Shown: in pieces, positions 1 to 64,000 of the stretch | How positions within the stretch are numbered: position 1 is the stretch's first letter | Layout of the letters: each line of letters opens with the position of its first letter | From: Stenotrophobium rhamnosiphilum | GTDB taxonomy: Bacteria > Pseudomonadota > Gammaproteobacteria > Nevskiales > Nevskiaceae | Assembly: GCF_003052265.1 (NCBI RefSeq) | Contig: NZ_QANS01000003.1 | Coordinates: 558,001-622,000 of the forward strand | DNA: 64,000 nucleotides | Direction: 5' to 3' | Position numbers and translations under genes: made by a program | Notes under the pieces: generated by a model | Database searches by the model: none | The model's input: only the letters and a program-made list of their open reading frames with translations | What the model was told of the DNA's origin: nothing

Positions 1-1
1 C

Positions 2-70
2 TGCTGGACCTTTGGCCCCTTCACGATCTGGCGCATGTGGAAGCATCCGTTGCTGCATATCAAGGGCTGA
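2..70 (+). CDS. C-terminal fragment of an unidentified protein (cut by window edge)
   Basis: Frame 2 is open from the window edge to a TGA at 68-70. It encodes about 22 residues rich in aromatic residues and ending in HPLLHIKG. The composition (W, F, W, W, then a basic tail) looks like the end of a real, possibly membrane-associated, protein and not random frame. The end of the next gene (minus strand) lies 11 bases further on, so the two would converge. No family can be assigned from so little sequence. Confidence 0.35.
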   Translation, partial: CWTFGPFTIWRMWKHPLLHIKG

Positions 71-81
71 GCCTGCTCGCC

Positions 82-693
82 TCAATCGATCTGCCTCGGG
101 CAGCTTCGCGCCACTTGCTTGGCAATACGTCGTCCAATCTCAGCAGAGAGCATTCGCTCACGGCGGATGATCGCCACAGGCTTTGCTTGCTGAGCTGCGC
201 GGCGTCTTCTGAACAACCACAGCGCGCACGCAGCAGTGATGATCGAAAGCTCAACCAAAGCCGTCCAGTGAAAAACAAAATTCAGCAGCCACAAACGTTG
301 GTTATGCGGAACGCTAACCCACTTCATTAGTGTGGGATCAAATGGCCAAGCCCAGGCGATGCTGCCCCACGGCGTGTCCAGCAATAAATGCAGCAAGCCG
401 TTAGCGGCAAACAGCAATACACCCAGTGCTGCATTGCGTTGGCCCAACACCAGACACACAAGCAAGGCGATGCTGCTGGGCAGCGCCCAAGCGAATGGAT
501 AGTGCGTCCAATACAAATGATGGAACACAGGGTGCGGATCGAGGAATGCGTGCCAGATAAAATCCAGATCAGGCGCAATGCTGCCGAGCATTCCAAGCGC
601 AAGATAAGGCCGCAAATTGCGTGGCGGATTTTTGCAGGACGCGAGTATCGCGTGGCTGCACAAATAGCCTGCGGGTAAATGAGCGAGGAACAT
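82..693 (-). CDS. YdjM/DUF457-like inner-membrane metal-dependent hydrolase
   Basis: A 203-residue membrane protein. The N-terminus MFLAHLPAGYL is followed by a GSIAPDLDF motif near residue 40 and histidines in HHLYWTH. This is the pattern of the YdjM family (membrane-bound putative metal-dependent hydrolases, LexA-regulated in E. coli). About four hydrophobic segments are visible, and the tail is arginine-rich and cytoplasmic. I chose the ATG at 691-693 because a purine-rich AAGGA lies about eight bases upstream; a longer reading frame starts at 759 but would run into the preceding gene. It is co-directional with the M23 peptidase gene 22 bases upstream, so the two may form an operon. The substrate is unknown for this family. 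Confidence 0.7.
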   Translation of the reverse strand: MFLAHLPAGYLCSHAILASCKNPPRNLRPYLALGMLGSIAPDLDFIWHAFLDPHPVFHHLYWTHYPFAWALPSSIALLVCLVLGQRNAALGVLLFAANGLLHLLLDTPWGSIAWAWPFDPTLMKWVSVPHNQRLWLLNFVFHWTALVELSIITAACALWLFRRRRAAQQAKPVAIIRRERMLSAEIGRRIAKQVARSCPRQID

Positions 694-715
694 GGTGATG
701 TTTCCTTCTAGAGAT

Positions 716-1249
716 TTATGTTGACGACAGCCCAACACGCAAGCGCGTGTTGGGATCAATGAAAAACATTCGATACCAGCCTTGCACTTGCGTGGTCGCT
801 AACCAGGGCAAAGGAATGAGAGAGCGAATGGCGTAGTGCAGATGTGGTGGTTTTCCTGCTGCGTTGCCGCTGCTACCAACGCGACCGATGGGCGCGCCAA
901 TGTGCACGAGCTTGAAGGCGCTAACGCTCGAATCGCTCAGGTGTGCGTAATAGTGCAAACGCCATTTCGGGCCTAACACCCACACCACGTTTCCGCCCAT
1001 GCCGTAGGGTCCGCTGTAGAGCACGAGGCCCTTCGTTGAAGACAAAACCGGCGTGCCGTTCTTGGCAAAAATATCGATGCCCTTGTGCACGCCTGAGCGT
1101 CCCCAGGGCGTGTACCAGAAGGACTGCGGATTCCAGTCTTTGGGCGTCGCGCCGTCAACTGGAATCACGCAGTCGTCCCGCAAGATCATGCCGATGATAA
1201 AAACCGGTACGCAAAGCGCGAACAGCCACTTCATCACTTTTCTTTTCAT
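716..1249 (-). CDS. M23 family metallopeptidase (LytM-like)
   Basis: A 177-residue protein with one N-terminal hydrophobic segment (about residues 7-23) that anchors or exports it. The rest is a compact LytM/peptidase M23 domain. The zinc-binding signature is complete: HKGID (H and D of the HxxxD motif), HYYAH, and HLHYA (the HxH motif). Family members are zinc endopeptidases that cut peptidoglycan cross-bridges or peptide stems in the periplasm, so the enzyme is predicted to be active and not a degenerate activator. An alternative start five codons downstream (ATG at 1232-1234) would give a tighter signal anchor. It sits 28 bases after creD on the same strand, which suggests shared expression with the envelope-stress locus. 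Confidence 0.85.
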   Translation of the reverse strand: MKRKVMKWLFALCVPVFIIGMILRDDCVIPVDGATPKDWNPQSFWYTPWGRSGVHKGIDIFAKNGTPVLSSTKGLVLYSGPYGMGGNVVWVLGPKWRLHYYAHLSDSSVSAFKLVHIGAPIGRVGSSGNAAGKPPHLHYAIRSLIPLPWLATTQVQGWYRMFFIDPNTRLRVGLSST

Positions 1250-1277
1250 GGCGATGGATCTCGTTCGGCAGCAGCGA

Positions 1278-2684
1278 TCAGCTTGCGTCGCTACTACGCG
1301 TCCAATCGATGCGACGCGTTAACCACATCGCGGCAGCCAGTGCTGCGAACAAAGCGAGTGAACCACCCATCAGTGCGTAGTCTTCAGCCTGCAGGATCAT
1401 GTAGAGATAGCCATACAAACCGCTCAATACACCGCCGACCAACAACGCGCGACCTGTACGTTTAAGCGCGGCGCGGCTGTAGAAAGTGACCATGCTTACG
1501 ACTGCTGCCGCACTCACGCCGAACGCTGCATTAAAACCAAAGTGTTCAGCAAAGCTGAGTTGCAACAGTGCGAACAAACATAGCGCTGCACCGATAAATC
1601 CATATTGAATCGGATGCAAGCGCACGCCAGTAAGAACTTCGGTGAGCCAGATCACCCCAAAGGTAAAGACCAATGTGAGCAAGCCGTATTTGGTGATGCG
1701 CTCGGCCATGCTGTAAGTGTCGACAGGCGATATCAGGCTCACGCCAAAGCTTTGCGTGGACTTACCCTGTATCTCATTGTTGTTGATGCTGGGGTTGATG
1801 TCGCGCCACTGCTGCGCGATGTTGCGGCCCAGATAACTCACCGACCATTCAGCGCTAAAGCCTTGCTCATTGATATCCCGTTTTACGGGGAGCCAATCGC
1901 CATTAAAGCTTGGATGCGGCCAGTTGCCTTCGAGGGTGACATGCGTTTCTTCCGCCATTGGCGCAAAGAACAAGCTATCGGAGCCGTTGACGCTGAGGCT
2001 GATGTCATAGCGCATGCCTTCCCACAACTTGTCGGCAGTGATGACGTCGCCGATGGTTGCGCGCAAGCCGTTGATGGACGTGCCTGCGGGTCTCAGAATA
2101 AAAGGCTTGCCATCGATGCTTAGACTTGCGCCAGCCTGCAAAGAGCGCGAGTCGCTAAGGCCGATCAGCAATTCTGCATTCGCGAGATCAAGCACCGCAT
2201 CGCTAGCGAGCAACTTAAGTTCAGAGAGTGAGGGCACAGCAAAGTTGCCGCTAGCTTTGATGTGCGTACTAAACACGGGTACCTGAAAAATTCCGCGTGA
2301 ACGTTGTTGCACCTGTTGGCGCGCCGTGATGTTGAGTGTGCGCGGCAGAAAATAGGCGTATTCAACTTCGCTTAATCCTTCAGTTCTGACGCCGTTTCTG
2401 TCGATGTCGGTTTGGCGCAATTGATAAGGCACTCGCAGTACGGGTGCCACCAGCGTTTGCGCGCCTCCCCATTTGCTCGTCACCTCTGCCACTGCTTCAG
2501 CGCTGCGCTGACTACGCTCGGAAATCACACCGCTAATCTGGCAAGAGGGAATCATCAAGATCGCAAGTAACAAGGCAATCAACAGCAAGCGCGACAGCGG
2601 AGACTGAAACGAAAGCCGAAAGGCCGGGCGTGCTGCAGGCGGTAACGGCGGAGGAAGTGAATGACTACCAGATTCGTTGTGCAT
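1278..2684 (-). CDS. creD: Cell envelope integrity protein CreD
   Basis: A 468-residue inner-membrane protein of the CreD family. A proline-rich cytoplasmic N-terminus leads into one membrane helix (about 30-47). A large periplasmic domain follows (about 50-310), then five or six closely packed helices in the C-terminal third. The post-helix stretch with SKWGGAQTLVAPVLRVPY is characteristic of CreD. In enterobacteria and Stenotrophomonas, creD is the main target of the CreBC two-component system and affects envelope integrity and beta-lactam responses. Here it is transcribed divergently from creB-creC across a 144-base intergenic region with repeated half-sites, the expected arrangement for CreB control. 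Confidence 0.9.
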   Translation of the reverse strand: MHNESGSHSLPPPLPPAARPAFRLSFQSPLSRLLLIALLLAILMIPSCQISGVISERSQRSAEAVAEVTSKWGGAQTLVAPVLRVPYQLRQTDIDRNGVRTEGLSEVEYAYFLPRTLNITARQQVQQRSRGIFQVPVFSTHIKASGNFAVPSLSELKLLASDAVLDLANAELLIGLSDSRSLQAGASLSIDGKPFILRPAGTSINGLRATIGDVITADKLWEGMRYDISLSVNGSDSLFFAPMAEETHVTLEGNWPHPSFNGDWLPVKRDINEQGFSAEWSVSYLGRNIAQQWRDINPSINNNEIQGKSTQSFGVSLISPVDTYSMAERITKYGLLTLVFTFGVIWLTEVLTGVRLHPIQYGFIGAALCLFALLQLSFAEHFGFNAAFGVSAAAVVSMVTFYSRAALKRTGRALLVGGVLSGLYGYLYMILQAEDYALMGGSLALFAALAAAMWLTRRIDWTRSSDAS

Positions 2685-2717
2685 CGATGGGCTCCTTGGG
2701 TGTTAGTGGGCCCAGTT

Positions 2718-2789
2718 TGCAAAGTCACTGTGCAGGGGCCGTCGCCACGCCGTGCAAAGGCCGCGGAAGATTGTGCAAATGTTGTGCAA
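2718..2789. promoter_or_regulatory. creD-creB intergenic region with phased TGCAA half-sites
   Basis: The pentamer TGCAA occurs at 2718-2722, 2753-2757, 2774-2778 and 2785-2789, all in the same orientation. The last two lie in the longer direct repeat TTGTGCAA (2771-2778 and 2782-2789), exactly 11 bases apart, and the copy before them is 21 bases upstream. One-turn and two-turn phasing of direct repeats is typical for OmpR/PhoB-class regulators such as CreB. The sequence does not match the enterobacterial cre tag, so CreB binding here is inference. Confidence 0.4.
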
Positions 2790-2828
2790 GGTTTTGGGCT
2801 TGCAGCGCTTTGGCCTTAAGCTCTGTCC

Positions 2829-3515
2829 ATGCAAAAAATTCTGGTAGCCGACGACGACCCTAATGTGCGCGAGGTCATTCGCTTTGCTTTGAGCAAGGCG
2901 GGTTATGCCGTGGTGTTGGCGGATAACGGCGCTATAGCGCTGAGCCAGTTCGCGCGCGAGCAACCCGCGCTACTGGTGCTGGATATTCTGATGCCAGAAA
3001 TGGACGGGCTGGAAGTTTGCCGTCGACTGCGCGCAGAGCCACGCTCGGCCGCCACGCCGATCTTGTTCGTCAGCTCGCGTGATGACGAGGTCGACAAAAT
3101 CATTGGTCTTGAGATGGGCGGTGATGATTATCTCGCCAAGCCTTTTTCTCCACGCGAGCTAGTCGCGCGAGTGAAGGCGATCTTGCGCCGCAGCAGCGCG
3201 CCGCGTGTGGCTGCGCCGCTGCAAGTGCACGGGCGTTTGAGTTTGAGCAGCGAACACTATCAAGCGTTTTGGGACAATCAAGAACTGGTGCTCACGCTGA
3301 CTGAGTTCGGTCTGCTGCGCACCTTGCTCGCACGCCCCGGCAAAGTGTGTTCGCGTGATCATCTGATGAATGAATCTTATGAGCTGCACAAGATCGTCTC
3401 TGATCGCACGATCGACAGCCATGTTCGACGCCTGCGCCAAAAGTTTGCTGCCTTGGGTGTGGAGCCGATCGAAACGCTGCATGGCGTCGGTTATCGCTTG
3501 GGTTCTTGCACATGA
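2829..3515 (+). CDS. creB: Two-component response regulator CreB (OmpR/PhoB family)
   Basis: A 228-residue response regulator. The receiver domain (1-120) shows the acidic pocket ADDD at 7-10, the phospho-acceptor D52 in VLDILMPEMDG, a switch residue S in FVSS, and K in LAKPFSPRE. A winged-helix DNA-binding domain follows (about 130-225), with TLTEFGLLRTLLA and a terminal GVGYRL hairpin. The gene overlaps the downstream kinase by 10 bases, so the pair is translationally coupled. The assignment to CreB rather than another OmpR-type regulator rests mainly on the divergent creD gene. Confidence 0.82.
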   Translation: MQKILVADDDPNVREVIRFALSKAGYAVVLADNGAIALSQFAREQPALLVLDILMPEMDGLEVCRRLRAEPRSAATPILFVSSRDDEVDKIIGLEMGGDDYLAKPFSPRELVARVKAILRRSSAPRVAAPLQVHGRLSLSSEHYQAFWDNQELVLTLTEFGLLRTLLARPGKVCSRDHLMNESYELHKIVSDRTIDSHVRRLRQKFAALGVEPIETLHGVGYRLGSCT

Positions 3516-5137
3516 TGCGTCTACGACTGCGCACGGTATTGGCGAGTGTGTTCTTGCTCATCCTTGCGCTTCCGCTGACAGGTTTTCTCGCGCTGCGTAT
3601 TTATGAAAGTGCGCTGGTGCGACAGACCGAGAGTGAGTTGATTGGCCAAGGCGCCATTCTGTCTGCTGCTTATGCCGCATTATTTGATCGTCACGCCACT
3701 AAAAATTTTGATTGGACTCAATACGGATTGCCGCTGCCGGTACAAGGCAAGACCAAGGCTAGCGATTACAGCAGCACGGACCCTGATCTTGCTGTGCCGA
3801 CTCGTGTGTATGTGCCGCACCCTGCCAAGTTAGACCTGGCTCGTGACAGCGCACTATCGCCTGCGCCCGATCCACTACCCGCACTCACTGCGGCTGACGC
3901 ACTCGCGCGTGTCACCGGCAAAGAGCTGGAGCCGGTGCTCGATCAAGCACAGCAAGTCACCCTTGCAGGCTTGCGCATCATTGCGCCCAATGGCGTCATC
4001 GTTGCGAGTACGGGTGATGACTTGGGCTTGAGCTTGCTGCAACAGCAGGAAGTAAAACGCGCACTCGCTGGTGAATTTCTCACGCTGCTGCGCGAGCGCA
4101 AACCCAGCAGCACGCCACGGCCGGGGATTGCTTCAATCAGCCGCAACACCGCGCTGCGCGTCTTCGTGGCCATGCCGATTACTCATCGCAACCGTGTGAT
4201 CGGCGCCGTACTGCTCACTCGCACGCCGTCCAATCTCACCAAGGTGGTATGGGCGCGACGTGTGAAAATCGCGCAAGTGGGTGCGCTGCTATTGCTCGCC
4301 ACATTAGCGCTGGCGTGGCTCACAGCCACCACGATCACTCAACCGCTGCGGCGACTTTCACAGCAAGCGCAACGCGCCCATGCAGGTGAGCGCAACGCTG
4401 TGCAACCTGCGCGGCGACGCGTGGTGCAAGAAGTGGCTGAGCTCAGCGAAACTGTTGCGGGCATGGCCGATGCGCTGCAAGCGCGCGCCGCTTACATCAA
4501 AGATTTTGCAGCTCATGTTTCTCACGAATTCAAAACGCCGCTCACTGCGATTGGCGGTGCAGCTGAGTTGTTGAAGGAGCACGGCAGTGCGATGAGTGAG
4601 ACCGAGCGTGCGGGCTTTCTGAATATTATTGCCAAAGATACAGCGCGGCTCGATCAACTCACGCGTCGCTTGTTAGAACTCGCTCGTGCCGACATGGCCA
4701 CGCCCAGCAAGGAGAGTTGTCTTCTCGCGCCTGTGCTGCGCACCGCTGTGCACCGCGCGCGTGAGAGCGGTCAGTTGATTGAATTGCTTGAGCCCTTGCC
4801 AGAGCAAGCCAGCTTGCCGATGAGCGCAGAATTGTTCGATTCAATTTTATCGGGCTTGTTCGACAATGCTCGTCAGCATGCGCCGGGTGCTGTGGTGACT
4901 TTGTCGTGTGAGCAAATCAAGGGGCAGCTTAATTTATTGGTGAGCGACAACGGCCCCGGAATTTCGACTGGCAATGTTGACCAAATCTTTACGCCTTTCT
5001 TCACGACGGCGCGCGCTCAGGGCAATACGGGTTTGGGTTTGGCGATTATTCGCGCGGTACTCGCCGTGCACGGCGGCAACATCGCGTTGCAGCCGGGTGA
5101 TGGTGGCACGAGGTTCAAGCTGAGTTGGGTGATCTAG
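3506..5137 (+). CDS. creC: Sensor histidine kinase CreC
   Basis: A 543-residue membrane histidine kinase. Helix 1 lies at about residues 10-30, a long periplasmic sensor loop at about 31-250, helix 2 at about 252-274, then a HAMP linker. The dimerisation domain has the phosphorylatable His340 in HVSHEFKTPLTA. The ATPase domain shows the N box (LFDNARQHAP), G1 (DNGPGIS) and G2 (NTGLGLAI). It should autophosphorylate and pass phosphate to Asp52 of CreB. The protein is longer than E. coli CreC (about 474 residues), with the extra length in the sensor loop. The start at 3506 or the ATG at 3512 are both possible, and both overlap creB. Confidence 0.83.
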   Translation: MHMMRLRLRTVLASVFLLILALPLTGFLALRIYESALVRQTESELIGQGAILSAAYAALFDRHATKNFDWTQYGLPLPVQGKTKASDYSSTDPDLAVPTRVYVPHPAKLDLARDSALSPAPDPLPALTAADALARVTGKELEPVLDQAQQVTLAGLRIIAPNGVIVASTGDDLGLSLLQQQEVKRALAGEFLTLLRERKPSSTPRPGIASISRNTALRVFVAMPITHRNRVIGAVLLTRTPSNLTKVVWARRVKIAQVGALLLLATLALAWLTATTITQPLRRLSQQAQRAHAGERNAVQPARRRVVQEVAELSETVAGMADALQARAAYIKDFAAHVSHEFKTPLTAIGGAAELLKEHGSAMSETERAGFLNIIAKDTARLDQLTRRLLELARADMATPSKESCLLAPVLRTAVHRARESGQLIELLEPLPEQASLPMSAELFDSILSGLFDNARQHAPGAVVTLSCEQIKGQLNLLVSDNGPGISTGNVDQIFTPFFTTARAQGNTGLGLAIIRAVLAVHGGNIALQPGDGGTRFKLSWVI

Positions 5138-5181
5138 CGCTTCGTGATTCTCGCGAAGATGACAGCGCGCACTAATTAACT

Positions 5182-6135
5182 TTAGTGCGGCTCAATCTTG
5201 CTGAGATGGCGGCTCACCGTCAGGAAAGCGCCAAGCCAGCCCAGCACGATGCCAGCGCCAAACACTTGCAGCACGGCGAAGAAGGACAGACCGGAGAGCG
5301 AGAAATTGCTTTCGTAGAGTCCTGCCAAATTCTGCACAGGCCCAGTCAGTGCGGCCATGCCGACACCAACGAAAATCAGCGCGACCACGCTGCCGGTGAA
5401 ACCGTACCAGAGTCCGGTATACAGAAACGGGCGACGAATAAAGCTGTTGGGTGCGCCGATCAACTTCATCACAATGATTTCTTCGCGGCGCGCTTGGATG
5501 TCGAGGCGAATGGTGTTGGCCACCGTCACAATCACGGCAAGGCTCAGCAGCACGGCAATCACCATCACGCCGCGCTGCAATAAATCGATGATGCCGTAGA
5601 GCCGCTCCAACCATTTCTGGTCGAGCTTGGCCATATCCACTTCGGGCAGATTCGACAGATCAGTCACCAGCGCATTGATCTCGTCGCGCGACTGTTTGTG
5701 CATCGGCGTTACGGTGATCACAGCTGGCAGCGGATTGTTATCGAGAATATCCAGCGCCTCGCCAAAGCCGGAGAGTTTGCGGAACTCTGCTAATGCTTGA
5801 TCGCGCGAGATGTAGGTGGTGCGTGCGACGCCTGGTCGCGCATTCAGCTCACGAGCCAGATCTTTGCCGCGTTCGGCGCTGACGCTGTCTTTGAGAAATA
5901 GCGAGGACTGCGCTGCGCCTTCCCATGAATAGCTGAGCTTGTCGACGTTATTGATCAGCGCATGCAAGCCCGCGGGCAGGGCCAGTGTGATGCCGATGAC
6001 CAATGCGGTCAGCAGTGTGCCTGCGGGGTTTTGCCAAAGTTTGCCGAGCGAGAAAAAGAACACGCGAGCGTGTTCTTCCAGCAGGCGCGAGAAAAATGTT
6101 TGACGACGATCGCTGCTAGCGGCTGCTCTAGGCAT
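5182..6135 (-). CDS. ftsX: Cell division protein FtsX
   Basis: A 317-residue permease-like subunit of the FtsEX complex. Four membrane segments are visible: about 38-58, then three after residue 190. An extracytoplasmic loop between the first two contains FLKDSVSAERGKDLA and NPLPAVITVTP, both typical of FtsX. FtsEX couples ATP hydrolysis to activation of septal peptidoglycan hydrolases through EnvC-type partners and supports divisome assembly. The start overlaps the end of ftsE by 8 bases. In E. coli rpoH follows ftsX; here the neighbour is the convergent creC instead. A short inverted repeat GCACTAA/TTAGTGC (5169-5188) spans the stop codon and may help end transcription. Confidence 0.93.
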   Translation of the reverse strand: MPRAAASSDRRQTFFSRLLEEHARVFFFSLGKLWQNPAGTLLTALVIGITLALPAGLHALINNVDKLSYSWEGAAQSSLFLKDSVSAERGKDLARELNARPGVARTTYISRDQALAEFRKLSGFGEALDILDNNPLPAVITVTPMHKQSRDEINALVTDLSNLPEVDMAKLDQKWLERLYGIIDLLQRGVMVIAVLLSLAVIVTVANTIRLDIQARREEIIVMKLIGAPNSFIRRPFLYTGLWYGFTGSVVALIFVGVGMAALTGPVQNLAGLYESNFSLSGLSFFAVLQVFGAGIVLGWLGAFLTVSRHLSKIEPH

Positions 6136-6835
6136 ACGGAAAATCTCCCGCGTGGCGAACGCTGAGAGGTACCTTCATGCTGATGCGACCATGCTCAAGG
6201 TGAATCATGCGATGGGGCATTGCCTTAATCAGATCGATCGCGTGCGTTGCGACCAACACGCTGACGCCGACTTGGTTAAAGCGCTCAAAAATGCGCATCA
6301 CTTCATGCGCCATTTCCGGATCGAGATTGCCAGTCGGTTCGTCAGCCAGAATCAAATCTGGCTTGGTGACCACAGCGCGTGCAATGCCGACGCGCTGTTG
6401 TTCGCCGCCGGACAGAGTCAGCGGATAAACCTTTTCTTTGTTGAGTAGATCGACCTGATCGAGCGCGGCGCGTACTTGGCGGCCGACATCACGATGCGAG
6501 TGGCCGCGAATGATCAGCGGCAATGCAACGTTGTCGAACACCGTACGATCGTTGAGCAGGTTGAAATCTTGGAACACCAAACCAAGGCGCTGGCGATAAG
6601 CCGGAATGTGTCGCGGCTTCACGCTCGCCAATGTCTGGCCGTGCACATGAACCTGTCCACGCGTGGCGCGTGCGATCAGTGCAACCAAACGCAGAATCGT
6701 TGATTTGCCTGCACCGCTGGCGCCGGTGAGAAACACCATCTCGCCCTGCTTCACGCTAAAGCTCACATGCGACAGCACATCGTGACCGCCTTCATAGCGG
6801 TGGCTGACGTCGTGAAATTGAATGATGTCCGTCAT
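6128..6835 (-). CDS. ftsE: Cell division ATP-binding protein FtsE
   Basis: A 235-residue ABC ATPase. Walker A is GASGAGKST (about 37-45), the Q-loop lies in VFQDFNLL, the signature is LSGGEQQRV, Walker B is LILADEPTGNLD, and the switch histidine is in VATHAID. All catalytic motifs are intact. It forms the cytoplasmic motor of FtsEX with the downstream ftsX product. The order ftsY-ftsE-ftsX with gaps of 17 and -8 bases indicates one transcript. The C-terminus is slightly longer than in E. coli FtsE (222 residues). Confidence 0.95.
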   Translation of the reverse strand: MTDIIQFHDVSHRYEGGHDVLSHVSFSVKQGEMVFLTGASGAGKSTILRLVALIARATRGQVHVHGQTLASVKPRHIPAYRQRLGLVFQDFNLLNDRTVFDNVALPLIIRGHSHRDVGRQVRAALDQVDLLNKEKVYPLTLSGGEQQRVGIARAVVTKPDLILADEPTGNLDPEMAHEVMRIFERFNQVGVSVLVATHAIDLIKAMPHRMIHLEHGRISMKVPLSVRHAGDFPYA

Positions 6836-6852
6836 GCGTGGTGAGGTTTAGC

Positions 6853-7779
6853 TCAAGGGTTGATCAGTGCTTCGGCGTAGGCTTCTGCATCGAAGGGTTC
6901 AAGATCTTCGACGCCTTCACCCAGGCCAACAAATCGTACCGGTAACGCCATGCGCCGCGCGATAGCCAGCAGGATACCGCCCTTCGCCGTGCCGTCCAAC
7001 TTGGTGATGGCGATGCCGGTCAAGCCGATTGCTTCATGAAACTGTAAAGCTTGCGTCAAGGCATTGCCGCCGGTGGTGGCGTCAACCACCATCAGCACTT
7101 CATGTGGCGCGTACGGATCGTGCTTCTGCACCACGCGTTTGATCTTGCGCAGTTCTTCCATCAGATGCGCTTGCGTGTGTAGACGGCCTGCGGTGTCGGC
7201 GATGACGACATCAATGCCGCGCGATTTGGCCGATTGCACGGCGTCGAAAATCACGCTGGCGGAATCGGCGCCTTCACCTTGCGACAGGATCGGTACGTCA
7301 GCGCGCTCAGCCCAAGTCGTCAGCTGTTGCACGGCGGCCGCGCGGAAAGTGTCGCCGGCTGCGAGCAGCACGGTTTTGCCTTCTTTCTTCAAGCGCGATG
7401 CGAGTTTGCCGATGGTGGTGGTTTTGCCAACGCCATTCACGCCCGCAACAAACAAAATATAAGGCTTGATGAAAGGCGGAATCACCAGCGGCTTGCTGAC
7501 TGGTGAGAGCAGTTCAACCAAAAATTTCTTCAGCACTGCGCGCAACTGCTTTTCGTTTTTAACGCGACCTGCGTTGACTTCGGATTGCAGGCGTTCGATC
7601 AACCAAGTGGTGGCTTCGATGCCGGCATCAGCCATCAGCAAACGGCTTTCGAGTTCTTCGATGGCGTCATCGCGCAGCTTGTCGCCGCTGAACAAAGTGC
7701 CAAGATCGCGCGTGAGAAACGAGTCGCCCTTGTTAAGGCCCGCGCGCAGCTTGGTCAGGAATCCGCTGTTCTCAGACAT
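6853..7779 (-). CDS. ftsY: Signal recognition particle receptor FtsY
   Basis: A 308-residue SRP GTPase. The helical N domain (about 1-90) precedes the G domain. Motifs in order: G1 GVNGVGKTTT, the G2 region GDTFRAAA, G3 DTAGR, G4 TKLDGTAKGG, and a closing GLGEGVEDLEPF. It docks SRP-ribosome complexes at the membrane and is essential for co-translational insertion. The acidic A domain that makes E. coli FtsY 497 residues long is almost absent, as in many other bacteria, leaving a near-minimal NG protein. First gene of ftsY-ftsE-ftsX; the hemL stop lies 3 bases upstream of its start region, so read-through from hemL is possible. Confidence 0.95.
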   Translation of the reverse strand: MSENSGFLTKLRAGLNKGDSFLTRDLGTLFSGDKLRDDAIEELESRLLMADAGIEATTWLIERLQSEVNAGRVKNEKQLRAVLKKFLVELLSPVSKPLVIPPFIKPYILFVAGVNGVGKTTTIGKLASRLKKEGKTVLLAAGDTFRAAAVQQLTTWAERADVPILSQGEGADSASVIFDAVQSAKSRGIDVVIADTAGRLHTQAHLMEELRKIKRVVQKHDPYAPHEVLMVVDATTGGNALTQALQFHEAIGLTGIAITKLDGTAKGGILLAIARRMALPVRFVGLGEGVEDLEPFDAEAYAEALINP

Positions 7780-7782
7780 CGC

Positions 7783-9075
7783 TTATGCAGCCTTGCATAG
7801 CGCGAAGGCTTCGCGTGCAGCATTGATCGTGGCGGTGATTTCCGCTTCGCCGTGCTTGGCGCCGACAAAACCTGCCTCAAAAGCGGAAGGTGCGAGATAC
7901 ACGCCGCGATCCAGCATCGCGTGGAAGAAAACTTTGAAACGATTCGCATCGCACTTCATCACATCGGCTAAGCCGCGGATCGGGCCTTCGCCGAAGTAGA
8001 GGCCGAACATGCTGCCGACTTGCGTCGTAGTGAAAGCAACGCCCGCATCTTTCGCAGCGGCTTTGAGGCCGTCAAGCAATTGCGTGGTGCTCGCTTCGAG
8101 TTGTGCGTAGAGCATGACGTTGTCGAGTTTGCGTAGTGTCGCCAAGCCGGCTGCCATTGCCAGCGGATTGCCGGACAGCGTACCTGCTTGATACACCGGA
8201 CCCGCAGGCGAGAGTTTTTGCATGATGTCTTTGCGACCGCCGAAGGCACCGACCGGCATGCCGCCGCCGATGATTTTGCCGAGCGTCGTCAGATCAGGCG
8301 TGACGTCGTAGAGACCTGATGCGCCGCGAATACCCACGCGGAAGCCGGTCATCACTTCATCAAAAATCAAAACCGCGCCGTGCTGTGTGCAGAGATCGCG
8401 CAGACCTTGCAGGAAGCCGGGGGCAGGGGGAACGCAGTTCATATTGCCAGCGACAGGTTCAACGATGAGACAAGCAACGCCATCGCGATTCGCGTTGAAC
8501 AGTTGAGCAACGCTAGCGAGATCGTTATACGTCGCGGTCAGCGTATGACGCGCAACATCCGCAGGCACGCCGGGTGAAGTCGGTACGCCAAACGTCAGCG
8601 CGCCAGAGCCCGCTTTCACCAGCAGCGCATCAGCGTGGCCGTGATAGCAGCCTTCAAATTTGATCAGCTTGTCGCGGCCGGTGAAGCCGCGTGCGAGGCG
8701 AATCGCCGACATCGTCGCTTCGGTGCCGCTATTGCACATGCGCACCTGTTCCATGCCTGGCACGCGATTGCACAGCAGCTCCGCCATTTCGATTTCGAGT
8801 TCAGTCGGCGCGCCGTAAGACAGGCCAATGCCGAGCTGCTTTTGCATGGCGATGAAAACATCAGTGTCCTGATGGCCGAGAATCATCGGGCCCCATGAGC
8901 CGACGTAGTCGATGTAGGACTTGCCGTCGACGTCGATGATGCGTGCGCCGAGTGCGCCTGCAATAAAGCGCGGCGTGCCGCCAACTGACTTGAACGCGCG
9001 AACCGGCGAATTAACGCCGCCCGGAATGTATTGCTGGGCGTAGTCGAACAGGGCTTCGGAGCGAGTGGTGGTCAT
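7783..9075 (-). CDS. hemL: Glutamate-1-semialdehyde 2,1-aminomutase HemL
   Basis: A 430-residue PLP enzyme that converts glutamate-1-semialdehyde to 5-aminolevulinate in the C5 route to tetrapyrroles. Family marks are [11 protein letters not shown] near the N-terminus, [17 protein letters not shown] (phosphate-binding region), [10 protein letters not shown], and the cofactor lysine K267 in [13 protein letters not shown]. Length and motifs match full-length HemL. It lies upstream of ftsY and downstream of thiE on the same strand; hemL next to thiE-thiD is a recurrent gammaproteobacterial arrangement. Confidence 0.96.
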
Positions 9076-9141
9076 GGCGACTGATTTGCGACAAACGGAA
9101 ATGAGGCGCGATTTTACGCGCCGCGCGGGGGTAGCGGGGGC

Positions 9142-9795
9142 TTAAGGCTGAAACAGTTGTGCGTAATGTCGCGCTGCGGCTTCGATGTCCTTGTCGCCAA
9201 ACACACCTTCAACCGCCGCCACCATGTCGGCACCGCGTGCAATCAGATCGCCCGCGTTGTGCGGCGTGACGCCGCCAATGGCGCAGATCGGAATCTGCAA
9301 CTGCGGCCGCGCCAGATTGAGCAGGCTGGGCTCAGCGCCGGGCGCGTTGGGTTTGGTGCGTGAGTCGAAGAAGCGCCCAAAGGCGACATAGCTCGCACCA
9401 CCGGCTTGAGCGGCGAGTGCGCGCTCAATCGAGCCCGCGCAGCTGACGCCAATCACGGCGTGGATGCCCAGCCGTTCACGCGCTGTAGCGAGTGAAGCGT
9501 CGGTATTACCGACATGCACGCCATCAGCGCCGCAATTCAACGCAAGTTCGACATCGTCATTGATGATGAACAGCGCGCCATGTTCATGACAGAGTCCGAG
9601 CAGGGTGTGGGCGTGGTTGGCGCGTACTGCGGCGCTGTTCCACTTGTCGCGGTATTGCAGCAGCCGCGCGCCGCCAGCAAGGGCTTCTTCTGCAGCAGCG
9701 AGCAGCGTTCCACCGCTGGCGCAGATTGCTTCGGAAGTAATCGCGTAGAGACCGCGCAATGCGGCCGGCGTTGGATGTGGGTGCGATGATTTCAC
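9142..9795 (-). CDS. thiE: Thiamine-phosphate synthase ThiE
   Basis: A 217-residue TIM-barrel enzyme that joins HMP-pyrophosphate and thiazole phosphate to give thiamine phosphate. Visible family motifs: QYRDK early in the barrel, FIINDDVELAL, DGVHVGNTD, IGVSCAGS, YVAFGRFFDSRTKP and the C-terminal phosphate loop CAIGGVTPHNA. The start codon overlaps the thiD stop by 4 bases, so the two are translationally coupled. The gap to hemL is 66 bases with no clear terminator. Confidence 0.94.
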   Translation of the reverse strand: MKSSHPHPTPAALRGLYAITSEAICASGGTLLAAAEEALAGGARLLQYRDKWNSAAVRANHAHTLLGLCHEHGALFIINDDVELALNCGADGVHVGNTDASLATARERLGIHAVIGVSCAGSIERALAAQAGGASYVAFGRFFDSRTKPNAPGAEPSLLNLARPQLQIPICAIGGVTPHNAGDLIARGADMVAAVEGVFGDKDIEAAARHYAQLFQP

Positions 9796-10571
9796 AGGAG
9801 CCTTCCGGGAATGCTGCGACCTTGGCCGGTGCGCTGCGCGTTCTGTAGCGCGCGTTGAGTGTAGGCCTGGGCTTCGGCCAGCGCGTCGCCAACTTCGCGT
9901 CCCTGTGCCAGTAGCGCAGCAATAGACGCGGCCAGCGTGCAGCCTGCGCCGTGAAAGGTTTCAGGCAGGCGCGGCCAGCGGAAGGTCTGCGCTTCGTGCC
10001 CGACGCGGTGCCAGCTATTGACGACGTCGTCACTGGGTTCGTCGCCGCCGGTGATCAGCACATTGGCGCAGCCGGTCTCCAAGAGCGCGTCTGCGTTTTC
10101 AGCCGCGGTATCGCCAGGCGCAAGGCGACGCGCTTCTGCGGCATTCGGCGTTAGTACCGTAGTCAGGGGAAAGAGCTGGGTCTGCATCGCCATGATCGTG
10201 GCTGTGCTTGCCAGATTGCTGCCGCCGCCAGCGCGCAGGATCGGGTCTAGCACCAGCGGCACGCCAAGCGCCTGCGCAGTGCGGGCAATCACTGAAATCT
10301 GCGCCGCTTCGCCCAACAGGCCTACTTTAATCGCGCTGATCACGCTATCGCTCGACAGGGCCACGATCTGCTCGGCTAGCAGCGTCAGATCCGTGGGCAC
10401 CACGCGCTCGACATTGCGGGTGTCCTGCACGGTGTGGGCCGTGATGATGGTCAGCGCGTGGCCGCCGAGCGCACCAATGGCTTCGATGTCTGCGTGGATT
10501 CCTGCGCCACCACCGGGGTCGTGACCGGAGAAGCAAAGGACGATGGGGCGTTGTGAGTGAGTTGATGACAT
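9792..10571 (-). CDS. thiD: Hydroxymethylpyrimidine/phosphomethylpyrimidine kinase ThiD
   Basis: A 259-residue ribokinase-like enzyme that phosphorylates HMP and HMP-phosphate for thiamine synthesis. The N-terminal substrate site GHDPGGGAGIHADI, the central LDPILRAGGG, TVLTPNAAEA, and the anion-hole motif FHGAGCTLAASIAA are all present. First gene of thiD-thiE. I found no TPP riboswitch in the 372 bases upstream, so thiamine control is not evident at the leader level. Confidence 0.94.
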   Translation of the reverse strand: MSSTHSQRPIVLCFSGHDPGGGAGIHADIEAIGALGGHALTIITAHTVQDTRNVERVVPTDLTLLAEQIVALSSDSVISAIKVGLLGEAAQISVIARTAQALGVPLVLDPILRAGGGSNLASTATIMAMQTQLFPLTTVLTPNAAEARRLAPGDTAAENADALLETGCANVLITGGDEPSDDVVNSWHRVGHEAQTFRWPRLPETFHGAGCTLAASIAALLAQGREVGDALAEAQAYTQRALQNAQRTGQGRSIPGRLL

Positions 10572-10625
10572 GGCGTGAGTTTAAGGTCTTGACAGCGTCA
10601 AAAATTTATATGCGGGGTTCTATGC

Positions 10626-10837
10626 TTATGCACAGTAGTGGGGCGATGCCTTCAGAAACCAAGTAAAACCGACATTTTTCTGCAAGAATGCTGCAATATT
10701 TCAGTAAGTTAATGATTCCATTAACGAAATCGGCCTGATTATAAACTGGCCTCGGCGGAAAAAAGTTCGACGCAGCCGCTACTTAGCGAATTCTGCTCAT
10801 CATTGTCCACACAGTTATCCACAGATTTTGTGAATAT
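10626..10837. promoter_or_regulatory. Cluster of DnaA-box-like sequences in a 372-base non-coding gap
   Basis: The gap 10572-10943 holds no gene. It contains TTATGCACA (10626-10634), TTGTCCACA (10803-10811), the perfect consensus box TTATCCACA (10815-10823), and an inverted near-match TGTGAATAT (10829-10837). The last three lie within 35 bases and are spaced 12 and 14 bases apart. The consensus TTWTNCACA is matched fully by two and at eight of nine positions by two. AT-rich stretches lie on both sides. No dnaA, dnaN, gidA or parA gene is nearby, so this is more likely an accessory DnaA-binding locus or a DnaA-regulated site than the origin. Confidence 0.45.
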
Positions 10838-10943
10838 TGGCACCTTTCTTATACCTGGCATGCACTTAGCGTTAATTCTTAAGGTAAACGAGAGCTTTTG
10901 ACGCACGCTTTTTGGAGGAGCCGCATCGGGTAATTTTGCGCAG

Positions 10944-12197
10944 TTAGTTTGTGGGTTGTGGGCGCAGCAATACTTTCAATAGACGTTTTGCGGTCGGCAG
11001 TGATGGCGCGGTGTGCCCACCCAGCAAGCTCCCAACCAGGCGCATTTTCAAATCAGGCCGCGCCATCGCGCCCAGCGCCAAGGTCGAAACGCCCCAAGGC
11101 GTGCGACACCAATCGCGCAGGCGTTGGCTGAACAGAAAGAGTTTGTCGTATTCGGCATGCAGTGCGGCGGCATAGGCGGCCGAATCTTCCACGCCCGTTT
11201 GCAGGGCGCGGATCGCGTGGGTGGCGGCGACATGGCCGGATTCCAGCGCGTAATCGATGCCTTCGCCGGTCAGTGGGTTCACCAAGCCTGCGGCTTCTCC
11301 CGCAATCAGCATGCGCGGGGCGCTGAGTGGCGACTGCAAGAAATCCCAACGGAGCGGAAAATTCTTGGGTGGCGCGATGGGTTTTGCACCCTTGAGGATC
11401 ACTTGCGCGGGCTTGCTCGATAAATAGCGCGCTAGGTCTTCACTGAGCGACTGATCACGACGGCGATGCTCTAGCCCGATGCCGACATTGGCCAGACCAT
11501 TGCCCGCAGGGAAAATCCAGCCATAGCCCGGCAGCGTGCTGCGGCCAAAATGCAGATGCCAGGTGTCTTGCTGATCAAGGCCTTCCAGATACTGGCGCGA
11601 GGCCACCATCATTTCCGGCTTGCGTGCGAGCAGACGCATGCGTTGTGCGAGTGCGAGATGCGCGCCGGTGGCGAGAATCGCGAGACGCGCGCGCAGTGAT
11701 TGCTCACCGCTCGATGTTTTGATTTTCAGCGTGATGCCACTGTCATCGGCATCCCAGTGCGTGACTTCCTGCTGTGTGCGCAACTCAGCACCAGCCGCGA
11801 CCGCGCGTTCAACCAGCAGCATGTCCAACTGCAAACGTGGCAGCACATAAGCGTAATCCGGAAATCCGGGCGCGCCTTTGAGTTGTGCGACAACGCGACC
11901 GAGTGGCGCGGTCATTTGGAATTGATGAATGCGCGCGCCGCGCTTTTGCACTTCTTCTTCAAGCCCAAGCTTTTGCAACTCAAGCACTGCGCGCGCGGTC
12001 AGGCCGTCGCCACAAATTTTGTCGCGAGGAAATTCGGATTTATCGAGGAGTACAACGCGCAAGCCTGCGCGCGCAGCGTGAAATGCCGCAGCAGCGCCGG
12101 CTGGGCCGGCGCCGATGACGGCTAGATCGTAAGTGACTGCAGCGTTGCTCAAGTGTTTGCGGAAGTGACTGGAACGGGAAGTCCCAGATTCTTCCAC
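10944..12197 (-). CDS. Geranylgeranyl-reductase-family FAD-dependent oxidoreductase
   Basis: A flavoprotein of about 400 residues. The Rossmann motif DLAVIGAGPAGAAAA is followed by DKSEFPRDKICGDGLTARA, the GGR-type signature for FAD binding. GYGWIFPAGNGLANVGIG and AGEAAGLVNPLTGEGIDYAL lie in the second half. Relatives reduce isoprenoid chains or act in quinone or halogenase-like chemistry; the substrate here cannot be read from sequence. The frame opens with a GTG at 12197 inside metF. A TTG at 12150-12152 would overlap the metF stop as TTGA and place the Rossmann motif near residue 8, which I find more plausible. It is the last gene of the metK-ahcY-metF cluster. Confidence 0.82.
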   Translation of the reverse strand: MEESGTSRSSHFRKHLSNAAVTYDLAVIGAGPAGAAAAFHAARAGLRVVLLDKSEFPRDKICGDGLTARAVLELQKLGLEEEVQKRGARIHQFQMTAPLGRVVAQLKGAPGFPDYAYVLPRLQLDMLLVERAVAAGAELRTQQEVTHWDADDSGITLKIKTSSGEQSLRARLAILATGAHLALAQRMRLLARKPEMMVASRQYLEGLDQQDTWHLHFGRSTLPGYGWIFPAGNGLANVGIGLEHRRRDQSLSEDLARYLSSKPAQVILKGAKPIAPPKNFPLRWDFLQSPLSAPRMLIAGEAAGLVNPLTGEGIDYALESGHVAATHAIRALQTGVEDSAAYAAALHAEYDKLFLFSQRLRDWCRTPWGVSTLALGAMARPDLKMRLVGSLLGGHTAPSLPTAKRLLKVLLRPQPTN

Positions 12198-13021
12198 AAA
12201 CGCAGCGTGGCTTCAGATTGATTGAGCGTATAGAAGTGAATACCGGGGCAGCCGTTGTCGAGTAGCGTGCGCGACAAGCGGGTGACGACATCCAAACCAA
12301 AATCCTGCAGCGCCTGCTTGTCGTCCTGATACTGCTCAAGACGCAAACGTACCCAGCGCGGAATCTCAGCGCCGCAAGCGGCAGAGAAACGCGTGAGCTG
12401 CGCATGGTTGGTGATCGGCATGATGCCGGCCACGATTGGAATCTTGATGTTGGCTTTCTGGCAGCGCTCGACGAAATCGAAATAGCTGTCGGCGTTGTAA
12501 AAGTACTGCGATACAGCAACGCTTGCGCCTGCTTCCACCTTGCGGCGGAAGTTTTCGAAGTCGGCTTCTGGGCTCGGTGCTTGCGGATGCGTTTCCGGAT
12601 ACGCAGCAACTTCCAGATGAAAATAATCGCCATGCAATTCACGAATGAAGCTGACCAGTTCATTGGCATAACGCAATTCGCCCGGTGCGCTGGTGTCCAT
12701 CGCGGTCGCAGGCAAATCACCACGTAGCGCAACGATGCGGCGAATGCCCGCAGCGCGATACTTGTCGAGCAGTGATTTGATGTTTTCGCGTGTGGATCCA
12801 ACGCAGGTGAGATGCGGTGCGCCTTCAATGCCGGTCTGCTTGATGACGCGCATTACGGTTTCGTAGGTGCCGTCTTGTTCAGAGCCGCCAGCGCCGTAAG
12901 TGACCGAAAAATATTGCGGCTTGAGTGCAGCGAGTTTTTCGATAACCGCAGGAAGTTTCGCCGCGCCCTCTGGAGTGCGCGGTGGAAACAACTCGAATGA
13001 AAATGAAACTTCTTGTGTCAT
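12149..13021 (-). CDS. metF: 5,10-methylenetetrahydrofolate reductase MetF
   Basis: A 290-residue flavin-dependent TIM barrel that makes 5-methyl-THF for methionine synthesis. FSFELFPPRTPEG with the catalytic glutamate is at the N-terminus; SVTYGAGGS, PHLTCVGSTRENI, VALRGDLP and the late VAGIMPITNHAQL follow. I used the ATG at 13019-13021 because it starts exactly at the conserved MTQEVSFSFELFPP region; the open frame continues 20 codons upstream into a repeat element and is not coding there. Downstream of ahcY in the methyl-cycle cluster, separated from it by a palindromic repeat and a hairpin. Confidence 0.95.
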   Translation of the reverse strand: MTQEVSFSFELFPPRTPEGAAKLPAVIEKLAALKPQYFSVTYGAGGSEQDGTYETVMRVIKQTGIEGAPHLTCVGSTRENIKSLLDKYRAAGIRRIVALRGDLPATAMDTSAPGELRYANELVSFIRELHGDYFHLEVAAYPETHPQAPSPEADFENFRRKVEAGASVAVSQYFYNADSYFDFVERCQKANIKIPIVAGIMPITNHAQLTRFSAACGAEIPRWVRLRLEQYQDDKQALQDFGLDVVTRLSRTLLDNGCPGIHFYTLNQSEATLRLWKNLGLPVPVTSANT

Positions 13022-13037
13022 CGCGACAAACTCAATC

Positions 13038-13121
13038 GTAGGGTGGGTTAGCCGCATCGCGGCGTAACCCACCATCTTCACGAAAGGCGGGCTACGCGAC
13101 GAAGCCGCTAACCCGCCCTAC
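13038..13121. repeat. Dispersed palindromic repeat, copy 1 (84 bp)
   Basis: The element begins GTAGGGTGGGTTAG and ends CTAACCCGCCCTAC, terminal arms that pair at 13 of 14 positions. It contains an inner palindromic segment with GCGGCGTAACCCACC. A second copy with the same ends and the same inner CGAAAGGCGGG...ACGCGA segment lies at 47681-47766. Both copies sit between co-directional genes inside an operon. REP-like short palindromic elements of this sequence class are widespread in bacteria; no transposase is nearby. Confidence 0.8.
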
Positions 13122-13132
13122 ATTTCCTATTC

Positions 13133-13158
13133 GTCATCCCCGCCTTCGCGGGGATGAC
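13133..13158. terminator. Perfect 11-bp hairpin between ahcY and metF
   Basis: GTCATCCCCGC (13133-13143) pairs perfectly with GCGGGGATGAC (13148-13158) around a CTTC loop. No U-tract follows on the minus strand, so it may be a processing or pausing hairpin, or another short dispersed repeat, and not a strong terminator. It lies directly after the ahcY stop on the transcribed strand. Confidence 0.5.
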
Positions 13159-13166
13159 GTTATTGC

Positions 13167-14606
13167 TTAGTAACGATAATGCTCAGGCTTGTACGGGCCT
13201 TCAACTGGCACGCCGAGGTAAGCGGCCTGATCTGCAGTGAGCTTGGTCAGCTTCACGCCGATCTGCTCAAGGTGCAGCGCGGCGACTTCTTCGTCGAGCT
13301 TCTTCGGCAAGCGATACACGGTCTTTTCGTACGTGTCCTTGTTCTTCCAGAGGTCGATCTGTGCAAGTGTCTGGTTGGAGAAGGAGTTGCTCATCACGAA
13401 CGCCGGGTGACCGTTGGCGCAACCGAGATTCACCAAGCGACCTTCAGCAAGAATGTAGATGCTCTTGCCGCCGGGGAAGGTGTAGTGGTCGACCTGTGGC
13501 TTGATGTTCATCTTGACCACGCCGGCTTCGGCGTTCAGACGATCCATCTGAATTTCGTTGTCGAAGTGACCAATGTTGCAGACCAGCGCGTTGTGCTTCA
13601 TCGCCTTCATGTGATCGAGGGTGATGATGTCTTTGTTGCCGGTGGTGGTGACGTAAATGTCAGCCAAGCCGAGCGAGTCTTCAACGGTGGTGACCTGGAA
13701 GCCTTCCATCGCAGCCTGCAGCGCATTGATAGGATCGATTTCCGTGACGATCACGCGAGCGCCGAGGCCGCGCAGCGAGTGCGCAGAACCTTTACCGACG
13801 TCGCCGTAACCGCAAACGACAGCAACCTTGCCAGCGATCATCAGATCGGTCGCGCGCTTGATGCCGTCAGCCAGTGATTCACGGCAGCCGTAAAGGTTGT
13901 CGAACTTCGACTTGGTAACCGAGTCGTTCACGTTGATGGCAGGAACGAGCAGCTTGCCCGCTTCCATCATCTGATACAGACGATGCACGCCCGTGGTGGT
14001 TTCTTCCGAAACACCGCGCCAGTCTTTAACCACGCGCGTCCAGAAGCCAGGACGTTCCTTGGCGACTTTCTTCAGCAGGTCTTTGATGACTTTGATTTCG
14101 TGGTTGTCGCTAGGCGTATCAACCCACTTGTCGCCGTGCTCCAACTCGTAGCCTTTGTGAATCAGCAAGGTCACGTCGCCGCCGTCATCAACAACGAGTT
14201 CAGGGCCGGTGAGCGTGCCATCAGGCAGCGTGTGCGTGATGCTGTCGAGTGCCAGATCCCAATACTCTTCCAGTGACTCGCCTTTCCATGCGAACACTGG
14301 CGTGCCAGCGGCAGCAACCGCAGCAGCAGCGTCATCAGAGGTCGAGAAAATGTTGCAGGAAGCCCAACGCACGGATGCGCCGAGATGGCCGAGCGTTTCC
14401 AGCAGCACGGCGGTTTCCTTGGTCATGTGCAGCGAGCCGGTCAGACGCACGCCTTTCAGCGGCTTCAGCGGTGCGTACTTGGCGCGGATCGACATCAGGC
14501 CTGGCATTTCTTCTTCTGCCATGACGATGCGCTTGCGGCCGAATTCGGCCAGAGAAATGTCACGGACCTTGTAGTCGGTGAAGTTAGATTTAAGAACTGC
14601 GTTCAT
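13167..14606 (-). CDS. ahcY: S-adenosylhomocysteinase AhcY
   Basis: A 479-residue NAD-dependent hydrolase that cleaves SAH to homocysteine and adenosine, removing the inhibitor of methyltransferases. Motifs: [32 protein letters not shown], the NAD-binding [34 protein letters not shown], and C-terminal KPEHYRY with the lysine and tyrosine that reach into the partner active site. The length includes the extra segment of about 40 residues seen in bacterial long-form enzymes (about 175-215). Expression is predicted to rise with SAH through the riboswitch just upstream. The ATG at 14604-14606 follows a GGAG about nine bases upstream. Confidence 0.97.
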
Positions 14607-14632
14607 GCGATCGCTCCAGAGTTTTCAGGAAC

Positions 14633-14711
14633 GGGCGCCGTTACAACGGATTTGGGAAAACCCCGTCGAGCCTGGCCCACCTTGCGTGGGTCGCAGCGCC
14701 CCTCGACGGGG
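14633..14711 (-). promoter_or_regulatory. SAH riboswitch in the ahcY leader
   Basis: On the minus strand, the P1 arms CCCCGTCGAG and CTCGACGGGG enclose the conserved core GGGGCGCTGCGACCC and GGGCCAGG of the SAH riboswitch (Rfam SAH_riboswitch class). Downstream, CCGTT/AACGG forms the small extra hairpin, and GGCGCCC can pair with the core GGGGCGC as the class pseudoknot. It ends 27 bases before the ahcY start. Known members turn genes on when SAH binds and reject SAM. The position between metK and ahcY implies that ahcY and the genes after it respond to SAH while metK need not. Confidence 0.93.
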
Positions 14712-14723
14712 TCACTTCATTGC

Positions 14724-15941
14724 TTACTTAAACTTTTTTGCGTCGGCTGCGAGCGCTTCGGCCTTGTCCGTCTTCTCCCACGAGAATGCGGTGTAGGTCT
14801 TGCCGTCAGCGCCTTTGATCTCAAACGGCTTGCGGCCGAAGTGACCGTAGGAAGCCGTCATCTGATACATCGGGTGGATCAGGTCGAGCATCTTGATGAT
14901 GCCGCCCGGACGCAGGTCGAAATTGCGACGCACGAGTTTTTCAATCGCGGTGTCGCTGATCTTGCCGGTGCCGAAGGTGGTGACCATGATCGAAGTGGGT
15001 TCTGCAACGCCGATGGCGTAGCTGATCTGAACTTCGCAACGATCTGCGATGCCGGAAGCAACGATGTTCTTGGCAACGTAGCGCGCAGCGTATGCAGCCG
15101 AACGGTCAACCTTGGAAGGATCCTTGCCCGAGAATGCGCCGCCACCGTGACGTGCCCAACCGCCGTACGAGTCAACGATGATCTTACGGCCGGTGAGACC
15201 GCAATCGCCCACTGGGCCGCCGATCACGAAGTTGCCGGTCGGGTTGATGTGGAACTTGGTCGCCTTGGTCAGCCACTTTGCGGGCAACACAGGCTTGATG
15301 ATTTCTTCCAACACGGCTTCGCGCAGATCTTTCAGCTTGATGTCTGGATCGTGCTGCGTCGACAACACAACGGCGTCGATGCCGACGACTGCGTCATCTT
15401 TGTAGCGCAGCGTGATCTGGCTCTTTGCGTCTGGGCGCAGCCATGAAAGGCCGCCCTTCTTCGCTTTGCGAATCTTGGCCTGCTGCTCAACGAGGCGATG
15501 CGCGTAGAAAATCGGCGCAGGCATCAAGGTGGCGGTTTCGTTGCAGGCGTAGCCGAACATCAGGCCCTGGTCGCCAGCGCCGATGTCTTCAGCTGCTTTT
15601 GCTTTCTTGCTGGTGCCGTCAACGCCCATGGCGATGTCAGGCGACTGCTTGCCGATGATGTTGATCACGCCGCAGGTGTGGCCGTCGAAGCCGACTTCGG
15701 TGTTGCTGTAGCCGATGCCATTGATGACGCCGCGCGCAATCGCGTCAACGTCAAAGTTGGCGGTGGTGGTGACTTCGCCAGCGAGCACGGCAACGCCGGT
15801 CTTCACCAACGTTTCGCAAGCAACGCGTGCACGAGGGTCCTGCGCAAGAATCGCGTCAAGAATCGCGTCAGAAATCTGATCCGCCATTTTGTCCGGATGG
15901 CCTTCGGAAACGGACTCGGAGGTAAAGAGATATTCGCTCAC
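14724..15941 (-). CDS. metK: S-adenosylmethionine synthetase MetK
   Basis: A 405-residue enzyme that makes SAM from methionine and ATP. The N-terminal [21 protein letters not shown] carries metal- and ATP-binding residues; [12 protein letters not shown], the phosphate-loop region [18 protein letters not shown], and [13 protein letters not shown] are present. Slightly longer than E. coli MetK (384). First gene of the methyl-cycle cluster; the next gene ahcY starts 118 bases downstream behind the riboswitch. The leader (15942-16130) shows no SAM riboswitch that I can recognise. Confidence 0.97.
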
Positions 15942-16130
15942 GGCATGAACCTCAAAAATAAGGATTGAAGAAAGCGCGCCGGACGGATGTTCCCTTGCGC
16001 TGATGATCTGTCTATACGGATGAACGGATATTCTAGATGAATCCCCGGGCCGGGGCCAGACTTTTTAACGGTGCTTAACCTAGCCCATCTCCAGCCTTTA
16101 AGCTGGAGCCTCAAATCTTTAGGGCCCCCT

Positions 16131-16682
16131 ATGCCAACCCCTTCAGCGATGCTGCCTTTGGGCACTTTGGCCCCTGATTTCCAGCTGCCAGACACGGTTT
16201 CGGGCCAAAACTTAAGCCTTGCGGACGTGCGCGGCAGGCAGGCCACCGTCGTCATGTTCACCTGCAATCATTGCCCTTATGTGAAACATGTTGAGAGCGA
16301 GATGGTTCGGCTGGCTGCGGACTATCAGCCGCGCGGAGTGGGATTCGCCGCGATCAGTAGCAATGACGTCACCCGTTATCCCGAAGACGGCCCAGCAGAG
16401 ATGGCCGAAGTTGCTCGCCAGCAGGGCTATACGTTTCCGTATCTCTACGATGAGTCGCAGGATGTGGCGCGCGCGTATTCCGCAGCCTGCACCCCAGATT
16501 TTTATGTTTTCGATGAGCAACTGCGCTGTGTCTATCGCGGTCGGCTTGATGATTCCACGCCGGGCAATAAAAAGCCCTTAAGTGGCGCAGATTTGCGCGC
16601 GGCGCTCGATGCGGTACTGGGTGACGGTGTTGTCTCTGGTGATCAATTTCCGAGTTATGGCTGCAGTATTAAATTCCGCTGA
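16131..16682 (+). CDS. Redoxin / AhpC-TSA family thioredoxin-like protein
   Basis: A 183-residue thioredoxin-fold protein. The N-terminal MLPLGTLAPDFQLPDT is the usual redoxin entry strand. The redox site is MFTCNHCPYVK, a CxxC of the form C-N-H-C at about residues 44-47. The C-terminal YGCSIKF is typical of a stand-alone redoxin family, often of unknown partner. No signal peptide is apparent, so it should be cytoplasmic. I start at the ATG at 16131, which fits the family; the open frame begins 20 codons earlier over a small hairpin (16089-16108). It is transcribed away from metK. Confidence 0.85.
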   Translation: MPTPSAMLPLGTLAPDFQLPDTVSGQNLSLADVRGRQATVVMFTCNHCPYVKHVESEMVRLAADYQPRGVGFAAISSNDVTRYPEDGPAEMAEVARQQGYTFPYLYDESQDVARAYSAACTPDFYVFDEQLRCVYRGRLDDSTPGNKKPLSGADLRAALDAVLGDGVVSGDQFPSYGCSIKFR

Positions 16683-16739
16683 GAATCGGATCGGTTGGCC
16701 CGGAACCTAGGTGCACAAAGGCACGCAGGGCATGCGCAA

Positions 16740-16816
16740 TGTTTTATTTATAATTCTTAAGAAAAATAAATTAAATAATTAATCACTATTCTGGATTAGT
16801 AAAAATGCGGACTAAT
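16740..16816 (+). promoter_or_regulatory. AT-rich promoter region of tkt with a short inverted repeat
   Basis: A strongly AT-rich stretch of about 65 bases precedes the tkt leader and stands out from the GC-rich flanks. It is compatible with an UP element. ATTAGT (16795-16800) and ACTAAT (16811-16816) form an inverted repeat with a 10-base spacer, a possible operator. The -35 and -10 elements cannot be placed with confidence. Confidence 0.35.
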
Positions 16817-16897
16817 TCACGTGTTCCTTGCTCCCGAGCGCCTTAAAAAGGAAAATACGCGCCCTTATTTGCCGCCTCAGCACCGAGCCATAGCCCG

Positions 16898-19943
<3,046 letters not shown>

Positions 19944-19960
19944 TCGCAGCAAAAATCTGG

Positions 19961-19985
19961 AAAGCCCCGTTGATTCGGGGCTTTT
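19961..19985 (+). terminator. Hairpin with U-tract between gapA and pgk
   Basis: AAAGCCCCG and CGGGGCTTTT form a stem of about nine pairs around TTGATT, with four T residues at the end. It probably terminates part of the transcripts and sets gapA above pgk. Confidence 0.75.
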
Positions 19986-20016
19986 CACTTTCTGTAATTC
20001 GTAACGGATAAATGCA

Positions 20017-21195
20017 ATGACTGTTTTACGCATGACTGATTTGGATCTCACTGGCAAACGCCTGCTGATCCGCCAAGACCTCAACGTGCCAATCAACAAC
20101 GGCAAAATCACTTCGGATGCGCGTCTGCGTGCATCGTTGGCAACGCTGCAGCTCGCGCTGGAGCGCGGCGCTTCGGTGTTGGTGATCTCGCACCTTGGCC
20201 GCCCTAAGGCTGGCAAGTTCGACCCGGAAGCATCGCTGACTTTGGTTGCTGCATGGTTGTCAGAAAAGTTGGAGCGCACGGTTCCGCTCGTCACCAACTG
20301 GATCGACGGCATTGCGATGGAACCGGGCCAGATTGCACTTGGTGAAAACACGCGCTTTCTCAAAGGCGAGAAAGACAACGACGAAGCGCTGTCGAAGAAA
20401 ATGGCTTCGCTCTGCGATATCTATGTGATGGATGCTTTCGGCACTGCGCATCGTGCAGAAGCTTCTACGCATGGCGTTGCCAAGTTTGCACCAGTTGCGT
20501 GCGCAGGCCCGCTGCTCGCTGCAGAACTCGATGCGCTCAGCACTGCGCTGGCTAATCCGAAGAAGCCATTGGCTGTGATCGTTGGTGGCAGCAAGGTTTC
20601 GACCAAGCTCGATCTGTTGGAAAATCTTGCCGACATCGCCGATCAGTTAATCATCGGCGGCGGTATCGCCAACACCTTCCTTGCTGCAATGGGCAAGCCA
20701 GTTGGCAAGTCGCTGCACGAAGCCGACATGCTTGATAAGGCGCGTAGCATTCTCGCCAAGATTCAGGCGCGTGGCGGTGATATTCCATTGCCGGAAGATG
20801 TCGTCGTTGCTTCCGAGTTCTCGGCAGAAGCGCATGCAGAAGTGCGTTCAGCTGATGAAGTCGAATCCGATGAAATGATCCTCGACATCGGCCCGAAGAC
20901 GCGCAAGAAACTTGCAGCGTTGCTGAAGTCTTGCGGCACCATCGTCTGGAACGGCCCGGTCGGTGTGTTTGAGTACGACAGCTTTGCCGGTGGCACCAAG
21001 GCGATTGCCGAAGCGATTGCGTCTGCTGACGGTTACACGCTGGCTGGCGGTGGCGACACGCTCGCTGCGATCGACAAGTTCAAAGTTGCCGATCGTATCG
21101 ATTACATCTCCACTGGCGGCGGCGCTTTCCTTGAGTTCCTGGAAGGTAAGAAGCTGCCTGCAGTCGAGATTCTGGAGCAGCGCGCTAAAGGTTAA
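20017..21195 (+). CDS. pgk: Phosphoglycerate kinase
   Basis: A 392-residue glycolytic kinase that moves phosphate from 1,3-bisphosphoglycerate to [31 protein letters not shown] and the second-domain [18 protein letters not shown] are diagnostic, and the C-terminal nucleotide loop GGGDTLAAI is intact. The ATG at 20017 gives the usual [11 protein letters not shown] start. Third gene of tkt-gapA-pgk; in many relatives pyk and fba follow, but here a terminator and lemA do. Confidence 0.97.
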
Positions 21196-21222
21196 TTAGC
21201 CTTTTAGCCATTGAAAACGCTG

Positions 21223-21259
21223 AGGCCGTGCATACATAGTGTGCACGGCCTTATTTTTT
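21223..21259 (+). terminator. Intrinsic terminator after pgk
   Basis: AGGCCGTGCA (21223-21232) pairs perfectly with TGCACGGCCT (21242-21251); the sequence continues TATTTTTT. This is a strong stem-loop with a U-tract, and it separates the glycolytic cluster from lemA. Confidence 0.9.
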
Positions 21260-21288
21260 GCTGACTTTAATTGCGCACGGAGTATGTG

Positions 21289-21891
21289 ATGAAACGTTTA
21301 CTGACCCTGATGGTGATGTCCAGCGTTCTGTTCCTCAGCGGTTGCGGCTACAACAGCCTGCAACAGCAAGACGAAGGTATTAAAGCTTCGTGGGCCGAAG
21401 TGCTCAACCAATATCAGCGCCGCGCTGATCTGGTGCCGAACCTCGTGAATACCGTGAAGGGTTACGCGCAGCAGGAAAAAGATGTGCTGCTCGGTGTAAC
21501 CGAAGCGCGCGCCAAAGTTGGCAGCATCAACGTCACGCCAGATATGGTGAATGACGAAGCCAAGCTCAAGCAGTTTAGTCAGGCTCAAGGCGAACTCAGC
21601 GGCGCGCTGTCGCGCTTGTTGGTCGTCACCGAAAATTATCCGCAGCTCAAATCCGACACGCTGTTCCGTGATCTGCAGGCGCAGTTGGAAGGCACGGAAA
21701 ATCGCATCACCGTTGCGCGCAATCGTTATATCGAAGAGATCAAGGTCTACAACACAACGGTGCGTTCGTTCCCAACCAATCTCACTGCCAAGATGTTTGG
21801 CATGGCGGTGAAACCGAACTTTACGGTTGAAAACGAGAAAGCGATTTCCGCTCCGCCGAAAGTTGATTTCGGCAACGCGCCAGCGAAGTAA
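21289..21891 (+). CDS. LemA family lipoprotein
   Basis: A 200-residue LemA-family protein. The signal sequence ends in the lipobox FLSGC (Cys at about 18), so it should be lipid-anchored. The LemA core shows ASWAEVLNQYQRRADLVPNLVNTVKGYA and ENRITVARNRYIEEIKVYNTTVRSFPTN, long helices of a four-helix bundle. Function is not established; LemA genes commonly sit beside TPM-domain genes, as here. The ATG at 21289 has CGGAG six bases upstream; an upstream TTG in frame is not needed. Confidence 0.88.
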   Translation: MKRLLTLMVMSSVLFLSGCGYNSLQQQDEGIKASWAEVLNQYQRRADLVPNLVNTVKGYAQQEKDVLLGVTEARAKVGSINVTPDMVNDEAKLKQFSQAQGELSGALSRLLVVTENYPQLKSDTLFRDLQAQLEGTENRITVARNRYIEEIKVYNTTVRSFPTNLTAKMFGMAVKPNFTVENEKAISAPPKVDFGNAPAK

Positions 21892-21903
21892 TCGGACGCT
21901 TTG

Positions 21904-22764
21904 ATGTTCCGTCGCCTACTGGCGATCGTACTGTTGCCCCTGTGCGCAAGCGCATGGGGCGCAGACGGCGGCTTGGTACCCGTGCCTGCGTTGAAGGCAC
22001 GTGTCACCGATCTCACGCAAACGCTGAGCGCCGCGCAAGCCAGTGCACTGGAACAAAAACTCGCAGCGTTTGAAGCGCAGAAGGGTAGTCAGATTGCTGT
22101 GCTGATTGTGCCGACGACGCAGCCGGAAGAACTTGAGCAGTACAGCATTCGCGTCGTTGATGCGTGGAAGCTGGGCCGCGCAAAAATTGATGATGGTGCG
22201 CTGTTGATTCTGGCCAAGAATGATCGTCGCATGCGCATCGAAGTTGGGCGTGGACTGGAAGGCGCAATGCCTGACGCCATCGCCAAACGCATCATTGCTG
22301 AAAGCATCGCACCACATTTTCGCCAAGGTGATTTTGCCGGCGGCATTAATGCGGGTGTTGATCAAATGATTGCCGTGGTGAGTGGCGAAGCATTGCCGCC
22401 ACCCGCGCAGCGTGCGAACCGTCAGGGCGGCAATGGCGACAACAAACTCGGCGCGCTGCTGGTGCCGTTCTTCATCCTGTGGGGCTTGGGCCACATGCTC
22501 AAGCGCGCATTCGGCACATTCCCCGCGTCAGGTTTGGTGGGGGTTGGTACAGGCCTCGTCGCGATGCTGGTGATTGGTTCGCTAGGCTTTGCCGCACTGG
22601 CTGCGGTACTCGCCATGTTCGCTTCGTTGGTGATGTATAGCGGCGCTATTGGCGGCCTGCCGATGGGTTATGGCGGTGGTGGCGGAGGCGGTGGTTTCGG
22701 TGGTGGAGGTTTTGGCGGCGGTGGCGGCGGCTTTGGTGGTGGCGGCGCGTCGGGAGATTGGTGA
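21904..22764 (+). CDS. TPM-domain membrane protein (YgcG family)
   Basis: A 286-residue protein with a cleavable signal (residues 1-20, ending near SAWGAD). A TPM domain at about 30-160 carries RVTDLTQTLSAAQASALEQKL and DDGALLILAKNDRRMRIEVGRGLEG. Two or three membrane helices follow (about 180-250), and the extreme glycine-rich tail alternates GGG and GFGGG. TPM domains are linked to photosystem repair in plants, while the bacterial role is unclear. Exported, with the TPM domain outside the membrane. ATG at 21904 (12 bases after the lemA stop). Confidence 0.85.
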   Translation: MFRRLLAIVLLPLCASAWGADGGLVPVPALKARVTDLTQTLSAAQASALEQKLAAFEAQKGSQIAVLIVPTTQPEELEQYSIRVVDAWKLGRAKIDDGALLILAKNDRRMRIEVGRGLEGAMPDAIAKRIIAESIAPHFRQGDFAGGINAGVDQMIAVVSGEALPPPAQRANRQGGNGDNKLGALLVPFFILWGLGHMLKRAFGTFPASGLVGVGTGLVAMLVIGSLGFAALAAVLAMFASLVMYSGAIGGLPMGYGGGGGGGGFGGGGFGGGGGGFGGGGASGDW

Positions 22765-22765
22765 G

Positions 22766-23266
22766 ATGAATATCCGTCGATTCTTCAAGCACGCGAGCAC
22801 GGGCCAATGGCTGGTTCGCCGATATTTCTCGCAAGCTTCGCTGCAAGCGATTGCGAAAGCGGTGAAAGACTGCGAGCAGCTGCATCCGGGCGAAATTCGC
22901 TTTGTGATTGAAGCGGCGCTATCGCCTACTGAAGCGGGCGCAGGCGTCACGCCACGTCAGCGCGCGGTCGAGGTTTTTGCGCAGCAACGTGTTTGGGATA
23001 CCGAGCACAACAACGGCGTGCTGATTTATCTGCTGCTGGCCGATCACGCGATTGAGATCGTTGCCGATCGTTATGTGGCGCGCGGACGCGTGCCGCAGGC
23101 CGAGTGGGATGCAGCCTGTCGCGAACTGCAAAAGCATTTCAAGCTGAGCAACTATGAAGCGGGCGCGATTGCCTGTGTGCAGGCGGTGTCGGCGATTCTC
23201 GCCAAGCATCCGCCGGGCCCGCGCGATGTCGGCAATGAGATGCCGGATGCGCCGCTGTTGCTGTAA
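22766..23266 (+). CDS. Second TPM-domain protein, soluble
   Basis: A 166-residue protein with a TPM domain and no signal peptide or membrane segment. The tell-tale stretch is HPGEIRFVIEAALSPTEAGAGVTPRQRAVEVFAQ, followed by NNGVLIYLLLADHAIEIVADR and a C-terminal helix. It starts one base after the stop of the preceding TPM gene (TGAGATG), so the two are coupled. The lemA-TPM-TPM trio is a recurrent set; its biochemical role is unknown. Confidence 0.82.
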   Translation: MNIRRFFKHASTGQWLVRRYFSQASLQAIAKAVKDCEQLHPGEIRFVIEAALSPTEAGAGVTPRQRAVEVFAQQRVWDTEHNNGVLIYLLLADHAIEIVADRYVARGRVPQAEWDAACRELQKHFKLSNYEAGAIACVQAVSAILAKHPPGPRDVGNEMPDAPLLL

Positions 23267-23341
23267 TCGCTCTTACGCGTCGCATAGAAGCGTAGAAACC
23301 GTTAAATTGCGTCTCCCGCACTCGTTTTCGAAAAGCACGGG

Positions 23342-23390
23342 TTGTTTTTAAATATTTAATTAAGTTTTACTAAATAATATTTAAAAACAA
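23342..23390. repeat. Perfect 15-bp AT-rich inverted repeat upstream of the MoxR gene
   Basis: TTGTTTTTAAATATT (23342-23356) and AATATTTAAAAACAA (23376-23390) are exact inverted copies with a 19-base AT-rich spacer. A terminator-like GC-rich segment (23315-23340) precedes it, so the left T-run may serve as the U-tract of the TPM operon. The gap 23267-23461 has no gene. It may be a bidirectional terminator, a cruciform, or a binding site upstream of the next promoter. Confidence 0.6.
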
Positions 23391-23461
23391 AGTCGTCTAC
23401 GCCGCAGCAACCATGCGCGTGATCGATTTTTCGAAATTGAATTGCTATCGAGGATGACACC

Positions 23462-24301
23462 GTGCGTTTTACTGGCACCGAAGATTACGTCGCAACAGAT
23501 GATTTAACGATGGCGGTTAATGCCGCTGTGACTTTGCAGCGTCCGCTGCTGGTGAAGGGCGAGCCGGGCACCGGTAAGACGCGCCTCGCACAAGAAGTCG
23601 CGCGTGCGCTCGACATGCCGTATTTCGAATGGCATGTGAAATCGACCACCAAAGCGCAGCAGGGTCTCTACGAATACGACGCGGTATCGCGTCTGCGTGA
23701 CTCGCAGCTGGGCGAAAGCAAGGTCAAGGACATCAGCAACTACATCGTCAAAGGCAAATTGTGGGAAGCCTTTGAAGCGGGCAAGCGTCCGCTGCTGCTG
23801 ATTGACGAAATCGATAAGGCCGACATCGAATTCCCCAACGATTTGCTGCGCGAACTCGATCAGATGGAGTTCTACGTTTACGAGACGCGCCAGACGGTGA
23901 AGGCCTTGAATCGTCCGGTGATCATCATCACCTCGAACAACGAAAAAGAATTGCCGGATGCATTTTTGCGCCGTTGCTTCTTCCACTACATCCGTTTCCC
24001 CGATGCGCCGACGATGCAGAAAATCGTCGACGTGCATTTCCCTAAGCTGAAGCAAAATCTGCTGAAGGAAGCGATGGAAGTGTTCTTTGGCCTGCGCGAA
24101 TTGCCAGGCCTGAAGAAAAAACCATCGACGTCGGAACTGCTCGATTGGCTCAAGCTATTGCTGGCTGAAGATATTGATCCAGCGGTCTTGCGTGAAGCCA
24201 GCACCAAGAAGAGCTTGCCACCGCTTTATGGTGCCTTGCTGAAGAACGAGCAAGATGTGCATTTGTTCGAGCGCATTGCCTTTATGGCGCGTCGTAACTA
24301 A
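23462..24301 (+). CDS. MoxR-family AAA+ ATPase
   Basis: A 279-residue AAA+ protein. Walker A is GEPGTGKT (about 35-42), Walker B is LLLIDEIDKAD, the sensor-1 region is IIITSNNEKELPDAFLRRCFF, and a C-terminal lid follows. MoxR/CoxD-type ATPases usually activate partner complexes together with a vWA-domain protein encoded next door. No vWA gene is found here; the next gene is a small unknown protein. The start is GTG at 23462 with GAGGA seven bases upstream, and the next in-frame ATG would remove the first conserved residues. Confidence 0.9.
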   Translation: MRFTGTEDYVATDDLTMAVNAAVTLQRPLLVKGEPGTGKTRLAQEVARALDMPYFEWHVKSTTKAQQGLYEYDAVSRLRDSQLGESKVKDISNYIVKGKLWEAFEAGKRPLLLIDEIDKADIEFPNDLLRELDQMEFYVYETRQTVKALNRPVIIITSNNEKELPDAFLRRCFFHYIRFPDAPTMQKIVDVHFPKLKQNLLKEAMEVFFGLRELPGLKKKPSTSELLDWLKLLLAEDIDPAVLREASTKKSLPPLYGALLKNEQDVHLFERIAFMARRN

Positions 24302-24352
24302 TTTCTACAAAGACGAATCGATCACTCAGAATCGAGTAAATAACCAATCAAG

Positions 24353-24766
24353 ATGAGCACAGAAAAAGATCCATTTGAAGCCTTGCTGGAGCGTCAACTC
24401 CAAGGCATTCGTTCGACCCGCGCAGAACTAGAAAAGGAAGTCAGTCATCGTTCGGTTTATCTGGACGTTGAATGGAAGAAGGTCGTCGATTCTGTGCGTA
24501 ATTTGCAGAATCGATTGCAGCGGCACCCGAAGGTGCAGCACTTCGTCATCAGTAAAGATGACACTGAAATCACGATCAAGATCATCGACAGCCACGCGCG
24601 TCGAAACTACAGCTACTTTATTTTGAGTCGCAATCATCCCGAGAAGAAATTCCCGGGCTTGGATGTGGTGTGGCTCAGTGAATTTGGTGAGGACGACCGC
24701 AACTTCCGTGAGCCTTCTGATGCGCTGGCGACATTGGTTCGCGCGATTGCGCCGAAGTTGGCTTGA
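24353..24766 (+). CDS. Hypothetical protein following the MoxR ATPase
   Basis: A 137-residue acidic/basic mixed protein with no signal peptide or membrane segment. The first 60 residues look helical (ALLERQLQGIRSTRAELEKEV). A beta-rich middle (VQHFVISKDDTEITIKIID) and a closing helical stretch follow. I do not recognise a family. It follows the MoxR gene by 51 bases on the same strand and is closed by a strong bidirectional terminator, so the two probably share a transcript. The ATG at 24353 lies in AAGATG without a strong ribosome site. Confidence 0.75.
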   Translation: MSTEKDPFEALLERQLQGIRSTRAELEKEVSHRSVYLDVEWKKVVDSVRNLQNRLQRHPKVQHFVISKDDTEITIKIIDSHARRNYSYFILSRNHPEKKFPGLDVVWLSEFGEDDRNFREPSDALATLVRAIAPKLA

Positions 24767-24790
24767 GTAGATTCAAGAATCTTCAGAAAT

Positions 24791-24818
24791 AAAAAAACCG
24801 GCCAAGGCCGGTTTTTTT
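24791..24818. terminator. Bidirectional intrinsic terminator
   Basis: ACCGGCC and GGCCGGT form the stem around AA, flanked by seven A residues on the left and seven T residues on the right. It serves both the MoxR/hypothetical pair (plus) and purD (minus), which converge here. Confidence 0.92.
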
Positions 24819-24833
24819 ATGAACGCGTGTCGA

Positions 24834-26141
24834 TTAAGACTCGCGTTGTACGGCGCGATAACCAATGTCCGTCCGATGTTGTTCGCCTTTCCAGCTAATG
24901 CCTTGCATCGCTGCATAAGCGCCCGCTTGCGCAGCGCGCACCGTGTCGCCGCTGGCAACAACGCAGAGCACGCGGCCGCCGCTGGTGACCACGTTGCCAT
25001 CCTGATCTGTGGTGCCTGCGTGAAAAACTTTTGCCTTGCCGAATTCGCCATCGAGGCCGCTGATTGCGTCGCCTTTGCGAATCGTGCCGGGATAACCTTC
25101 AGCTGCCATCACGACGCCGAGCGCAGGCTGTGGGTTCCAGCGTGGTGGGTTCGAGGGGAGCGTGCCATCAATCGCAGCTTCCAATAGATCCAGCAAATCG
25201 GAATCGAGGCGGAACATGATCGGCTGCGTTTCAGGATCGCCCATACGCGCATTGAATTCGATGACGAGCGGCGCGCCGTCTTTGCGAATCATCAAGCCAG
25301 CGTAGAGAAAACCCGTGAACGGCGTGCCTTCTGCGGCCATGCCTGCAAGCGTTGGTTCAATCACTTCGCGGCAAGCGCGTGCATGCACTGCTGCTGTGAC
25401 CACAGGCGCAGGTGAGTACGCGCCCATGCCGCCGGTGTTCGGGCCCTGGTCGGCGTCGAAGATGCGTTTGTGATCTTGCGCGCTAGCGAGCGGCTGATAT
25501 TGCGGTTGCTTGCCGGCTTTGCTGCCAGCGACAACGATAAAGCTGGCTTCTTCGCCATCGAGAAAATCTTCGATGACCACGCGCGCGCCCGCTTTGCCGA
25601 GCATCTCGCCCGAGAGCATGTCGCGGATGGCGTTTTCAGCTTCATCCAACTGCATTGCGACGACAACGCCTTTGCCTGCGGCGAGGCCATCAGCTTTGAT
25701 GACGATCGGCGCGCCGCGCTCGCGGACATAGGCCAGTGCTGGGTCGATATCGGTGAACACGCGATATTGCGCCGTCGGAATGTTGTGACGAGCGAGAAAA
25801 TCTTTGGTGAAGGCTTTGCTGGCTTCAAGCTGCGCAGCAGCGCGAGTCGGGCCAAACACGCGCAGACCGGCGGCGGTAAAAGCATCGACGAGGCCGGCGG
25901 CCAATGGGCCTTCTGGACCGACAACGGTGAAGCCGACTTGCTCGTTTTGGACCAAGGAGATCAGTCCGGGGATATTTTCTGCGGCGACGTTGACGTTGCG
26001 AACGCCTTTTTCGCGAGCGGTGCCGGCGTTGCCGGGAGCCACCAATACCTCTGAAACCCGTGGCGATTGCGCTAATTTCCAAGCCAGAGCGTGTTCACGC
26101 CCACCGCTACCGACTACCAATACTTTGATTTTCTTAGCCAT
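24834..26141 (-). CDS. purD: Phosphoribosylamine-glycine ligase PurD
   Basis: A 435-residue ATP-grasp enzyme catalysing the second step of purine synthesis. The N-terminal VLVVGSGGREHALAWKL, the ATP-grasp motif VIKADGLAAGKGVVVA, VIEDFLDGEEASF, QDHKRIFDADQGPNTGGMGAY and EFNARMGDPETQ are present. I use the ATG at 26139-26141 (a GTG precedes it directly). PurH, its usual neighbour, is not in the window. Confidence 0.96.
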   Translation of the reverse strand: MAKKIKVLVVGSGGREHALAWKLAQSPRVSEVLVAPGNAGTAREKGVRNVNVAAENIPGLISLVQNEQVGFTVVGPEGPLAAGLVDAFTAAGLRVFGPTRAAAQLEASKAFTKDFLARHNIPTAQYRVFTDIDPALAYVRERGAPIVIKADGLAAGKGVVVAMQLDEAENAIRDMLSGEMLGKAGARVVIEDFLDGEEASFIVVAGSKAGKQPQYQPLASAQDHKRIFDADQGPNTGGMGAYSPAPVVTAAVHARACREVIEPTLAGMAAEGTPFTGFLYAGLMIRKDGAPLVIEFNARMGDPETQPIMFRLDSDLLDLLEAAIDGTLPSNPPRWNPQPALGVVMAAEGYPGTIRKGDAISGLDGEFGKAKVFHAGTTDQDGNVVTSGGRVLCVVASGDTVRAAQAGAYAAMQGISWKGEQHRTDIGYRAVQRES

Positions 26142-26225
26142 CACTCAAGCGCGCCGCTTTTTGGGGGCGCTAGCGTAGCGGAAAATGGCTATCGATTGCT
26201 TGATTGGGGCATCTCTGCACAAACA

Positions 26226-26279
26226 CCTCCGCTCCTGCGCATCCATGCGCCCGCGAAGGTACCGTACATCCTGTACATA
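26226..26279 (-). repeat. Terminator-attached GGA element, copy A
   Basis: Read on the minus strand, it follows the U-tract of the terminator at 26278-26310. Hairpin 1 is GTACA-GGA-TGTAC (26264-26276), then the GGTA linker (26260-26263). Hairpin 2 has outer arms CCTTCGC and GCGGAGG (26253-26259 and 26226-26232), inner arms GCGCA and TGCGC, apical TGGA, and the internal loop GG opposite AGGA. Three GGA triplets are unpaired. See copies at 32956, 42067 and 55527. Confidence 0.8.
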
Positions 26280-26310
26280 AAAAACCCCGCGGCCTTGCGG
26301 TCGCGGGGTT
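26278..26310 (-). terminator. Intrinsic terminator of the glycine-zipper lipoprotein gene
   Basis: On the minus strand CCCCGCGACCG pairs with the downstream CGGCCGCGGGG-type arm around a short AAGG-like loop, followed by six T residues. It begins 20 bases after the stop at 26330. The GGA element copy A follows without a gap. Confidence 0.88.
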
Positions 26311-26329
26311 TAGATACTGCGAGGCTAAC

Positions 26330-26956
26330 TTAGCCGCGTGGCGAGATGGTGTCACCGTCAACGCGAACCTTGCTGCCGACCGTCAGAGTGCCTACATCCT
26401 TAACGGTGATGCTGCGGCTGCTGCCGTTGTCCAGCTTGATGTCGACCGTGTAGACGGTTTCAGCGCGGACAGCTTTTTCAGCCTGGTTACCAGCATAAGC
26501 ACCAGCCAGCGCGCCGAGCACGGTGGCAACGTCCTTACCGCGGCCGCCACCAACCTGGTGACCTGCAACGCCACCAGCAGCTGCGCCGAGCACTGCGCCA
26601 GCGCCGCTGCCATCAGGCTTCACTTTCGAAGCGGTGATCGCGGTCACGGTGCCGCAAGCTGCGCAAATGGTTGCCTGAGGCTTAGACGAAGCAACGGTGT
26701 TGCGTTCTGCACGTGCAGCGCGCTTTTCAGCGGCGGCAGCATCCTTGCGAGCTTGTTCAGCGGCCTGCTGAGCATCTTCAGCAGCTTTCTGTGCATCAGC
26801 CAGCTTCTGCTGGGTGTCGGCAGCCTGCTGGGCAGCAGCGGCTTCAACAGCAGCGGCTTGTGCAGCAGCGTCAGCGGCGGCGGTGTCTTGTCCCTTCTGG
26901 CAAGCGGTGAGGGCGACGCCAAGCATTAAAACCAGTGCGAGGTTGCGAATCTTCAT
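26330..26956 (-). CDS. Glycine-zipper 2TM lipoprotein with alanine-rich coiled coil
   Basis: A 208-residue lipoprotein. The signal sequence ends in LTAC (Cys19). Residues about 25-88 form an Ala/Gln/Lys-rich coiled coil (repeats of AEDAQQAAEQARKD type). Next comes CAACGTVTAI with two cysteines, then two glycine zippers (GAGAVLGAAAGGVAGHQVG and ATVLGALAGAYAGNQAEKA), and a beta-rich C-terminal domain with YTVDIKLDNGSSRSITV. The order CxxC / glycine zipper 2TM / basic C-domain matches SlyB/PcP-like outer-membrane lipoproteins. The ATG at 26956 has AGGAG seven bases upstream. Confidence 0.85.
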   Translation of the reverse strand: MKIRNLALVLMLGVALTACQKGQDTAAADAAAQAAAVEAAAAQQAADTQQKLADAQKAAEDAQQAAEQARKDAAAAEKRAARAERNTVASSKPQATICAACGTVTAITASKVKPDGSGAGAVLGAAAGGVAGHQVGGGRGKDVATVLGALAGAYAGNQAEKAVRAETVYTVDIKLDNGSSRSITVKDVGTLTVGSKVRVDGDTISPRG

Positions 26957-27024
26957 GTCAAAACTCCTAATAGGTATAAGAAACTGTTTTCCCCGGATGT
27001 CGCTTGCTCTCCGGGCTGCCATTG

Positions 27025-27678
27025 TTATAGCAGCGAGCGGGTAAGCAAAAGACCAATGAATAACGCACCGGTGTAGAGCAAGTTAACACTGAGGGCGCTG
27101 AACACCTGCTGAATGATGCCGCTGCCGCGAGTGTTGCGATAGGCATGCAGAGTGGCCAAGCCCAGAATTACTTCTGGAATCAACACATAGATGGCCACGC
27201 CAGCGATCGTGCGAACGTTCTGTGGCTGCCAAAGCTGCAAGGGTTGCGCAGCCCATTCCCAGAATGCGAACAATACGAGCGACAACACCCCCATCGTTAT
27301 ATAGCGCGAGCGTGTGCTGTCGCTGATGAGGGTGACGGGGAATAACAGCATGATCCAGAGGCCCATGAAATAGGCCGGCACAGCGCCGCCAATGCGCCAA
27401 ATGCCGTGATCAGGGAAATGCAGCACGCCAGCAATTTGCACCAGTGCCCAATCGGGCAGCACTTGTCCGCAAGACAGCGGCAGTAGAAACATCCAGAGCT
27501 TGAGCCATTCGTTATGGCCACGGGCAAGCGCATAAAGCGGCAGCACGACGTTGTAGCCGATGGTGAGCGCCAGCAGACCTTTGCCCAGCATCTCGCCATG
27601 TGCAAAGTACAGCACCGGCGTCGATACGACGAAGAACAGAACGTGAAACCACAGTGCTTCGCGTATCGATACTTTCAT
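27025..27678 (-). CDS. Polytopic membrane protein of unknown function
   Basis: A 217-residue protein with six or seven hydrophobic segments and short loops. The first helix (about 9-25) carries VLFFVVSTPVLYFAHGE. A central loop has LPDWALVQIAGVLHFPDHG with an H-F-P-D-H cluster that could bind metal. I do not recognise the family. It starts 3 bases after the argB stop, so it is almost surely co-transcribed with coaBC-dut-argB. Confidence 0.7.
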   Translation of the reverse strand: MKVSIREALWFHVLFFVVSTPVLYFAHGEMLGKGLLALTIGYNVVLPLYALARGHNEWLKLWMFLLPLSCGQVLPDWALVQIAGVLHFPDHGIWRIGGAVPAYFMGLWIMLLFPVTLISDSTRSRYITMGVLSLVLFAFWEWAAQPLQLWQPQNVRTIAGVAIYVLIPEVILGLATLHAYRNTRGSGIIQQVFSALSVNLLYTGALFIGLLLTRSLL

Positions 27679-27681
27679 GCT

Positions 27682-28999
<1,318 letters not shown>

Positions 29000-29064
29000 T
29001 TTGATAGGCCCGCGTTGGCGAGCATCCCCTGATAATTGTTATTAAAGCTAAACTAATAAAAAAT

Positions 29065-29083
29065 TGTTAATCAATTATTAACA
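29065..29083. promoter_or_regulatory. AT-rich palindrome in the dut promoter region
   Basis: TGTTAAT (29065-29071) and ATTAACA (29077-29083) are exact inverted copies separated by CAATT. The surrounding 29030-29095 is markedly AT-rich. It lies about 66 bases upstream of dut and could be an operator for dut-argB, or part of the promoter. No cognate regulator can be named. Confidence 0.35.
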
Positions 29084-29116
29084 TTCTAGGTTGGCTGTGT
29101 TTCAGCCATCTGAGCG

Positions 29117-30334
29117 TTAGATGCCGACTTTGCTGCGATATCGCGAGGCAATCACCTGCGCCAGTTCACGCGCCAGTGCGGTCTTGCTGGCAGGCGCGAG
29201 TTCCTGATCGCCGCCGGGCCAGAACAGATGTAGTGCATTGTCTTCGCGATCAAACGCGCGGCCGTTGCCGACCAGATTGGCTGCAATCAAATCTAGCTTC
29301 TTGTTCTGCAATTTGCCTTGCGCATGTTCGGCGAGCTTTTCGGTTTCAGCCGCAAAACCCACCATAAACAGCACCGGATATTTTTCGCGAACGGCTTTGA
29401 GTACGTCGGTAGTGCGCTCCAAAGGCAGCGACATCTCGGCGTCTTTCTTCTTGATCTTCTGCATCTCGGCTTGCGCCGGGCGATAGTCAGCAACCGCAGC
29501 CGTGCCGACAAAAATATCTGATTGAGCGGCTGCGGTGAGCGAGGCCTGCAACATGTCTTGCGCAGTTTCGATGTCCACGCGCTGCACGCCGGGTGGCGTT
29601 GCCAACGCAGTGGGGCCGGAGACCAGCGTGACACTCGCGCCCAGCGCGCTCAGCGCCTGCGCAACCGCATAGCCTTGCTTGCCGGACGAACGATTGGTGA
29701 TCACGCGCACCGGATCAATCGGCTCGCGCGTAGGGCCTGCGGTGACGACGGCGCGCACGCCTGCGAGCGGGCCTTGCTCAAACATATGCGCAACCGCGGT
29801 GCGAATTTCGGTGGGTTCCAACATGCGGCCATCGCCCACTTCGCCGCAGGCTTGCGAGCCTGCACCGGGACCAAAGATATGCACGCCGCGCTGACGCAGC
29901 GTTGCGACATTGGCTTGCGTGGCGGCGTTGCTCCACATCAGGCGATTCATCGCTGGTGCAATCGCGAGCGGGCGATCCGTCGCGAGGCACAGCGTGGTCA
30001 GTAAATCACTCGCGCTGCCTTGCGCAATCTGCGCAATGAAGTTGGCGCTGGCAGGTGCAATCACGATCACGTCGGCCCAGCGAGCGAGCTCGATGTGGCC
30101 CATCGCGGCTTCGTGTGCAGCATCAAACAATGCGCTGCGCACTTCGCGGCCTGAGAGCGCCTGAAAGGTGAGCGGCGCGACGAATTCAGTCGCGCCCGCA
30201 GTCATGACGACCTGCACGTCGGCGCCGACTTCTTTGAAGCGGCGCGTGAGATCGGCAGCCTTATAGGCCGCGATGCCGCCGGTGACGCCGAGCAAAATGC
30301 GGCGTCCGGCCAGAGTTGTGAGCGAAGTCTGCAT
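29117..30334 (-). CDS. coaBC: Bifunctional phosphopantothenoylcysteine decarboxylase / synthase CoaBC
   Basis: A 405-residue fusion for coenzyme A synthesis. The N-terminal flavin decarboxylase (CoaC, about 1-185) shows GVTGGIAAYKAADL, the active-site region APASANFIAQIAQG, and PAMNRLMW. The C-terminal synthetase (CoaB, about 190-405) starts VVTAGPTREPIDPVRVITNRSSGKQGYA and includes AVADYRPA, KIKKKD and DLIAANLVG. Full length. Divergent from radC with 57 bases between, and upstream of dut-argB. Confidence 0.96.
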   Translation of the reverse strand: MQTSLTTLAGRRILLGVTGGIAAYKAADLTRRFKEVGADVQVVMTAGATEFVAPLTFQALSGREVRSALFDAAHEAAMGHIELARWADVIVIAPASANFIAQIAQGSASDLLTTLCLATDRPLAIAPAMNRLMWSNAATQANVATLRQRGVHIFGPGAGSQACGEVGDGRMLEPTEIRTAVAHMFEQGPLAGVRAVVTAGPTREPIDPVRVITNRSSGKQGYAVAQALSALGASVTLVSGPTALATPPGVQRVDIETAQDMLQASLTAAAQSDIFVGTAAVADYRPAQAEMQKIKKKDAEMSLPLERTTDVLKAVREKYPVLFMVGFAAETEKLAEHAQGKLQNKKLDLIAANLVGNGRAFDREDNALHLFWPGGDQELAPASKTALARELAQVIASRYRSKVGI

Positions 30335-30391
30335 TTGGGCATTTTAGCCTGATTAAGCTCCGCCAAGACGCAAAGTATTGAGAACGCAGAG

Positions 30392-31066
30392 ATGGCGATT
30401 ACAGATTGGCCTGAAGACGAACGTCCACGAGAAAAATTACTGGCGCGTGGTGCGGCCGCTTTGTCTGATGCCGAACTGCTCGCCATCTTTCTGCGAACCG
30501 GCGTGCCCGGCAAAAGCGCGGTGGATATGGCGCGGGATTTGTTGAGTAACTTTGGCAGCCTGCGCGCGCTACTGAAGGCGTCGAAAGCGGACTTTTGTGC
30601 GGAGAAGGGTTTGGGTCCGGCGAAATACGCGCAGCTACAAGCGGTGCTGGAAATGGCGCGTCGCCATTTGGCTGAAGAATTGCCCGAGCGCGATGCTTTG
30701 AGCGATCCGCGTGCGGCGCGCGACTATCTCAAATCACGCTTGCGGGATCTTCCGCATGAGGTCTTTGCGATTCTGTTTCTGGATACGCGACATCGTGTGA
30801 TTGCCTTCGAAGAGCTCGCGCGTGGAAGTCTTGATGGCGCGGCGGTTTATCCACGCGAAGTATTGAAAGCCGCGTTAAAGCACAACGCGGCGGCGGTGAT
30901 CCTTGCTCATAACCATCCGTCTGGTGTGGTTGAGCCAAGCGCGGCAGATCGTGTACTGACGGCCAAGTTGCAGGCCGCACTGTCGGCAGTAGACATCCGC
31001 GTACTCGACCATCTGGTGATCGGCGAAGGCGCGTCGGCTTCATTTGCCGAGCGCGGTTGGATTTAG
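30392..31066 (+). CDS. radC: RadC family protein (JAB/MPN domain)
   Basis: A 224-residue protein. It has an N-terminal helix-hairpin-helix-like part (about 1-95, with [27 protein letters not shown]) and a C-terminal JAB metalloprotease-like domain with the zinc motif [16 protein letters not shown] (H-x-H ... S ... D). The original repair role of RadC is not supported; its activity is unknown. The start is ATG at 30392. The convergent TetR gene overlaps its end by 4 bases. Confidence 0.93.
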
Positions 31067-31656
31067 CTCTTTTTAGCGACGCCGGCTTTCACTTGGTGCG
31101 TGTAGAAGCGTGCGATGTCCCAGATTGCCTCGCGGACATAAGCCAGCGCTTCGCCCTTGGGTTGCTCAAGGCGCGCAGCTTCTTGGATGGAGGCCAGATA
31201 GAGCCGTGCTGCAGCGAGTGGATAAGGCCAGCCGAGTGCATGGAATTCCGTCGAGATCACCAAGGCAAAAGAGTGATTCTGGCGCCGCAGGCCTTCAGCC
31301 AATTGCGGTTGTTCGCGGCGCGCCTGTAACAGCCAGACGCGCAGGCCGCGGCGCTGCAAGGAGTGATCGAGATAAACCTTGGTCGCGGTGCGCACGCGCT
31401 CGAGTCCCGGCGGCAAATGCGCGGTGGCGTCGATCACGTGGTCGCGCAGTTCATCAAGGATGAATTGCTGAACGGCGATCAGCAGATGGGTGAAATCGAC
31501 AAATTGCGTTTGTAGTTGCGAGACGGGCACCTTGGCGGCCTTGGCGACGCGCGCAAGTGTGGCGTCGTTATAGGGCACGGCATCCGCGATCTGAATAACG
31601 GTTTTGAAGATCTTCTGCTTGGTGACGGCAGTCATTTGTTTCTGTTTCGTAGGCAT
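31063..31656 (-). CDS. TetR-like transcriptional regulator (second of a pair)
   Basis: A 197-residue protein with an N-terminal helix-turn-helix (about 20-60, [22 protein letters not shown]) and an all-helical C-terminal domain. The organisation fits TetR/AcrR regulators, though the recognition region is divergent. The ATG at 31654-31656 begins MPTKQKQ; a GTG four codons earlier would overlap the neighbour. It starts 8 bases after the stop of the other TetR-like gene, and the pair is probably co-transcribed. Confidence 0.75.
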
Positions 31657-31664
31657 GGCTGTTC

Positions 31665-32246
31665 TCACGGGCCTACAAAATAAGCGTCTAGGGTTAATCG
31701 GTATTCAGGCAGCGCGCGGCGTGCCTCAAATTCTGCGTTGGCAATCTCGAACAACATCGCCATGCCCAAACGGCCCAGACCTTCGTAATTCGGAACGCCC
31801 GCCATTTTGAGTTGCAGGGTGCCGAGCATCACCATGCTGTTAATGCGCTCGCGCGTGACTTCTTGGCAAGCGGGGTCTGCGCGCATGGCCAGCGAGATTT
31901 CCGGCAGGGCCGGGCGGCGCAGGATGGCGTCCAGATAGGCCGTAATCGCTTTGCGGACCAAATCGCGGCTTGGAGCCTTGCGGCCAATGGCCTGCAAAGT
32001 CTCTGCGCGGACCTGATCGCTGAGTCTGCGCAAAATGCTGGCCAAAAAGAGCGGAAGCTCTGGAAAAACCTTATTGAATTGCGGCGTTTTGAGGCCCGCT
32101 TCTGCCGCGACAACGCGAGCGCTCAGCTGGATAGAGGGCAGGCCATCGGCCAACAAGCGCAAACCAGCTGCAACTAAGGCCTCACGAGGCTCTAACGTAG
32201 CGATTTTCGCAGGACTTTTACGCGTGGGGGCTTTTTTAACGGGCAT
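31665..32246 (-). CDS. TetR-like transcriptional regulator (first of a pair)
   Basis: A 193-residue protein with a lysine-rich N-terminus (MPVKKAPTRKSPAK). A helix-turn-helix of TetR type follows at about 20-65 (LEPREALVAAGLRLLADG and SARVVAAEAGLKTPQFNKVF), then a helical ligand domain. It resembles its downstream neighbour in architecture more than in sequence. The target genes are unknown; nothing adjacent looks like an efflux or catabolic operon. Confidence 0.75.
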   Translation of the reverse strand: MPVKKAPTRKSPAKIATLEPREALVAAGLRLLADGLPSIQLSARVVAAEAGLKTPQFNKVFPELPLFLASILRRLSDQVRAETLQAIGRKAPSRDLVRKAITAYLDAILRRPALPEISLAMRADPACQEVTRERINSMVMLGTLQLKMAGVPNYEGLGRLGMAMLFEIANAEFEARRALPEYRLTLDAYFVGP

Positions 32247-32330
32247 TCTTCCTTGAACGACACGTATAATAGGTGAGCGGTTAAGTTACATTTTGCACGG
32301 TATTCCCCCTCCCGCCCAGTTACGCGGCGC

Positions 32331-32360
32331 TTGCTTCAGTTGCTTCAAAACTGGTATAAA
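32331..32360 (+). promoter_or_regulatory. Putative sigma70 promoter of rpmB-rpmG
   Basis: TTGCTT (32331-32336) and TATAAA (32355-32360) are separated by 18 bases and lie about 56 bases upstream of the rpmB start. The match to consensus is fair and the position is right for a constitutive ribosomal-protein promoter. Confidence 0.4.
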
Positions 32361-32416
32361 GCGCGCCCTTAAGCGCCAGCCATCGGGCTGGTTTGCCTGT
32401 TTTTGAGGTTTCAATC

Positions 32417-32653
32417 ATGTCTAAAGTCTGTCAGGTCACCGGCAAACGTCCAATCGTCGGCAATACGGTTTCGCACGCGAATAACCGTCGCCGTCGCCGT
32501 TTTGAACCGAATCTTCATAAGCACCGTTTCTGGCTCGAGCCAGAGAAGCGCTTTGTATCCCTGCGCGTTTCTGCCAACGGCATGCGCATCATCGACAAGA
32601 AGGGCGTTGAAGCCGTAGTGGCTGAAATCCGCGCCCGCGGCGAGAAGGTGTAA
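32417..32653 (+). CDS. rpmB: 50S ribosomal protein L28
   Basis: A 78-residue basic protein with the L28 opening [16 protein letters not shown] and the [21 protein letters not shown] core. A structural protein of the large subunit. I use the ATG at 32417, which gives the family N-terminus. It is three bases from rpmG on the same transcript. Confidence 0.97.
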
Positions 32654-32656
32654 GCC

Positions 32657-32830
32657 ATGGCATCTAAAAAGAAAGACCGCGAGAAGATCAAGCTGGTGTC
32701 GACTGCAGGCACGGGCTACTTCTACACCACGACCAAAAATCGTAAGAACACCCCGGACAAATTCGAATTCAACAAATTCGATCCGGTTGTACGCAAGCAT
32801 GTTGCGTTCAAGGAAGCCAAGATCAAGTAA
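32657..32830 (+). CDS. rpmG: 50S ribosomal protein L33
   Basis: A 57-residue protein: it starts [20 protein letters not shown], and the middle reads [18 protein letters not shown]. There are no cysteines, so this is the zinc-free (C-minus) form. It is three bases after rpmB and slightly longer at the C-terminus than E. coli L33 (55). Two terminators follow. Confidence 0.96.
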
Positions 32831-32863
32831 GGCTTTGGCGCAAGCCAACTCAATGCTATGACA

Positions 32864-32895
32864 AACCCGCCGCTCGCCGCGGCGGTTTTGTTTTG
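32864..32895 (+). terminator. Intrinsic terminator after rpmG
   Basis: CCGCCGC (32867-32873) pairs with GCGGCGG (32879-32885) around TCGCC, followed by TTTTGTTTT. It sits 34 bases after the rpmG stop. Confidence 0.88.
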
Positions 32896-32926
32896 AGAGG
32901 GAAGGTCCTAGAGACTTTCACTAAAG

Positions 32927-32955
32927 AGCCCGCACACAGCGGGCTTTTTGTTTTT
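32927..32955 (+). terminator. Second terminator, adjoining GGA element copy D
   Basis: AGCCCGC (32927-32933) and GCGGGCT (32939-32945) enclose ACACA; the T-rich tail TTTTGTTTTT runs to 32955. This second terminator is about 30 bases after the first and is directly followed by the GGA element. Confidence 0.85.
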
Positions 32956-33006
32956 ATATGCAGGATGCGTGGTACATCGTGGGCGCATGGAAGCGCGGGA
33001 ACGATG
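32956..33006 (+). repeat. Terminator-attached GGA element, copy D (diverged)
   Basis: Hairpin 1 is ATGCA-GGA-TGCGT (32958-32970). The linker GGTA spans 32971-32974. Hairpin 2 has outer arms CATCGT/ACGATG (32975-32980, 33001-33006), the internal loop GG opposite GGGA, inner arms GCGC/GCGC, and apical ATGGAA. The stem sequences differ from the other copies but pairing is kept, whereas GGA, GG and GGTA are unchanged. It ends 50 bases before the mgtE start. Confidence 0.75.
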
Positions 33007-33055
33007 CAATGTCACATCCGCAGCCTAGAATGACCGCAATCTTAGGGCCGAGAAG

Positions 33056-34519
33056 ATGACGGAAACCAGCGCTAACCAGAACAGCGAAGGCCGGGTGCAT
33101 CACCGGCATCTCGAGCAGTCGCGTGAGCAGATCATTGAACTGCTGTCGCGGCAGGCGCTTGAGCGCGAGTTGGTTTCTCGTACCGATATCCAGAATCAGG
33201 ATGTCGCTTCGCAGTTGCTGGATCGTCAGCACCATGCGCAGTTGGCGCAACGTCTCGCCAGCTTCCATCCTGCTGACATTGCCTTTGTTCTAGAAAGTCT
33301 CGCGCCTGAAGCGCGCGAAATGGCTTGGCATTTGGTTTCGGCCGAACAACGCGGCGCGGTGTTGTTGGAAATTTCTGATGCTGTATTGCCGACGCTGGTC
33401 GGCGATATGCGCCCTGATGAAATCGTCGCCGCGATTCGTGATCTCGGCCCAGACGAAATCGCCGATCTTGTCGCCGAACTGCCGGATGACGTTGCGCCAA
33501 CGGTGCTCGCCGGTCTTGATCGCGCCGAACAATTTGAAGTGCGCTCGGCACTGTCATTTCCCGAAGGCAGCGTCGGCGCGATGATGGATCTGCACTACGT
33601 CAGCGTGCGCGAAGACGCGACGCTGGAAGCGGTGCAGCGTTTGCTGCGTCGACTCAAGCACGATCTGCCTGAAGAAAATACCGATATTTTTGTTGTCGAT
33701 CGTAGCAATGAGCTGCGCGGCAAGTTGTCGTTGGAGCAGTTGGTGCTCAACGAACCGGAGCAATCCGTTAACGAAGTAATGACGCGCGCGCCGACGTTCT
33801 TCTTTACCGATGACCCGATCAAAGACGCAGTGGCTGCGTTTGAGAAATACGATCTGTTGTCTGCGCCCGTAGTGAATTTGCACCAGCAGGTGGTCGGACG
33901 TATCACTGTTGACGCGGTGCTCGATGAAATCAACGAGCGTGCGCAAAGCGAGAGTTTGCGTCAGGCCGGTTTGTCGAAAGAAGAAGATCTCTACGGCCCT
34001 GTTTTGCAGAGCAGCCGCAACCGTTGGCCGTGGTTGGGGCTCAACTTGCTGACCTCGTTTGGCGCATCGCGTGTAATCGGTGTATTCGATAACGTCATCG
34101 TGCAGTTCACTGTTCTGGCAACGCTGATTCCAATCATTGCTTCGCTGGGCGGCAACACCGGCACGCAGACAATGAGTCTGGTGACGCGCGCGATGGCTTT
34201 GGATCAGCTGCGCTCTTCGCAGTTGCGACAAACGTTTATCAAAGAATTTTTGGTCGCCTTGCTCAACGGCAGCTTGTGGGGCGCTGCGCTCGCTCTGATG
34301 ACATACGCGATGTATGGCAAATGGGAGATCGCGTTGGTGATCTACGGCGCGATGATTCTGCAGTTGTTGCTGGCAGCGATGGTGGGTGTAGCCATCCCTG
34401 TTGTGCTCAGACGCATCGGCAGAGATCCCGTCATGGGCTCTAGCGTTTTGCTGACCGCGACGACCGACGCAATGGGCTTCTTTATATTCCTGGGCCTTGC
34501 AGCCATATTCCTATTGTAA
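33056..34519 (+). CDS. mgtE: Magnesium transporter MgtE
   Basis: A 487-residue transporter. The cytoplasmic N domain (about 50-165) carries helical repeats such as HPADIAFVLESLAPE. Two CBS domains follow (about 170-300; VNEVMTRAPTFFFTDDPIKDAV), a connecting helix leads to RWPWLGLNLLTSF, and five membrane helices include the pore motif PIIASLGGNTGTQT and, at the end, TATTDAMGFFIFLGLAAIFL. CBS and N domains gate the channel by Mg2+. It begins just after GGA element copy D. Confidence 0.95.
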   Translation: MTETSANQNSEGRVHHRHLEQSREQIIELLSRQALERELVSRTDIQNQDVASQLLDRQHHAQLAQRLASFHPADIAFVLESLAPEAREMAWHLVSAEQRGAVLLEISDAVLPTLVGDMRPDEIVAAIRDLGPDEIADLVAELPDDVAPTVLAGLDRAEQFEVRSALSFPEGSVGAMMDLHYVSVREDATLEAVQRLLRRLKHDLPEENTDIFVVDRSNELRGKLSLEQLVLNEPEQSVNEVMTRAPTFFFTDDPIKDAVAAFEKYDLLSAPVVNLHQQVVGRITVDAVLDEINERAQSESLRQAGLSKEEDLYGPVLQSSRNRWPWLGLNLLTSFGASRVIGVFDNVIVQFTVLATLIPIIASLGGNTGTQTMSLVTRAMALDQLRSSQLRQTFIKEFLVALLNGSLWGAALALMTYAMYGKWEIALVIYGAMILQLLLAAMVGVAIPVVLRRIGRDPVMGSSVLLTATTDAMGFFIFLGLAAIFLL

Positions 34520-34566
34520 GCAGTGCGTTGCTCAGCGCAGTTGCTTGCCGTAGATTGCCGTCCGAT

Positions 34567-35181
34567 ATGAACGATAACGCTAAACAAATTGCGCTCCACA
34601 CGCAGGCCATGATTGAGGCCGGACGTATGTTCCACAGCCGTGGCTGGGTGCCTGCCACGGGCGGAAACTTTTCCGTCAAGCTTTCGTCGGATCAAGTGTT
34701 GATCACGGCATCGGGCTGGCACAAAGGCGAGTTAGCGGCAGATGGTTTTTTAGTGGCAGGGCTCGACGGCAAACCGTTGGACGCTACACGCAAAGCGTCT
34801 TACGAAACCTTGTTGCACATGCAGCTTTATCAACACGATTCAAAGATTGGTGCTGCGCTACATACGCATTCAATTGCCAATACTGTGTTGTCACGTCGAC
34901 ATTCAAAAATACGTTTGGCCGGTTATGAATTGTTGAAGCTGTTGCCGGGCATTAACACGCATGATGCAGAAGTCAGCGTGCCAGTTTTTGCAAACGATCA
35001 AGACATCGCACGCCTCGCCGCACATGTTGATGAACACATGAAGCAGCACCCCGAAACGCCCGCGTATCTGATTGCTGGACACGGCCTCTATGCATGGGGC
35101 GCAAATGTGGCACAGGCACGACACCGAGTAGAAGCGCTCGAATTCATGTTCGAGTGCGAGTTATGGAGCGAAAAGAAATGA
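34567..35181 (+). CDS. mtnB: Methylthioribulose-1-phosphate dehydratase MtnB
   Basis: A 204-residue class II aldolase-like zinc enzyme of methionine salvage. ATGGNFSVKL binds substrate phosphate, HTHS gives two zinc ligands, and GHGLYAWG gives the third histidine. It converts MTRu-1-P to DK-MTP-1-P. I use the ATG at 34567, which gives the normal N-terminus. The stop overlaps the mtnD start (ATGA). mtnA and an MTA phosphorylase are not in the window. Confidence 0.93.
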   Translation: MNDNAKQIALHTQAMIEAGRMFHSRGWVPATGGNFSVKLSSDQVLITASGWHKGELAADGFLVAGLDGKPLDATRKASYETLLHMQLYQHDSKIGAALHTHSIANTVLSRRHSKIRLAGYELLKLLPGINTHDAEVSVPVFANDQDIARLAAHVDEHMKQHPETPAYLIAGHGLYAWGANVAQARHRVEALEFMFECELWSEKK

Positions 35182-35729
35182 CGACGTTGACGATTTATGC
35201 CAACAACAATGGCAAACAGCCCCTTCAGACTTTGACTGCGTTCGACGATATCCGCGATGCGCTGGCTGGCATTGGCGTTGAGTTCGAGCGTTGGGAAGCC
35301 AATCAACCTTTGAGCGAAAAAGCAGAGCAGGAAGAAGTCATCGCTGCGTATCGCGAACCGATTGATCGCCTCAATAAAAAGTATGGCTTCCAGTCGATCG
35401 ACGTCGTCAGCATGTATCCGGATCATCCGCAGCGAGAAGTCGCGCGCGGCAAGTTTCTGGCGGAACACACGCACGCAGATTTCGAGATTCGCTTCTTCGT
35501 TGATGGTGCGGGCATGTTCTACATCCACAGCGGCGGCAAGGTTTACGCCACGCTCTGCACCAAGGGCGATCTGATCAATCTGCCAGCCAATCTCACGCAT
35601 TGGTTTGATATGGGGCCGCAGCCTAATTTCAAAGCGATTCGTTTGTTCACCACGCCAGAAGGCTGGGTCGGAAATTTCACCGGCAATGACATTGCAGATA
35701 GTTTTCCGCGCTTCGAGGCGGCAGCGTGA
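35178..35729 (+). CDS. mtnD: Acireductone dioxygenase MtnD
   Basis: A 183-residue cupin that oxidises acireductone. The metal site is HTHADFEIRF (H-x-H ... E) plus the later histidine in LPANLTHWFDMG. Depending on whether Fe or Ni is bound, it gives the methionine precursor KMTB or the off-pathway products. The ATG at 35178 overlaps mtnB; the end overlaps mtnC (GTGA). The tight overlaps define a coupled mtnBDC unit. Confidence 0.94.
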   Translation: MTTLTIYANNNGKQPLQTLTAFDDIRDALAGIGVEFERWEANQPLSEKAEQEEVIAAYREPIDRLNKKYGFQSIDVVSMYPDHPQREVARGKFLAEHTHADFEIRFFVDGAGMFYIHSGGKVYATLCTKGDLINLPANLTHWFDMGPQPNFKAIRLFTTPEGWVGNFTGNDIADSFPRFEAAA

Positions 35730-36406
35730 TCAAAGTAATTCTCACCGATATTGAGGGCACGACTTCCTCCATCGATTTCGTGCATCAAACGCTGTTCCCT
35801 TACGCAAAAGCGCATATGCGCAGTTTTTTGCGTGAGAACGCTGACAGCGAAGAATTGCAGCAGCAGTTGTTTGAGATTGAGCGCATCGAACAAGACGCGC
35901 TGTCGTTAGACGCGGCCGCTGATGTGCTGGAACGCTGGATCGCAGAAGATCGCAAGGTCACGCCGCTCAAAGCTTTGCAGGGCATGATCTGGCGTCAGGG
36001 TTATGAAGCAGGCGAGCTCAAAGGCCACGTCTACGCAGACACGCCGGAATATCTGCGCCAGTGGCATGCGCAGGGACTCAAGCTCTATGTCTATTCGTCT
36101 GGCTCAGTCGAAGCGCAGAAGCTAATTTTTGGGTACACCGCTTACGGCGATCTGACGAAATTGTTCTCTGGTTATTTTGATACGCGCGTTGGCGGTAAGC
36201 GTGACGTGGCGTCGTATCAGGCGATCGTGAAACAGATCGGCGTTCCGGCGTCAGAGGTTCTGTTTCTGTCGGACGTTGGTGAAGAGCTCGACGCTGCACG
36301 CGCAGCGGGCATGGCGACTGTGCAGCTGATTCGCGACGCCAAGGCTGTATCGTTCCCAGCCCACGCACAGGCGAGTGATTTCTCGAAGATCGTAGTGCCT
36401 GCTTAA
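35726..36406 (+). CDS. mtnC: Enolase-phosphatase MtnC
   Basis: A 226-residue HAD-family enzyme, bifunctional 2,3-diketo-5-methylthio-1-phosphopentane enolase/phosphatase. The HAD motif I is ILTDIEGTTSSIDFVH, motif II is YVYSSGSVEAQKL, and motif III/IV is VLFLSDVGEELDAARAAGM. It starts with GTG at 35726, overlapping the mtnD stop by one step. A small perfect hairpin CCGTGCA/TGCACGG (36414-36429) follows the stop. Confidence 0.94.
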   Translation: MIKVILTDIEGTTSSIDFVHQTLFPYAKAHMRSFLRENADSEELQQQLFEIERIEQDALSLDAAADVLERWIAEDRKVTPLKALQGMIWRQGYEAGELKGHVYADTPEYLRQWHAQGLKLYVYSSGSVEAQKLIFGYTAYGDLTKLFSGYFDTRVGGKRDVASYQAIVKQIGVPASEVLFLSDVGEELDAARAAGMATVQLIRDAKAVSFPAHAQASDFSKIVVPA

Positions 36407-36488
36407 TTGCAATCCGTGCAAATGCACGGGTTGACCTGCGTAGTGCCGCCGCACAGACTGCGTGCACTAAATTTATCGCAGTATTCCC

Positions 36489-37751
36489 ATGATCAATCTC
36501 AAGTGGTTTCAGTTTCTCAAGGTAAAAGTTCCTGCGCGTCTGGGCGGTGTGATAGACGTCAATGAAGCCACCGAGCGGCCGGCCGAAGATGGCGATCTTT
36601 CGCAGAAAGACGTCAATGAGATTTGGAAAGCAGTCGAAGATCTTTATCGTAGCGGTGCTTATCCCGGCGTAAGTTTCTGTCTGCGCCGTCGCGGCGTTGT
36701 ATTGCTGGATCGCTCCCTTGGACATGCCAGCGGCAATGGTCCGCTTGAATCGGTCCGCGCAGAAAAGCATCTGCTGAAAACCGACACGCCAATTTGTTTG
36801 TTCTCCGCATCGAAAGCGGTCACTGCGATTCTCACGCACATGCTGGCTGAAGACGGCAAGATTGATTTGGATGCGCCGGTGGCGCGTTATCTGCCGGAGT
36901 TTGGCGTTGCAGGAAAAGGCAGCACGACGGTTTCGCAAGTGCTGTCACATCGCGGCGGATTCCCCACGCTTGATCTGCCTGTCGGCGATCTTGATCCCGC
37001 GTTGTTGCTCGATTGGGATCGCATGATCAAAATGATTTGTGATGCGCCGCCCACACCTGGTCGCGCCAATCGCATGTCGTATCACGCGATCACCGGCGGG
37101 TTTATTTTGGCCGAGATTATTCAGCGCGTAACCGGTGAGTCGGTGAAGAAATTCCTCGATGAGCGCCTGCGCAAGCCATTGGGCATGAAGTATTTCCAAT
37201 ACGGCCTTGAGCCGCAGTATCGCGATCACGCGGCGCTGAACTACGCGGCGGGAACGCCGGTGCGTTATCCGATCTCGAAAATTCTTGAGCGCGCGCTGAT
37301 GGCGCCGATCGACAAGGTGATCGAAGTTTCTAACTCTGACGTGTTTATGGACGCGGTGATTCCTGCGGGCAATATCTATGCAACAGCAGAAGAGCTCTCA
37401 CGCTTCTATCAAATGCTGCTGGATGGCGGCACATGGAATGGGCAGCAGGTGATGAAGCCAGAGACTGTGCAGCGCGCAGTGCGTCCTGCTAGCGGCCTTT
37501 CGTTTGATCGCACGCTGAACATTCCAATGATTTACAGCGAAGGCATGATGCTCGGCGCAACGCCCGTCGGCATTTATGGCCCGATGACGGCCGGTGCGTA
37601 TGGGCATCTCGGCTTTATGAATATCTTGGGCTGGGCCGATCCCACGCGTGATATTTCGGTGGGCTTGCTGGTCACTGGCAAAGCGGTGCTCGGCTCGCAC
37701 CTGATTCCCTTCGTCAAATTGATGACGACGCTAGGTTTGCGCTGCCGTTAA
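36489..37751 (+). CDS. Serine hydrolase of the beta-lactamase family (class C-like/EstB type)
   Basis: A 420-residue protein. The catalytic SxxK is S106-A-S-K109. The second motif is Y198-H-A in place of the YxN of true class C beta-lactamases, a substitution common in esterase-type relatives. HRGGFPTL precedes it; the C-terminal third has AGAYGHLGFMNILGWADP, with H in the third motif position. No signal peptide is seen. It is probably an esterase or transesterase; the substrate is unknown. It follows mtnC by 82 bases on the same strand but has no evident link to methionine salvage. Confidence 0.85.
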   Translation: MINLKWFQFLKVKVPARLGGVIDVNEATERPAEDGDLSQKDVNEIWKAVEDLYRSGAYPGVSFCLRRRGVVLLDRSLGHASGNGPLESVRAEKHLLKTDTPICLFSASKAVTAILTHMLAEDGKIDLDAPVARYLPEFGVAGKGSTTVSQVLSHRGGFPTLDLPVGDLDPALLLDWDRMIKMICDAPPTPGRANRMSYHAITGGFILAEIIQRVTGESVKKFLDERLRKPLGMKYFQYGLEPQYRDHAALNYAAGTPVRYPISKILERALMAPIDKVIEVSNSDVFMDAVIPAGNIYATAEELSRFYQMLLDGGTWNGQQVMKPETVQRAVRPASGLSFDRTLNIPMIYSEGMMLGATPVGIYGPMTAGAYGHLGFMNILGWADPTRDISVGLLVTGKAVLGSHLIPFVKLMTTLGLRCR

Positions 37752-37766
37752 AGCGTGGCCTGATCG

Positions 37767-38306
37767 CTACGCTGCTTGCTCGCGCGCTTGATGGTGCGAG
37801 ACCTTCTGCCAAGTCTCACCGGTAGCTAACTGATCTTCAGCGCTGTGCTGCGCGTAGAAGTGGATCCCTTGTGTCAGCAGAAAGACGACCTGCTGCTCTG
37901 AGAGATCCGGTCTGATTAAGCGGATGCCGCGCGCGGCGCGGAAAATAAATTCTGAGCGCCAGTGAGCTGTCGGCAGTCGCGTGCTCACCGGGGCAATGAT
38001 CGCGTGATGCCCATTTTGCAGCGCGAGCGTCACGATGCCAGCGCGCAATACGCTGGAGCGCATTTCACTGCAATGCAGATCATCGAAGTGGTAGATGCAG
38101 CTGATGATTCGCGGCTGTTCTTGGAGCAGCGCATCCAGAACCTTGCCTGCATGCTTGACCGAATCAATATGCGGAATGCTGTTGCGGAGATTGACCGCAA
38201 GAATGTTAGCGGCGGTCAGCACGTCTGAATCGAGTACATCGTCATGAGTGATCAGCATGATTTCGCTGATGTCTGACTGCATCCCTGAATCGTCAGTTTT
38301 TATCAT
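37767..38306 (-). CDS. Hypothetical protein, orphan
   Basis: A 179-residue protein, probably cytoplasmic. The first half has alternating strands and helices (VLTAANILAVNLRNSIPHID, IVTLALQNGHHAIIAPVSTR). The C-terminal half contains LSEQQVVFLLTQGIHFYAQHSAED. I do not recognise a family. I choose the ATG at 38304-38306 because GGGGG lies seven bases upstream; an ATG two codons earlier is too close to it. A perfect 17-base palindrome lies 61 bases upstream of this start, so the gene is probably regulated. It is monocistronic, converging with the serine hydrolase. Confidence 0.7.
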   Translation of the reverse strand: MIKTDDSGMQSDISEIMLITHDDVLDSDVLTAANILAVNLRNSIPHIDSVKHAGKVLDALLQEQPRIISCIYHFDDLHCSEMRSSVLRAGIVTLALQNGHHAIIAPVSTRLPTAHWRSEFIFRAARGIRLIRPDLSEQQVVFLLTQGIHFYAQHSAEDQLATGETWQKVSHHQAREQAA

Positions 38307-38366
38307 TATCATTCCCCCGATGTTGCTGGCCTGCACTTAGCACCAGCGACCTCCATGTAGGAATTA

Positions 38367-38383
38367 GCTTACATGATGTAAGC
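38367..38383. promoter_or_regulatory. Perfect 17-nt palindrome upstream of the orphan gene
   Basis: GCTTACATGATGTAAGC is an exact inverted repeat of 8-1-8. It lies in the presumed promoter of the orphan at 37767-38306 and downstream of the acyl-CoA dehydrogenase terminator. The size and symmetry suggest a dimeric repressor site; the protein that binds cannot be named. Confidence 0.5.
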
Positions 38384-38413
38384 GGCAGAAGAACAGTGCT
38401 GAGCCGTGAGCCG

Positions 38414-38467
38414 CAAAATAAAAGCGCCCCTGTGAGCCCGGAATTTTTCCGATTTCACAGGGGCGCT
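38414..38467 (-). terminator. Intrinsic terminator of the acyl-CoA dehydrogenase gene
   Basis: On the minus strand AGCGCCCCTGTGA pairs perfectly (13 bp) with TCACAGGGGCGCT, and TTTTATTTT follows. A smaller internal hairpin (CGGAAAAATTCCG) occupies the loop. Confidence 0.9.
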
Positions 38468-38485
38468 GCGGTCTAGAGTGTTCTT

Positions 38486-39664
38486 TTAAGAAGCTTTTTT
38501 GGCTTCGTGCTTGCGCTTGCTAGGCAGGATGCCCATCAGCTTGCTGATGATGCCGAGCATGATTTCGTCAGCGCCACCGCCAATCGAGATCAAGCGCGTG
38601 TCGCGGTAAGCGCGGGAGATGTTGTTATCCCACATATAGCCCTGACCGCCCCAGAACTGCAGGAGTGAATCGGTGACTTCACGACCCACGCGGCCCGCTT
38701 TGAGTTTGCACATTGAAGCCAACATGCTGGCATCGCGACCGGCCACATATTCTTCAGTCGTCTGATAGACCAGTGCCTTCAATGCTTCGACTTCAGTTTT
38801 GAGTTCTGCAAGGCGGAAGTGCACGTATTGATTGTCGAGCAATGACTGACCAAAGGCCTGGCGCTGACGCGTGTACTCAATCGTTTCATTGATCAGATTG
38901 GTCAGGCCATCGATGCCGCTGGCGGCGCCGAACAAGCGCTCTTCTTGGAACTGCATCATCTGATACATGAAGCCCATGCCTTCGGTGCCAATCAAATTGC
39001 GCTGCGGCACACGCACTTCATCGAGGAAAATCATTGCGGTGTCTGAGCCGCGCATGCCGAGTTTGTCGAGCTTGGTTTTGCGATCAATGCCCTTGGCATC
39101 CATCGGCACCACGATCAGTGATTTGTTTGCGTGGACTTTGCCTTCGCTGGTGTTGACCAGCATGCAAGCCCAATCAGACTGCGTGCCGTTGGTGATCCAC
39201 ATCTTCGAGCCATTGATGACGTAGTCGCCGCCTTCTTTGCGTGCGGTGGTTTTGAGGCTCGCAACATCGGAGCCTGCGCCGGCTTCTGAAACAGCAATCG
39301 ACACCACCATGTCACCAGCGATGGCAGGTGCGAGATATTCTTTTTTAAGTTCGTCAGAACCAAAGCGTGCAAGTGCTGGCGTTGCCATGTCGGTTTGCAC
39401 GCCGATGCCCATCGGAATGCCGCCGCAGGTGCAGTTGCCGAGTGCTTGTGCGAAGACCACTTCATAGGAGTAGTCGAGACCCATGCCGCCATAAGCTTCT
39501 GGTTTGCTGATGCCGAGCAAACCGAGGTTGCCCATTTTCTTCAGCACTTCATGTGCGGGCCAGATGCCTTCTTTTTCCCATTCGGCGACGTGAGGGTTGA
39601 GCTCATCTTCAACGAACTTTTTAACCGTGCGGTACAGCTCCTTATGCTCATGGGTAAGAATCAT
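38486..39664 (-). CDS. Acyl-CoA dehydrogenase, AtuD-like
   Basis: A 392-residue flavoprotein that dehydrogenates acyl-CoA at C2-C3. Family marks include GLLGISKPEAYGGMGLDYSY, ALGNCTCGGIPMGIGVQTDM, VAVSEAGAGSDVASLKTTA and WITNGTQSDW. The catalytic base appears to be E241 or E242 in QFQEERL, the position used by isovaleryl- and long-chain enzymes; at the usual C-terminal site there is D/N (GYMWDNNISRAYRDTR). The CGG-PMxIGVQTDM stretch resembles AtuD, the citronellyl-CoA dehydrogenase of acyclic terpene use, but the rest of that pathway is not here. Monocistronic. Confidence 0.85.
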   Translation of the reverse strand: MILTHEHKELYRTVKKFVEDELNPHVAEWEKEGIWPAHEVLKKMGNLGLLGISKPEAYGGMGLDYSYEVVFAQALGNCTCGGIPMGIGVQTDMATPALARFGSDELKKEYLAPAIAGDMVVSIAVSEAGAGSDVASLKTTARKEGGDYVINGSKMWITNGTQSDWACMLVNTSEGKVHANKSLIVVPMDAKGIDRKTKLDKLGMRGSDTAMIFLDEVRVPQRNLIGTEGMGFMYQMMQFQEERLFGAASGIDGLTNLINETIEYTRQRQAFGQSLLDNQYVHFRLAELKTEVEALKALVYQTTEEYVAGRDASMLASMCKLKAGRVGREVTDSLLQFWGGQGYMWDNNISRAYRDTRLISIGGGADEIMLGIISKLMGILPSKRKHEAKKAS

Positions 39665-39800
39665 TACTAAACTCCAAGAAATAAAATGCTTGGACTGTTT
39701 ATACGGGGCGTAATGATCTAGGTCAAATGATGGCTACACCACGCAGACGTAAAGGTAATGACTGTTACTTTGAGGCCATAATTTATGACTGTAGCGCCAC

Positions 39801-40604
39801 TTAATGACGGCGCTGGGGCGGGTCAATTTTGATTTCAAAAAGTGCCGGCCAGCGTTTGCCGGTGACATAAAAATGGCCTGTCCGAGTGTCATAGGCGATG
39901 CCATTGAGAACGTTGTCGAGCTCGTTCCACTTTGCTGGTTTCTTGAATAGCGTTTGCAGGCGCGATAGATCCAGCCAGTTCACAACGCGACCATCTGCGG
40001 GATCAATCACCGCGATCTTGTCGGTGAGCCAGACGTTGGCGTAAATAAATCCATTGGCTTCCTCGAGCTCATTGAGTCGCATGATCTCTTTGTCGCCATC
40101 ACGCACCGTGATTTGTCTCAGGAAGTGATAGTCGCTTCCGTCAATAAATCGCAGGATCGGCGAGCCATCGCTCATCACTAATTCCTGATCGTTATTGAAG
40201 CTCGCAAGGCCCCAGCCCTCGGTGTTGTAGTTCAAAGTGCCGAGTGGATTAAAGGCGAGGTCATAAACAAATGCAGTGTTTTCGCGCCACGTCAGTTGCA
40301 CGATTCGGTCGTGGGCAACCGCTAGGCCTTCGGCAAAAAACTGCGGTTCAATCGTGCGCGAACGGAGTGTTTTTCCAGTTTTGAGATCTTTTTCATAAAG
40401 GGCCGATTCGCCGTATTCGCCTGCACTTTCCAGCAATTTCCCTTTGTAAAAAACCAAGCCTTCGGTGTAGTGCGCAGAATCGTGTGGCAAGGTCTGGATG
40501 ACCTTGAAACCCAATAACGGCGCGGGCTTAGGTGCATCGTCGGTTTTCGCTTGAGCGGAAATTCCGAATGAAATCAGCGCTACAAAAAGCGCATTTCGCA
40601 GCAT
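39801..40604 (-). CDS. Exported glutamine cyclotransferase (QCT family)
   Basis: A 267-residue protein. The signal peptide MLRNALFVALISFGISAQA is cleaved before KTDD. The rest is a five-bladed beta-propeller of the bacterial/plant-type glutaminyl-peptide cyclotransferase family, with HDSAHYTEGLVFYKGKLLES, EPQFFAEGLAV, NELEEANGFIYANVW and VLNGIAYDTRTGHFYVTGKRWPALFE. It makes N-terminal pyroglutamate in the periplasm. I use the ATG at 40602-40604; the frame is open 25 codons upstream. Confidence 0.85.
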   Translation of the reverse strand: MLRNALFVALISFGISAQAKTDDAPKPAPLLGFKVIQTLPHDSAHYTEGLVFYKGKLLESAGEYGESALYEKDLKTGKTLRSRTIEPQFFAEGLAVAHDRIVQLTWRENTAFVYDLAFNPLGTLNYNTEGWGLASFNNDQELVMSDGSPILRFIDGSDYHFLRQITVRDGDKEIMRLNELEEANGFIYANVWLTDKIAVIDPADGRVVNWLDLSRLQTLFKKPAKWNELDNVLNGIAYDTRTGHFYVTGKRWPALFEIKIDPPQRRH

Positions 40605-40771
40605 TTGTTTTTTTAGATTGAACACGGTGTTTATATCCAATAATGCCAAAGATGTTGATTTTCTCACTTTTATAAGCAAATATTCACACCCATGGAAATA
40701 CAGCGACGTCGTGTTTCCATCGGAGCGGAAATATTTTCCGCACTTCGATTGAACATTGGAGGGCTGTCAAC

Positions 40772-40954
40772 ATGGTTGCTAAGAAGAAAGCCGCTGCAAA
40801 GAAGAAACCCGCTGCTAAGAAGGCTGTTGCCAAAAAGGCAGTTGCCAAGAAGAAGCCTACTGCGAAGGCCACGGTGAAGAAGGTTGTCGCCAAAGCTAAG
40901 AAAGCAGTTAAAAAGCTGGTCAGCAAAGCTAAATCCGCAGCCAAAAAGAAGTAA
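40772..40954 (+). CDS. Histone H1-like Lys/Ala-rich protein 1
   Basis: A 60-residue protein made almost wholly of K, A, V and P: it starts MVAKKKAAAKKKPAAKKAVA and ends AAKKK. It has the composition of bacterial histone H1-like/AlgP-type DNA-binding tails. It should bind DNA or RNA non-specifically. GGAGG lies 10 bases before the ATG. The partner gene at 42165 (minus) starts with the same MVAKKKAA and the two flank yicC. A minus-strand frame covering it (40670-41107) is a shadow of the low-complexity repeats. Confidence 0.85.
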   Translation: MVAKKKAAAKKKPAAKKAVAKKAVAKKKPTAKATVKKVVAKAKKAVKKLVSKAKSAAKKK

Positions 40955-41039
40955 GCGGATTACTGATTCTGGAACGGGCGGCCACTGCCGCCTGACTCCA
41001 AAGAATCTCGCCGTACGCAGTTTAGCGTCGGCATACCAG

Positions 41040-41070
41040 ACGGCTACCGGTTTAACGACCGCGTAGCCGT
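41040..41070. other. Long hairpin between the H1-like gene and yicC
   Basis: ACGGCTAC+CGGT (41040-41051) pairs with ACCG (41058-41061) and GTAGCCGT (41063-41070), with a single bulged C and the loop TTAACG: 12 base pairs. No U-tract follows in either direction. It may be a processing signal or the core of a small structured RNA. The 225-base gap 40955-41179 otherwise shows nothing. Confidence 0.5.
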
Positions 41071-41179
41071 TCTGCATTAAGCGGCCCTTGGCTGTTTCAA
41101 CACTCATATAGAGAGCATGGCACTCCTGCGGTTTTCGCTGGCGGCTTACAATGCGCGCCTATCAACACGGGAAGTATTC

Positions 41180-42046
41180 ATGATTCGCAGCATGACGGGC
41201 TATGCCCGCGCCGAGACACAAGCACCCTGGGGCCGGATCAGCTGGGAGCTGCGTTCAGTCAATCATCGCTATCTTGATCTGCAGCTCAAGATGCCCGAAG
41301 AGTTTCGCGCGCTCGAAAGCGAGTTGCGTGTGCAGGCTGGCGCAAAAATGTCGCGCGGCAAGGTCGAAGCCGGACTACGTTACACCCGCGAAGGCGTCAA
41401 TGCGGATGCCTTGGAACTCAATCTTGATCGTCTGCGTGGCCTCAAAGAAGCCATGGATCAGGTCACTTTTGAATTGGGCGCGACCACCACGCCGGATGCT
41501 TTGCGTGTTCTCGGGTTTCCCGGAATCGTGCGCCAAGAGCTGGCTGACTTCACGCCGCTGTTGGCCGAGGCCAAAAAACTATTTGAAGCTGCTCTGGAAG
41601 ATTTCTCTCAAACCCGCGGCCGCGAAGGCGAGCGTTTGGGCCAATTCTTAATCGAACGCTGCGTTGCGTTGGAAGGCTTGGTCAAGAAAGTGCGCGAGCG
41701 TTATCCGCTGGTCCGCGATCAGTGGGTCGAAAAGCTCAAAGCCCGCTGTGCCGATCTCGGTGTTGATGTTGAACCGCAGCGTTTGGCGCAAGAAGTTGCC
41801 ATGGCGTCTCAGCGTCTCGATATTGAAGAAGAGATGTCGCGCTTGATCAGCCATATCGCTGAAGTGCGCCAAACTTTGGCTCGCGGCGAGTCGGTTGGTC
41901 GTCGTTTGGACTTCCTGATGCAGGAACTCAATCGCGAAGCCAACACCATGTCGTCCAAATCTCAGGATGCTGAGATGACCCGTTGTGGCGTGGAAATGAA
42001 GGTCATCATCGAGCAAATGAGAGAGCAGGTTCAGAACATCGAATAA
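41180..42046 (+). CDS. yicC: YicC family RNase-adaptor/endoribonuclease
   Basis: A 288-residue protein with the N-terminal signature MIRSMTGYARAET and SWELRSVNHRYLDLQLKMPEEF, and the DUF1732 C-terminal end QELNREANTMSSKSQDAEMT. YicC proteins are linked to endoribonuclease activity and, in E. coli, to decay of the small RNA RyhB. I use the ATG at 41180; 21 codons upstream in frame are not conserved. It is often next to gmk; here gmk is 12 kb away. Confidence 0.93.
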   Translation: MIRSMTGYARAETQAPWGRISWELRSVNHRYLDLQLKMPEEFRALESELRVQAGAKMSRGKVEAGLRYTREGVNADALELNLDRLRGLKEAMDQVTFELGATTTPDALRVLGFPGIVRQELADFTPLLAEAKKLFEAALEDFSQTRGREGERLGQFLIERCVALEGLVKKVRERYPLVRDQWVEKLKARCADLGVDVEPQRLAQEVAMASQRLDIEEEMSRLISHIAEVRQTLARGESVGRRLDFLMQELNREANTMSSKSQDAEMTRCGVEMKVIIEQMREQVQNIE

Positions 42047-42066
42047 GCTATTTCCCTAGGGAAATT

Positions 42067-42117
42067 CCTCGCTCCTGCGCATCCTGCGCCCGCGAGGTAC
42101 CGTACATCCTGTACATA
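42067..42117 (-). repeat. Terminator-attached GGA element, copy B
   Basis: On the minus strand it follows the U-tract of the terminator at 42117-42148. Hairpin 1 is GTACA-GGA-TGTAC (42102-42114). The linker is GGTA (42098-42101). Hairpin 2 has outer arms CCTCGC/GCGAGG (42092-42097, 42067-42072), internal GG opposite AGGA, and inner GCGCA-GGA-TGCGC (42077-42089). The apical loop here is a bare GGA, identical in layout to hairpin 1. It lies antisense to the 3' region of yicC. Confidence 0.8.
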
Positions 42118-42148
42118 AAAAAGGCCTGAGGAAATCCTCAGGCCTTTT
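42117..42148. terminator. Bidirectional terminator between yicC and H1-like gene 2
   Basis: AAGGCCTGAGG (42121-42131) pairs perfectly with CCTCAGGCCTT (42136-42146) around AAAT. A-run on the left and T-run on the right make it usable by both convergent genes. Confidence 0.92.
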
Positions 42149-42164
42149 AATTTTGAAGCGCTAC

Positions 42165-42326
42165 TTATTTCTTCTTGGCAGCTTTCTTAGCAGCTTTCTT
42201 CTTTACAACTTTCTTAGCAGCAGCTTTCTTAGCTGGAGCCTTCTTCGCAACTTTCTTCACGGCTTTTTTCTTAGCAGCGGCCTTCTTTGCAGGGGCCTTC
42301 TTCGCAGCTTTCTTCTTAGCAACCAT
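42165..42326 (-). CDS. Histone H1-like Lys/Ala-rich protein 2
   Basis: A 53-residue protein: MVAKKKAAKKAPAKKAAAKK at the start and KKAAKKAAKKK at the end, about half lysine. Three repeats of AKKAPAKKAAAKK type are visible. The ATG at 42324-42326 is preceded by GGGAG. It shares its opening MVAKKKAA with the H1-like gene at 40772-40954, so they look like duplicates now on opposite strands around yicC. Likely nucleoid-associated. It was too short for a 60-residue cutoff and is easily missed. Confidence 0.82.
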   Translation of the reverse strand: MVAKKKAAKKAPAKKAAAKKKAVKKVAKKAPAKKAAAKKVVKKKAAKKAAKKK

Positions 42327-42450
42327 TTTCGAACTCCCATTGTGATGGAGATTTGAATCTACTCCATGTTTAACAAAGAATTCAAATCGTCAAGATTTGG
42401 CGCTTCAAAATTTTCTAAAAATTATTCCGTTCAGATGTGTTGTTCAGTGT

Positions 42451-45400
42451 TCATACCGGTTCAATGATGACGAGCAAATCTTTAGCAGCAATGGTGACGC
42501 CGGCGACGACAAGAATATCTTTGATGATGCCTTCGCGCGGTGCCGCAACAATTGTTTCCATCTTCATTGCTTCGATTGCAACGAGCGGTTCACCCTTTGC
42601 AACGCGACTTCCTTTTTGCGCGGCGATGCGAACCACCATGCCCGGCATCGGCGCGCCGATATGTGCAGGATTTCCCTCATCTGCCTTCGCACGAGCGGCT
42701 TTTGCGCCTGCTGCTCCTGCTAATGGAATGCGCACCATGCGCGGCTGTCCATTGAGTTCATAGAACAGTTTTGCGATGCCTTCTTCTTCAACATCGCTGC
42801 TGCCTTGCAGTCGAATCACGAGCGTTTTTCCGCGCTCAATATCAACACTGATTTCTTCGCGCTCGCGTAAGCCATAGAAGAATGCAGGTGTCGGCAGCGC
42901 GCTCAGTTCGCCATAAGTTTTGCGATGTTCAACGAAGTCGCGGAACACTTTTGGATACATCAAATGCGATGCGAGGTCGGTATCTGAAAGTTTCTCGCCA
43001 AGCGCTTTTTGCGCATCATTGCGCGTCTTTTCGAGATCAACCGGCGGCAAGCTGGCGCCGGGTCGGCCGACCAGTGGTGGCTTTCCTTTCAGAATTTTCT
43101 GCTGCAACTGAGCAGGAAAACCTTCCGGTGGAAAGCCGAGTTCGCCGCGCATGAGTGAGACCACGGACTCTGGAAAATCGACCGAAGTCTCTGGGCTCAA
43201 CACTTGTTCAGGTGTGAGGTTGTTGCCAACCATGAACAGCGCCATGTCGCCGACCACTTTCGAAGTTGGCGTTACTTTGACGATGTCACCGAAGAGTTTA
43301 TTGACATCGGCATAGGCCTTAGACACTTCTGGCCAACGCTGCTCTAAGCCGAGTGAACGTGCCTGCTCACGCAGGTTGGTGTACTGACCGCCTGGCATTT
43401 CATGGCGATAGACATCGGCGGTGCCGGAGCGGATATCCGCTTCGAACGGTGCGTAATAGCGACGCACGCCTTCCCAATAGTTCGACAACTGTTGCAGTGC
43501 ATCAAAGTCGATGCGTGGATCACGATCGCTGCCCGACAAGCTGGCTGCGATAGCGCCGAGATTCGGCTGTGAAGTGAGACCCGACATGCTGTCGAGTGCG
43601 CCATCTACGGCATCGCAACCCGCTTCAATCGCTGCCAACACGCTCGCGGCGCTGATGCCGCTGGTGTCATGCGTGTGGAAGTGAATCGGCAGGCCGGTTT
43701 CTTCTTTAAGTACACGTACCAGCTCACGCGCAGCGCGTGGACGGCAGATGCCGGCCATGTCTTTGATGCCCAAGATGTGCGCGCCGGATTTCTCCAGTGC
43801 CTTGGCCATCTTCACGTAGTACTGCAGGTTGTATTTGGGGCGTGCGCCGTCGAACAGATCGCCGGTGTAGCAGATCGCGGCTTCGCAGACTGCGCCGGAT
43901 TCAATCACTGCATCCATCGCCACGCGCATATTGTCGACGCTGTTCAGCGAGTCGAACACGCGGAAGATATCGATGCCGTTCTTGGCCGCCTGTTGCACGA
44001 AGTAGCGGACGACGTTGTCGGCATAGTTGGTGTAACCAACAGCATTGGCCGAGCGCAGCAGCATCTGGAACGGAATGTTCGGAATGGCCGCACGCAGCGT
44101 GCTCAGACGCTCCCATGGATCTTCCTTGAGGAAGCGCATGGCGACGTCAAACGTCGCGCCGCCCCAACATTCAACGGAGAACAACTGCGGGGCCAGACGC
44201 GCGTAATAAGGCGCAATCGCTGCCATATCGGCGCTGCGCATGCGGGTGGCGAACAGCGACTGATGCGCGTCGCGCATCGTCGTATCTGTCAGCAGTACTT
44301 TCTTCTCAGCCTTCATCCATTGCGCAAAGCCTGCTGGGCCACGTTCAATCAGCTCATCACGCATGCCGCGCGGTGGTGGCAGGGCAAGGCTGATCGGTGG
44401 CAAAGGCGGTGCAACAAAGGCGGTGTCGGGAATCTTGCGGCCCTTCATCTCCGGATTGCCGTTGACGATGACCTCGCCAATAAAGCGCAGTAGCTTGGTG
44501 GCGCGATCGCGACGCGGTGTGAAGCGGAACAGCTCCGGCGTGTTGTCGATGAATTTGGTGATGCAGGTGCCAGCGCGGAATTCTTCGTGACCGATAACGT
44601 TTTCGAGGAACTGCAGATTGGTCGAAACGCCACGGATACGGAATTCGCGCAGTGCGCGATCCATGCGATTCACGGCTTCGTCTGCGGTTGGTGCCCAAGC
44701 GGTGAGCTTGACCAGCATCGAGTCGTAGAACGGCGTAACGATAGCGCCGCCGTAAGCGGTGCCACCATCAAGACGAATGCCAAAGCCAGCTGGGCTGCGA
44801 TAGGCGGTGAGGCGACCGTGATCCGGCGTAAATCCATTCTCTGGATCTTCCGTCGTCACGCGACATTGCAGCGCGTGGCCGTCGAGTCGCACTTGATCTT
44901 GGGTTGGCAGGCCACCTTCACCGAGCTTCAAGCCTTCGGTGACGCGGATCTGTGCTTTAACGATATCCACACCGGTGACTTCTTCAGTCACCGTGTGTTC
45001 CACCTGAATGCGTGGGTTTACTTCGATGAAGTAGAACTCGCCAGTGTCGGCGTCCATCAGGAATTCGACGGTGCCTGCATGGGAGTAGCCGACCTGCTTG
45101 CACAGACGCAGCGCTGAATCGCAGAGCATCTGGCGACGTGCTTCGTCGAGATAAGGCGCAGGTGCGCGCTCAACGACTTTCTGGTTGCGGCGCTGCACCG
45201 AGCAATCGCGCTCGAACAGGTGCATCAAGTTGCCGTGCGTATCAGCCAATACCTGCACTTCAACATGGCGCGCGCGGCGAACCAGTTTTTCAACATAGAC
45301 CTCGTCGTTGCCGAAAGCGGATTTGGCTTCGCTGCGTGCCGATGCCATCTGTGGACCGAGTTCAGCTTCATTCTCAATCACGCGCATGCCACGACCGCCG

Positions 45401-45903
45401 CCGCCCCAGCTGGCTTTCATCATCACCGGGTAACCGACCTTGGCGACGATGGGTTTGCAGGCTTCTACATCCTGAGGAAGTGCGCCAGATGCCGGCAGCA
45501 CCGGCACTTTCGCGGCGATGGCCGCGGTCCGCGCTGCGACCTTGTCACCGAGCGTGCGCAAAACTGTGGAGTTCGGGCCGATAAAGCGAATGCCAGCTTC
45601 AGCGCAGGCATCGGCGAGATTGGGGTTTTCTGAGAGGAAACCGTAACCCGGGTGAATTGCATCGACATTCGCTGCTTTGGCAACGCGAATGATGTCGGCG
45701 ATATCCAAATAAGCCGCAATTGGCTTCTGACCGTTGCCGACCTTGTAGCTTTCGTCAGCCTTAAAGCGGTGCAGCGCAAAACGATCTTCGTAGGCGTAGA
45801 TCGAAACCGTGCGGATATCCATCTCGGCAGCGGCACGCATGATGCGGATCGAGATTTCGCCACGATTGGCTACGAGAATTTTTTCTATTTTTTTTGACGA
45901 CAT
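42451..45903 (-). CDS. pyc: Pyruvate carboxylase (single chain)
   Basis: A 1150-residue biotin enzyme that makes oxaloacetate from pyruvate, bicarbonate and ATP. The biotin carboxylase domain (about 1-460) has KILVANRGEISIRIMRAA, ASWGGGGRGMRV, FLMDADTGEFYFIEVNPRIQVEH-type motifs. The carboxyltransferase domain (about 530-810) has DTTMRDAHQSLFATRMR and DMAGICRPRAARELV. The C-terminal carrier domain has EAMKMET with the biotinyl lysine K1114. ATG at 45903 after GGAG. It lies directly downstream of the prp operon behind a terminator. It may supply the oxaloacetate used by PrpC. Confidence 0.97.
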   Translation of the reverse strand: MSSKKIEKILVANRGEISIRIMRAAAEMDIRTVSIYAYEDRFALHRFKADESYKVGNGQKPIAAYLDIADIIRVAKAANVDAIHPGYGFLSENPNLADACAEAGIRFIGPNSTVLRTLGDKVAARTAAIAAKVPVLPASGALPQDVEACKPIVAKVGYPVMMKASWGGGGRGMRVIENEAELGPQMASARSEAKSAFGNDEVYVEKLVRRARHVEVQVLADTHGNLMHLFERDCSVQRRNQKVVERAPAPYLDEARRQMLCDSALRLCKQVGYSHAGTVEFLMDADTGEFYFIEVNPRIQVEHTVTEEVTGVDIVKAQIRVTEGLKLGEGGLPTQDQVRLDGHALQCRVTTEDPENGFTPDHGRLTAYRSPAGFGIRLDGGTAYGGAIVTPFYDSMLVKLTAWAPTADEAVNRMDRALREFRIRGVSTNLQFLENVIGHEEFRAGTCITKFIDNTPELFRFTPRRDRATKLLRFIGEVIVNGNPEMKGRKIPDTAFVAPPLPPISLALPPPRGMRDELIERGPAGFAQWMKAEKKVLLTDTTMRDAHQSLFATRMRSADMAAIAPYYARLAPQLFSVECWGGATFDVAMRFLKEDPWERLSTLRAAIPNIPFQMLLRSANAVGYTNYADNVVRYFVQQAAKNGIDIFRVFDSLNSVDNMRVAMDAVIESGAVCEAAICYTGDLFDGARPKYNLQYYVKMAKALEKSGAHILGIKDMAGICRPRAARELVRVLKEETGLPIHFHTHDTSGISAASVLAAIEAGCDAVDGALDSMSGLTSQPNLGAIAASLSGSDRDPRIDFDALQQLSNYWEGVRRYYAPFEADIRSGTADVYRHEMPGGQYTNLREQARSLGLEQRWPEVSKAYADVNKLFGDIVKVTPTSKVVGDMALFMVGNNLTPEQVLSPETSVDFPESVVSLMRGELGFPPEGFPAQLQQKILKGKPPLVGRPGASLPPVDLEKTRNDAQKALGEKLSDTDLASHLMYPKVFRDFVEHRKTYGELSALPTPAFFYGLREREEISVDIERGKTLVIRLQGSSDVEEEGIAKLFYELNGQPRMVRIPLAGAAGAKAARAKADEGNPAHIGAPMPGMVVRIAAQKGSRVAKGEPLVAIEAMKMETIVAAPREGIIKDILVVAGVTIAAKDLLVIIEPV

Positions 45904-45946
45904 GCCGAGCTCCACCCGTTGAACGCTTTACCGCTGCAGCAAGAAG

Positions 45947-45972
45947 GGTGCCGACTCAGGCGAGTCGGCACC
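45947..45972 (-). terminator. Hairpin terminator after prpF
   Basis: GGTGCCGACTC (45962-45972 on the minus strand) pairs perfectly with GAGTCGGCACC (45947-45957) around GCCT. The following CTTCTTGCT is only weakly U-rich, so termination may be partial and pyc may receive read-through from prp. Confidence 0.75.
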
Positions 45973-45979
45973 TATTGAA

Positions 45980-47173
45980 TTAAAACGAATCGCCGGGAAC
46001 GCGGACGAAGCCTTCCATCAACACGCGTGCAGAACGCGACATGATGGCTTTCTTCACGACCCACTGGCCGTTCTCCTGCGTCGCCTGTGCGCCGACGCGC
46101 AGCGTGCCAGACGGATGGCCGAAGCGAACGGCTTCGCGAGCGCCACCGCCAGCAGCGATGTTCACCAGCGTGCCGGGAATCGCTGCAGCGGTGCCGATGG
46201 CGACCGCGGCGGTGCCCATCATCGCGTGATGCAGCTTGCCCATCGACAACGCGCGGACGTGGAGATCAATCTCCTTGGCTTTGATCTGCTTGCCGCTAGA
46301 CGAGGTGTAGTCCGTTGGTGGCGCAACAAACGCAACCTTCGGCGTGTGCTGGCGCTTGGCGGCCTCCGACACGTCTTTGATCAAGCCCATCTTCAACGCG
46401 CCATACGCACGGATCGTTTCAAAGCGAGCCAGTGCTTCAGGTTTGGTGTTGATCGCTTCGCGCAGTTCGGTGCCGGTGTAACCAATTTCGGCAGCGTTAA
46501 CGAAGATGGTCGGGATGCCCGCGTTGATCATCGTTGCCTTGAAGGTGCCGATGCCCGGCACTTCTAAATCGTCTATGAGATTGCCAGTAGGGAACATCGA
46601 ACCACCGCCGTCACCATCGCCTTCATCTGCTGGATCAAGGAATTCGATCTGCACTTCAGCAGCAGGGAAGGTCACGCCATCGAGTTCGAAGTCGCCGGTT
46701 TCCTGCACGGCGCCATTGGTGATCGGCACATGCGCGATGATGGTTTTGGAAATCTGCGTCTGCCAGATACGCACGGTGCAAATGCCGTTCTGGGGAATGC
46801 GCGAAGCATCAACCAAGCCATTGCTGATCGCGAACGAACCAACAGCGGCAGTGAGGTTGCCGCAGTTGCCGGACCAATCCACGAAGGCTTTGTCGATCGA
46901 GACCTGACCAAACATGTAGTCGACGTCGTGGTCAGCTTTGCTGCTCTTGGTGAGGATGACGGTCTTGGAAGTCGACGACGTCGCGCCGCCCATGCCATCA
47001 ATCTGCGCGCCGTAAGGATCCGGCGATCCGATGACGCGCAGCAGCAACTTGTCGCGTGCTTCGCCAGCTACCTGGCAACGCTCAGGCAGATCGCTGAGCT
47101 TGAAGAACACGCCTTTGCTGGTGCCGCCACGGATGTAGGTAGCGGGGACTTTGATTTGTGGAACGTTACTCAT
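45980..47173 (-). CDS. prpF: 2-methylaconitate cis-trans isomerase PrpF
   Basis: A 397-residue diaminopimelate-epimerase-fold protein that isomerises trans-2-methylaconitate (made by AcnD) to the cis form used by the next aconitase. The N-terminal IKVPATYIRGGTSKGVFFKLSDLP and GGATSSTSKTVIL are family marks, NCGNLTAAVG surrounds a conserved cysteine, and GHPSGTLRVGA lies at the end. prpF always accompanies the AcnD route and is absent where PrpD is used; no prpD is seen here. Confidence 0.95.
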   Translation of the reverse strand: MSNVPQIKVPATYIRGGTSKGVFFKLSDLPERCQVAGEARDKLLLRVIGSPDPYGAQIDGMGGATSSTSKTVILTKSSKADHDVDYMFGQVSIDKAFVDWSGNCGNLTAAVGSFAISNGLVDASRIPQNGICTVRIWQTQISKTIIAHVPITNGAVQETGDFELDGVTFPAAEVQIEFLDPADEGDGDGGGSMFPTGNLIDDLEVPGIGTFKATMINAGIPTIFVNAAEIGYTGTELREAINTKPEALARFETIRAYGALKMGLIKDVSEAAKRQHTPKVAFVAPPTDYTSSSGKQIKAKEIDLHVRALSMGKLHHAMMGTAAVAIGTAAAIPGTLVNIAAGGGAREAVRFGHPSGTLRVGAQATQENGQWVVKKAIMSRSARVLMEGFVRVPGDSF

Positions 47174-47193
47174 CGCATTTCTCGTAATATTTT

Positions 47194-47643
47194 TTAAGCG
47201 CCGTCAGGAATTTCTGGATTAACCAGTTGCGCCAATAGCGTCAGCGATTCTTGCCAGCCGAGATAACAAAACTCGACGGGAATCGCATCCGGAATTCCTT
47301 CTTGCACGATGTTCAGTTCGGTGCCGCAGGCGACTGCCTTCAGCGTGACGGTGACTTGCATTTGACCCGGCAGATTCGGGTCGTCGAACTGATCGTTGTA
47401 ACGAAGCAGTTCGCCCGGAATCAGTTCAAGGTAAGTGCCGCCAAAGGAATGACTGTTGCCGGTGCTGAAATTGGTGAACGACATCTTGTGGCCACCACCA
47501 ACGCGCGCATCCATGTGATGCACTTTGCCGGTGAAGCCATGCGGTGGCAGCCACTTCACCATCGCATCAGGATCAAGGAAGGCTTTGTAAACGCGTGCGG
47601 GCGGTGCGTTTAAAACGCGGTGGAGTTTAACGGTGCCGGTCAT
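47194..47643 (-). CDS. SRPBCC/AHSA1-domain protein
   Basis: A 149-residue helix-grip protein. VLNAPPARVYKAFLDPDAMVKWLPPHGFTG is the typical AHSA1 opening, followed by VGGGHKMSFTNF, GGTYLELIPGELLRY and the closing helix YLGWQESLTLLAQLV. These proteins bind hydrophobic ligands or client proteins; here no ligand can be named. I use the ATG at 47641-47643 (GGAG seven bases upstream). It lies inside the prp operon between acnD and prpF. This is not a standard prp gene, so it is either a passenger or a local accessory factor. Confidence 0.85.
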   Translation of the reverse strand: MTGTVKLHRVLNAPPARVYKAFLDPDAMVKWLPPHGFTGKVHHMDARVGGGHKMSFTNFSTGNSHSFGGTYLELIPGELLRYNDQFDDPNLPGQMQVTVTLKAVACGTELNIVQEGIPDAIPVEFCYLGWQESLTLLAQLVNPEIPDGA

Positions 47644-47680
47644 ATTCAATCTCCGTCTAGTTACGTTAAAACCTAAAACC

Positions 47681-47766
47681 GTAGGGTGGGTTAGACGCGC
47701 TTTATGCGTCGTAACCCGCCGTTTGCGAAAGGCGGGTTACGCGATGAAGCCGCTAACCCGCCCTAC
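47681..47766. repeat. Dispersed palindromic repeat, copy 2 (86 bp)
   Basis: It shares the ends GTAGGGTGGGTTAG and CTAACCCGCCCTAC with the copy at 13038-13121. Its centre has a perfect stem CGTAACCCGCC/GGCGGGTTACG around GTTTGCGAAA. It lies between acnD and the SRPBCC gene, and ends 9 bases before the acnD stop region. Confidence 0.82.
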
Positions 47767-47774
47767 GTTTTTAC

Positions 47775-50384
47775 TTATGCCGCCTTTGTTGAAGCCAAGA
47801 AGTCCATCGCAAAACGCTGCAACACGCCGCCTGCTTCGTACACCGACACTTCTTCGTCGGAATCCAAACGGCAAGTCATTGGGACTTCGACCTTCTCGCC
47901 GTTCTTGCGCGTGATCACCAGCGTCAAATCTTTGCGTGGCTTGCGCACGCCGACGACGTCATAGGTTTCGGTGCCGTCGAGGCCCAGCGTCAGGCGTGTA
48001 ACACCTGCCTTGAACTCAAGTGGCAGCACGCCCATGCCGATCAGGTTGGTGCGGTGAATGCGCTCGAAGCCTTCAGCTGCAATCACTTCCACGCCTGCGA
48101 GGCGAACGCCCTTGGCTGCCCAGTCACGCGACGAGCCCTGACCGTAGTCAGCGCCAGCAACGATGATCAGCGGCTGCTTGCGATCCATATAGGTTTCGAT
48201 GGCTTCCCACATGCGAACGACTTTGCCTTCTGGCTCGACGCGTGCGAGTGAACCTTTCTTGACCTTGCCATCAACGACAACCATTTCGTTGATCAGCTGT
48301 GGGTTTGCGAACGTTGCGCGCTGTGCGGTGAGGTGATCGCCGCGATGAGTTGCGTAAGAGTTGAAGTCTTCTTCCGGCAAACCCATCTTGTGCAGATATT
48401 CACCGGCAGCGCTGTCCATCATGATCGCGTTGGATGGCGACAGGTGATCGGTGGTGATGTTGTCTGGCAGAACGGCGAGTGCGCGCATGCCTTTCATGGT
48501 GCGCTCACCAGCCAGCGCGCCTTCCCAGTACGGCGGACGACGAATGTAGGTGCTCATCTCGCGCCAGTCATACAGCGGGCTGATTTTCTCGCCGTTGTCG
48601 GCGATTTTGCGGAACATCGGCTCGTACACAGCGCGGAACTGCGTCGGGTTGACGCTCTTGGAGACAACGGCGTCGATTTCAGCGTCCGTCGGCCAGATAT
48701 CTTTCAACGTGACTGCATTGCCGTTCTTGTCGGTGCCGAGCACATCTTTCTCGATATCGAAGCGCACGGTGCCGGCAATCGCGTAAGCCACAACCAGCGG
48801 CGGCGAGGCGAGGAAAGCCTGCTTCGCGTACGGATGGATACGGCCATCGAAGTTACGGTTGCCCGACAACACTGCGGTAGCATACAGATCGCGATCAATC
48901 ACTTCTTTCTGAATCACTGGATCCAGTGCGCCGCTCATGCCGTTGCAGGTTGTGCAGGCGAAAGCGACGATGCCGAAGCCGAGTGATTCCAGTTCTGACA
49001 ACAAGCCAGCTTCTTTCAGATACAACTCAACCGTCTTCGAGCCAGGTGCGAGCGAGCTCTTCACCCAAGGCTTGCGCGTGAGGCCGCGAGCGTTGGCGTT
49101 GCGCGCGAGCAGACCAGCTGCGATCACGTTGCGAGGGTTGGACGTGTTGGTGCAAGACGTGATGGCAGCGATGATCACTGCGCCATCAGGCATCAAGCCT
49201 TTTGCTTCTTCAGCTTTGGCGCTGTCGAGGTTGCCGGAGATGCCGCGCTCTGCAAGTGCCGAAGTGGGCAAACGCTTGTGCGGGTTGCTCGGGCCAGCCA
49301 TGTTGCGCACGACGGTGTCGAGATCGAACTTCAGCACGCGCTCGTATTCAGCATTCTTCAGCGAGTCAGCCCACAGGCCGGTGTGCTTGGCGTACAGCTC
49401 AACCAGTTTCACCTGCTCGTCATCGCGGCCGGTGAGTTTGAGATAGTCGATGGTGTTCTTGTCGATGAAGAACATCGCTGCGGTGGCGCCGTATTCCGGT
49501 GCCATGTTGCTGATGGTGGCGCGGTCGCCGAGGGTGAGCGCTGCTGCGCCTTCGCCGCGGAATTCAAGGTAATGGCCGACGACCTTTTCCTTGCGCAGGA
49601 ATTCGGTGAGTGCGAGTACAACGTCGGTGGCGGTAATGCCTTCGCGCGGCTTGCCGCTGAGTTCAACGCCGGTGATGTCCGGCAGACGCATCCACGAAGC
49701 GCGGCCGAGCATGACGTTTTCAGCTTCCAGGCCGCCAACGCCAATCGCGATAACGCCTAGTGCGTCAACATGTGGCGTGTGGCTGTCGGTGCCGACGCAA
49801 GTGTCAGGAAATGCAACGCCGTCTTGCACGTAGATCACCGGAGACATTCTCTCCAGATTGATCTGATGCATGATGCCATTGCCGGGCGGAATCACTTCCA
49901 TGTTCTCGAACGCTTTCTTCGTCCAGTTGATGAAGTGGAAGCGGTCGTCGTTACGGCGATCTTCAATCGCACGGTTCTTCGCGAACGCATCTTTCTCAAA
50001 GCCGCCATGTTCAACAGCGAGCGAGTGGTCAACGATCAGCTGAACTGGAACGACTGGATTTACTTTTGCTGGATCGCCGCCCATATCGGCAATCGCATCA
50101 CGCAGACCAGCAAGGTCGACGAGAGCGGTCTGGCCGAGGATGTCGTGGCAAACCACACGAGCCGGGAACCAGGGGAAATCGAGTTCGCGTTTGCGCTCGA
50201 TGAATTGTTTGAGCGATTCGGTCAGCGTTGCTGGATCGCAACGGCGCACGAGGTTTTCGCAATGTACGCGTGAGGTGTACGGCAGCTTGTCGTAAGCGCC
50301 GGGTGCAATCGCATCAACTGCAGCGCGTGTGTCGTAGTAGTCGAGTTTGGTGCCGGGCAGTGGTTTGCGGTTGGCTGTGTTCAT
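47775..50384 (-). CDS. acnD: 2-methylcitrate dehydratase AcnD (Fe-S dependent)
   Basis: An 869-residue aconitase-superfamily enzyme of the 2-methylcitrate cycle. The N-terminal NRKPLPGTKLDYYDTRAAVD matches AcnD and not AcnA. CVGTDSHTPHVDALGV, SCTNTSNPRN (a cluster cysteine), ACTTCNGMSGALDP (two cluster cysteines), and swivel-domain ADYGQGSSRDWAAKG are in place. It dehydrates 2-methylcitrate to trans-2-methylaconitate, which PrpF then isomerises. I use the ATG at 50382-50384, which gives the family start; another ATG lies two codons upstream. Confidence 0.96.
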   Translation of the reverse strand: MNTANRKPLPGTKLDYYDTRAAVDAIAPGAYDKLPYTSRVHCENLVRRCDPATLTESLKQFIERKRELDFPWFPARVVCHDILGQTALVDLAGLRDAIADMGGDPAKVNPVVPVQLIVDHSLAVEHGGFEKDAFAKNRAIEDRRNDDRFHFINWTKKAFENMEVIPPGNGIMHQINLERMSPVIYVQDGVAFPDTCVGTDSHTPHVDALGVIAIGVGGLEAENVMLGRASWMRLPDITGVELSGKPREGITATDVVLALTEFLRKEKVVGHYLEFRGEGAAALTLGDRATISNMAPEYGATAAMFFIDKNTIDYLKLTGRDDEQVKLVELYAKHTGLWADSLKNAEYERVLKFDLDTVVRNMAGPSNPHKRLPTSALAERGISGNLDSAKAEEAKGLMPDGAVIIAAITSCTNTSNPRNVIAAGLLARNANARGLTRKPWVKSSLAPGSKTVELYLKEAGLLSELESLGFGIVAFACTTCNGMSGALDPVIQKEVIDRDLYATAVLSGNRNFDGRIHPYAKQAFLASPPLVVAYAIAGTVRFDIEKDVLGTDKNGNAVTLKDIWPTDAEIDAVVSKSVNPTQFRAVYEPMFRKIADNGEKISPLYDWREMSTYIRRPPYWEGALAGERTMKGMRALAVLPDNITTDHLSPSNAIMMDSAAGEYLHKMGLPEEDFNSYATHRGDHLTAQRATFANPQLINEMVVVDGKVKKGSLARVEPEGKVVRMWEAIETYMDRKQPLIIVAGADYGQGSSRDWAAKGVRLAGVEVIAAEGFERIHRTNLIGMGVLPLEFKAGVTRLTLGLDGTETYDVVGVRKPRKDLTLVITRKNGEKVEVPMTCRLDSDEEVSVYEAGGVLQRFAMDFLASTKAA

Positions 50385-50431
50385 GAACATGGCTCGTTAG
50401 AAATAGTGAAGCAAAGAATCAAAACTTTTCC

Positions 50432-50516
50432 TGTCATTCCGAGCGGAGAGAGGAATCTTGCAGTCACGCTTTTAGGTGGACTCGAAGCAAGATCCCTCAC
50501 TACGTTCGGGATGACA
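50432..50516. repeat. Dispersed palindromic repeat of the TGTCATTCCGA type
   Basis: TGTCATTCCGAGCG near the left end and TTCGGGATGACA at the right end are inverted copies. AATCTTGC and GCAAGATCC continue the pairing inward, leaving an unpaired centre of about 25 bases. It lies between prpC and acnD. I recognise this general type (arms beginning TGTCATYCCGA) as a common bacterial intergenic repeat, but its full copy number here is unknown. Confidence 0.7.
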
Positions 50517-50531
50517 GAAGAATGCGCGGCT

Positions 50532-51689
50532 TTAACGCTGGTCGATCGGCACGAACTTGAGATCTTCCGGACCGGTGTAGTTCGCGGTCGGGCGGATGAT
50601 CTTGCCGTCGATGCGCTGTTCAATCACGTGTGCGGCCCAGCCGGTGGTACGTGCAATCACGAACAGCGGCGTGAACATTGCGGTCGGCACGCCCAGCATG
50701 TTGTAGCTGACGGCGCTGAACCAATCGAGGTTGGGGAACATTTTCTTTTCGCGCCACATCACCGTTTCCAAACGCTCGGCGATGTCGAACATCTTGCTGC
50801 TGTTCTGCTCTTCCGAGAGCTGACGAGCAACTTCCTTGATCACTTTATTGCGTGGATCGGCGATCGTGTAAACCGGGTGGCCGAAGCCGATGACGACTTC
50901 CTTGTTGGCAACGCGACGCACGATGTCTGCTTCTGCTTCGTCAGGTGAGTCGTAGCGTTTCTGGATTTCAAACGCGACTTCGTTAGCGCCGCCGTGCTTA
51001 GGACCGCGCAGTGCGCCGATGCCGCCAGTGATGGCCGAGTGCATGTCCGAGCCCGTGCCTGCGATCACGCGGCAGGTGAAGGTCGAAGCATTGAACTCGT
51101 GTTCTGCGTACAGCACCAGGCTGGTGTGCATCGCCTTGACCCACGAGTTGCGCGGCGCTTTGCCGTGCAGCAGATGCAGGAAGTGGCCGCCGATTGAATC
51201 GTCGTCCGTTTCCACGTCAATGATGTTGCCGTTGACGGCGTAGTGATACCAATACAGCAGCATCGAGCCGAGGCTGGCGATGAGCTTGTCAGCGATGTCG
51301 CGTGCGCCCGGGTGATTGTGGTCATCCTTTTCTGGCAGTGCGCAGCCGAGTGCGGAAACGCCGGTGCGCATCACGTCCATCGGGTGCGATGCAGCTGGCA
51401 GTGATTCCAGCGCGCTCTTGACTGAAGCGGGCAGGCCGCGCAGCGATTTGAGCTTGGTTTTGTACGCGGTGAGTTCCGACTTGGTTGGCAGCTTGCCGTG
51501 AATCAGCAAGTGCGCAATTTCTTCGAACTCGCACTGGTCGGCGACATCGAGAATGTCGTAGCCACGATAGTGCAGGTCGTTACCGCTACGGCCGACGGTG
51601 CACAGCGCGGTATTGCCCGCGGTGACGCCTGACAGTGCGACGGATTTTTTAGGCTTTGGGCCGGTAGCGGCTGGTGCTGTTTCGCTCAT
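50532..51689 (-). CDS. prpC: 2-methylcitrate synthase PrpC
   Basis: A 385-residue citrate-synthase-family enzyme that condenses propionyl-CoA with oxaloacetate. [18 protein letters not shown] and [12 protein letters not shown] form the N-terminus. Catalytic elements are in [42 protein letters not shown] and the arginine-bearing VIGFGHPVY. The PrpC type is recognised by [18 protein letters not shown] and by operon position. Confidence 0.95.
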
Positions 51690-51722
51690 ATATTCCTCTC
51701 GAGGTGGCGTATTTTCTAAAGA

Positions 51723-52613
51723 TTACTTTTTAGCTTTGGCAAAGAGCGCGTCAAGCTTGTTCTCGAACGCGTGATAGCCAATGCGGTCATACAATTCAGC
51801 GCGGGTCTGCATCAGTTCGAGTACTTCTTTTTGATGGCCGTTTTCGCGGATCGACGTGTAGATGGCTTCTGCAGCTTTGTTCGCTGCGCGGAAAGCCGAC
51901 AGCGGATATAGCTGGATGCCAACGCCGACTGAAGCGAGTTCGTCACGCGTGAACAAAGGCGTTGCGCCGAATTCGGTGATGTTGGCGAGTACTGGAACTT
52001 TCACGGCGTCGACAAACTTCTTGTAGGTCGGCAGATCGTAAGCGGCTTCAGCAAAGATGCCGTCAGCGCCCGCTTCAACGCAGGCGATGGAGCGTTCGAT
52101 GGCAGCTTCGACGCCTTCAGCCTGAATGGCGTCGGTGCGGGCGATCAGGAAGAAGTTAGGATCGGTTTTGGCATCGGCAGCAGCCTTCACGCGATCAACC
52201 ATTTCGCCCTGCGTAACAATTTCCTTGCCCGGACGATGACCGCAGCGCTTGGCGCCGACTTGGTCTTCGATATGGCAGGCAGCAGCGCCAGCCTTGATCA
52301 GTGCTTTAACCGTGCGCTCGATGTTGAAAGCGCTGGCACCGAAACCGGTGTCGATATCGACGAGCAATGGCAGGTCGCAAACGTCGGTGATGCGACGGGT
52401 GTCGATCAGCACGTCATCCATCGTGTTGATGCCGAGGTCCGGCAGGCCCAATGAGCCAGCGGCAACGCCGCCACCGGAGAGATAAATCGCCTTATAACCA
52501 GCGCGCTTGGCCAGCAGCGCATGGTTGGCATTGATCGCGCCGATGATCTGGAGCGGTTTTTCGGCGGCAAGGGCAGCGCGGAAACGGGCGCCAGCAGAAG
52601 TCGAAGTAGTCAT
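51723..52613 (-). CDS. prpB: 2-methylisocitrate lyase PrpB
   Basis: A 296-residue PEP-mutase/isocitrate-lyase superfamily enzyme that splits 2-methylisocitrate into pyruvate and succinate. Key parts: [53 protein letters not shown] with the catalytic cysteine in [25 protein letters not shown], and [14 protein letters not shown]. First gene of the operon, divergent from prpR, and preceded by a sigma54-type promoter. Confidence 0.96.
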
Positions 52614-52651
52614 TTATATAGTGCTCTGGTTGGAACGTTCGCAGTGATAAG

Positions 52652-52668
52652 ACCAAGTTGCGTGCCAA
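52652..52668 (-). promoter_or_regulatory. Sigma54 (-24/-12) promoter of the prp operon
   Basis: On the minus strand TTGGCACGCAACTTGGT matches the -24/-12 consensus TTGGCACG-N4-TTGCT except for one base in the -12 element. Spacing is exact, and transcription would start about 25-30 bases upstream of prpB. A sigma54 activator (PrpR) is encoded next to it. Confidence 0.8.
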
Positions 52669-52799
52669 CCCTACGGCTCGCGCCGAATAAGCAACATACC
52701 CGCAGGGGTGGGAAGTCTAATCCAATGAAGCGATAAGGATTTAGCTTTTTGCCAGCTTCTTTGGGTGTTCCCACAGTGTGGGTGGTGAAGGCTGCAAAT

Positions 52800-52848
52800 T
52801 TGTTTCATAATGTTTCAATGTTCCAACGTGAAACATCAGGTGAAACAT
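52800..52848. promoter_or_regulatory. Putative PrpR operator: four TGTTTCA half-sites
   Basis: Two TGTTTCA sequences (52801-52807, 52811-52817) face two TGAAACA sequences (52829-52835, 52841-52847), making a pair of nested inverted repeats. They lie about 130 bases upstream of the sigma54 promoter of prpB, the right distance for an enhancer-type activator. The last half-site overlaps the prpR start codon, which suggests autoregulation. Confidence 0.6.
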
Positions 52849-54469
52849 GCCGCTGAACCGTCCCGGTTCTGGTGGCGATGGCCGACTGCCTGTGATTTGG
52901 GTGGTGACGGTGTCGCGCTTGTCGCGACTCGTGCATGACGTGACACCGGAATTCGATGCGCGAGCGCGGATTGAAACCATCCATCTGGGCTTTGAAGATG
53001 CGGCGCGAGAATTGCGGCGCCGCTTGCAGACTGAGCACTGCGATGTGCTCGTCGCCGCCGGTTCCAACGGCGCGTATCTGAAGGGCCGCATTAATAAGCC
53101 GCTGGTGCTGATTCGCCCGAGCGGATTCGATTTGATGCAGGCGCTGAGCAGCGCGCGACGCGTGTCGCCGAGCATTGGCGTGATCACTCATCAGACCGAG
53201 TTGCCCGCGTTCGCGGAATTTCAGAATTCGTTCAAGCTCAAGATTGAACAACGCGCTTTTGTCACCGAGGAAGACGCACGCAATCGCATTGCAGAGTTGG
53301 TGACACAAGACGTGAAAGTCATCGTCGGCACCGGCATGGTTGCGGACCTCGCGGAAGAAGCCGGCGTGAAAGGCGTGTTGATGTACTCGGCGGATTCGAT
53401 TCGTCTCGCATTCGAGAACGCAATTGATCTTGCAGGGCACATCGATAACGCAGATCAAACGGATCGTCTGGGTAGTGGTTTTGCCGCACGTGCCACGCAA
53501 CGTCGCGCGCCAACGGCACATCGTTATTCAGTCACTGATTTGATCGGACACAGTGCGCAGATGCGCCAGTTGCGTGAGCGCATTGGTCTGTATGGAGCGA
53601 GTGACGCGACCGTGCTGATCAGTGGCGCGACCGGCACCGGCAAAGAGCTCGCGGCGCAATCGCTGCATGGATTGAGTGCGCGTAGCAAAGGGCCGTTTGT
53701 GGCGATCAACTGTGGCGCGATTGCGGAGTCATTACTGGAGTCGGAACTGTTCGGCCACGACGAAGGCGCATTCACCGGCGCGCGACGTGGCGGCCGTATT
53801 GGTTTAATTGAAGCAGCCAAAGGTGGCACGCTTTTTCTAGACGAAATTGGCGAAATGCCATTGCCACTGCAGACGCGGTTGCTGCGTGTTCTGGAAGAGC
53901 GAGAAGTCACGCGTGTGGGTTCATCCACCCCAATTCCTGTCGATGTTCGCGTGATTGCCGCCACGCATACGGATCTCGATTCGATGACGCGTGAGTCGCG
54001 CTTCCGTCGCGATCTCTATTACCGCCTGAATGTTCTGCGTCTGGAAATTCCTGCGCTGTATGAACATGCCGAAGACATTGCTGAGTTGGCGCAATTCTTC
54101 CTGCGGCGCGCTTCCGGCGATAAAACTGCTGTGCTGGATGCTGACGCGCTCACATTGCTGCGCGCCTACGCATGGCCGGGCAATGTTCGCGAACTGCGTA
54201 ATGTGATTGAGCGTTTGCCGATTCTCTCCAAGAGTGTCCGCAACATCGGCGCTGAGTTGCTGAAGTCATCTGCACCTGAGCTCACGCGTTCGGTGCTGGT
54301 TGCTGCGCCGCCAAACACGAGCATGGAAATTCCAGTCGCAACGCCAACGCGCCAGCAACTGGCCGAAGTGATGGCGCGCGCTGGCGGACATCGCGGCCGC
54401 GCTGCTGCGCTACTCGGCGTTTCGCGCACGACGCTGTGGCGTTGGTTGCAAGCCCAAGGTGTCACATGA
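52847..54469 (+). CDS. prpR: Propionate catabolism activator PrpR (sigma54-dependent)
   Basis: A 540-residue regulator. The PrpR N-terminal sensor domain spans about 10-190 ([46 protein letters not shown]), which senses 2-methylcitrate in characterised homologues. The AAA+ domain has Walker A GATGTGKE (about 261-268), the sigma54-contact GAFTGA loop near 306 and Walker [11 protein letters not shown]. The C-terminal Fis-type HTH is [19 protein letters not shown]. It is divergent from prpB. It should activate the prp operon from the nearby half-sites. Confidence 0.95.
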
Positions 54470-54524
54470 GCGCGCGGGTTAGAATTCGCGCTTCGCAGCA
54501 CCTTCATCGAAACGGCAATCCAGC

Positions 54525-55172
54525 ATGACGCGCGGCAATCTCTATGTAGTCTCGGCACCCAGCGGCGGCGGCAAAACCAGCCTCACGCGTGCGCTTGTGC
54601 CTTTGCTGGCGGAGCAGGGCATTCGCGCCGTGATCTCGGTTTCGTACACGACGCGCGCGCCGCGTCCGGGTGAACAAGATGGCGTTCATTATCATTTTGT
54701 GACTGAGCAGCGCTTTGTCGAAATGATTGAGCACGGCGATTTCTTCGAGCATGCCCATGTATTCGGCCGCCGCTATGGCACCGGTCGGGCCAAGACCGAA
54801 GAGTTGTTGGCCGAGGGTGCCGACGTGATTCTGGACATCGACTGGCAGGGTGGCCGACAGGTCCGCGCGCTGGCCCCGGATGCGCAGGGCATCTTCATTC
54901 TGCCGCCGTCGCTGGCCGAGTTGGAGCGCCGTTTGCGCGGACGCGGACAGGATAGCGACGAGGTCATCGCCGGTCGTATGCGCGAGGCACAGGACGAGAT
55001 TTCGCACTTTGACGAGTACGGGCACCTTGTTGTTAATGAGGTTTTTGACCGGGCGCTGGCCGAACTGGCGGCGATTTTTAGCCGGGTCCGACAGGGTGAC
55101 CGGACGCCTCGCAACGCCGTCCCAGCGGGTCTGACCACGGAACTTCTGGCTAAAAAAGGTCCGATTGGCTAA
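54525..55172 (+). CDS. gmk: Guanylate kinase
   Basis: A 215-residue GMP kinase. The P-loop [10 protein letters not shown] lies at residues 9-18, a slight variant of the common [31 protein letters not shown] and [11 protein letters not shown] follow, and a lid and C-terminal helix complete it. It starts the conserved gmk-rpoZ-spoT order. Its start lies 55 bases after the prpR stop. Confidence 0.96.
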
Positions 55173-55210
55173 ACTTGCCGCCCTTTTTGGGTTTGTCGCA
55201 GGGTGTTTCC

Positions 55211-55474
55211 ATGGCTCGTGTAACCGCTGAAGATTGTCTCCTGAAGATTCCTAACCAGTTCGAACTGACCCTGGTCGCCGCTAAGCGTGCACGCCAGCTG
55301 GCTCGCGGTTCCGAAGCCAAGTTGCCTTGGGGCAACCACAAGTCGACCGTGCTCTCGCTCCGCGAAATCGCTGAAGGCCACACCACCCGTTCGGTTCTCG
55401 AAGAGCAAGACCTGCCGGCCGTGCAGCAGCCGAAGGTTGAACTTGAAGCGTTGGATCCTAGCTTCGATATGTAA
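55211..55474 (+). CDS. rpoZ: RNA polymerase omega subunit
   Basis: An 87-residue protein starting [20 protein letters not shown] and containing [29 protein letters not shown]. It supports assembly of the beta-prime subunit and ppGpp response. I use the ATG at 55211. A UUCG-capped hairpin (CACTGC/GCAGTG, 55478-55493) and then a strong terminator follow, which partly isolate it from spoT. Confidence 0.96.
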
Positions 55475-55497
55475 TTCCACTGCTTCGGCAGTGAAAC

Positions 55498-55526
55498 AAA
55501 AAGCCCGCCTAGTGCGGGCTTTTTTT
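55498..55526 (+). terminator. Intrinsic terminator after rpoZ
   Basis: AAGCCCGC (55501-55508) and GCGGGCTT (55514-55521) enclose CTAGT; seven T residues run to 55526. It is followed at once by GGA element copy C. Confidence 0.92.
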
Positions 55527-55577
55527 ATGTACAGGATGTACGGTATCCCGCGGGCGCATGGATGCGCAGGAGCGGGA
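55527..55577 (+). repeat. Terminator-attached GGA element, copy C
   Basis: Hairpin 1 is GTACA-GGA-TGTAC (55529-55541). The GGTA linker is 55542-55545. Hairpin 2 has outer arms TCCCGC/GCGGGA (55546-55551, 55572-55577), the internal loop GG opposite AGGA, and inner GCGCA-TGGA-TGCGC (55554-55567). It lies on the rpoZ strand within the 230-base gap before spoT; a likely spoT promoter with TATACT near 55691 is downstream. Confidence 0.82.
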
Positions 55578-55704
55578 CTCTCGCCAATTGTGATTAGTGT
55601 TACGGCAGGTGAGTAGGTGCCATGCGCACCGATTGTTTCGATAACTTCAAATAACAATTGCGCATGGCTCTCCCTACAGCGCTTCGCGCTTATATACTCA
55701 AACC

Positions 55705-57864
55705 ATGGAACTCCCAGTCATCCACCGCATCAGTACTGCCCTGCGCACGCAGCGGGTCGCGCGCGAATTTGGCATTGAGGCGCTGAGTCGTGTGCTCGAG
55801 GAGTACATGCCGGAGGAGCAGATCGCCGAAGTGCGTCGCGCGCATGAATTCGGCGCGCGTCTGCACGCTGGCCAAGCGCGCTCCAGTGGTGAGCCTTACA
55901 TTTATCACCCGCTCGCTGTTGCGCGAATTCTCGCGGGACTGCGACTCGATCACGTCACGCTGATCGCGGCGATTCTGCACGACGTCATTGAAGACACCGG
56001 CATCTCGCGCGATTCACTTGCGTTGGAATTCGGCAAAGACGTTGCCGAGATCGTTGATGGCGTCAGCAAGATCGGCAAGATCGAAGGCATGACGCGCGCT
56101 GAGCGCCAAGCCGAAAGCTTCCGCAAATTATTGTTGGCGATGGCGCAGGATTTACGAGTGATCTTGGTCAAGTTGGCCGATCGCTTGCACAACATGCGCA
56201 CGCTGGGCTCGATGGAATCCGCCAAGCGTCGCCGTATTTCGCGCGAGACGCTGGAGATTTACGCGCCGATTGCGCAGCGCCTCGGCATTCACACCATTCG
56301 TATTGAGCTTGAAGATCTCGCTTTTGAAAATCTCTACCCGAAGCGCTATTCGGTGTTGGAGCGCACAGTTAAAGAGCAGATGGGCGATACGCAAAAGCTG
56401 ATTCGTGAAGTCGAACAGAAAGCTTCTGCTGCGCTCAAGGCTGAAGGCATTGGCGCATCAGTTGTGGGTCGCGAAAAGAATATTTACAGCGTCTATCAAA
56501 AAATGCGCCGCAAGAAATTGCGATTGCTGAAAGTGATGGACTTGCTCGGCTTTCGCGTCATCGTCGGCAAGCTCGATGATTGTTATCGCGCGCTCGGCAT
56601 CGTGCATCACGTCTACAAGCCGGTGCCGGGTGAGTTCGACGATTACATCGCTAACTCAAAATCCAACGGTTACCAGTCCTTGCACACGGCGTGTATCGGA
56701 CCGGGCGGCCACAAGATTGAAGTGCAGATCCGCACGCGCGAGATGCATCACATCGCCGAGAACGGTATTGCCGCGCACTGGCAATACAAACTCGGTGATC
56801 GCAACGCCAACACCGCACCGCAGGCGCGTGCGCGTGAATGGCTGAATAATTTGTTTGATTCGATTGGCGGCAGTTCCTCGATGGATTTCATCGAGCACGT
56901 CAAAGTTGATTTGTTCCCGGACGAAGTTTATGTGTTCACGCCCAAGGGCCAGATTCGTCGCTTGCCAAAGAACGCATCACCAGTTGATTTTGCCTACGCC
57001 GTGCACTCGGAGTTGGGTGAACGCTGCGTCGCCGCACGCGTTGATGGTGTGTTGGAATCGCTGAGCACGCCGCTGCGCAATGGCCAGACGGTGGAAATCA
57101 TTACCTCGCGTCACGCACGCCCGAATGCGGCGTGGCTCAATTTTGTGAAGACGGCGAAGGCGCGTACATCGATTCGCAGCTTCCTCAAAGATCAGAAAGA
57201 AGACGAAGCAATTCGTTTGGGTCGTCGCATGCTCGAAATCGCATTGCGTGATCTGAAAATTCCGCCGCACGTTCTTAAAGATGAATCCACTGCGCCGGTG
57301 CTTCATGCATTGCAGCTTAAGGATATGGAAGAGGTCTACGTCGCAATTGGTACGGGCGAACGCCTTGCCCCATTGGTGGCACGTTACTTCTTGGGTGAAG
57401 GCGATAATTCAGTGGCATCGGCAGATGGTCGACCACTAGCGATTGAAGGCACCGAAGGTTTGGTGCTGGATTACGCACGCTGCTGCTATCCGCTGCCGGG
57501 TGATGAGATTCGCGGCAATGTCAGCGTGGGTCGCGGCATCGTCGTGCATCGCGTTGATTGCCGGCAGGCCAAAGCGCGTCCGCAGGATTGGGTGCCCTTG
57601 GCTTGGTCTGAGAATGTACTCGGCGATTACTTCACCGAAATTCGCGTCAAGGCCGAGAACCGTCGCGGCTTGCTCGCAGAAGTCACCGCCGAGATTGCTG
57701 GCGCTGAGTCCAGTATCGAGAACGTTCAGATGCCAGACCGCGCAGGTGGCGAAGCAATTGAAATGCGCTTTGTGCTTTCGGTAAAGAGCCGTATTCATCT
57801 TGCACGCGTGCTGCGCCGCATTCGCCGCATTGGTAGTGTCGAACGCGTCACGCGTGGCGGATAA
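55705..57864 (+). CDS. spoT: Bifunctional (p)ppGpp synthetase/hydrolase SpoT
   Basis: A 719-residue RelA/SpoT protein. The hydrolase HD domain is intact: AGQARSSGEPYIYHPLAVA and the HD pair H92-D93 in LHDVIEDT, with KLADRLHNMRTL later. The synthetase has VVGREKNIYSVYQKM and NGYQSLHTACIGPGG. TGS (VDLFPDEVYVFTPKGQIRRLP), a helical region, ARCCYPLPGDEI (zinc-finger-like part) and a C-terminal ACT domain follow. It controls the stringent response, linked here to rpoZ, whose product takes part in the ppGpp site. Confidence 0.96.
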   Translation: MELPVIHRISTALRTQRVAREFGIEALSRVLEEYMPEEQIAEVRRAHEFGARLHAGQARSSGEPYIYHPLAVARILAGLRLDHVTLIAAILHDVIEDTGISRDSLALEFGKDVAEIVDGVSKIGKIEGMTRAERQAESFRKLLLAMAQDLRVILVKLADRLHNMRTLGSMESAKRRRISRETLEIYAPIAQRLGIHTIRIELEDLAFENLYPKRYSVLERTVKEQMGDTQKLIREVEQKASAALKAEGIGASVVGREKNIYSVYQKMRRKKLRLLKVMDLLGFRVIVGKLDDCYRALGIVHHVYKPVPGEFDDYIANSKSNGYQSLHTACIGPGGHKIEVQIRTREMHHIAENGIAAHWQYKLGDRNANTAPQARAREWLNNLFDSIGGSSSMDFIEHVKVDLFPDEVYVFTPKGQIRRLPKNASPVDFAYAVHSELGERCVAARVDGVLESLSTPLRNGQTVEIITSRHARPNAAWLNFVKTAKARTSIRSFLKDQKEDEAIRLGRRMLEIALRDLKIPPHVLKDESTAPVLHALQLKDMEEVYVAIGTGERLAPLVARYFLGEGDNSVASADGRPLAIEGTEGLVLDYARCCYPLPGDEIRGNVSVGRGIVVHRVDCRQAKARPQDWVPLAWSENVLGDYFTEIRVKAENRRGLLAEVTAEIAGAESSIENVQMPDRAGGEAIEMRFVLSVKSRIHLARVLRRIRRIGSVERVTRGG

Positions 57865-57879
57865 AAATTAAAAGTCGTT

Positions 57880-57906
57880 GCGGGTTTCTGAAATAAAGAA
57901 ATCCGC
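57880..57906 (+). other. 10-bp hairpin between spoT and ridA
   Basis: GCGGGTTTCT (57880-57889) pairs with AGAAATCCGC (57897-57906), with one G-U pair, around a seven-base A-rich loop. No U-tract follows, so this is more likely a processing or stabilising stem than a terminator. Confidence 0.45.
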
Positions 57907-57938
57907 GTTCATCACTTTCAGCATCATCAGGATTTTTC

Positions 57939-58322
57939 ATGTCGCGCCAGATCATCTCTACTCCAGACGCTCCCGCTGCCATCGGCACTTATTCGCAGGC
58001 GGTGAAGTGCGGCAATACTGTTTATCTCTCAGGTCAGATTCCGCTCGATCCGGTGACGATGACGATGCTCAACGCCACCATCGAAGATGAAATTCATCAG
58101 GTCTTCAAAAATCTTTCAGCCGTGGCCAAAGCCAGTGGCGGCAGTCTGGCGGATATCGCCAAGCTCAATATTTTTCTCACTGATCTTGGCCACTTCGCCA
58201 AGGTTAACGAGATCATGTCGCAGTATTTCCAGCAGCCTTATCCGGCGCGCGCCGCCGTAGGTGTTGCTTCTCTGCCGCGCGGTGCGCGCGTGGAAGCAGA
58301 CGCCGTCCTCGTGCTTGGCTGA
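57939..58322 (+). CDS. ridA: RidA family enamine/imine deaminase
   Basis: A 127-residue trimeric protein of the YjgF/RidA family. [28 protein letters not shown] is the classic opening. The catalytic arginine is in [25 protein letters not shown]. It hydrolyses reactive 2-aminoacrylate-type enamines. ridA between spoT and recG is a known order outside the enterics (where trmH takes its place). Confidence 0.94.
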
Positions 58323-58335
58323 TAAAGCGCCGCCC

Positions 58336-60417
58336 ATGCGGCCGCGTCAGGCTGTTGCGCTGACGCTGCAATCCGCCGCTACGTATTTGAAAGGCGCTGG
58401 CCCTGCGCTGGCGATGCGTTTGCGTGCGCTCAACATTGAGCGTGTGCAGGATTTGTTATTTCATCTGCCGACGCGCTACGAAGATCGCCGCAACGCAGTC
58501 GCGCTCAACGCACTGAAAGATGGCGAAGAGATGTTGGTGCGCGGTCGCGTCAGTCAGGCTGACGTACGTTATGCCGGTCGCCGCAGTCTGCGAGTGCTGT
58601 TGGATGACGATAAGGGCACGCTGTTACTGCGTTTCTTTCATTTCAACGAGCAGCAAAAAAAATCATTTGAAGCGGGTCGATGGGTGATGGCCTACGGCAC
58701 TGTGCGCTTTGGCTCGCAGGGCTGGGAGATCGTGCATCCGCAGTATCGCGTTGCGGAGAGTGCGGAAGCGTTGAAGTCAGAAGATAAACTGACGCCGATC
58801 TATCCGCTCACGACTGGTATCACGCAAGCCAAGTTGGGCACGCTGGTCGCGCAAGCTTTGGATGTGGCGACGCGTGATCTTGCATTCAATCTCGCACTGC
58901 CGGGTCTCACCGGCCCCGATACGCTCGCCGCACTGCGCGCGATTCATCGTCCCGCTAGTGATGCCGATGCTGCTTTGTTGTTGCAAATGCAGCATCCCGC
59001 GCAAAAGCGTTTAATCCATGAAGAACTGCTCGCGCATCAGCTGTGCATGCGCATGCTGCGTAACGCCGTGAAGTCGCGACCCGCGCAGCCACTGAGTGCT
59101 GCGGCAGTAGCGCAAAAACATTTGCAGGATGTACTGCCGTTTAAATTTACGGGCGCGCAGGAGCGCGTGATGGGCGATATCGCCAAGGACATTGCCGCTA
59201 AGCGTCCGATGCTGCGTTTGATTCAAGGTGATGTTGGTTCAGGCAAAACCGTTGTAGCCGCTGTGGCCATGCTGGCCGCCGCACGCGCAGGTTGGCAGGC
59301 CGCATTAATGGCACCAACGGAATTATTGGCTGAACAGCATTACATCAACTTCACGAAATGGTTTGGACCACTCGGATTCGAAGTGGTGTTTCTCGCTGGC
59401 AAGTTAAAGAAATCGCAGAAAGAAAAATTGCTCGCACGTGTTGCTGCTGGCGAAGTGCCGTTACTGATTGGTACGCACGCTGTGTTTCAGGACACGGTGC
59501 GTTTTCAAAAGCTCGCATTAGTGGTTGTGGATGAGCAGCATCGCTTTGGCGTTCAGCAGCGTCTTGCGCTACGCGATAAAGGGCCAAAGATGCTGACGCC
59601 GCATCAGCTGATCATGTCCGCCACGCCGATCCCACGCACCTTGGCGCAGACGCTTTACGCTGATCTTGATGTGTCCGTGATTGATGAGCTGCCGCCGGGC
59701 CGCACGCCCGTCGTGACGGTCGCGATGAGCAATGAGCGTCGCCCCGATGTGCTCGCGCGTATTGGTGAAGTTTGTGCGCAGGGCCGTCAGGCATATTGGG
59801 TTTGTACACTCGTTGAAGAGTCTGAACATCTCGAAGCACAGGCCGCTGAAGAAACTGCCGAGACGCTTCGCAAGGAATTGCCACAACTCAAAGTTGGCCT
59901 TGTGCATGGCCGTATGAAGCCAGACGAGAAAGAAACGGCGATGCGCGCCTTTAAACTTGGCGAGACGCAGCTACTGGTGGCAACGACTGTGATCGAAGTT
60001 GGTGTCGACGTGCCCAATGCCAGCATTATGATTATTGAAAACGCTGAGCGTCTCGGCCTCTCGCAGTTGCATCAGTTGCGCGGTCGTGTTGGCCGCGGTG
60101 CTGTCGAGTCGCAGTGCGTGCTGATGTATCAGTCGCCAATTTCGAATAACGCGCGTCAGCGTTTGGCGGTAATGCGCGCAACCAACGATGGCTTCCAGAT
60201 TGCACAGCAAGATTTAGAGTTGCGCGGCCCCGGCGAAATCCTGGGCCGTCGTCAAACTGGATTGATCGGCCTCAAGGTTGCAGATCCGGTAAGAGACGCT
60301 GCACTGATCCCGGCGTTACAACAGCTCGCTGACGACTGGCTCACGCAATATCCGCGTGAAGCGAAGCAGCTGATTACGCGCTGGGTTGGCGATGTTGAGA
60401 AATACGCGCAGGTTTGA
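58336..60417 (+). CDS. recG: ATP-dependent DNA helicase RecG
   Basis: A 693-residue superfamily 2 helicase. The N-terminal wedge/OB domain (about 60-160) contains the DLLFHLPTRYEDR stretch. Walker A GDVGSGKTVVA is near residue 300, the DEQH box is VVVDEQHRFGV, SATPIPRTLAQTLYADLD is motif III, and the C-terminal LGLSQLHQLRGRVGRG is motif VI. It remodels stalled forks and Holliday structures. I use the ATG at 58336, 13 bases after ridA; the open frame extends 25 codons into ridA. Confidence 0.95.
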   Translation: MRPRQAVALTLQSAATYLKGAGPALAMRLRALNIERVQDLLFHLPTRYEDRRNAVALNALKDGEEMLVRGRVSQADVRYAGRRSLRVLLDDDKGTLLLRFFHFNEQQKKSFEAGRWVMAYGTVRFGSQGWEIVHPQYRVAESAEALKSEDKLTPIYPLTTGITQAKLGTLVAQALDVATRDLAFNLALPGLTGPDTLAALRAIHRPASDADAALLLQMQHPAQKRLIHEELLAHQLCMRMLRNAVKSRPAQPLSAAAVAQKHLQDVLPFKFTGAQERVMGDIAKDIAAKRPMLRLIQGDVGSGKTVVAAVAMLAAARAGWQAALMAPTELLAEQHYINFTKWFGPLGFEVVFLAGKLKKSQKEKLLARVAAGEVPLLIGTHAVFQDTVRFQKLALVVVDEQHRFGVQQRLALRDKGPKMLTPHQLIMSATPIPRTLAQTLYADLDVSVIDELPPGRTPVVTVAMSNERRPDVLARIGEVCAQGRQAYWVCTLVEESEHLEAQAAEETAETLRKELPQLKVGLVHGRMKPDEKETAMRAFKLGETQLLVATTVIEVGVDVPNASIMIIENAERLGLSQLHQLRGRVGRGAVESQCVLMYQSPISNNARQRLAVMRATNDGFQIAQQDLELRGPGEILGRRQTGLIGLKVADPVRDAALIPALQQLADDWLTQYPREAKQLITRWVGDVEKYAQV

Positions 60418-60454
60418 GCACTGCTTTTTTGCGGCTGTCTTTTCGTGTTTTCGA

Positions 60455-61234
60455 TCAAGGCTGGTCTGAATCAACCTTGGCGATCGCACGTTTCCACGCT
60501 TCGTTATTAATGGCCTGGAGTGATTCTAGTTTGGCGATAGTCTCGCTTATGATCGTTCCGCATTGTTCAGCTGTAGCTGACTCTAGGCGAATCGCCGATT
60601 CCATCAGGCCATTTAGACCTTTAACTTTGGCATCGCTCTCCCACTTCAGATCAAATCGACTTAGCATCTGCGCCTCGTAGTCGGCCTTCTGCTTTGCTGT
60701 CCAGCGTTTTGACCCCGCAAGGTAATCCACATGCGCCTGGTAGGCCTTCTGGTTGGCGGCTTCCTCTGTCGTCGACCGATCTTGGACTGCCTTCACTCGG
60801 GCATTGAAGTCATCCATATTGCAAAGAGATTTCTTCGCAGGGCGAGTGACTTTTTCCGGCGCCGCATTCACGTTGCCAGAGTTCGCCGAAGTGCAGGGAT
60901 ACTGATTCACGAATCCCTTCAGCACGATGGCTTCGACGGGCATCGTTTCCGCGTACTGCCGGGCCGCAATTTCACGATCAAGAATGCCGTGAATGATGTC
61001 GGCATCCAGTTTGATCGTTGGCGGCATACAGAACATTAGCTTGCCGCCTTGAGACTGCAGATATCCGTTAGACCACTGTAGGCCCCTAGCGAATCCGGTG
61101 AAGTAGTTGCTGATTATCTGCGCGCTGGCTGGATCACTCTTTATGAGTTTGTAGTCCTTGAGTGGGATATCGGCAACGGCTGGCGAGGCGATGGCCATTA
61201 CAACGGATGCAATAAGCAATCGAAAATTCAGCAT
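60455..61234 (-). CDS. Secreted Rap1a/Tai-like protein with C-terminal helical extension
   Basis: A 259-residue protein. The signal peptide MLNFRLLIASVVMAIASPAVA is cleaved before DIPL. Residues about 30-115 resemble the Rap1a/Tai fold: a helix with FTGFARGLQW, the first cysteine in LMFCMPPTIKLD, and a second cysteine in GFVNQYPC that would form the family disulfide. The rest (about 130-259) is charged and helical with two further cysteines. Rap1a proteins are periplasmic immunity factors for type VI secretion effectors, but the domain also occurs without toxins, and no effector is seen here. ATG at 61234, GAGGAAGAG upstream. Confidence 0.65.
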   Translation of the reverse strand: MLNFRLLIASVVMAIASPAVADIPLKDYKLIKSDPASAQIISNYFTGFARGLQWSNGYLQSQGGKLMFCMPPTIKLDADIIHGILDREIAARQYAETMPVEAIVLKGFVNQYPCTSANSGNVNAAPEKVTRPAKKSLCNMDDFNARVKAVQDRSTTEEAANQKAYQAHVDYLAGSKRWTAKQKADYEAQMLSRFDLKWESDAKVKGLNGLMESAIRLESATAEQCGTIISETIAKLESLQAINNEAWKRAIAKVDSDQP

Positions 61235-61359
61235 CACACTCTTCCTCAAGGATTTACCGCGAGTTTGGATTTAATAATCAACGACACACAATTTCTGCGT
61301 ATTAGAAACTGGAAATACCAATAAGGAGTCAGGTCGGACTGGCCCAGTGATTCTGAGCC

Positions 61360-62190
61360 TTACTTCTTGCTTGGCTTCTCATGCAGGTGCTCAAACATAT
61401 GGCCGAGCAAATCACCGAGGTATTGGTTGATGGCTTTATCCATCGCACGCGCCACTTCGGTTTCTACAGCCATGTCAGCTAGCGGGCGCAGTTTCCAAAC
61501 GCTGTCAGCGAGTTTGGGCACTTCTTTTGCGGGCGGCAGGTCGCCTTTGCTGTACGGCGCAAAAACATGTTTGACGATCAGCTGCACCAGTTCATTCGCC
61601 ACACGTTCCACATTGCCGCGCAGCATACGAACGATGTCGAGTAGCTCGGTGAGTGGAATGCCCATCTGCACCAGCTGCACGCCGGCATGTATGAATTGCG
61701 GACGCGGCGCGCGTAAACGCAGGCCTTCCATTTGCAACACTTCGAGTTCTAGTGCTTTGCGAATCGCTTCTGGCGTGGCGGATTTTCCGAACATCTTCAG
61801 CAGTTCGGCCATCGAGAAGTAGGCGGGTAATTCTTCGGCCCATGGCGTGGTGAGCGCGCGTTCAAGGCCGAGCAGATCACGCAGATCCTGACCCTTCTCC
61901 CAAGCATTAATCAGCTCGCCAATATTGCCAAGCGTGTAGCCGCGGTTGAGCAACTGACCAATCAGGCGCAGACGCGCCAGATGCGCTTCGGTGTAAATGC
62001 CCGAGCGACCACGGCGTTCTGGCGGCGGTAAAAGTCCGCGATCCTGATACGCGCGCACATTGCGCACCGTGCTGTCGCCAACGCGCGCGAACTCGTCAAT
62101 CGAGTATTCCTTGCGGTCTGTATTGGCCTTGCTACTGCGTGCAGTTTTCTTGGCCGGCTTGGCGGCCGAGGGGCGGCTGGTCTTTTTCAT
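61360..62190 (-). CDS. MerR family transcriptional regulator
   Basis: A 276-residue protein. A Lys/Ala/Ser-rich N-terminus of about 25 residues precedes the MerR winged helix (about 28-100): YSIDEFARVGDSTVRNVRAYQDRGLLPPPERRG and YTEAHLARLRLIGQLLNRGYTLGNI. The long C-terminal part (about 110-270) is helical, without metal-binding cysteines, so it probably senses an organic ligand or another signal. It is divergent from ubiA with 88 bases between them, and monocistronic. The target is unknown. Confidence 0.88.
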   Translation of the reverse strand: MKKTSRPSAAKPAKKTARSSKANTDRKEYSIDEFARVGDSTVRNVRAYQDRGLLPPPERRGRSGIYTEAHLARLRLIGQLLNRGYTLGNIGELINAWEKGQDLRDLLGLERALTTPWAEELPAYFSMAELLKMFGKSATPEAIRKALELEVLQMEGLRLRAPRPQFIHAGVQLVQMGIPLTELLDIVRMLRGNVERVANELVQLIVKHVFAPYSKGDLPPAKEVPKLADSVWKLRPLADMAVETEVARAMDKAINQYLGDLLGHMFEHLHEKPSKK

Positions 62191-62278
62191 GTCTCGATAA
62201 TAGCGCGGTCAGGTGCCGACTTCTTCCCCCGAATGTTGCGGTATTCCGGCGGTCATCAGAATCGCGTCTAATACGCAC

Positions 62279-63145
62279 ATGACGTACCGAGAAAAACTGA
62301 ACGACTACTGGCAGCTGACCCGCATGCATCGTCCCATCGGCATTTTTCTGCTGCTGTGGCCGACGCTTTGGGCGCTATGGATTGCGGCAGGTGGGTTTCC
62401 GTCGCCGCATGTGTTGCTGGTGTTTGTGCTCGGCACCGTGCTGATGCGCTCGGCCGGCTGTGCGATCAACGATTTTGCAGATCGTGATTTCGATCCGCAT
62501 GTGGCGCGTACCAAAGATCGCCCGGTGGCGTCTGGACGCGTAACGCCAGAAGAGGCGGTGCGCCTGTTTGTGGTGCTGTCTTTGATTGCTTTCGGGCTGC
62601 TGACTTCGCTCAAAGACGTGCCAACGATTTTGCTCGGCATTCCGGCTGCGATATTGGCCGGCAGTTATCCCTTCATGAAACGCTGGATCAGCATTCCGCA
62701 GGCGTATCTGGGGCTGGCGTTTTCTGCCGGCATCCCGATGGCGTTTTCAGCGATCCAACATCAAGTGCCATGGGCCATCGTGCTGCCCTTGGTGATTGCC
62801 AATGTTTGCTGGGTGGTCGCTTACGACACGCTCTATGCAATGGTCGATCGTGAAGATGATCTGAAAATTGGCGTGAAATCTTCGGCGATTTTGTTTGGTC
62901 GCCATGACCGATTGATTGTTGCGTTGCTGCATGCGACTTCGTTGTTGCTGCTGATTCAGCTTGGCCTGAATGCTGAGCTGGGCACGATCTATTTTGCTGG
63001 CATAGCTGTTGCAGCTTGGTTGGCGGCCTATCAGCAATGGATCACGCGTGATCGTGACCCGCAGGCCTGCTTCCGCGCTTTCCTCAACAACAATTATTTT
63101 GGCGCGGCGATCTTTATCGGCCTGCTGCTTGATTTGAGTTTCTAA
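62279..63145 (+). CDS. ubiA: 4-hydroxybenzoate octaprenyltransferase UbiA
   Basis: A 288-residue polytopic prenyltransferase of ubiquinone synthesis. The first Asp-rich motif is NDFADRDFD and the second is YAMVDREDDLKIGVKS, both binding the Mg-diphosphate. RMHRPIGIFLLLWPTLWALWIA begins the first helix; eight or nine helices are visible. I use the ATG at 62279, which gives the family N-terminus. ubiC, its frequent neighbour, is not here. Confidence 0.95.
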   Translation: MTYREKLNDYWQLTRMHRPIGIFLLLWPTLWALWIAAGGFPSPHVLLVFVLGTVLMRSAGCAINDFADRDFDPHVARTKDRPVASGRVTPEEAVRLFVVLSLIAFGLLTSLKDVPTILLGIPAAILAGSYPFMKRWISIPQAYLGLAFSAGIPMAFSAIQHQVPWAIVLPLVIANVCWVVAYDTLYAMVDREDDLKIGVKSSAILFGRHDRLIVALLHATSLLLLIQLGLNAELGTIYFAGIAVAAWLAAYQQWITRDRDPQACFRAFLNNNYFGAAIFIGLLLDLSF

Positions 63146-63158
63146 GCCTACGCATCCA

Positions 63159-64000
63159 ATGCCCATTGCCAAACGTAATTCTGGCCAGGCATTCAGAAGC
63201 GAGAAGCGCGTGCGCAAAATGTTTTTCTGGTCTTGGGCAGCATTGTGGGCAGCGGCTTCCAGCGGCTGCGCAGTGACGCATAGCGGCGGGCCTGAAAATA
63301 TTCAGCCCTTGTCGCCAGCCAAAGCTTTCGATGTGCAGAAAAATATTATCTACACGCCGAAGGATTGGGCCGTCGCGCAGCAAGCCGATGTATATACGCC
63401 GCGCGGTGCCGGTCCTTTTCCTGCGGTGCTGGTGGTACACGGTGGTGGTTGGGCGCGTGGTTCGCGTTATGAGATGGAGCACATCTGCAAACGACTCGCC
63501 GAGCAGGGTTTTGTCGCGGTGAATATCGACTACCGACTCGCGCCAGCCCACATTTTCCCTGCGCAATTGCAGGATGTTCAGCAGGCCATGTTGTGGATGC
63601 ATGCGCAGGCCAAAAATCAAAAGATTGATACGCAGCGTCTCGCGGTTTGGGGCTACTCTGCTGGCGCTCAGTTGGCCGCGCTATTGGGCGCATTGAGCCC
63701 CGGCGATCCGAATTTTGTAGAAGGCACGCGCGTGCAGGCGGTGGTGGCAGGCGGCACGCCGGTGGATCTGCGCAAAGGTGCGGACAGCAAACTCATTCGC
63801 CAATACATCGGCAAACCCATCGCGGAATTGCCGGAGCCTTATCGTAAGGCGTCGCCCATCGCTTTCGTATCAGCGGATGACCCGCCGACGTTTCTCTATC
63901 ACGGCAGTATTGATTGGATAGTGGCTGAGATTAACGCTACGCGCATGCGTGATGAATTGGAGCGTGTGGGCGTGCCGGTGGAGCTGTATATCGTCCACGG
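63159..64000 (+). CDS. Alpha/beta hydrolase, exported (cut by window edge)
   Basis: About 280 residues are visible; the gene runs past the window end. The basic N-terminus (MPIAKRNSGQAFRSEKRVRK) and FFWSWAALWAAASSGC look like a lipoprotein signal, with Cys in SSGC. The oxyanion motif HGGGW, nucleophile elbow GYSAG and HGSIDW are present. The catalytic histidine would be near the VHG at the very end. Family: carboxylesterase/BD-FAE-like. The start at 63159 or the ATG at 63219 are both possible. Confidence 0.82.
   Translation, partial: MPIAKRNSGQAFRSEKRVRKMFFWSWAALWAAASSGCAVTHSGGPENIQPLSPAKAFDVQKNIIYTPKDWAVAQQADVYTPRGAGPFPAVLVVHGGGWARGSRYEMEHICKRLAEQGFVAVNIDYRLAPAHIFPAQLQDVQQAMLWMHAQAKNQKIDTQRLAVWGYSAGAQLAALLGALSPGDPNFVEGTRVQAVVAGGTPVDLRKGADSKLIRQYIGKPIAELPEPYRKASPIAFVSADDPPTFLYHGSIDWIVAEINATRMRDELERVGVPVELYIVH

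Follow-up and report, generated by a model that had tools for sequence, protein, structure and literature searches.

A patchily distributed palindromic repeat of Gammaproteobacteria with two GGA-loop hairpins, probably mobile and preferentially located behind intrinsic terminators

The 64-kb stretch of the Stenotrophobium rhamnosiphilum genome analysed here (henceforth, the window) contains four copies of a short element that consists of two consecutive hairpins, HP1 and HP2, and each copy is located, on the same strand, directly downstream of the intrinsic terminator of a gene (Table 1). These are the copies reported in the first-pass annotation of the sequence, with coordinates that agree to within 1-2 bases with those obtained using a covariance model of the element (65-81 bits, E 2e-15 to 2e-19); the next-best match to the model in the window, at 629-688 (+), scores only 12.7 bits (E 0.13) and is possibly a decayed copy. 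The placement of all four copies immediately after a terminator is evident from the sequence, and the terminator stems indeed differ from one another, so that duplication of the element together with a single terminator is not the case. Among the four host genes that had been named, the Pfam matches support the glycine-zipper, L33 and omega proteins, but the remaining one, a 53-residue, K/A-rich ORF described as H1-like, has no Pfam match. The postulated two-hairpin layout is the exact predicted fold in three of the four copies; in the copy at 32955-33006, hairpin 1 is shifted by one pair and the loop-closing pair of HP2 is open. The RNA folding z-scores of the four copies range from -2.7 to -3.4. 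In copy 2, HP1 (ATGCA/TGCGT) and the HP2 arms (CATCGT/ACGATG) have both changed in a compensatory manner, and this copy has a diverged counterpart at the orthologous place in another genome of the same genus (G027); copy 3 occupies a spacer between convergent genes, with a YicC-like gene 20 nt away; and the 3' extension of copy 4 (GTGTTTGTGCAGAGATGC...) recurs at other copies of the element. The only match in the window at the Rfam gathering level is a SAH riboswitch at 14626-14710 (-), with 58 bits.

Table 1. Copies of the element and the terminators that precede them in the window (CM, covariance model)
Feature	Position	Strand	Support
Element copy 1	55526..55577	+	CM 80.8 bits; fold z -2.95
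Sequence of copy 1: TAT + HP1 (GTACA-GGA-TGTAC) + GGTA + HP2 (TCCCGC/GG/GCGCA-TGGA-TGCGC/AGGA/GCGGGA)
rpoZ intrinsic terminator (AAAAAGCCCGC..GCGGGCTTTTTTT), joined to copy 1	55498..55526	+	sequence
Element copy 2	32955..33006	+	CM 65.3 bits
Terminator before copy 2, second of two behind rpmG	32927..32955	+	sequence; L33 Pfam match
Element copy 3, HP2 in triloop form	42067..42117	-	CM 74.7 bits
Terminator of K/A-rich (H1-like) small ORF, before copy 3	42117..42146	-	sequence
Element copy 4 (HP1 + GGTA + HP2)	26227..26279	-	CM 69.7 bits
Terminator of glycine-zipper gene, before copy 4	26279..26308	-	sequence; conserved in G027
Whole copy 4 insertion, ~93 nt: HP1-HP2 + 3' extension (GTGTTTGTGCAGAGATGC...)	26187..26279	-	filled/empty site alignment

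The covariance model (R1) is based on 33 distinct units that represent many genera. Of the 16 base pairs, 13 change on both sides in the alignment across genera, compared to 6.6 +- 1.1 in shuffled alignments, and the covariation score is 0.48 as opposed to 0.15 in shuffles; the same pattern is seen within the host genome and its near relatives. Because pairing was one of the criteria by which the training units were selected, the percentage of paired positions is inflated, but the double-sided changes are not explained by that choice. While the stems vary, the apical loops are constant, with the sequence (N)GGA closed by C-A/T-G. Two features originally thought to be shared do not hold across the family: the linker, which had been considered invariantly GGTA, reads [GT]GTA in most copies of the genome, and the internal loop reads NNGA across genera, so that GGA is not conserved there. 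The stems are almost purely Watson-Crick, with G.U pairs as rare as A.C (34 versus 32; 5 versus 3 in a second count), whereas the nearby terminators show an excess of G.U (27 versus 9); as a test for RNA-level selection, this comparison gives no RNA signal, and it is a weak test given that the parsing favours paired cells and that wobble cells are few. The 5'-terminal (T)TAT appears to belong to the element because a tandem case (L041) sits inside a TGGTGAT repeat.

The element is a member of a sizeable family. A search of the 3.96-Mb host genome (G000) with a core pattern yielded 26 places, 3 of them chance, and the covariance model (E up to 4e-4) detected 50 copies. Outside this genome, at least 115 sequence stretches contain the exact 21-base core TTATGTACAGGATGTACGGTA, and almost all of these come from Gammaproteobacteria; the genera among the matches listed include Colwellia, Rheinheimera, Nitrincola, Marinobacterium, Solemya symbionts, Thiolapillus and others. 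The distribution is nevertheless patchy because, among 117 relatives of the host, the model detects copies in only 12. The search of phage and plasmid collections produced no match, and a single IMG/VR contig matched, so spread by phages or plasmids was rejected. In agreement with the initial statement that no named element is known to have this layout, neither Rfam nor a literature search with the core sequence, which returned nothing, provided a named equivalent. The TwoAYGGAY motif, initially named as similar in spirit, gave no Rfam match, either at the gathering threshold or with E relaxed to 10. The CsrB/RsmXYZ small RNA families similarly gave no match at the gathering score, and the Rfam matches at E up to 10 were at chance level and confined to the terminator stretch (for rsmX, a score of 20.6, with the cut-off at 56), so that membership in a known Rfam family was rejected as well.

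The scan of the complete genome, which had been proposed as the check on the family, strongly supports the connection with terminators: 41 of the 48 independent sites are located directly behind a hairpin followed by a T-tract, on the same strand, and so are 74 of 115 sites in other genomes, among the matches listed, compared to 1.4% when positions were taken at random and 4.4% when they were matched for TTTAT. This strict strand and position could indicate that the element is a back-up terminator, or a 3' structure that stabilises the RNA of the host genes, but HP2 is not followed by a U-tract (median of 2 T in 8 nt), and most relatives have the same terminators without the element. A second terminator was accordingly rejected, and we consider this entire explanation to be exceedingly improbable. 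A role as a 5'-leader regulator was rejected, too, given that the orientation of the downstream gene is indifferent (22 co-directional, 27 opposite); together with the wobble statistics of the stems, this indifference favours an element that acts at the DNA level over a leader regulator. More generally, the view of the element as an attached part of terminators does not stand because the same terminators occur in relatives without it, and because it is also found at non-terminator sites (7 of the 48 in the host genome), within other repeats and within genes. The description that fits the element better is that of a mobile palindromic repeat that prefers terminators as insertion sites.

Evidence of insertion comes from several types of sites. 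In G027, the terminator that precedes copy 4 is conserved, but the sequence GGGGTTTTT is directly followed by the downstream flank, with ~93 nt missing; about 20 relatives have an rpoZ terminator that lacks the element. Insertions that preserve the reading frame of protein-coding genes are found elsewhere in the family and class (none were seen in G000): the element adds exactly 17 residues (DAQGCASAAGAGCAGAA) to the quinohemoprotein alcohol dehydrogenase of a relative, a stretch that is absent from the solved homologues (PDB 1kv9 and 1yiq), and approximately 16 residues to the alanine racemase of a relative. Three copies (L236, L251, L011) are found in the variable loop of another palindromic repeat (GAGGAATCT...AGATCCCTC; GTCATTCCGAACGCAGTGAGGAATCTT...AAGATCCCTCGCTGCGCTCGGGATGACA), uninterrupted copies of which exist elsewhere in the genome (L332-L336); the GGA element has thus been inserted into the loop of this second repeat at least three times. 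In five copies, the HP2 loop itself harbours a further HP1-GTA-HP2 unit, and many copies are organised in head-to-tail arrays or run into 48-nt modules ending with GCGCAGGAGCG. No target-site duplication is evident at the insertions, which is an argument against transposition. In several genomes (L264, L275, L280, L284, L286; L101, L103, L106, L126), the element is joined to a palindrome of the TTTGGTTACTTTCTT...AAGAAAGTAACTCG type, and in one of these (G119; L264, L275, L280, L284, L286), it occurs as inverted pairs ~140-330 nt apart.

Taken together, these observations make it likely, in our opinion, that the element is a non-autonomous mobile palindromic repeat of ~52 nt that inserts preferentially at the 3' ends of intrinsic terminators. 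The mobile unit would consist of TAT/GAT, HP1 with its (N)GGA loop, the xGTA linker, and HP2 with an NGGA apical loop and a 2x4 internal loop, and would spread within genomes and, patchily, between gammaproteobacteria. Insertion would be preferred in, or directly after, the T-tract, perhaps because the palindrome of the terminator provides DNA that is structured or single-stranded and because disruption here does no harm; occasionally, copies would land, instead, in other hairpin repeats or, with the reading frame preserved, in genes. Transposition would depend on an enzyme that acts in trans and recognises the hairpins, probably as single-stranded DNA. Two further findings speak against a mobile repeat. 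First, no mobilising gene was detected: none of the 61 loci of Y1 transposases discussed below has the element nearby, and no recurrent ORF was seen between or beside the elements, so a cargo or transposase gene in these positions was rejected. Second, of the three G027 copies, two occupy a site that also holds a copy in G000 (32955-33006 and C16:270665), with nearly every stem replaced by compensatory changes. These shared sites could have been retained for a long time because selection acts on the structure, in which case the element would not be simply selfish debris; repeated insertion at favoured terminators would explain them, too. Separately, in the gap-pgk intergenic region, the element is found at the same place in two genera (L281 of G027 and L268 of G036), behind terminator stems that are wholly different.

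Candidates for mobilisers are the RAYTs, the Y1 transposases that move REP elements. Like REPs, the element is a high-copy, mostly extragenic, imperfect palindrome (50 copies) that forms BIME-like arrays and inversions; the foot of HP2 is xGTA, with GTAG in nested modules, and the host range overlaps Chromatiales and Alteromonadales, so that it might even be the missing substrate of RAYT subclasses 2.1/2.3, for which no REP has been reported (PMC6006769). However, a search for Y1 genes in the host genome and 39 further genomes, which produced 61 loci (~1.7-3.4 kb each, from carrier genomes and from two relatives without R1 matches), revealed no element within 1.5 kb of any of them (with E allowed up to 1, the R1 model had 0 matches), i.e., no copies that flank a Y1 gene as REPs do; the GTAG/GTRG that characterises the 5' foot of REP hairpins is replaced by the GGTA/TGTA linker and appears only in some nested modules; and the subclass 2.1-like RAYT genes encountered here have different repeats, GGGGTCAGAGT. 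Furthermore, Y1 genes are altogether absent from 6 of the 26 carriers, and the single Y1 gene of the host genome (L027, G000:C16:92652-92933) encodes a transposase that is probably inactive or domesticated because its HUH motif is degraded to TEFH. With no copy in the vicinity of any of the 61 loci, the element does not qualify as a classical REPtron; an origin of this kind was rejected, and identity with the REP of a TnpA-REP system appears to be quite unlikely, but a Y1 enzyme may act on the element in trans. One of the subclass 2.1-like RAYT genes (L154:850-1250) is preceded by many copies of GGGGTCAGAGTAAAAATTACTC, and such repeats in front of RAYT genes have been described for 'TIRYT' genes (PMC3733652). 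Near the rpoZ terminator of a relative from another genus (L178, G045), we also observed GTAGGGCAAAGCAGGAGCAGTTGCCC, which resembles the nested GTAG module of L003/L010 and, judging from this resemblance, may link the element family to GTAG REPs.

Group IIC introns insert directly after intrinsic terminators (PMC4424553), i.e., at the same position behind the U-tract that the element occupies at most of its sites, and conceivably, it could be a passenger or derivative mobilised by the reverse transcriptases of these introns. Yet the unit of 52-93 nt contains neither intron RNA domains nor an encoded reverse transcriptase, the window has no Rfam intron match, and the insertions in genes and hairpin loops away from terminators do not fit such a source. 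We consider this possibility to be very remote.

Apart from mobility, the constancy of the loops on changing stems calls for an explanation. The SELEX consensus of CsrA is RUACARGGAUGU (PMC7652899), and HP1 (GUACA-GGAUGU) equals this consensus minus one loop base; a tandem copy, C20:321112, holds ACAAGGAUGU, an exact match. HP2 fits CANGGANG, and 45 of the 50 copies in the host genome contain two or more CA(N)GGANG motifs, so that paired GGA hairpin loops in the A(N)GGA(N) context typical of CsrA-bound RNAs are present. The element could, then, be an RNA-level CsrA/RsmA-binding module, a distributed sponge or a 3'-end regulator kept by selection, whereby the two hairpins, exposed in read-through transcripts or in transcripts of genes that contain a copy, would be clamped by one CsrA dimer. 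The presence of two sites in common with G027 despite the complete turnover of the stems is compatible with such selection. All 32 carrier genomes tested encode CsrA, and the CsrA of the host retains L4 and R44, residues that we take to be important in this protein; csrA, however, is nearly universal in Gammaproteobacteria, so its presence in all carriers discriminates nothing and proves little. Being located behind terminators, the element should be little transcribed from the upstream gene, the downstream genes point either way, and the stems lack the G.U excess of the nearby terminators. Judging by motif content, the paired hairpins could bind CsrA/RsmA when transcribed, but selective maintenance of the element as a binding module seems to us a rather doubtful possibility. 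More speculative still, and in our view unlikely, is the combined scenario under which insertion of the mobile family would place near-optimal CsrA/RsmA sites, spaced for a dimer, at the 3' ends of transcription units, with loops selected for CsrA binding, giving rise to a genome-wide, read-through-dependent sponge or 3'-end regulon.

The GGA element is a widespread repeat family without a name in Rfam or in the literature searched. If mobile, as seems likely, it would be a second kind of terminator-homing mobile element beside the group IIC introns, to our knowledge, the only others. Two questions follow, namely, which enzyme moves the element and whether the GGA loops recruit CsrA. In practical terms, the element will be encountered often when 3' ends are mapped, or small RNAs and CsrA targets predicted, in these bacteria.

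Among the known systems, REP, BIME and REPIN sequences are similar in that they are short extragenic palindromes present in many copies, patchy among species, clustered in tandem or inverted orientation and folded into an imperfect hairpin with an internal loop; the element differs from these in the absence of a GTAG foot in the main unit and of an adjoining RAYT, in the two tandem hairpins with fixed GGA loops and in the strong preference for terminators. With group IIC introns, it shares insertion directly after intrinsic terminators (41 of 48 sites) but is a 52-nt two-hairpin unit without a ribozyme or reverse transcriptase. The CsrB/RsmZ sponge RNAs and TwoAYGGAY (RF01731) also display paired GGA-loop hairpins with the CAGGAUG / ANGGAN signature; by contrast, the copies described here are dispersed and, apparently, mobile rather than being an independent small RNA gene, and do not match these Rfam families. 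Finally, the Rickettsia palindromic elements (RPE) are short palindromic mobile units that reside in frame inside protein-coding genes. In-frame occurrence in conserved genes is a trait that the element shares with RPE in relatives of the host only; judged by their description, RPE differ in hosts, size and structure, whereas the element described here is found mostly behind terminators.
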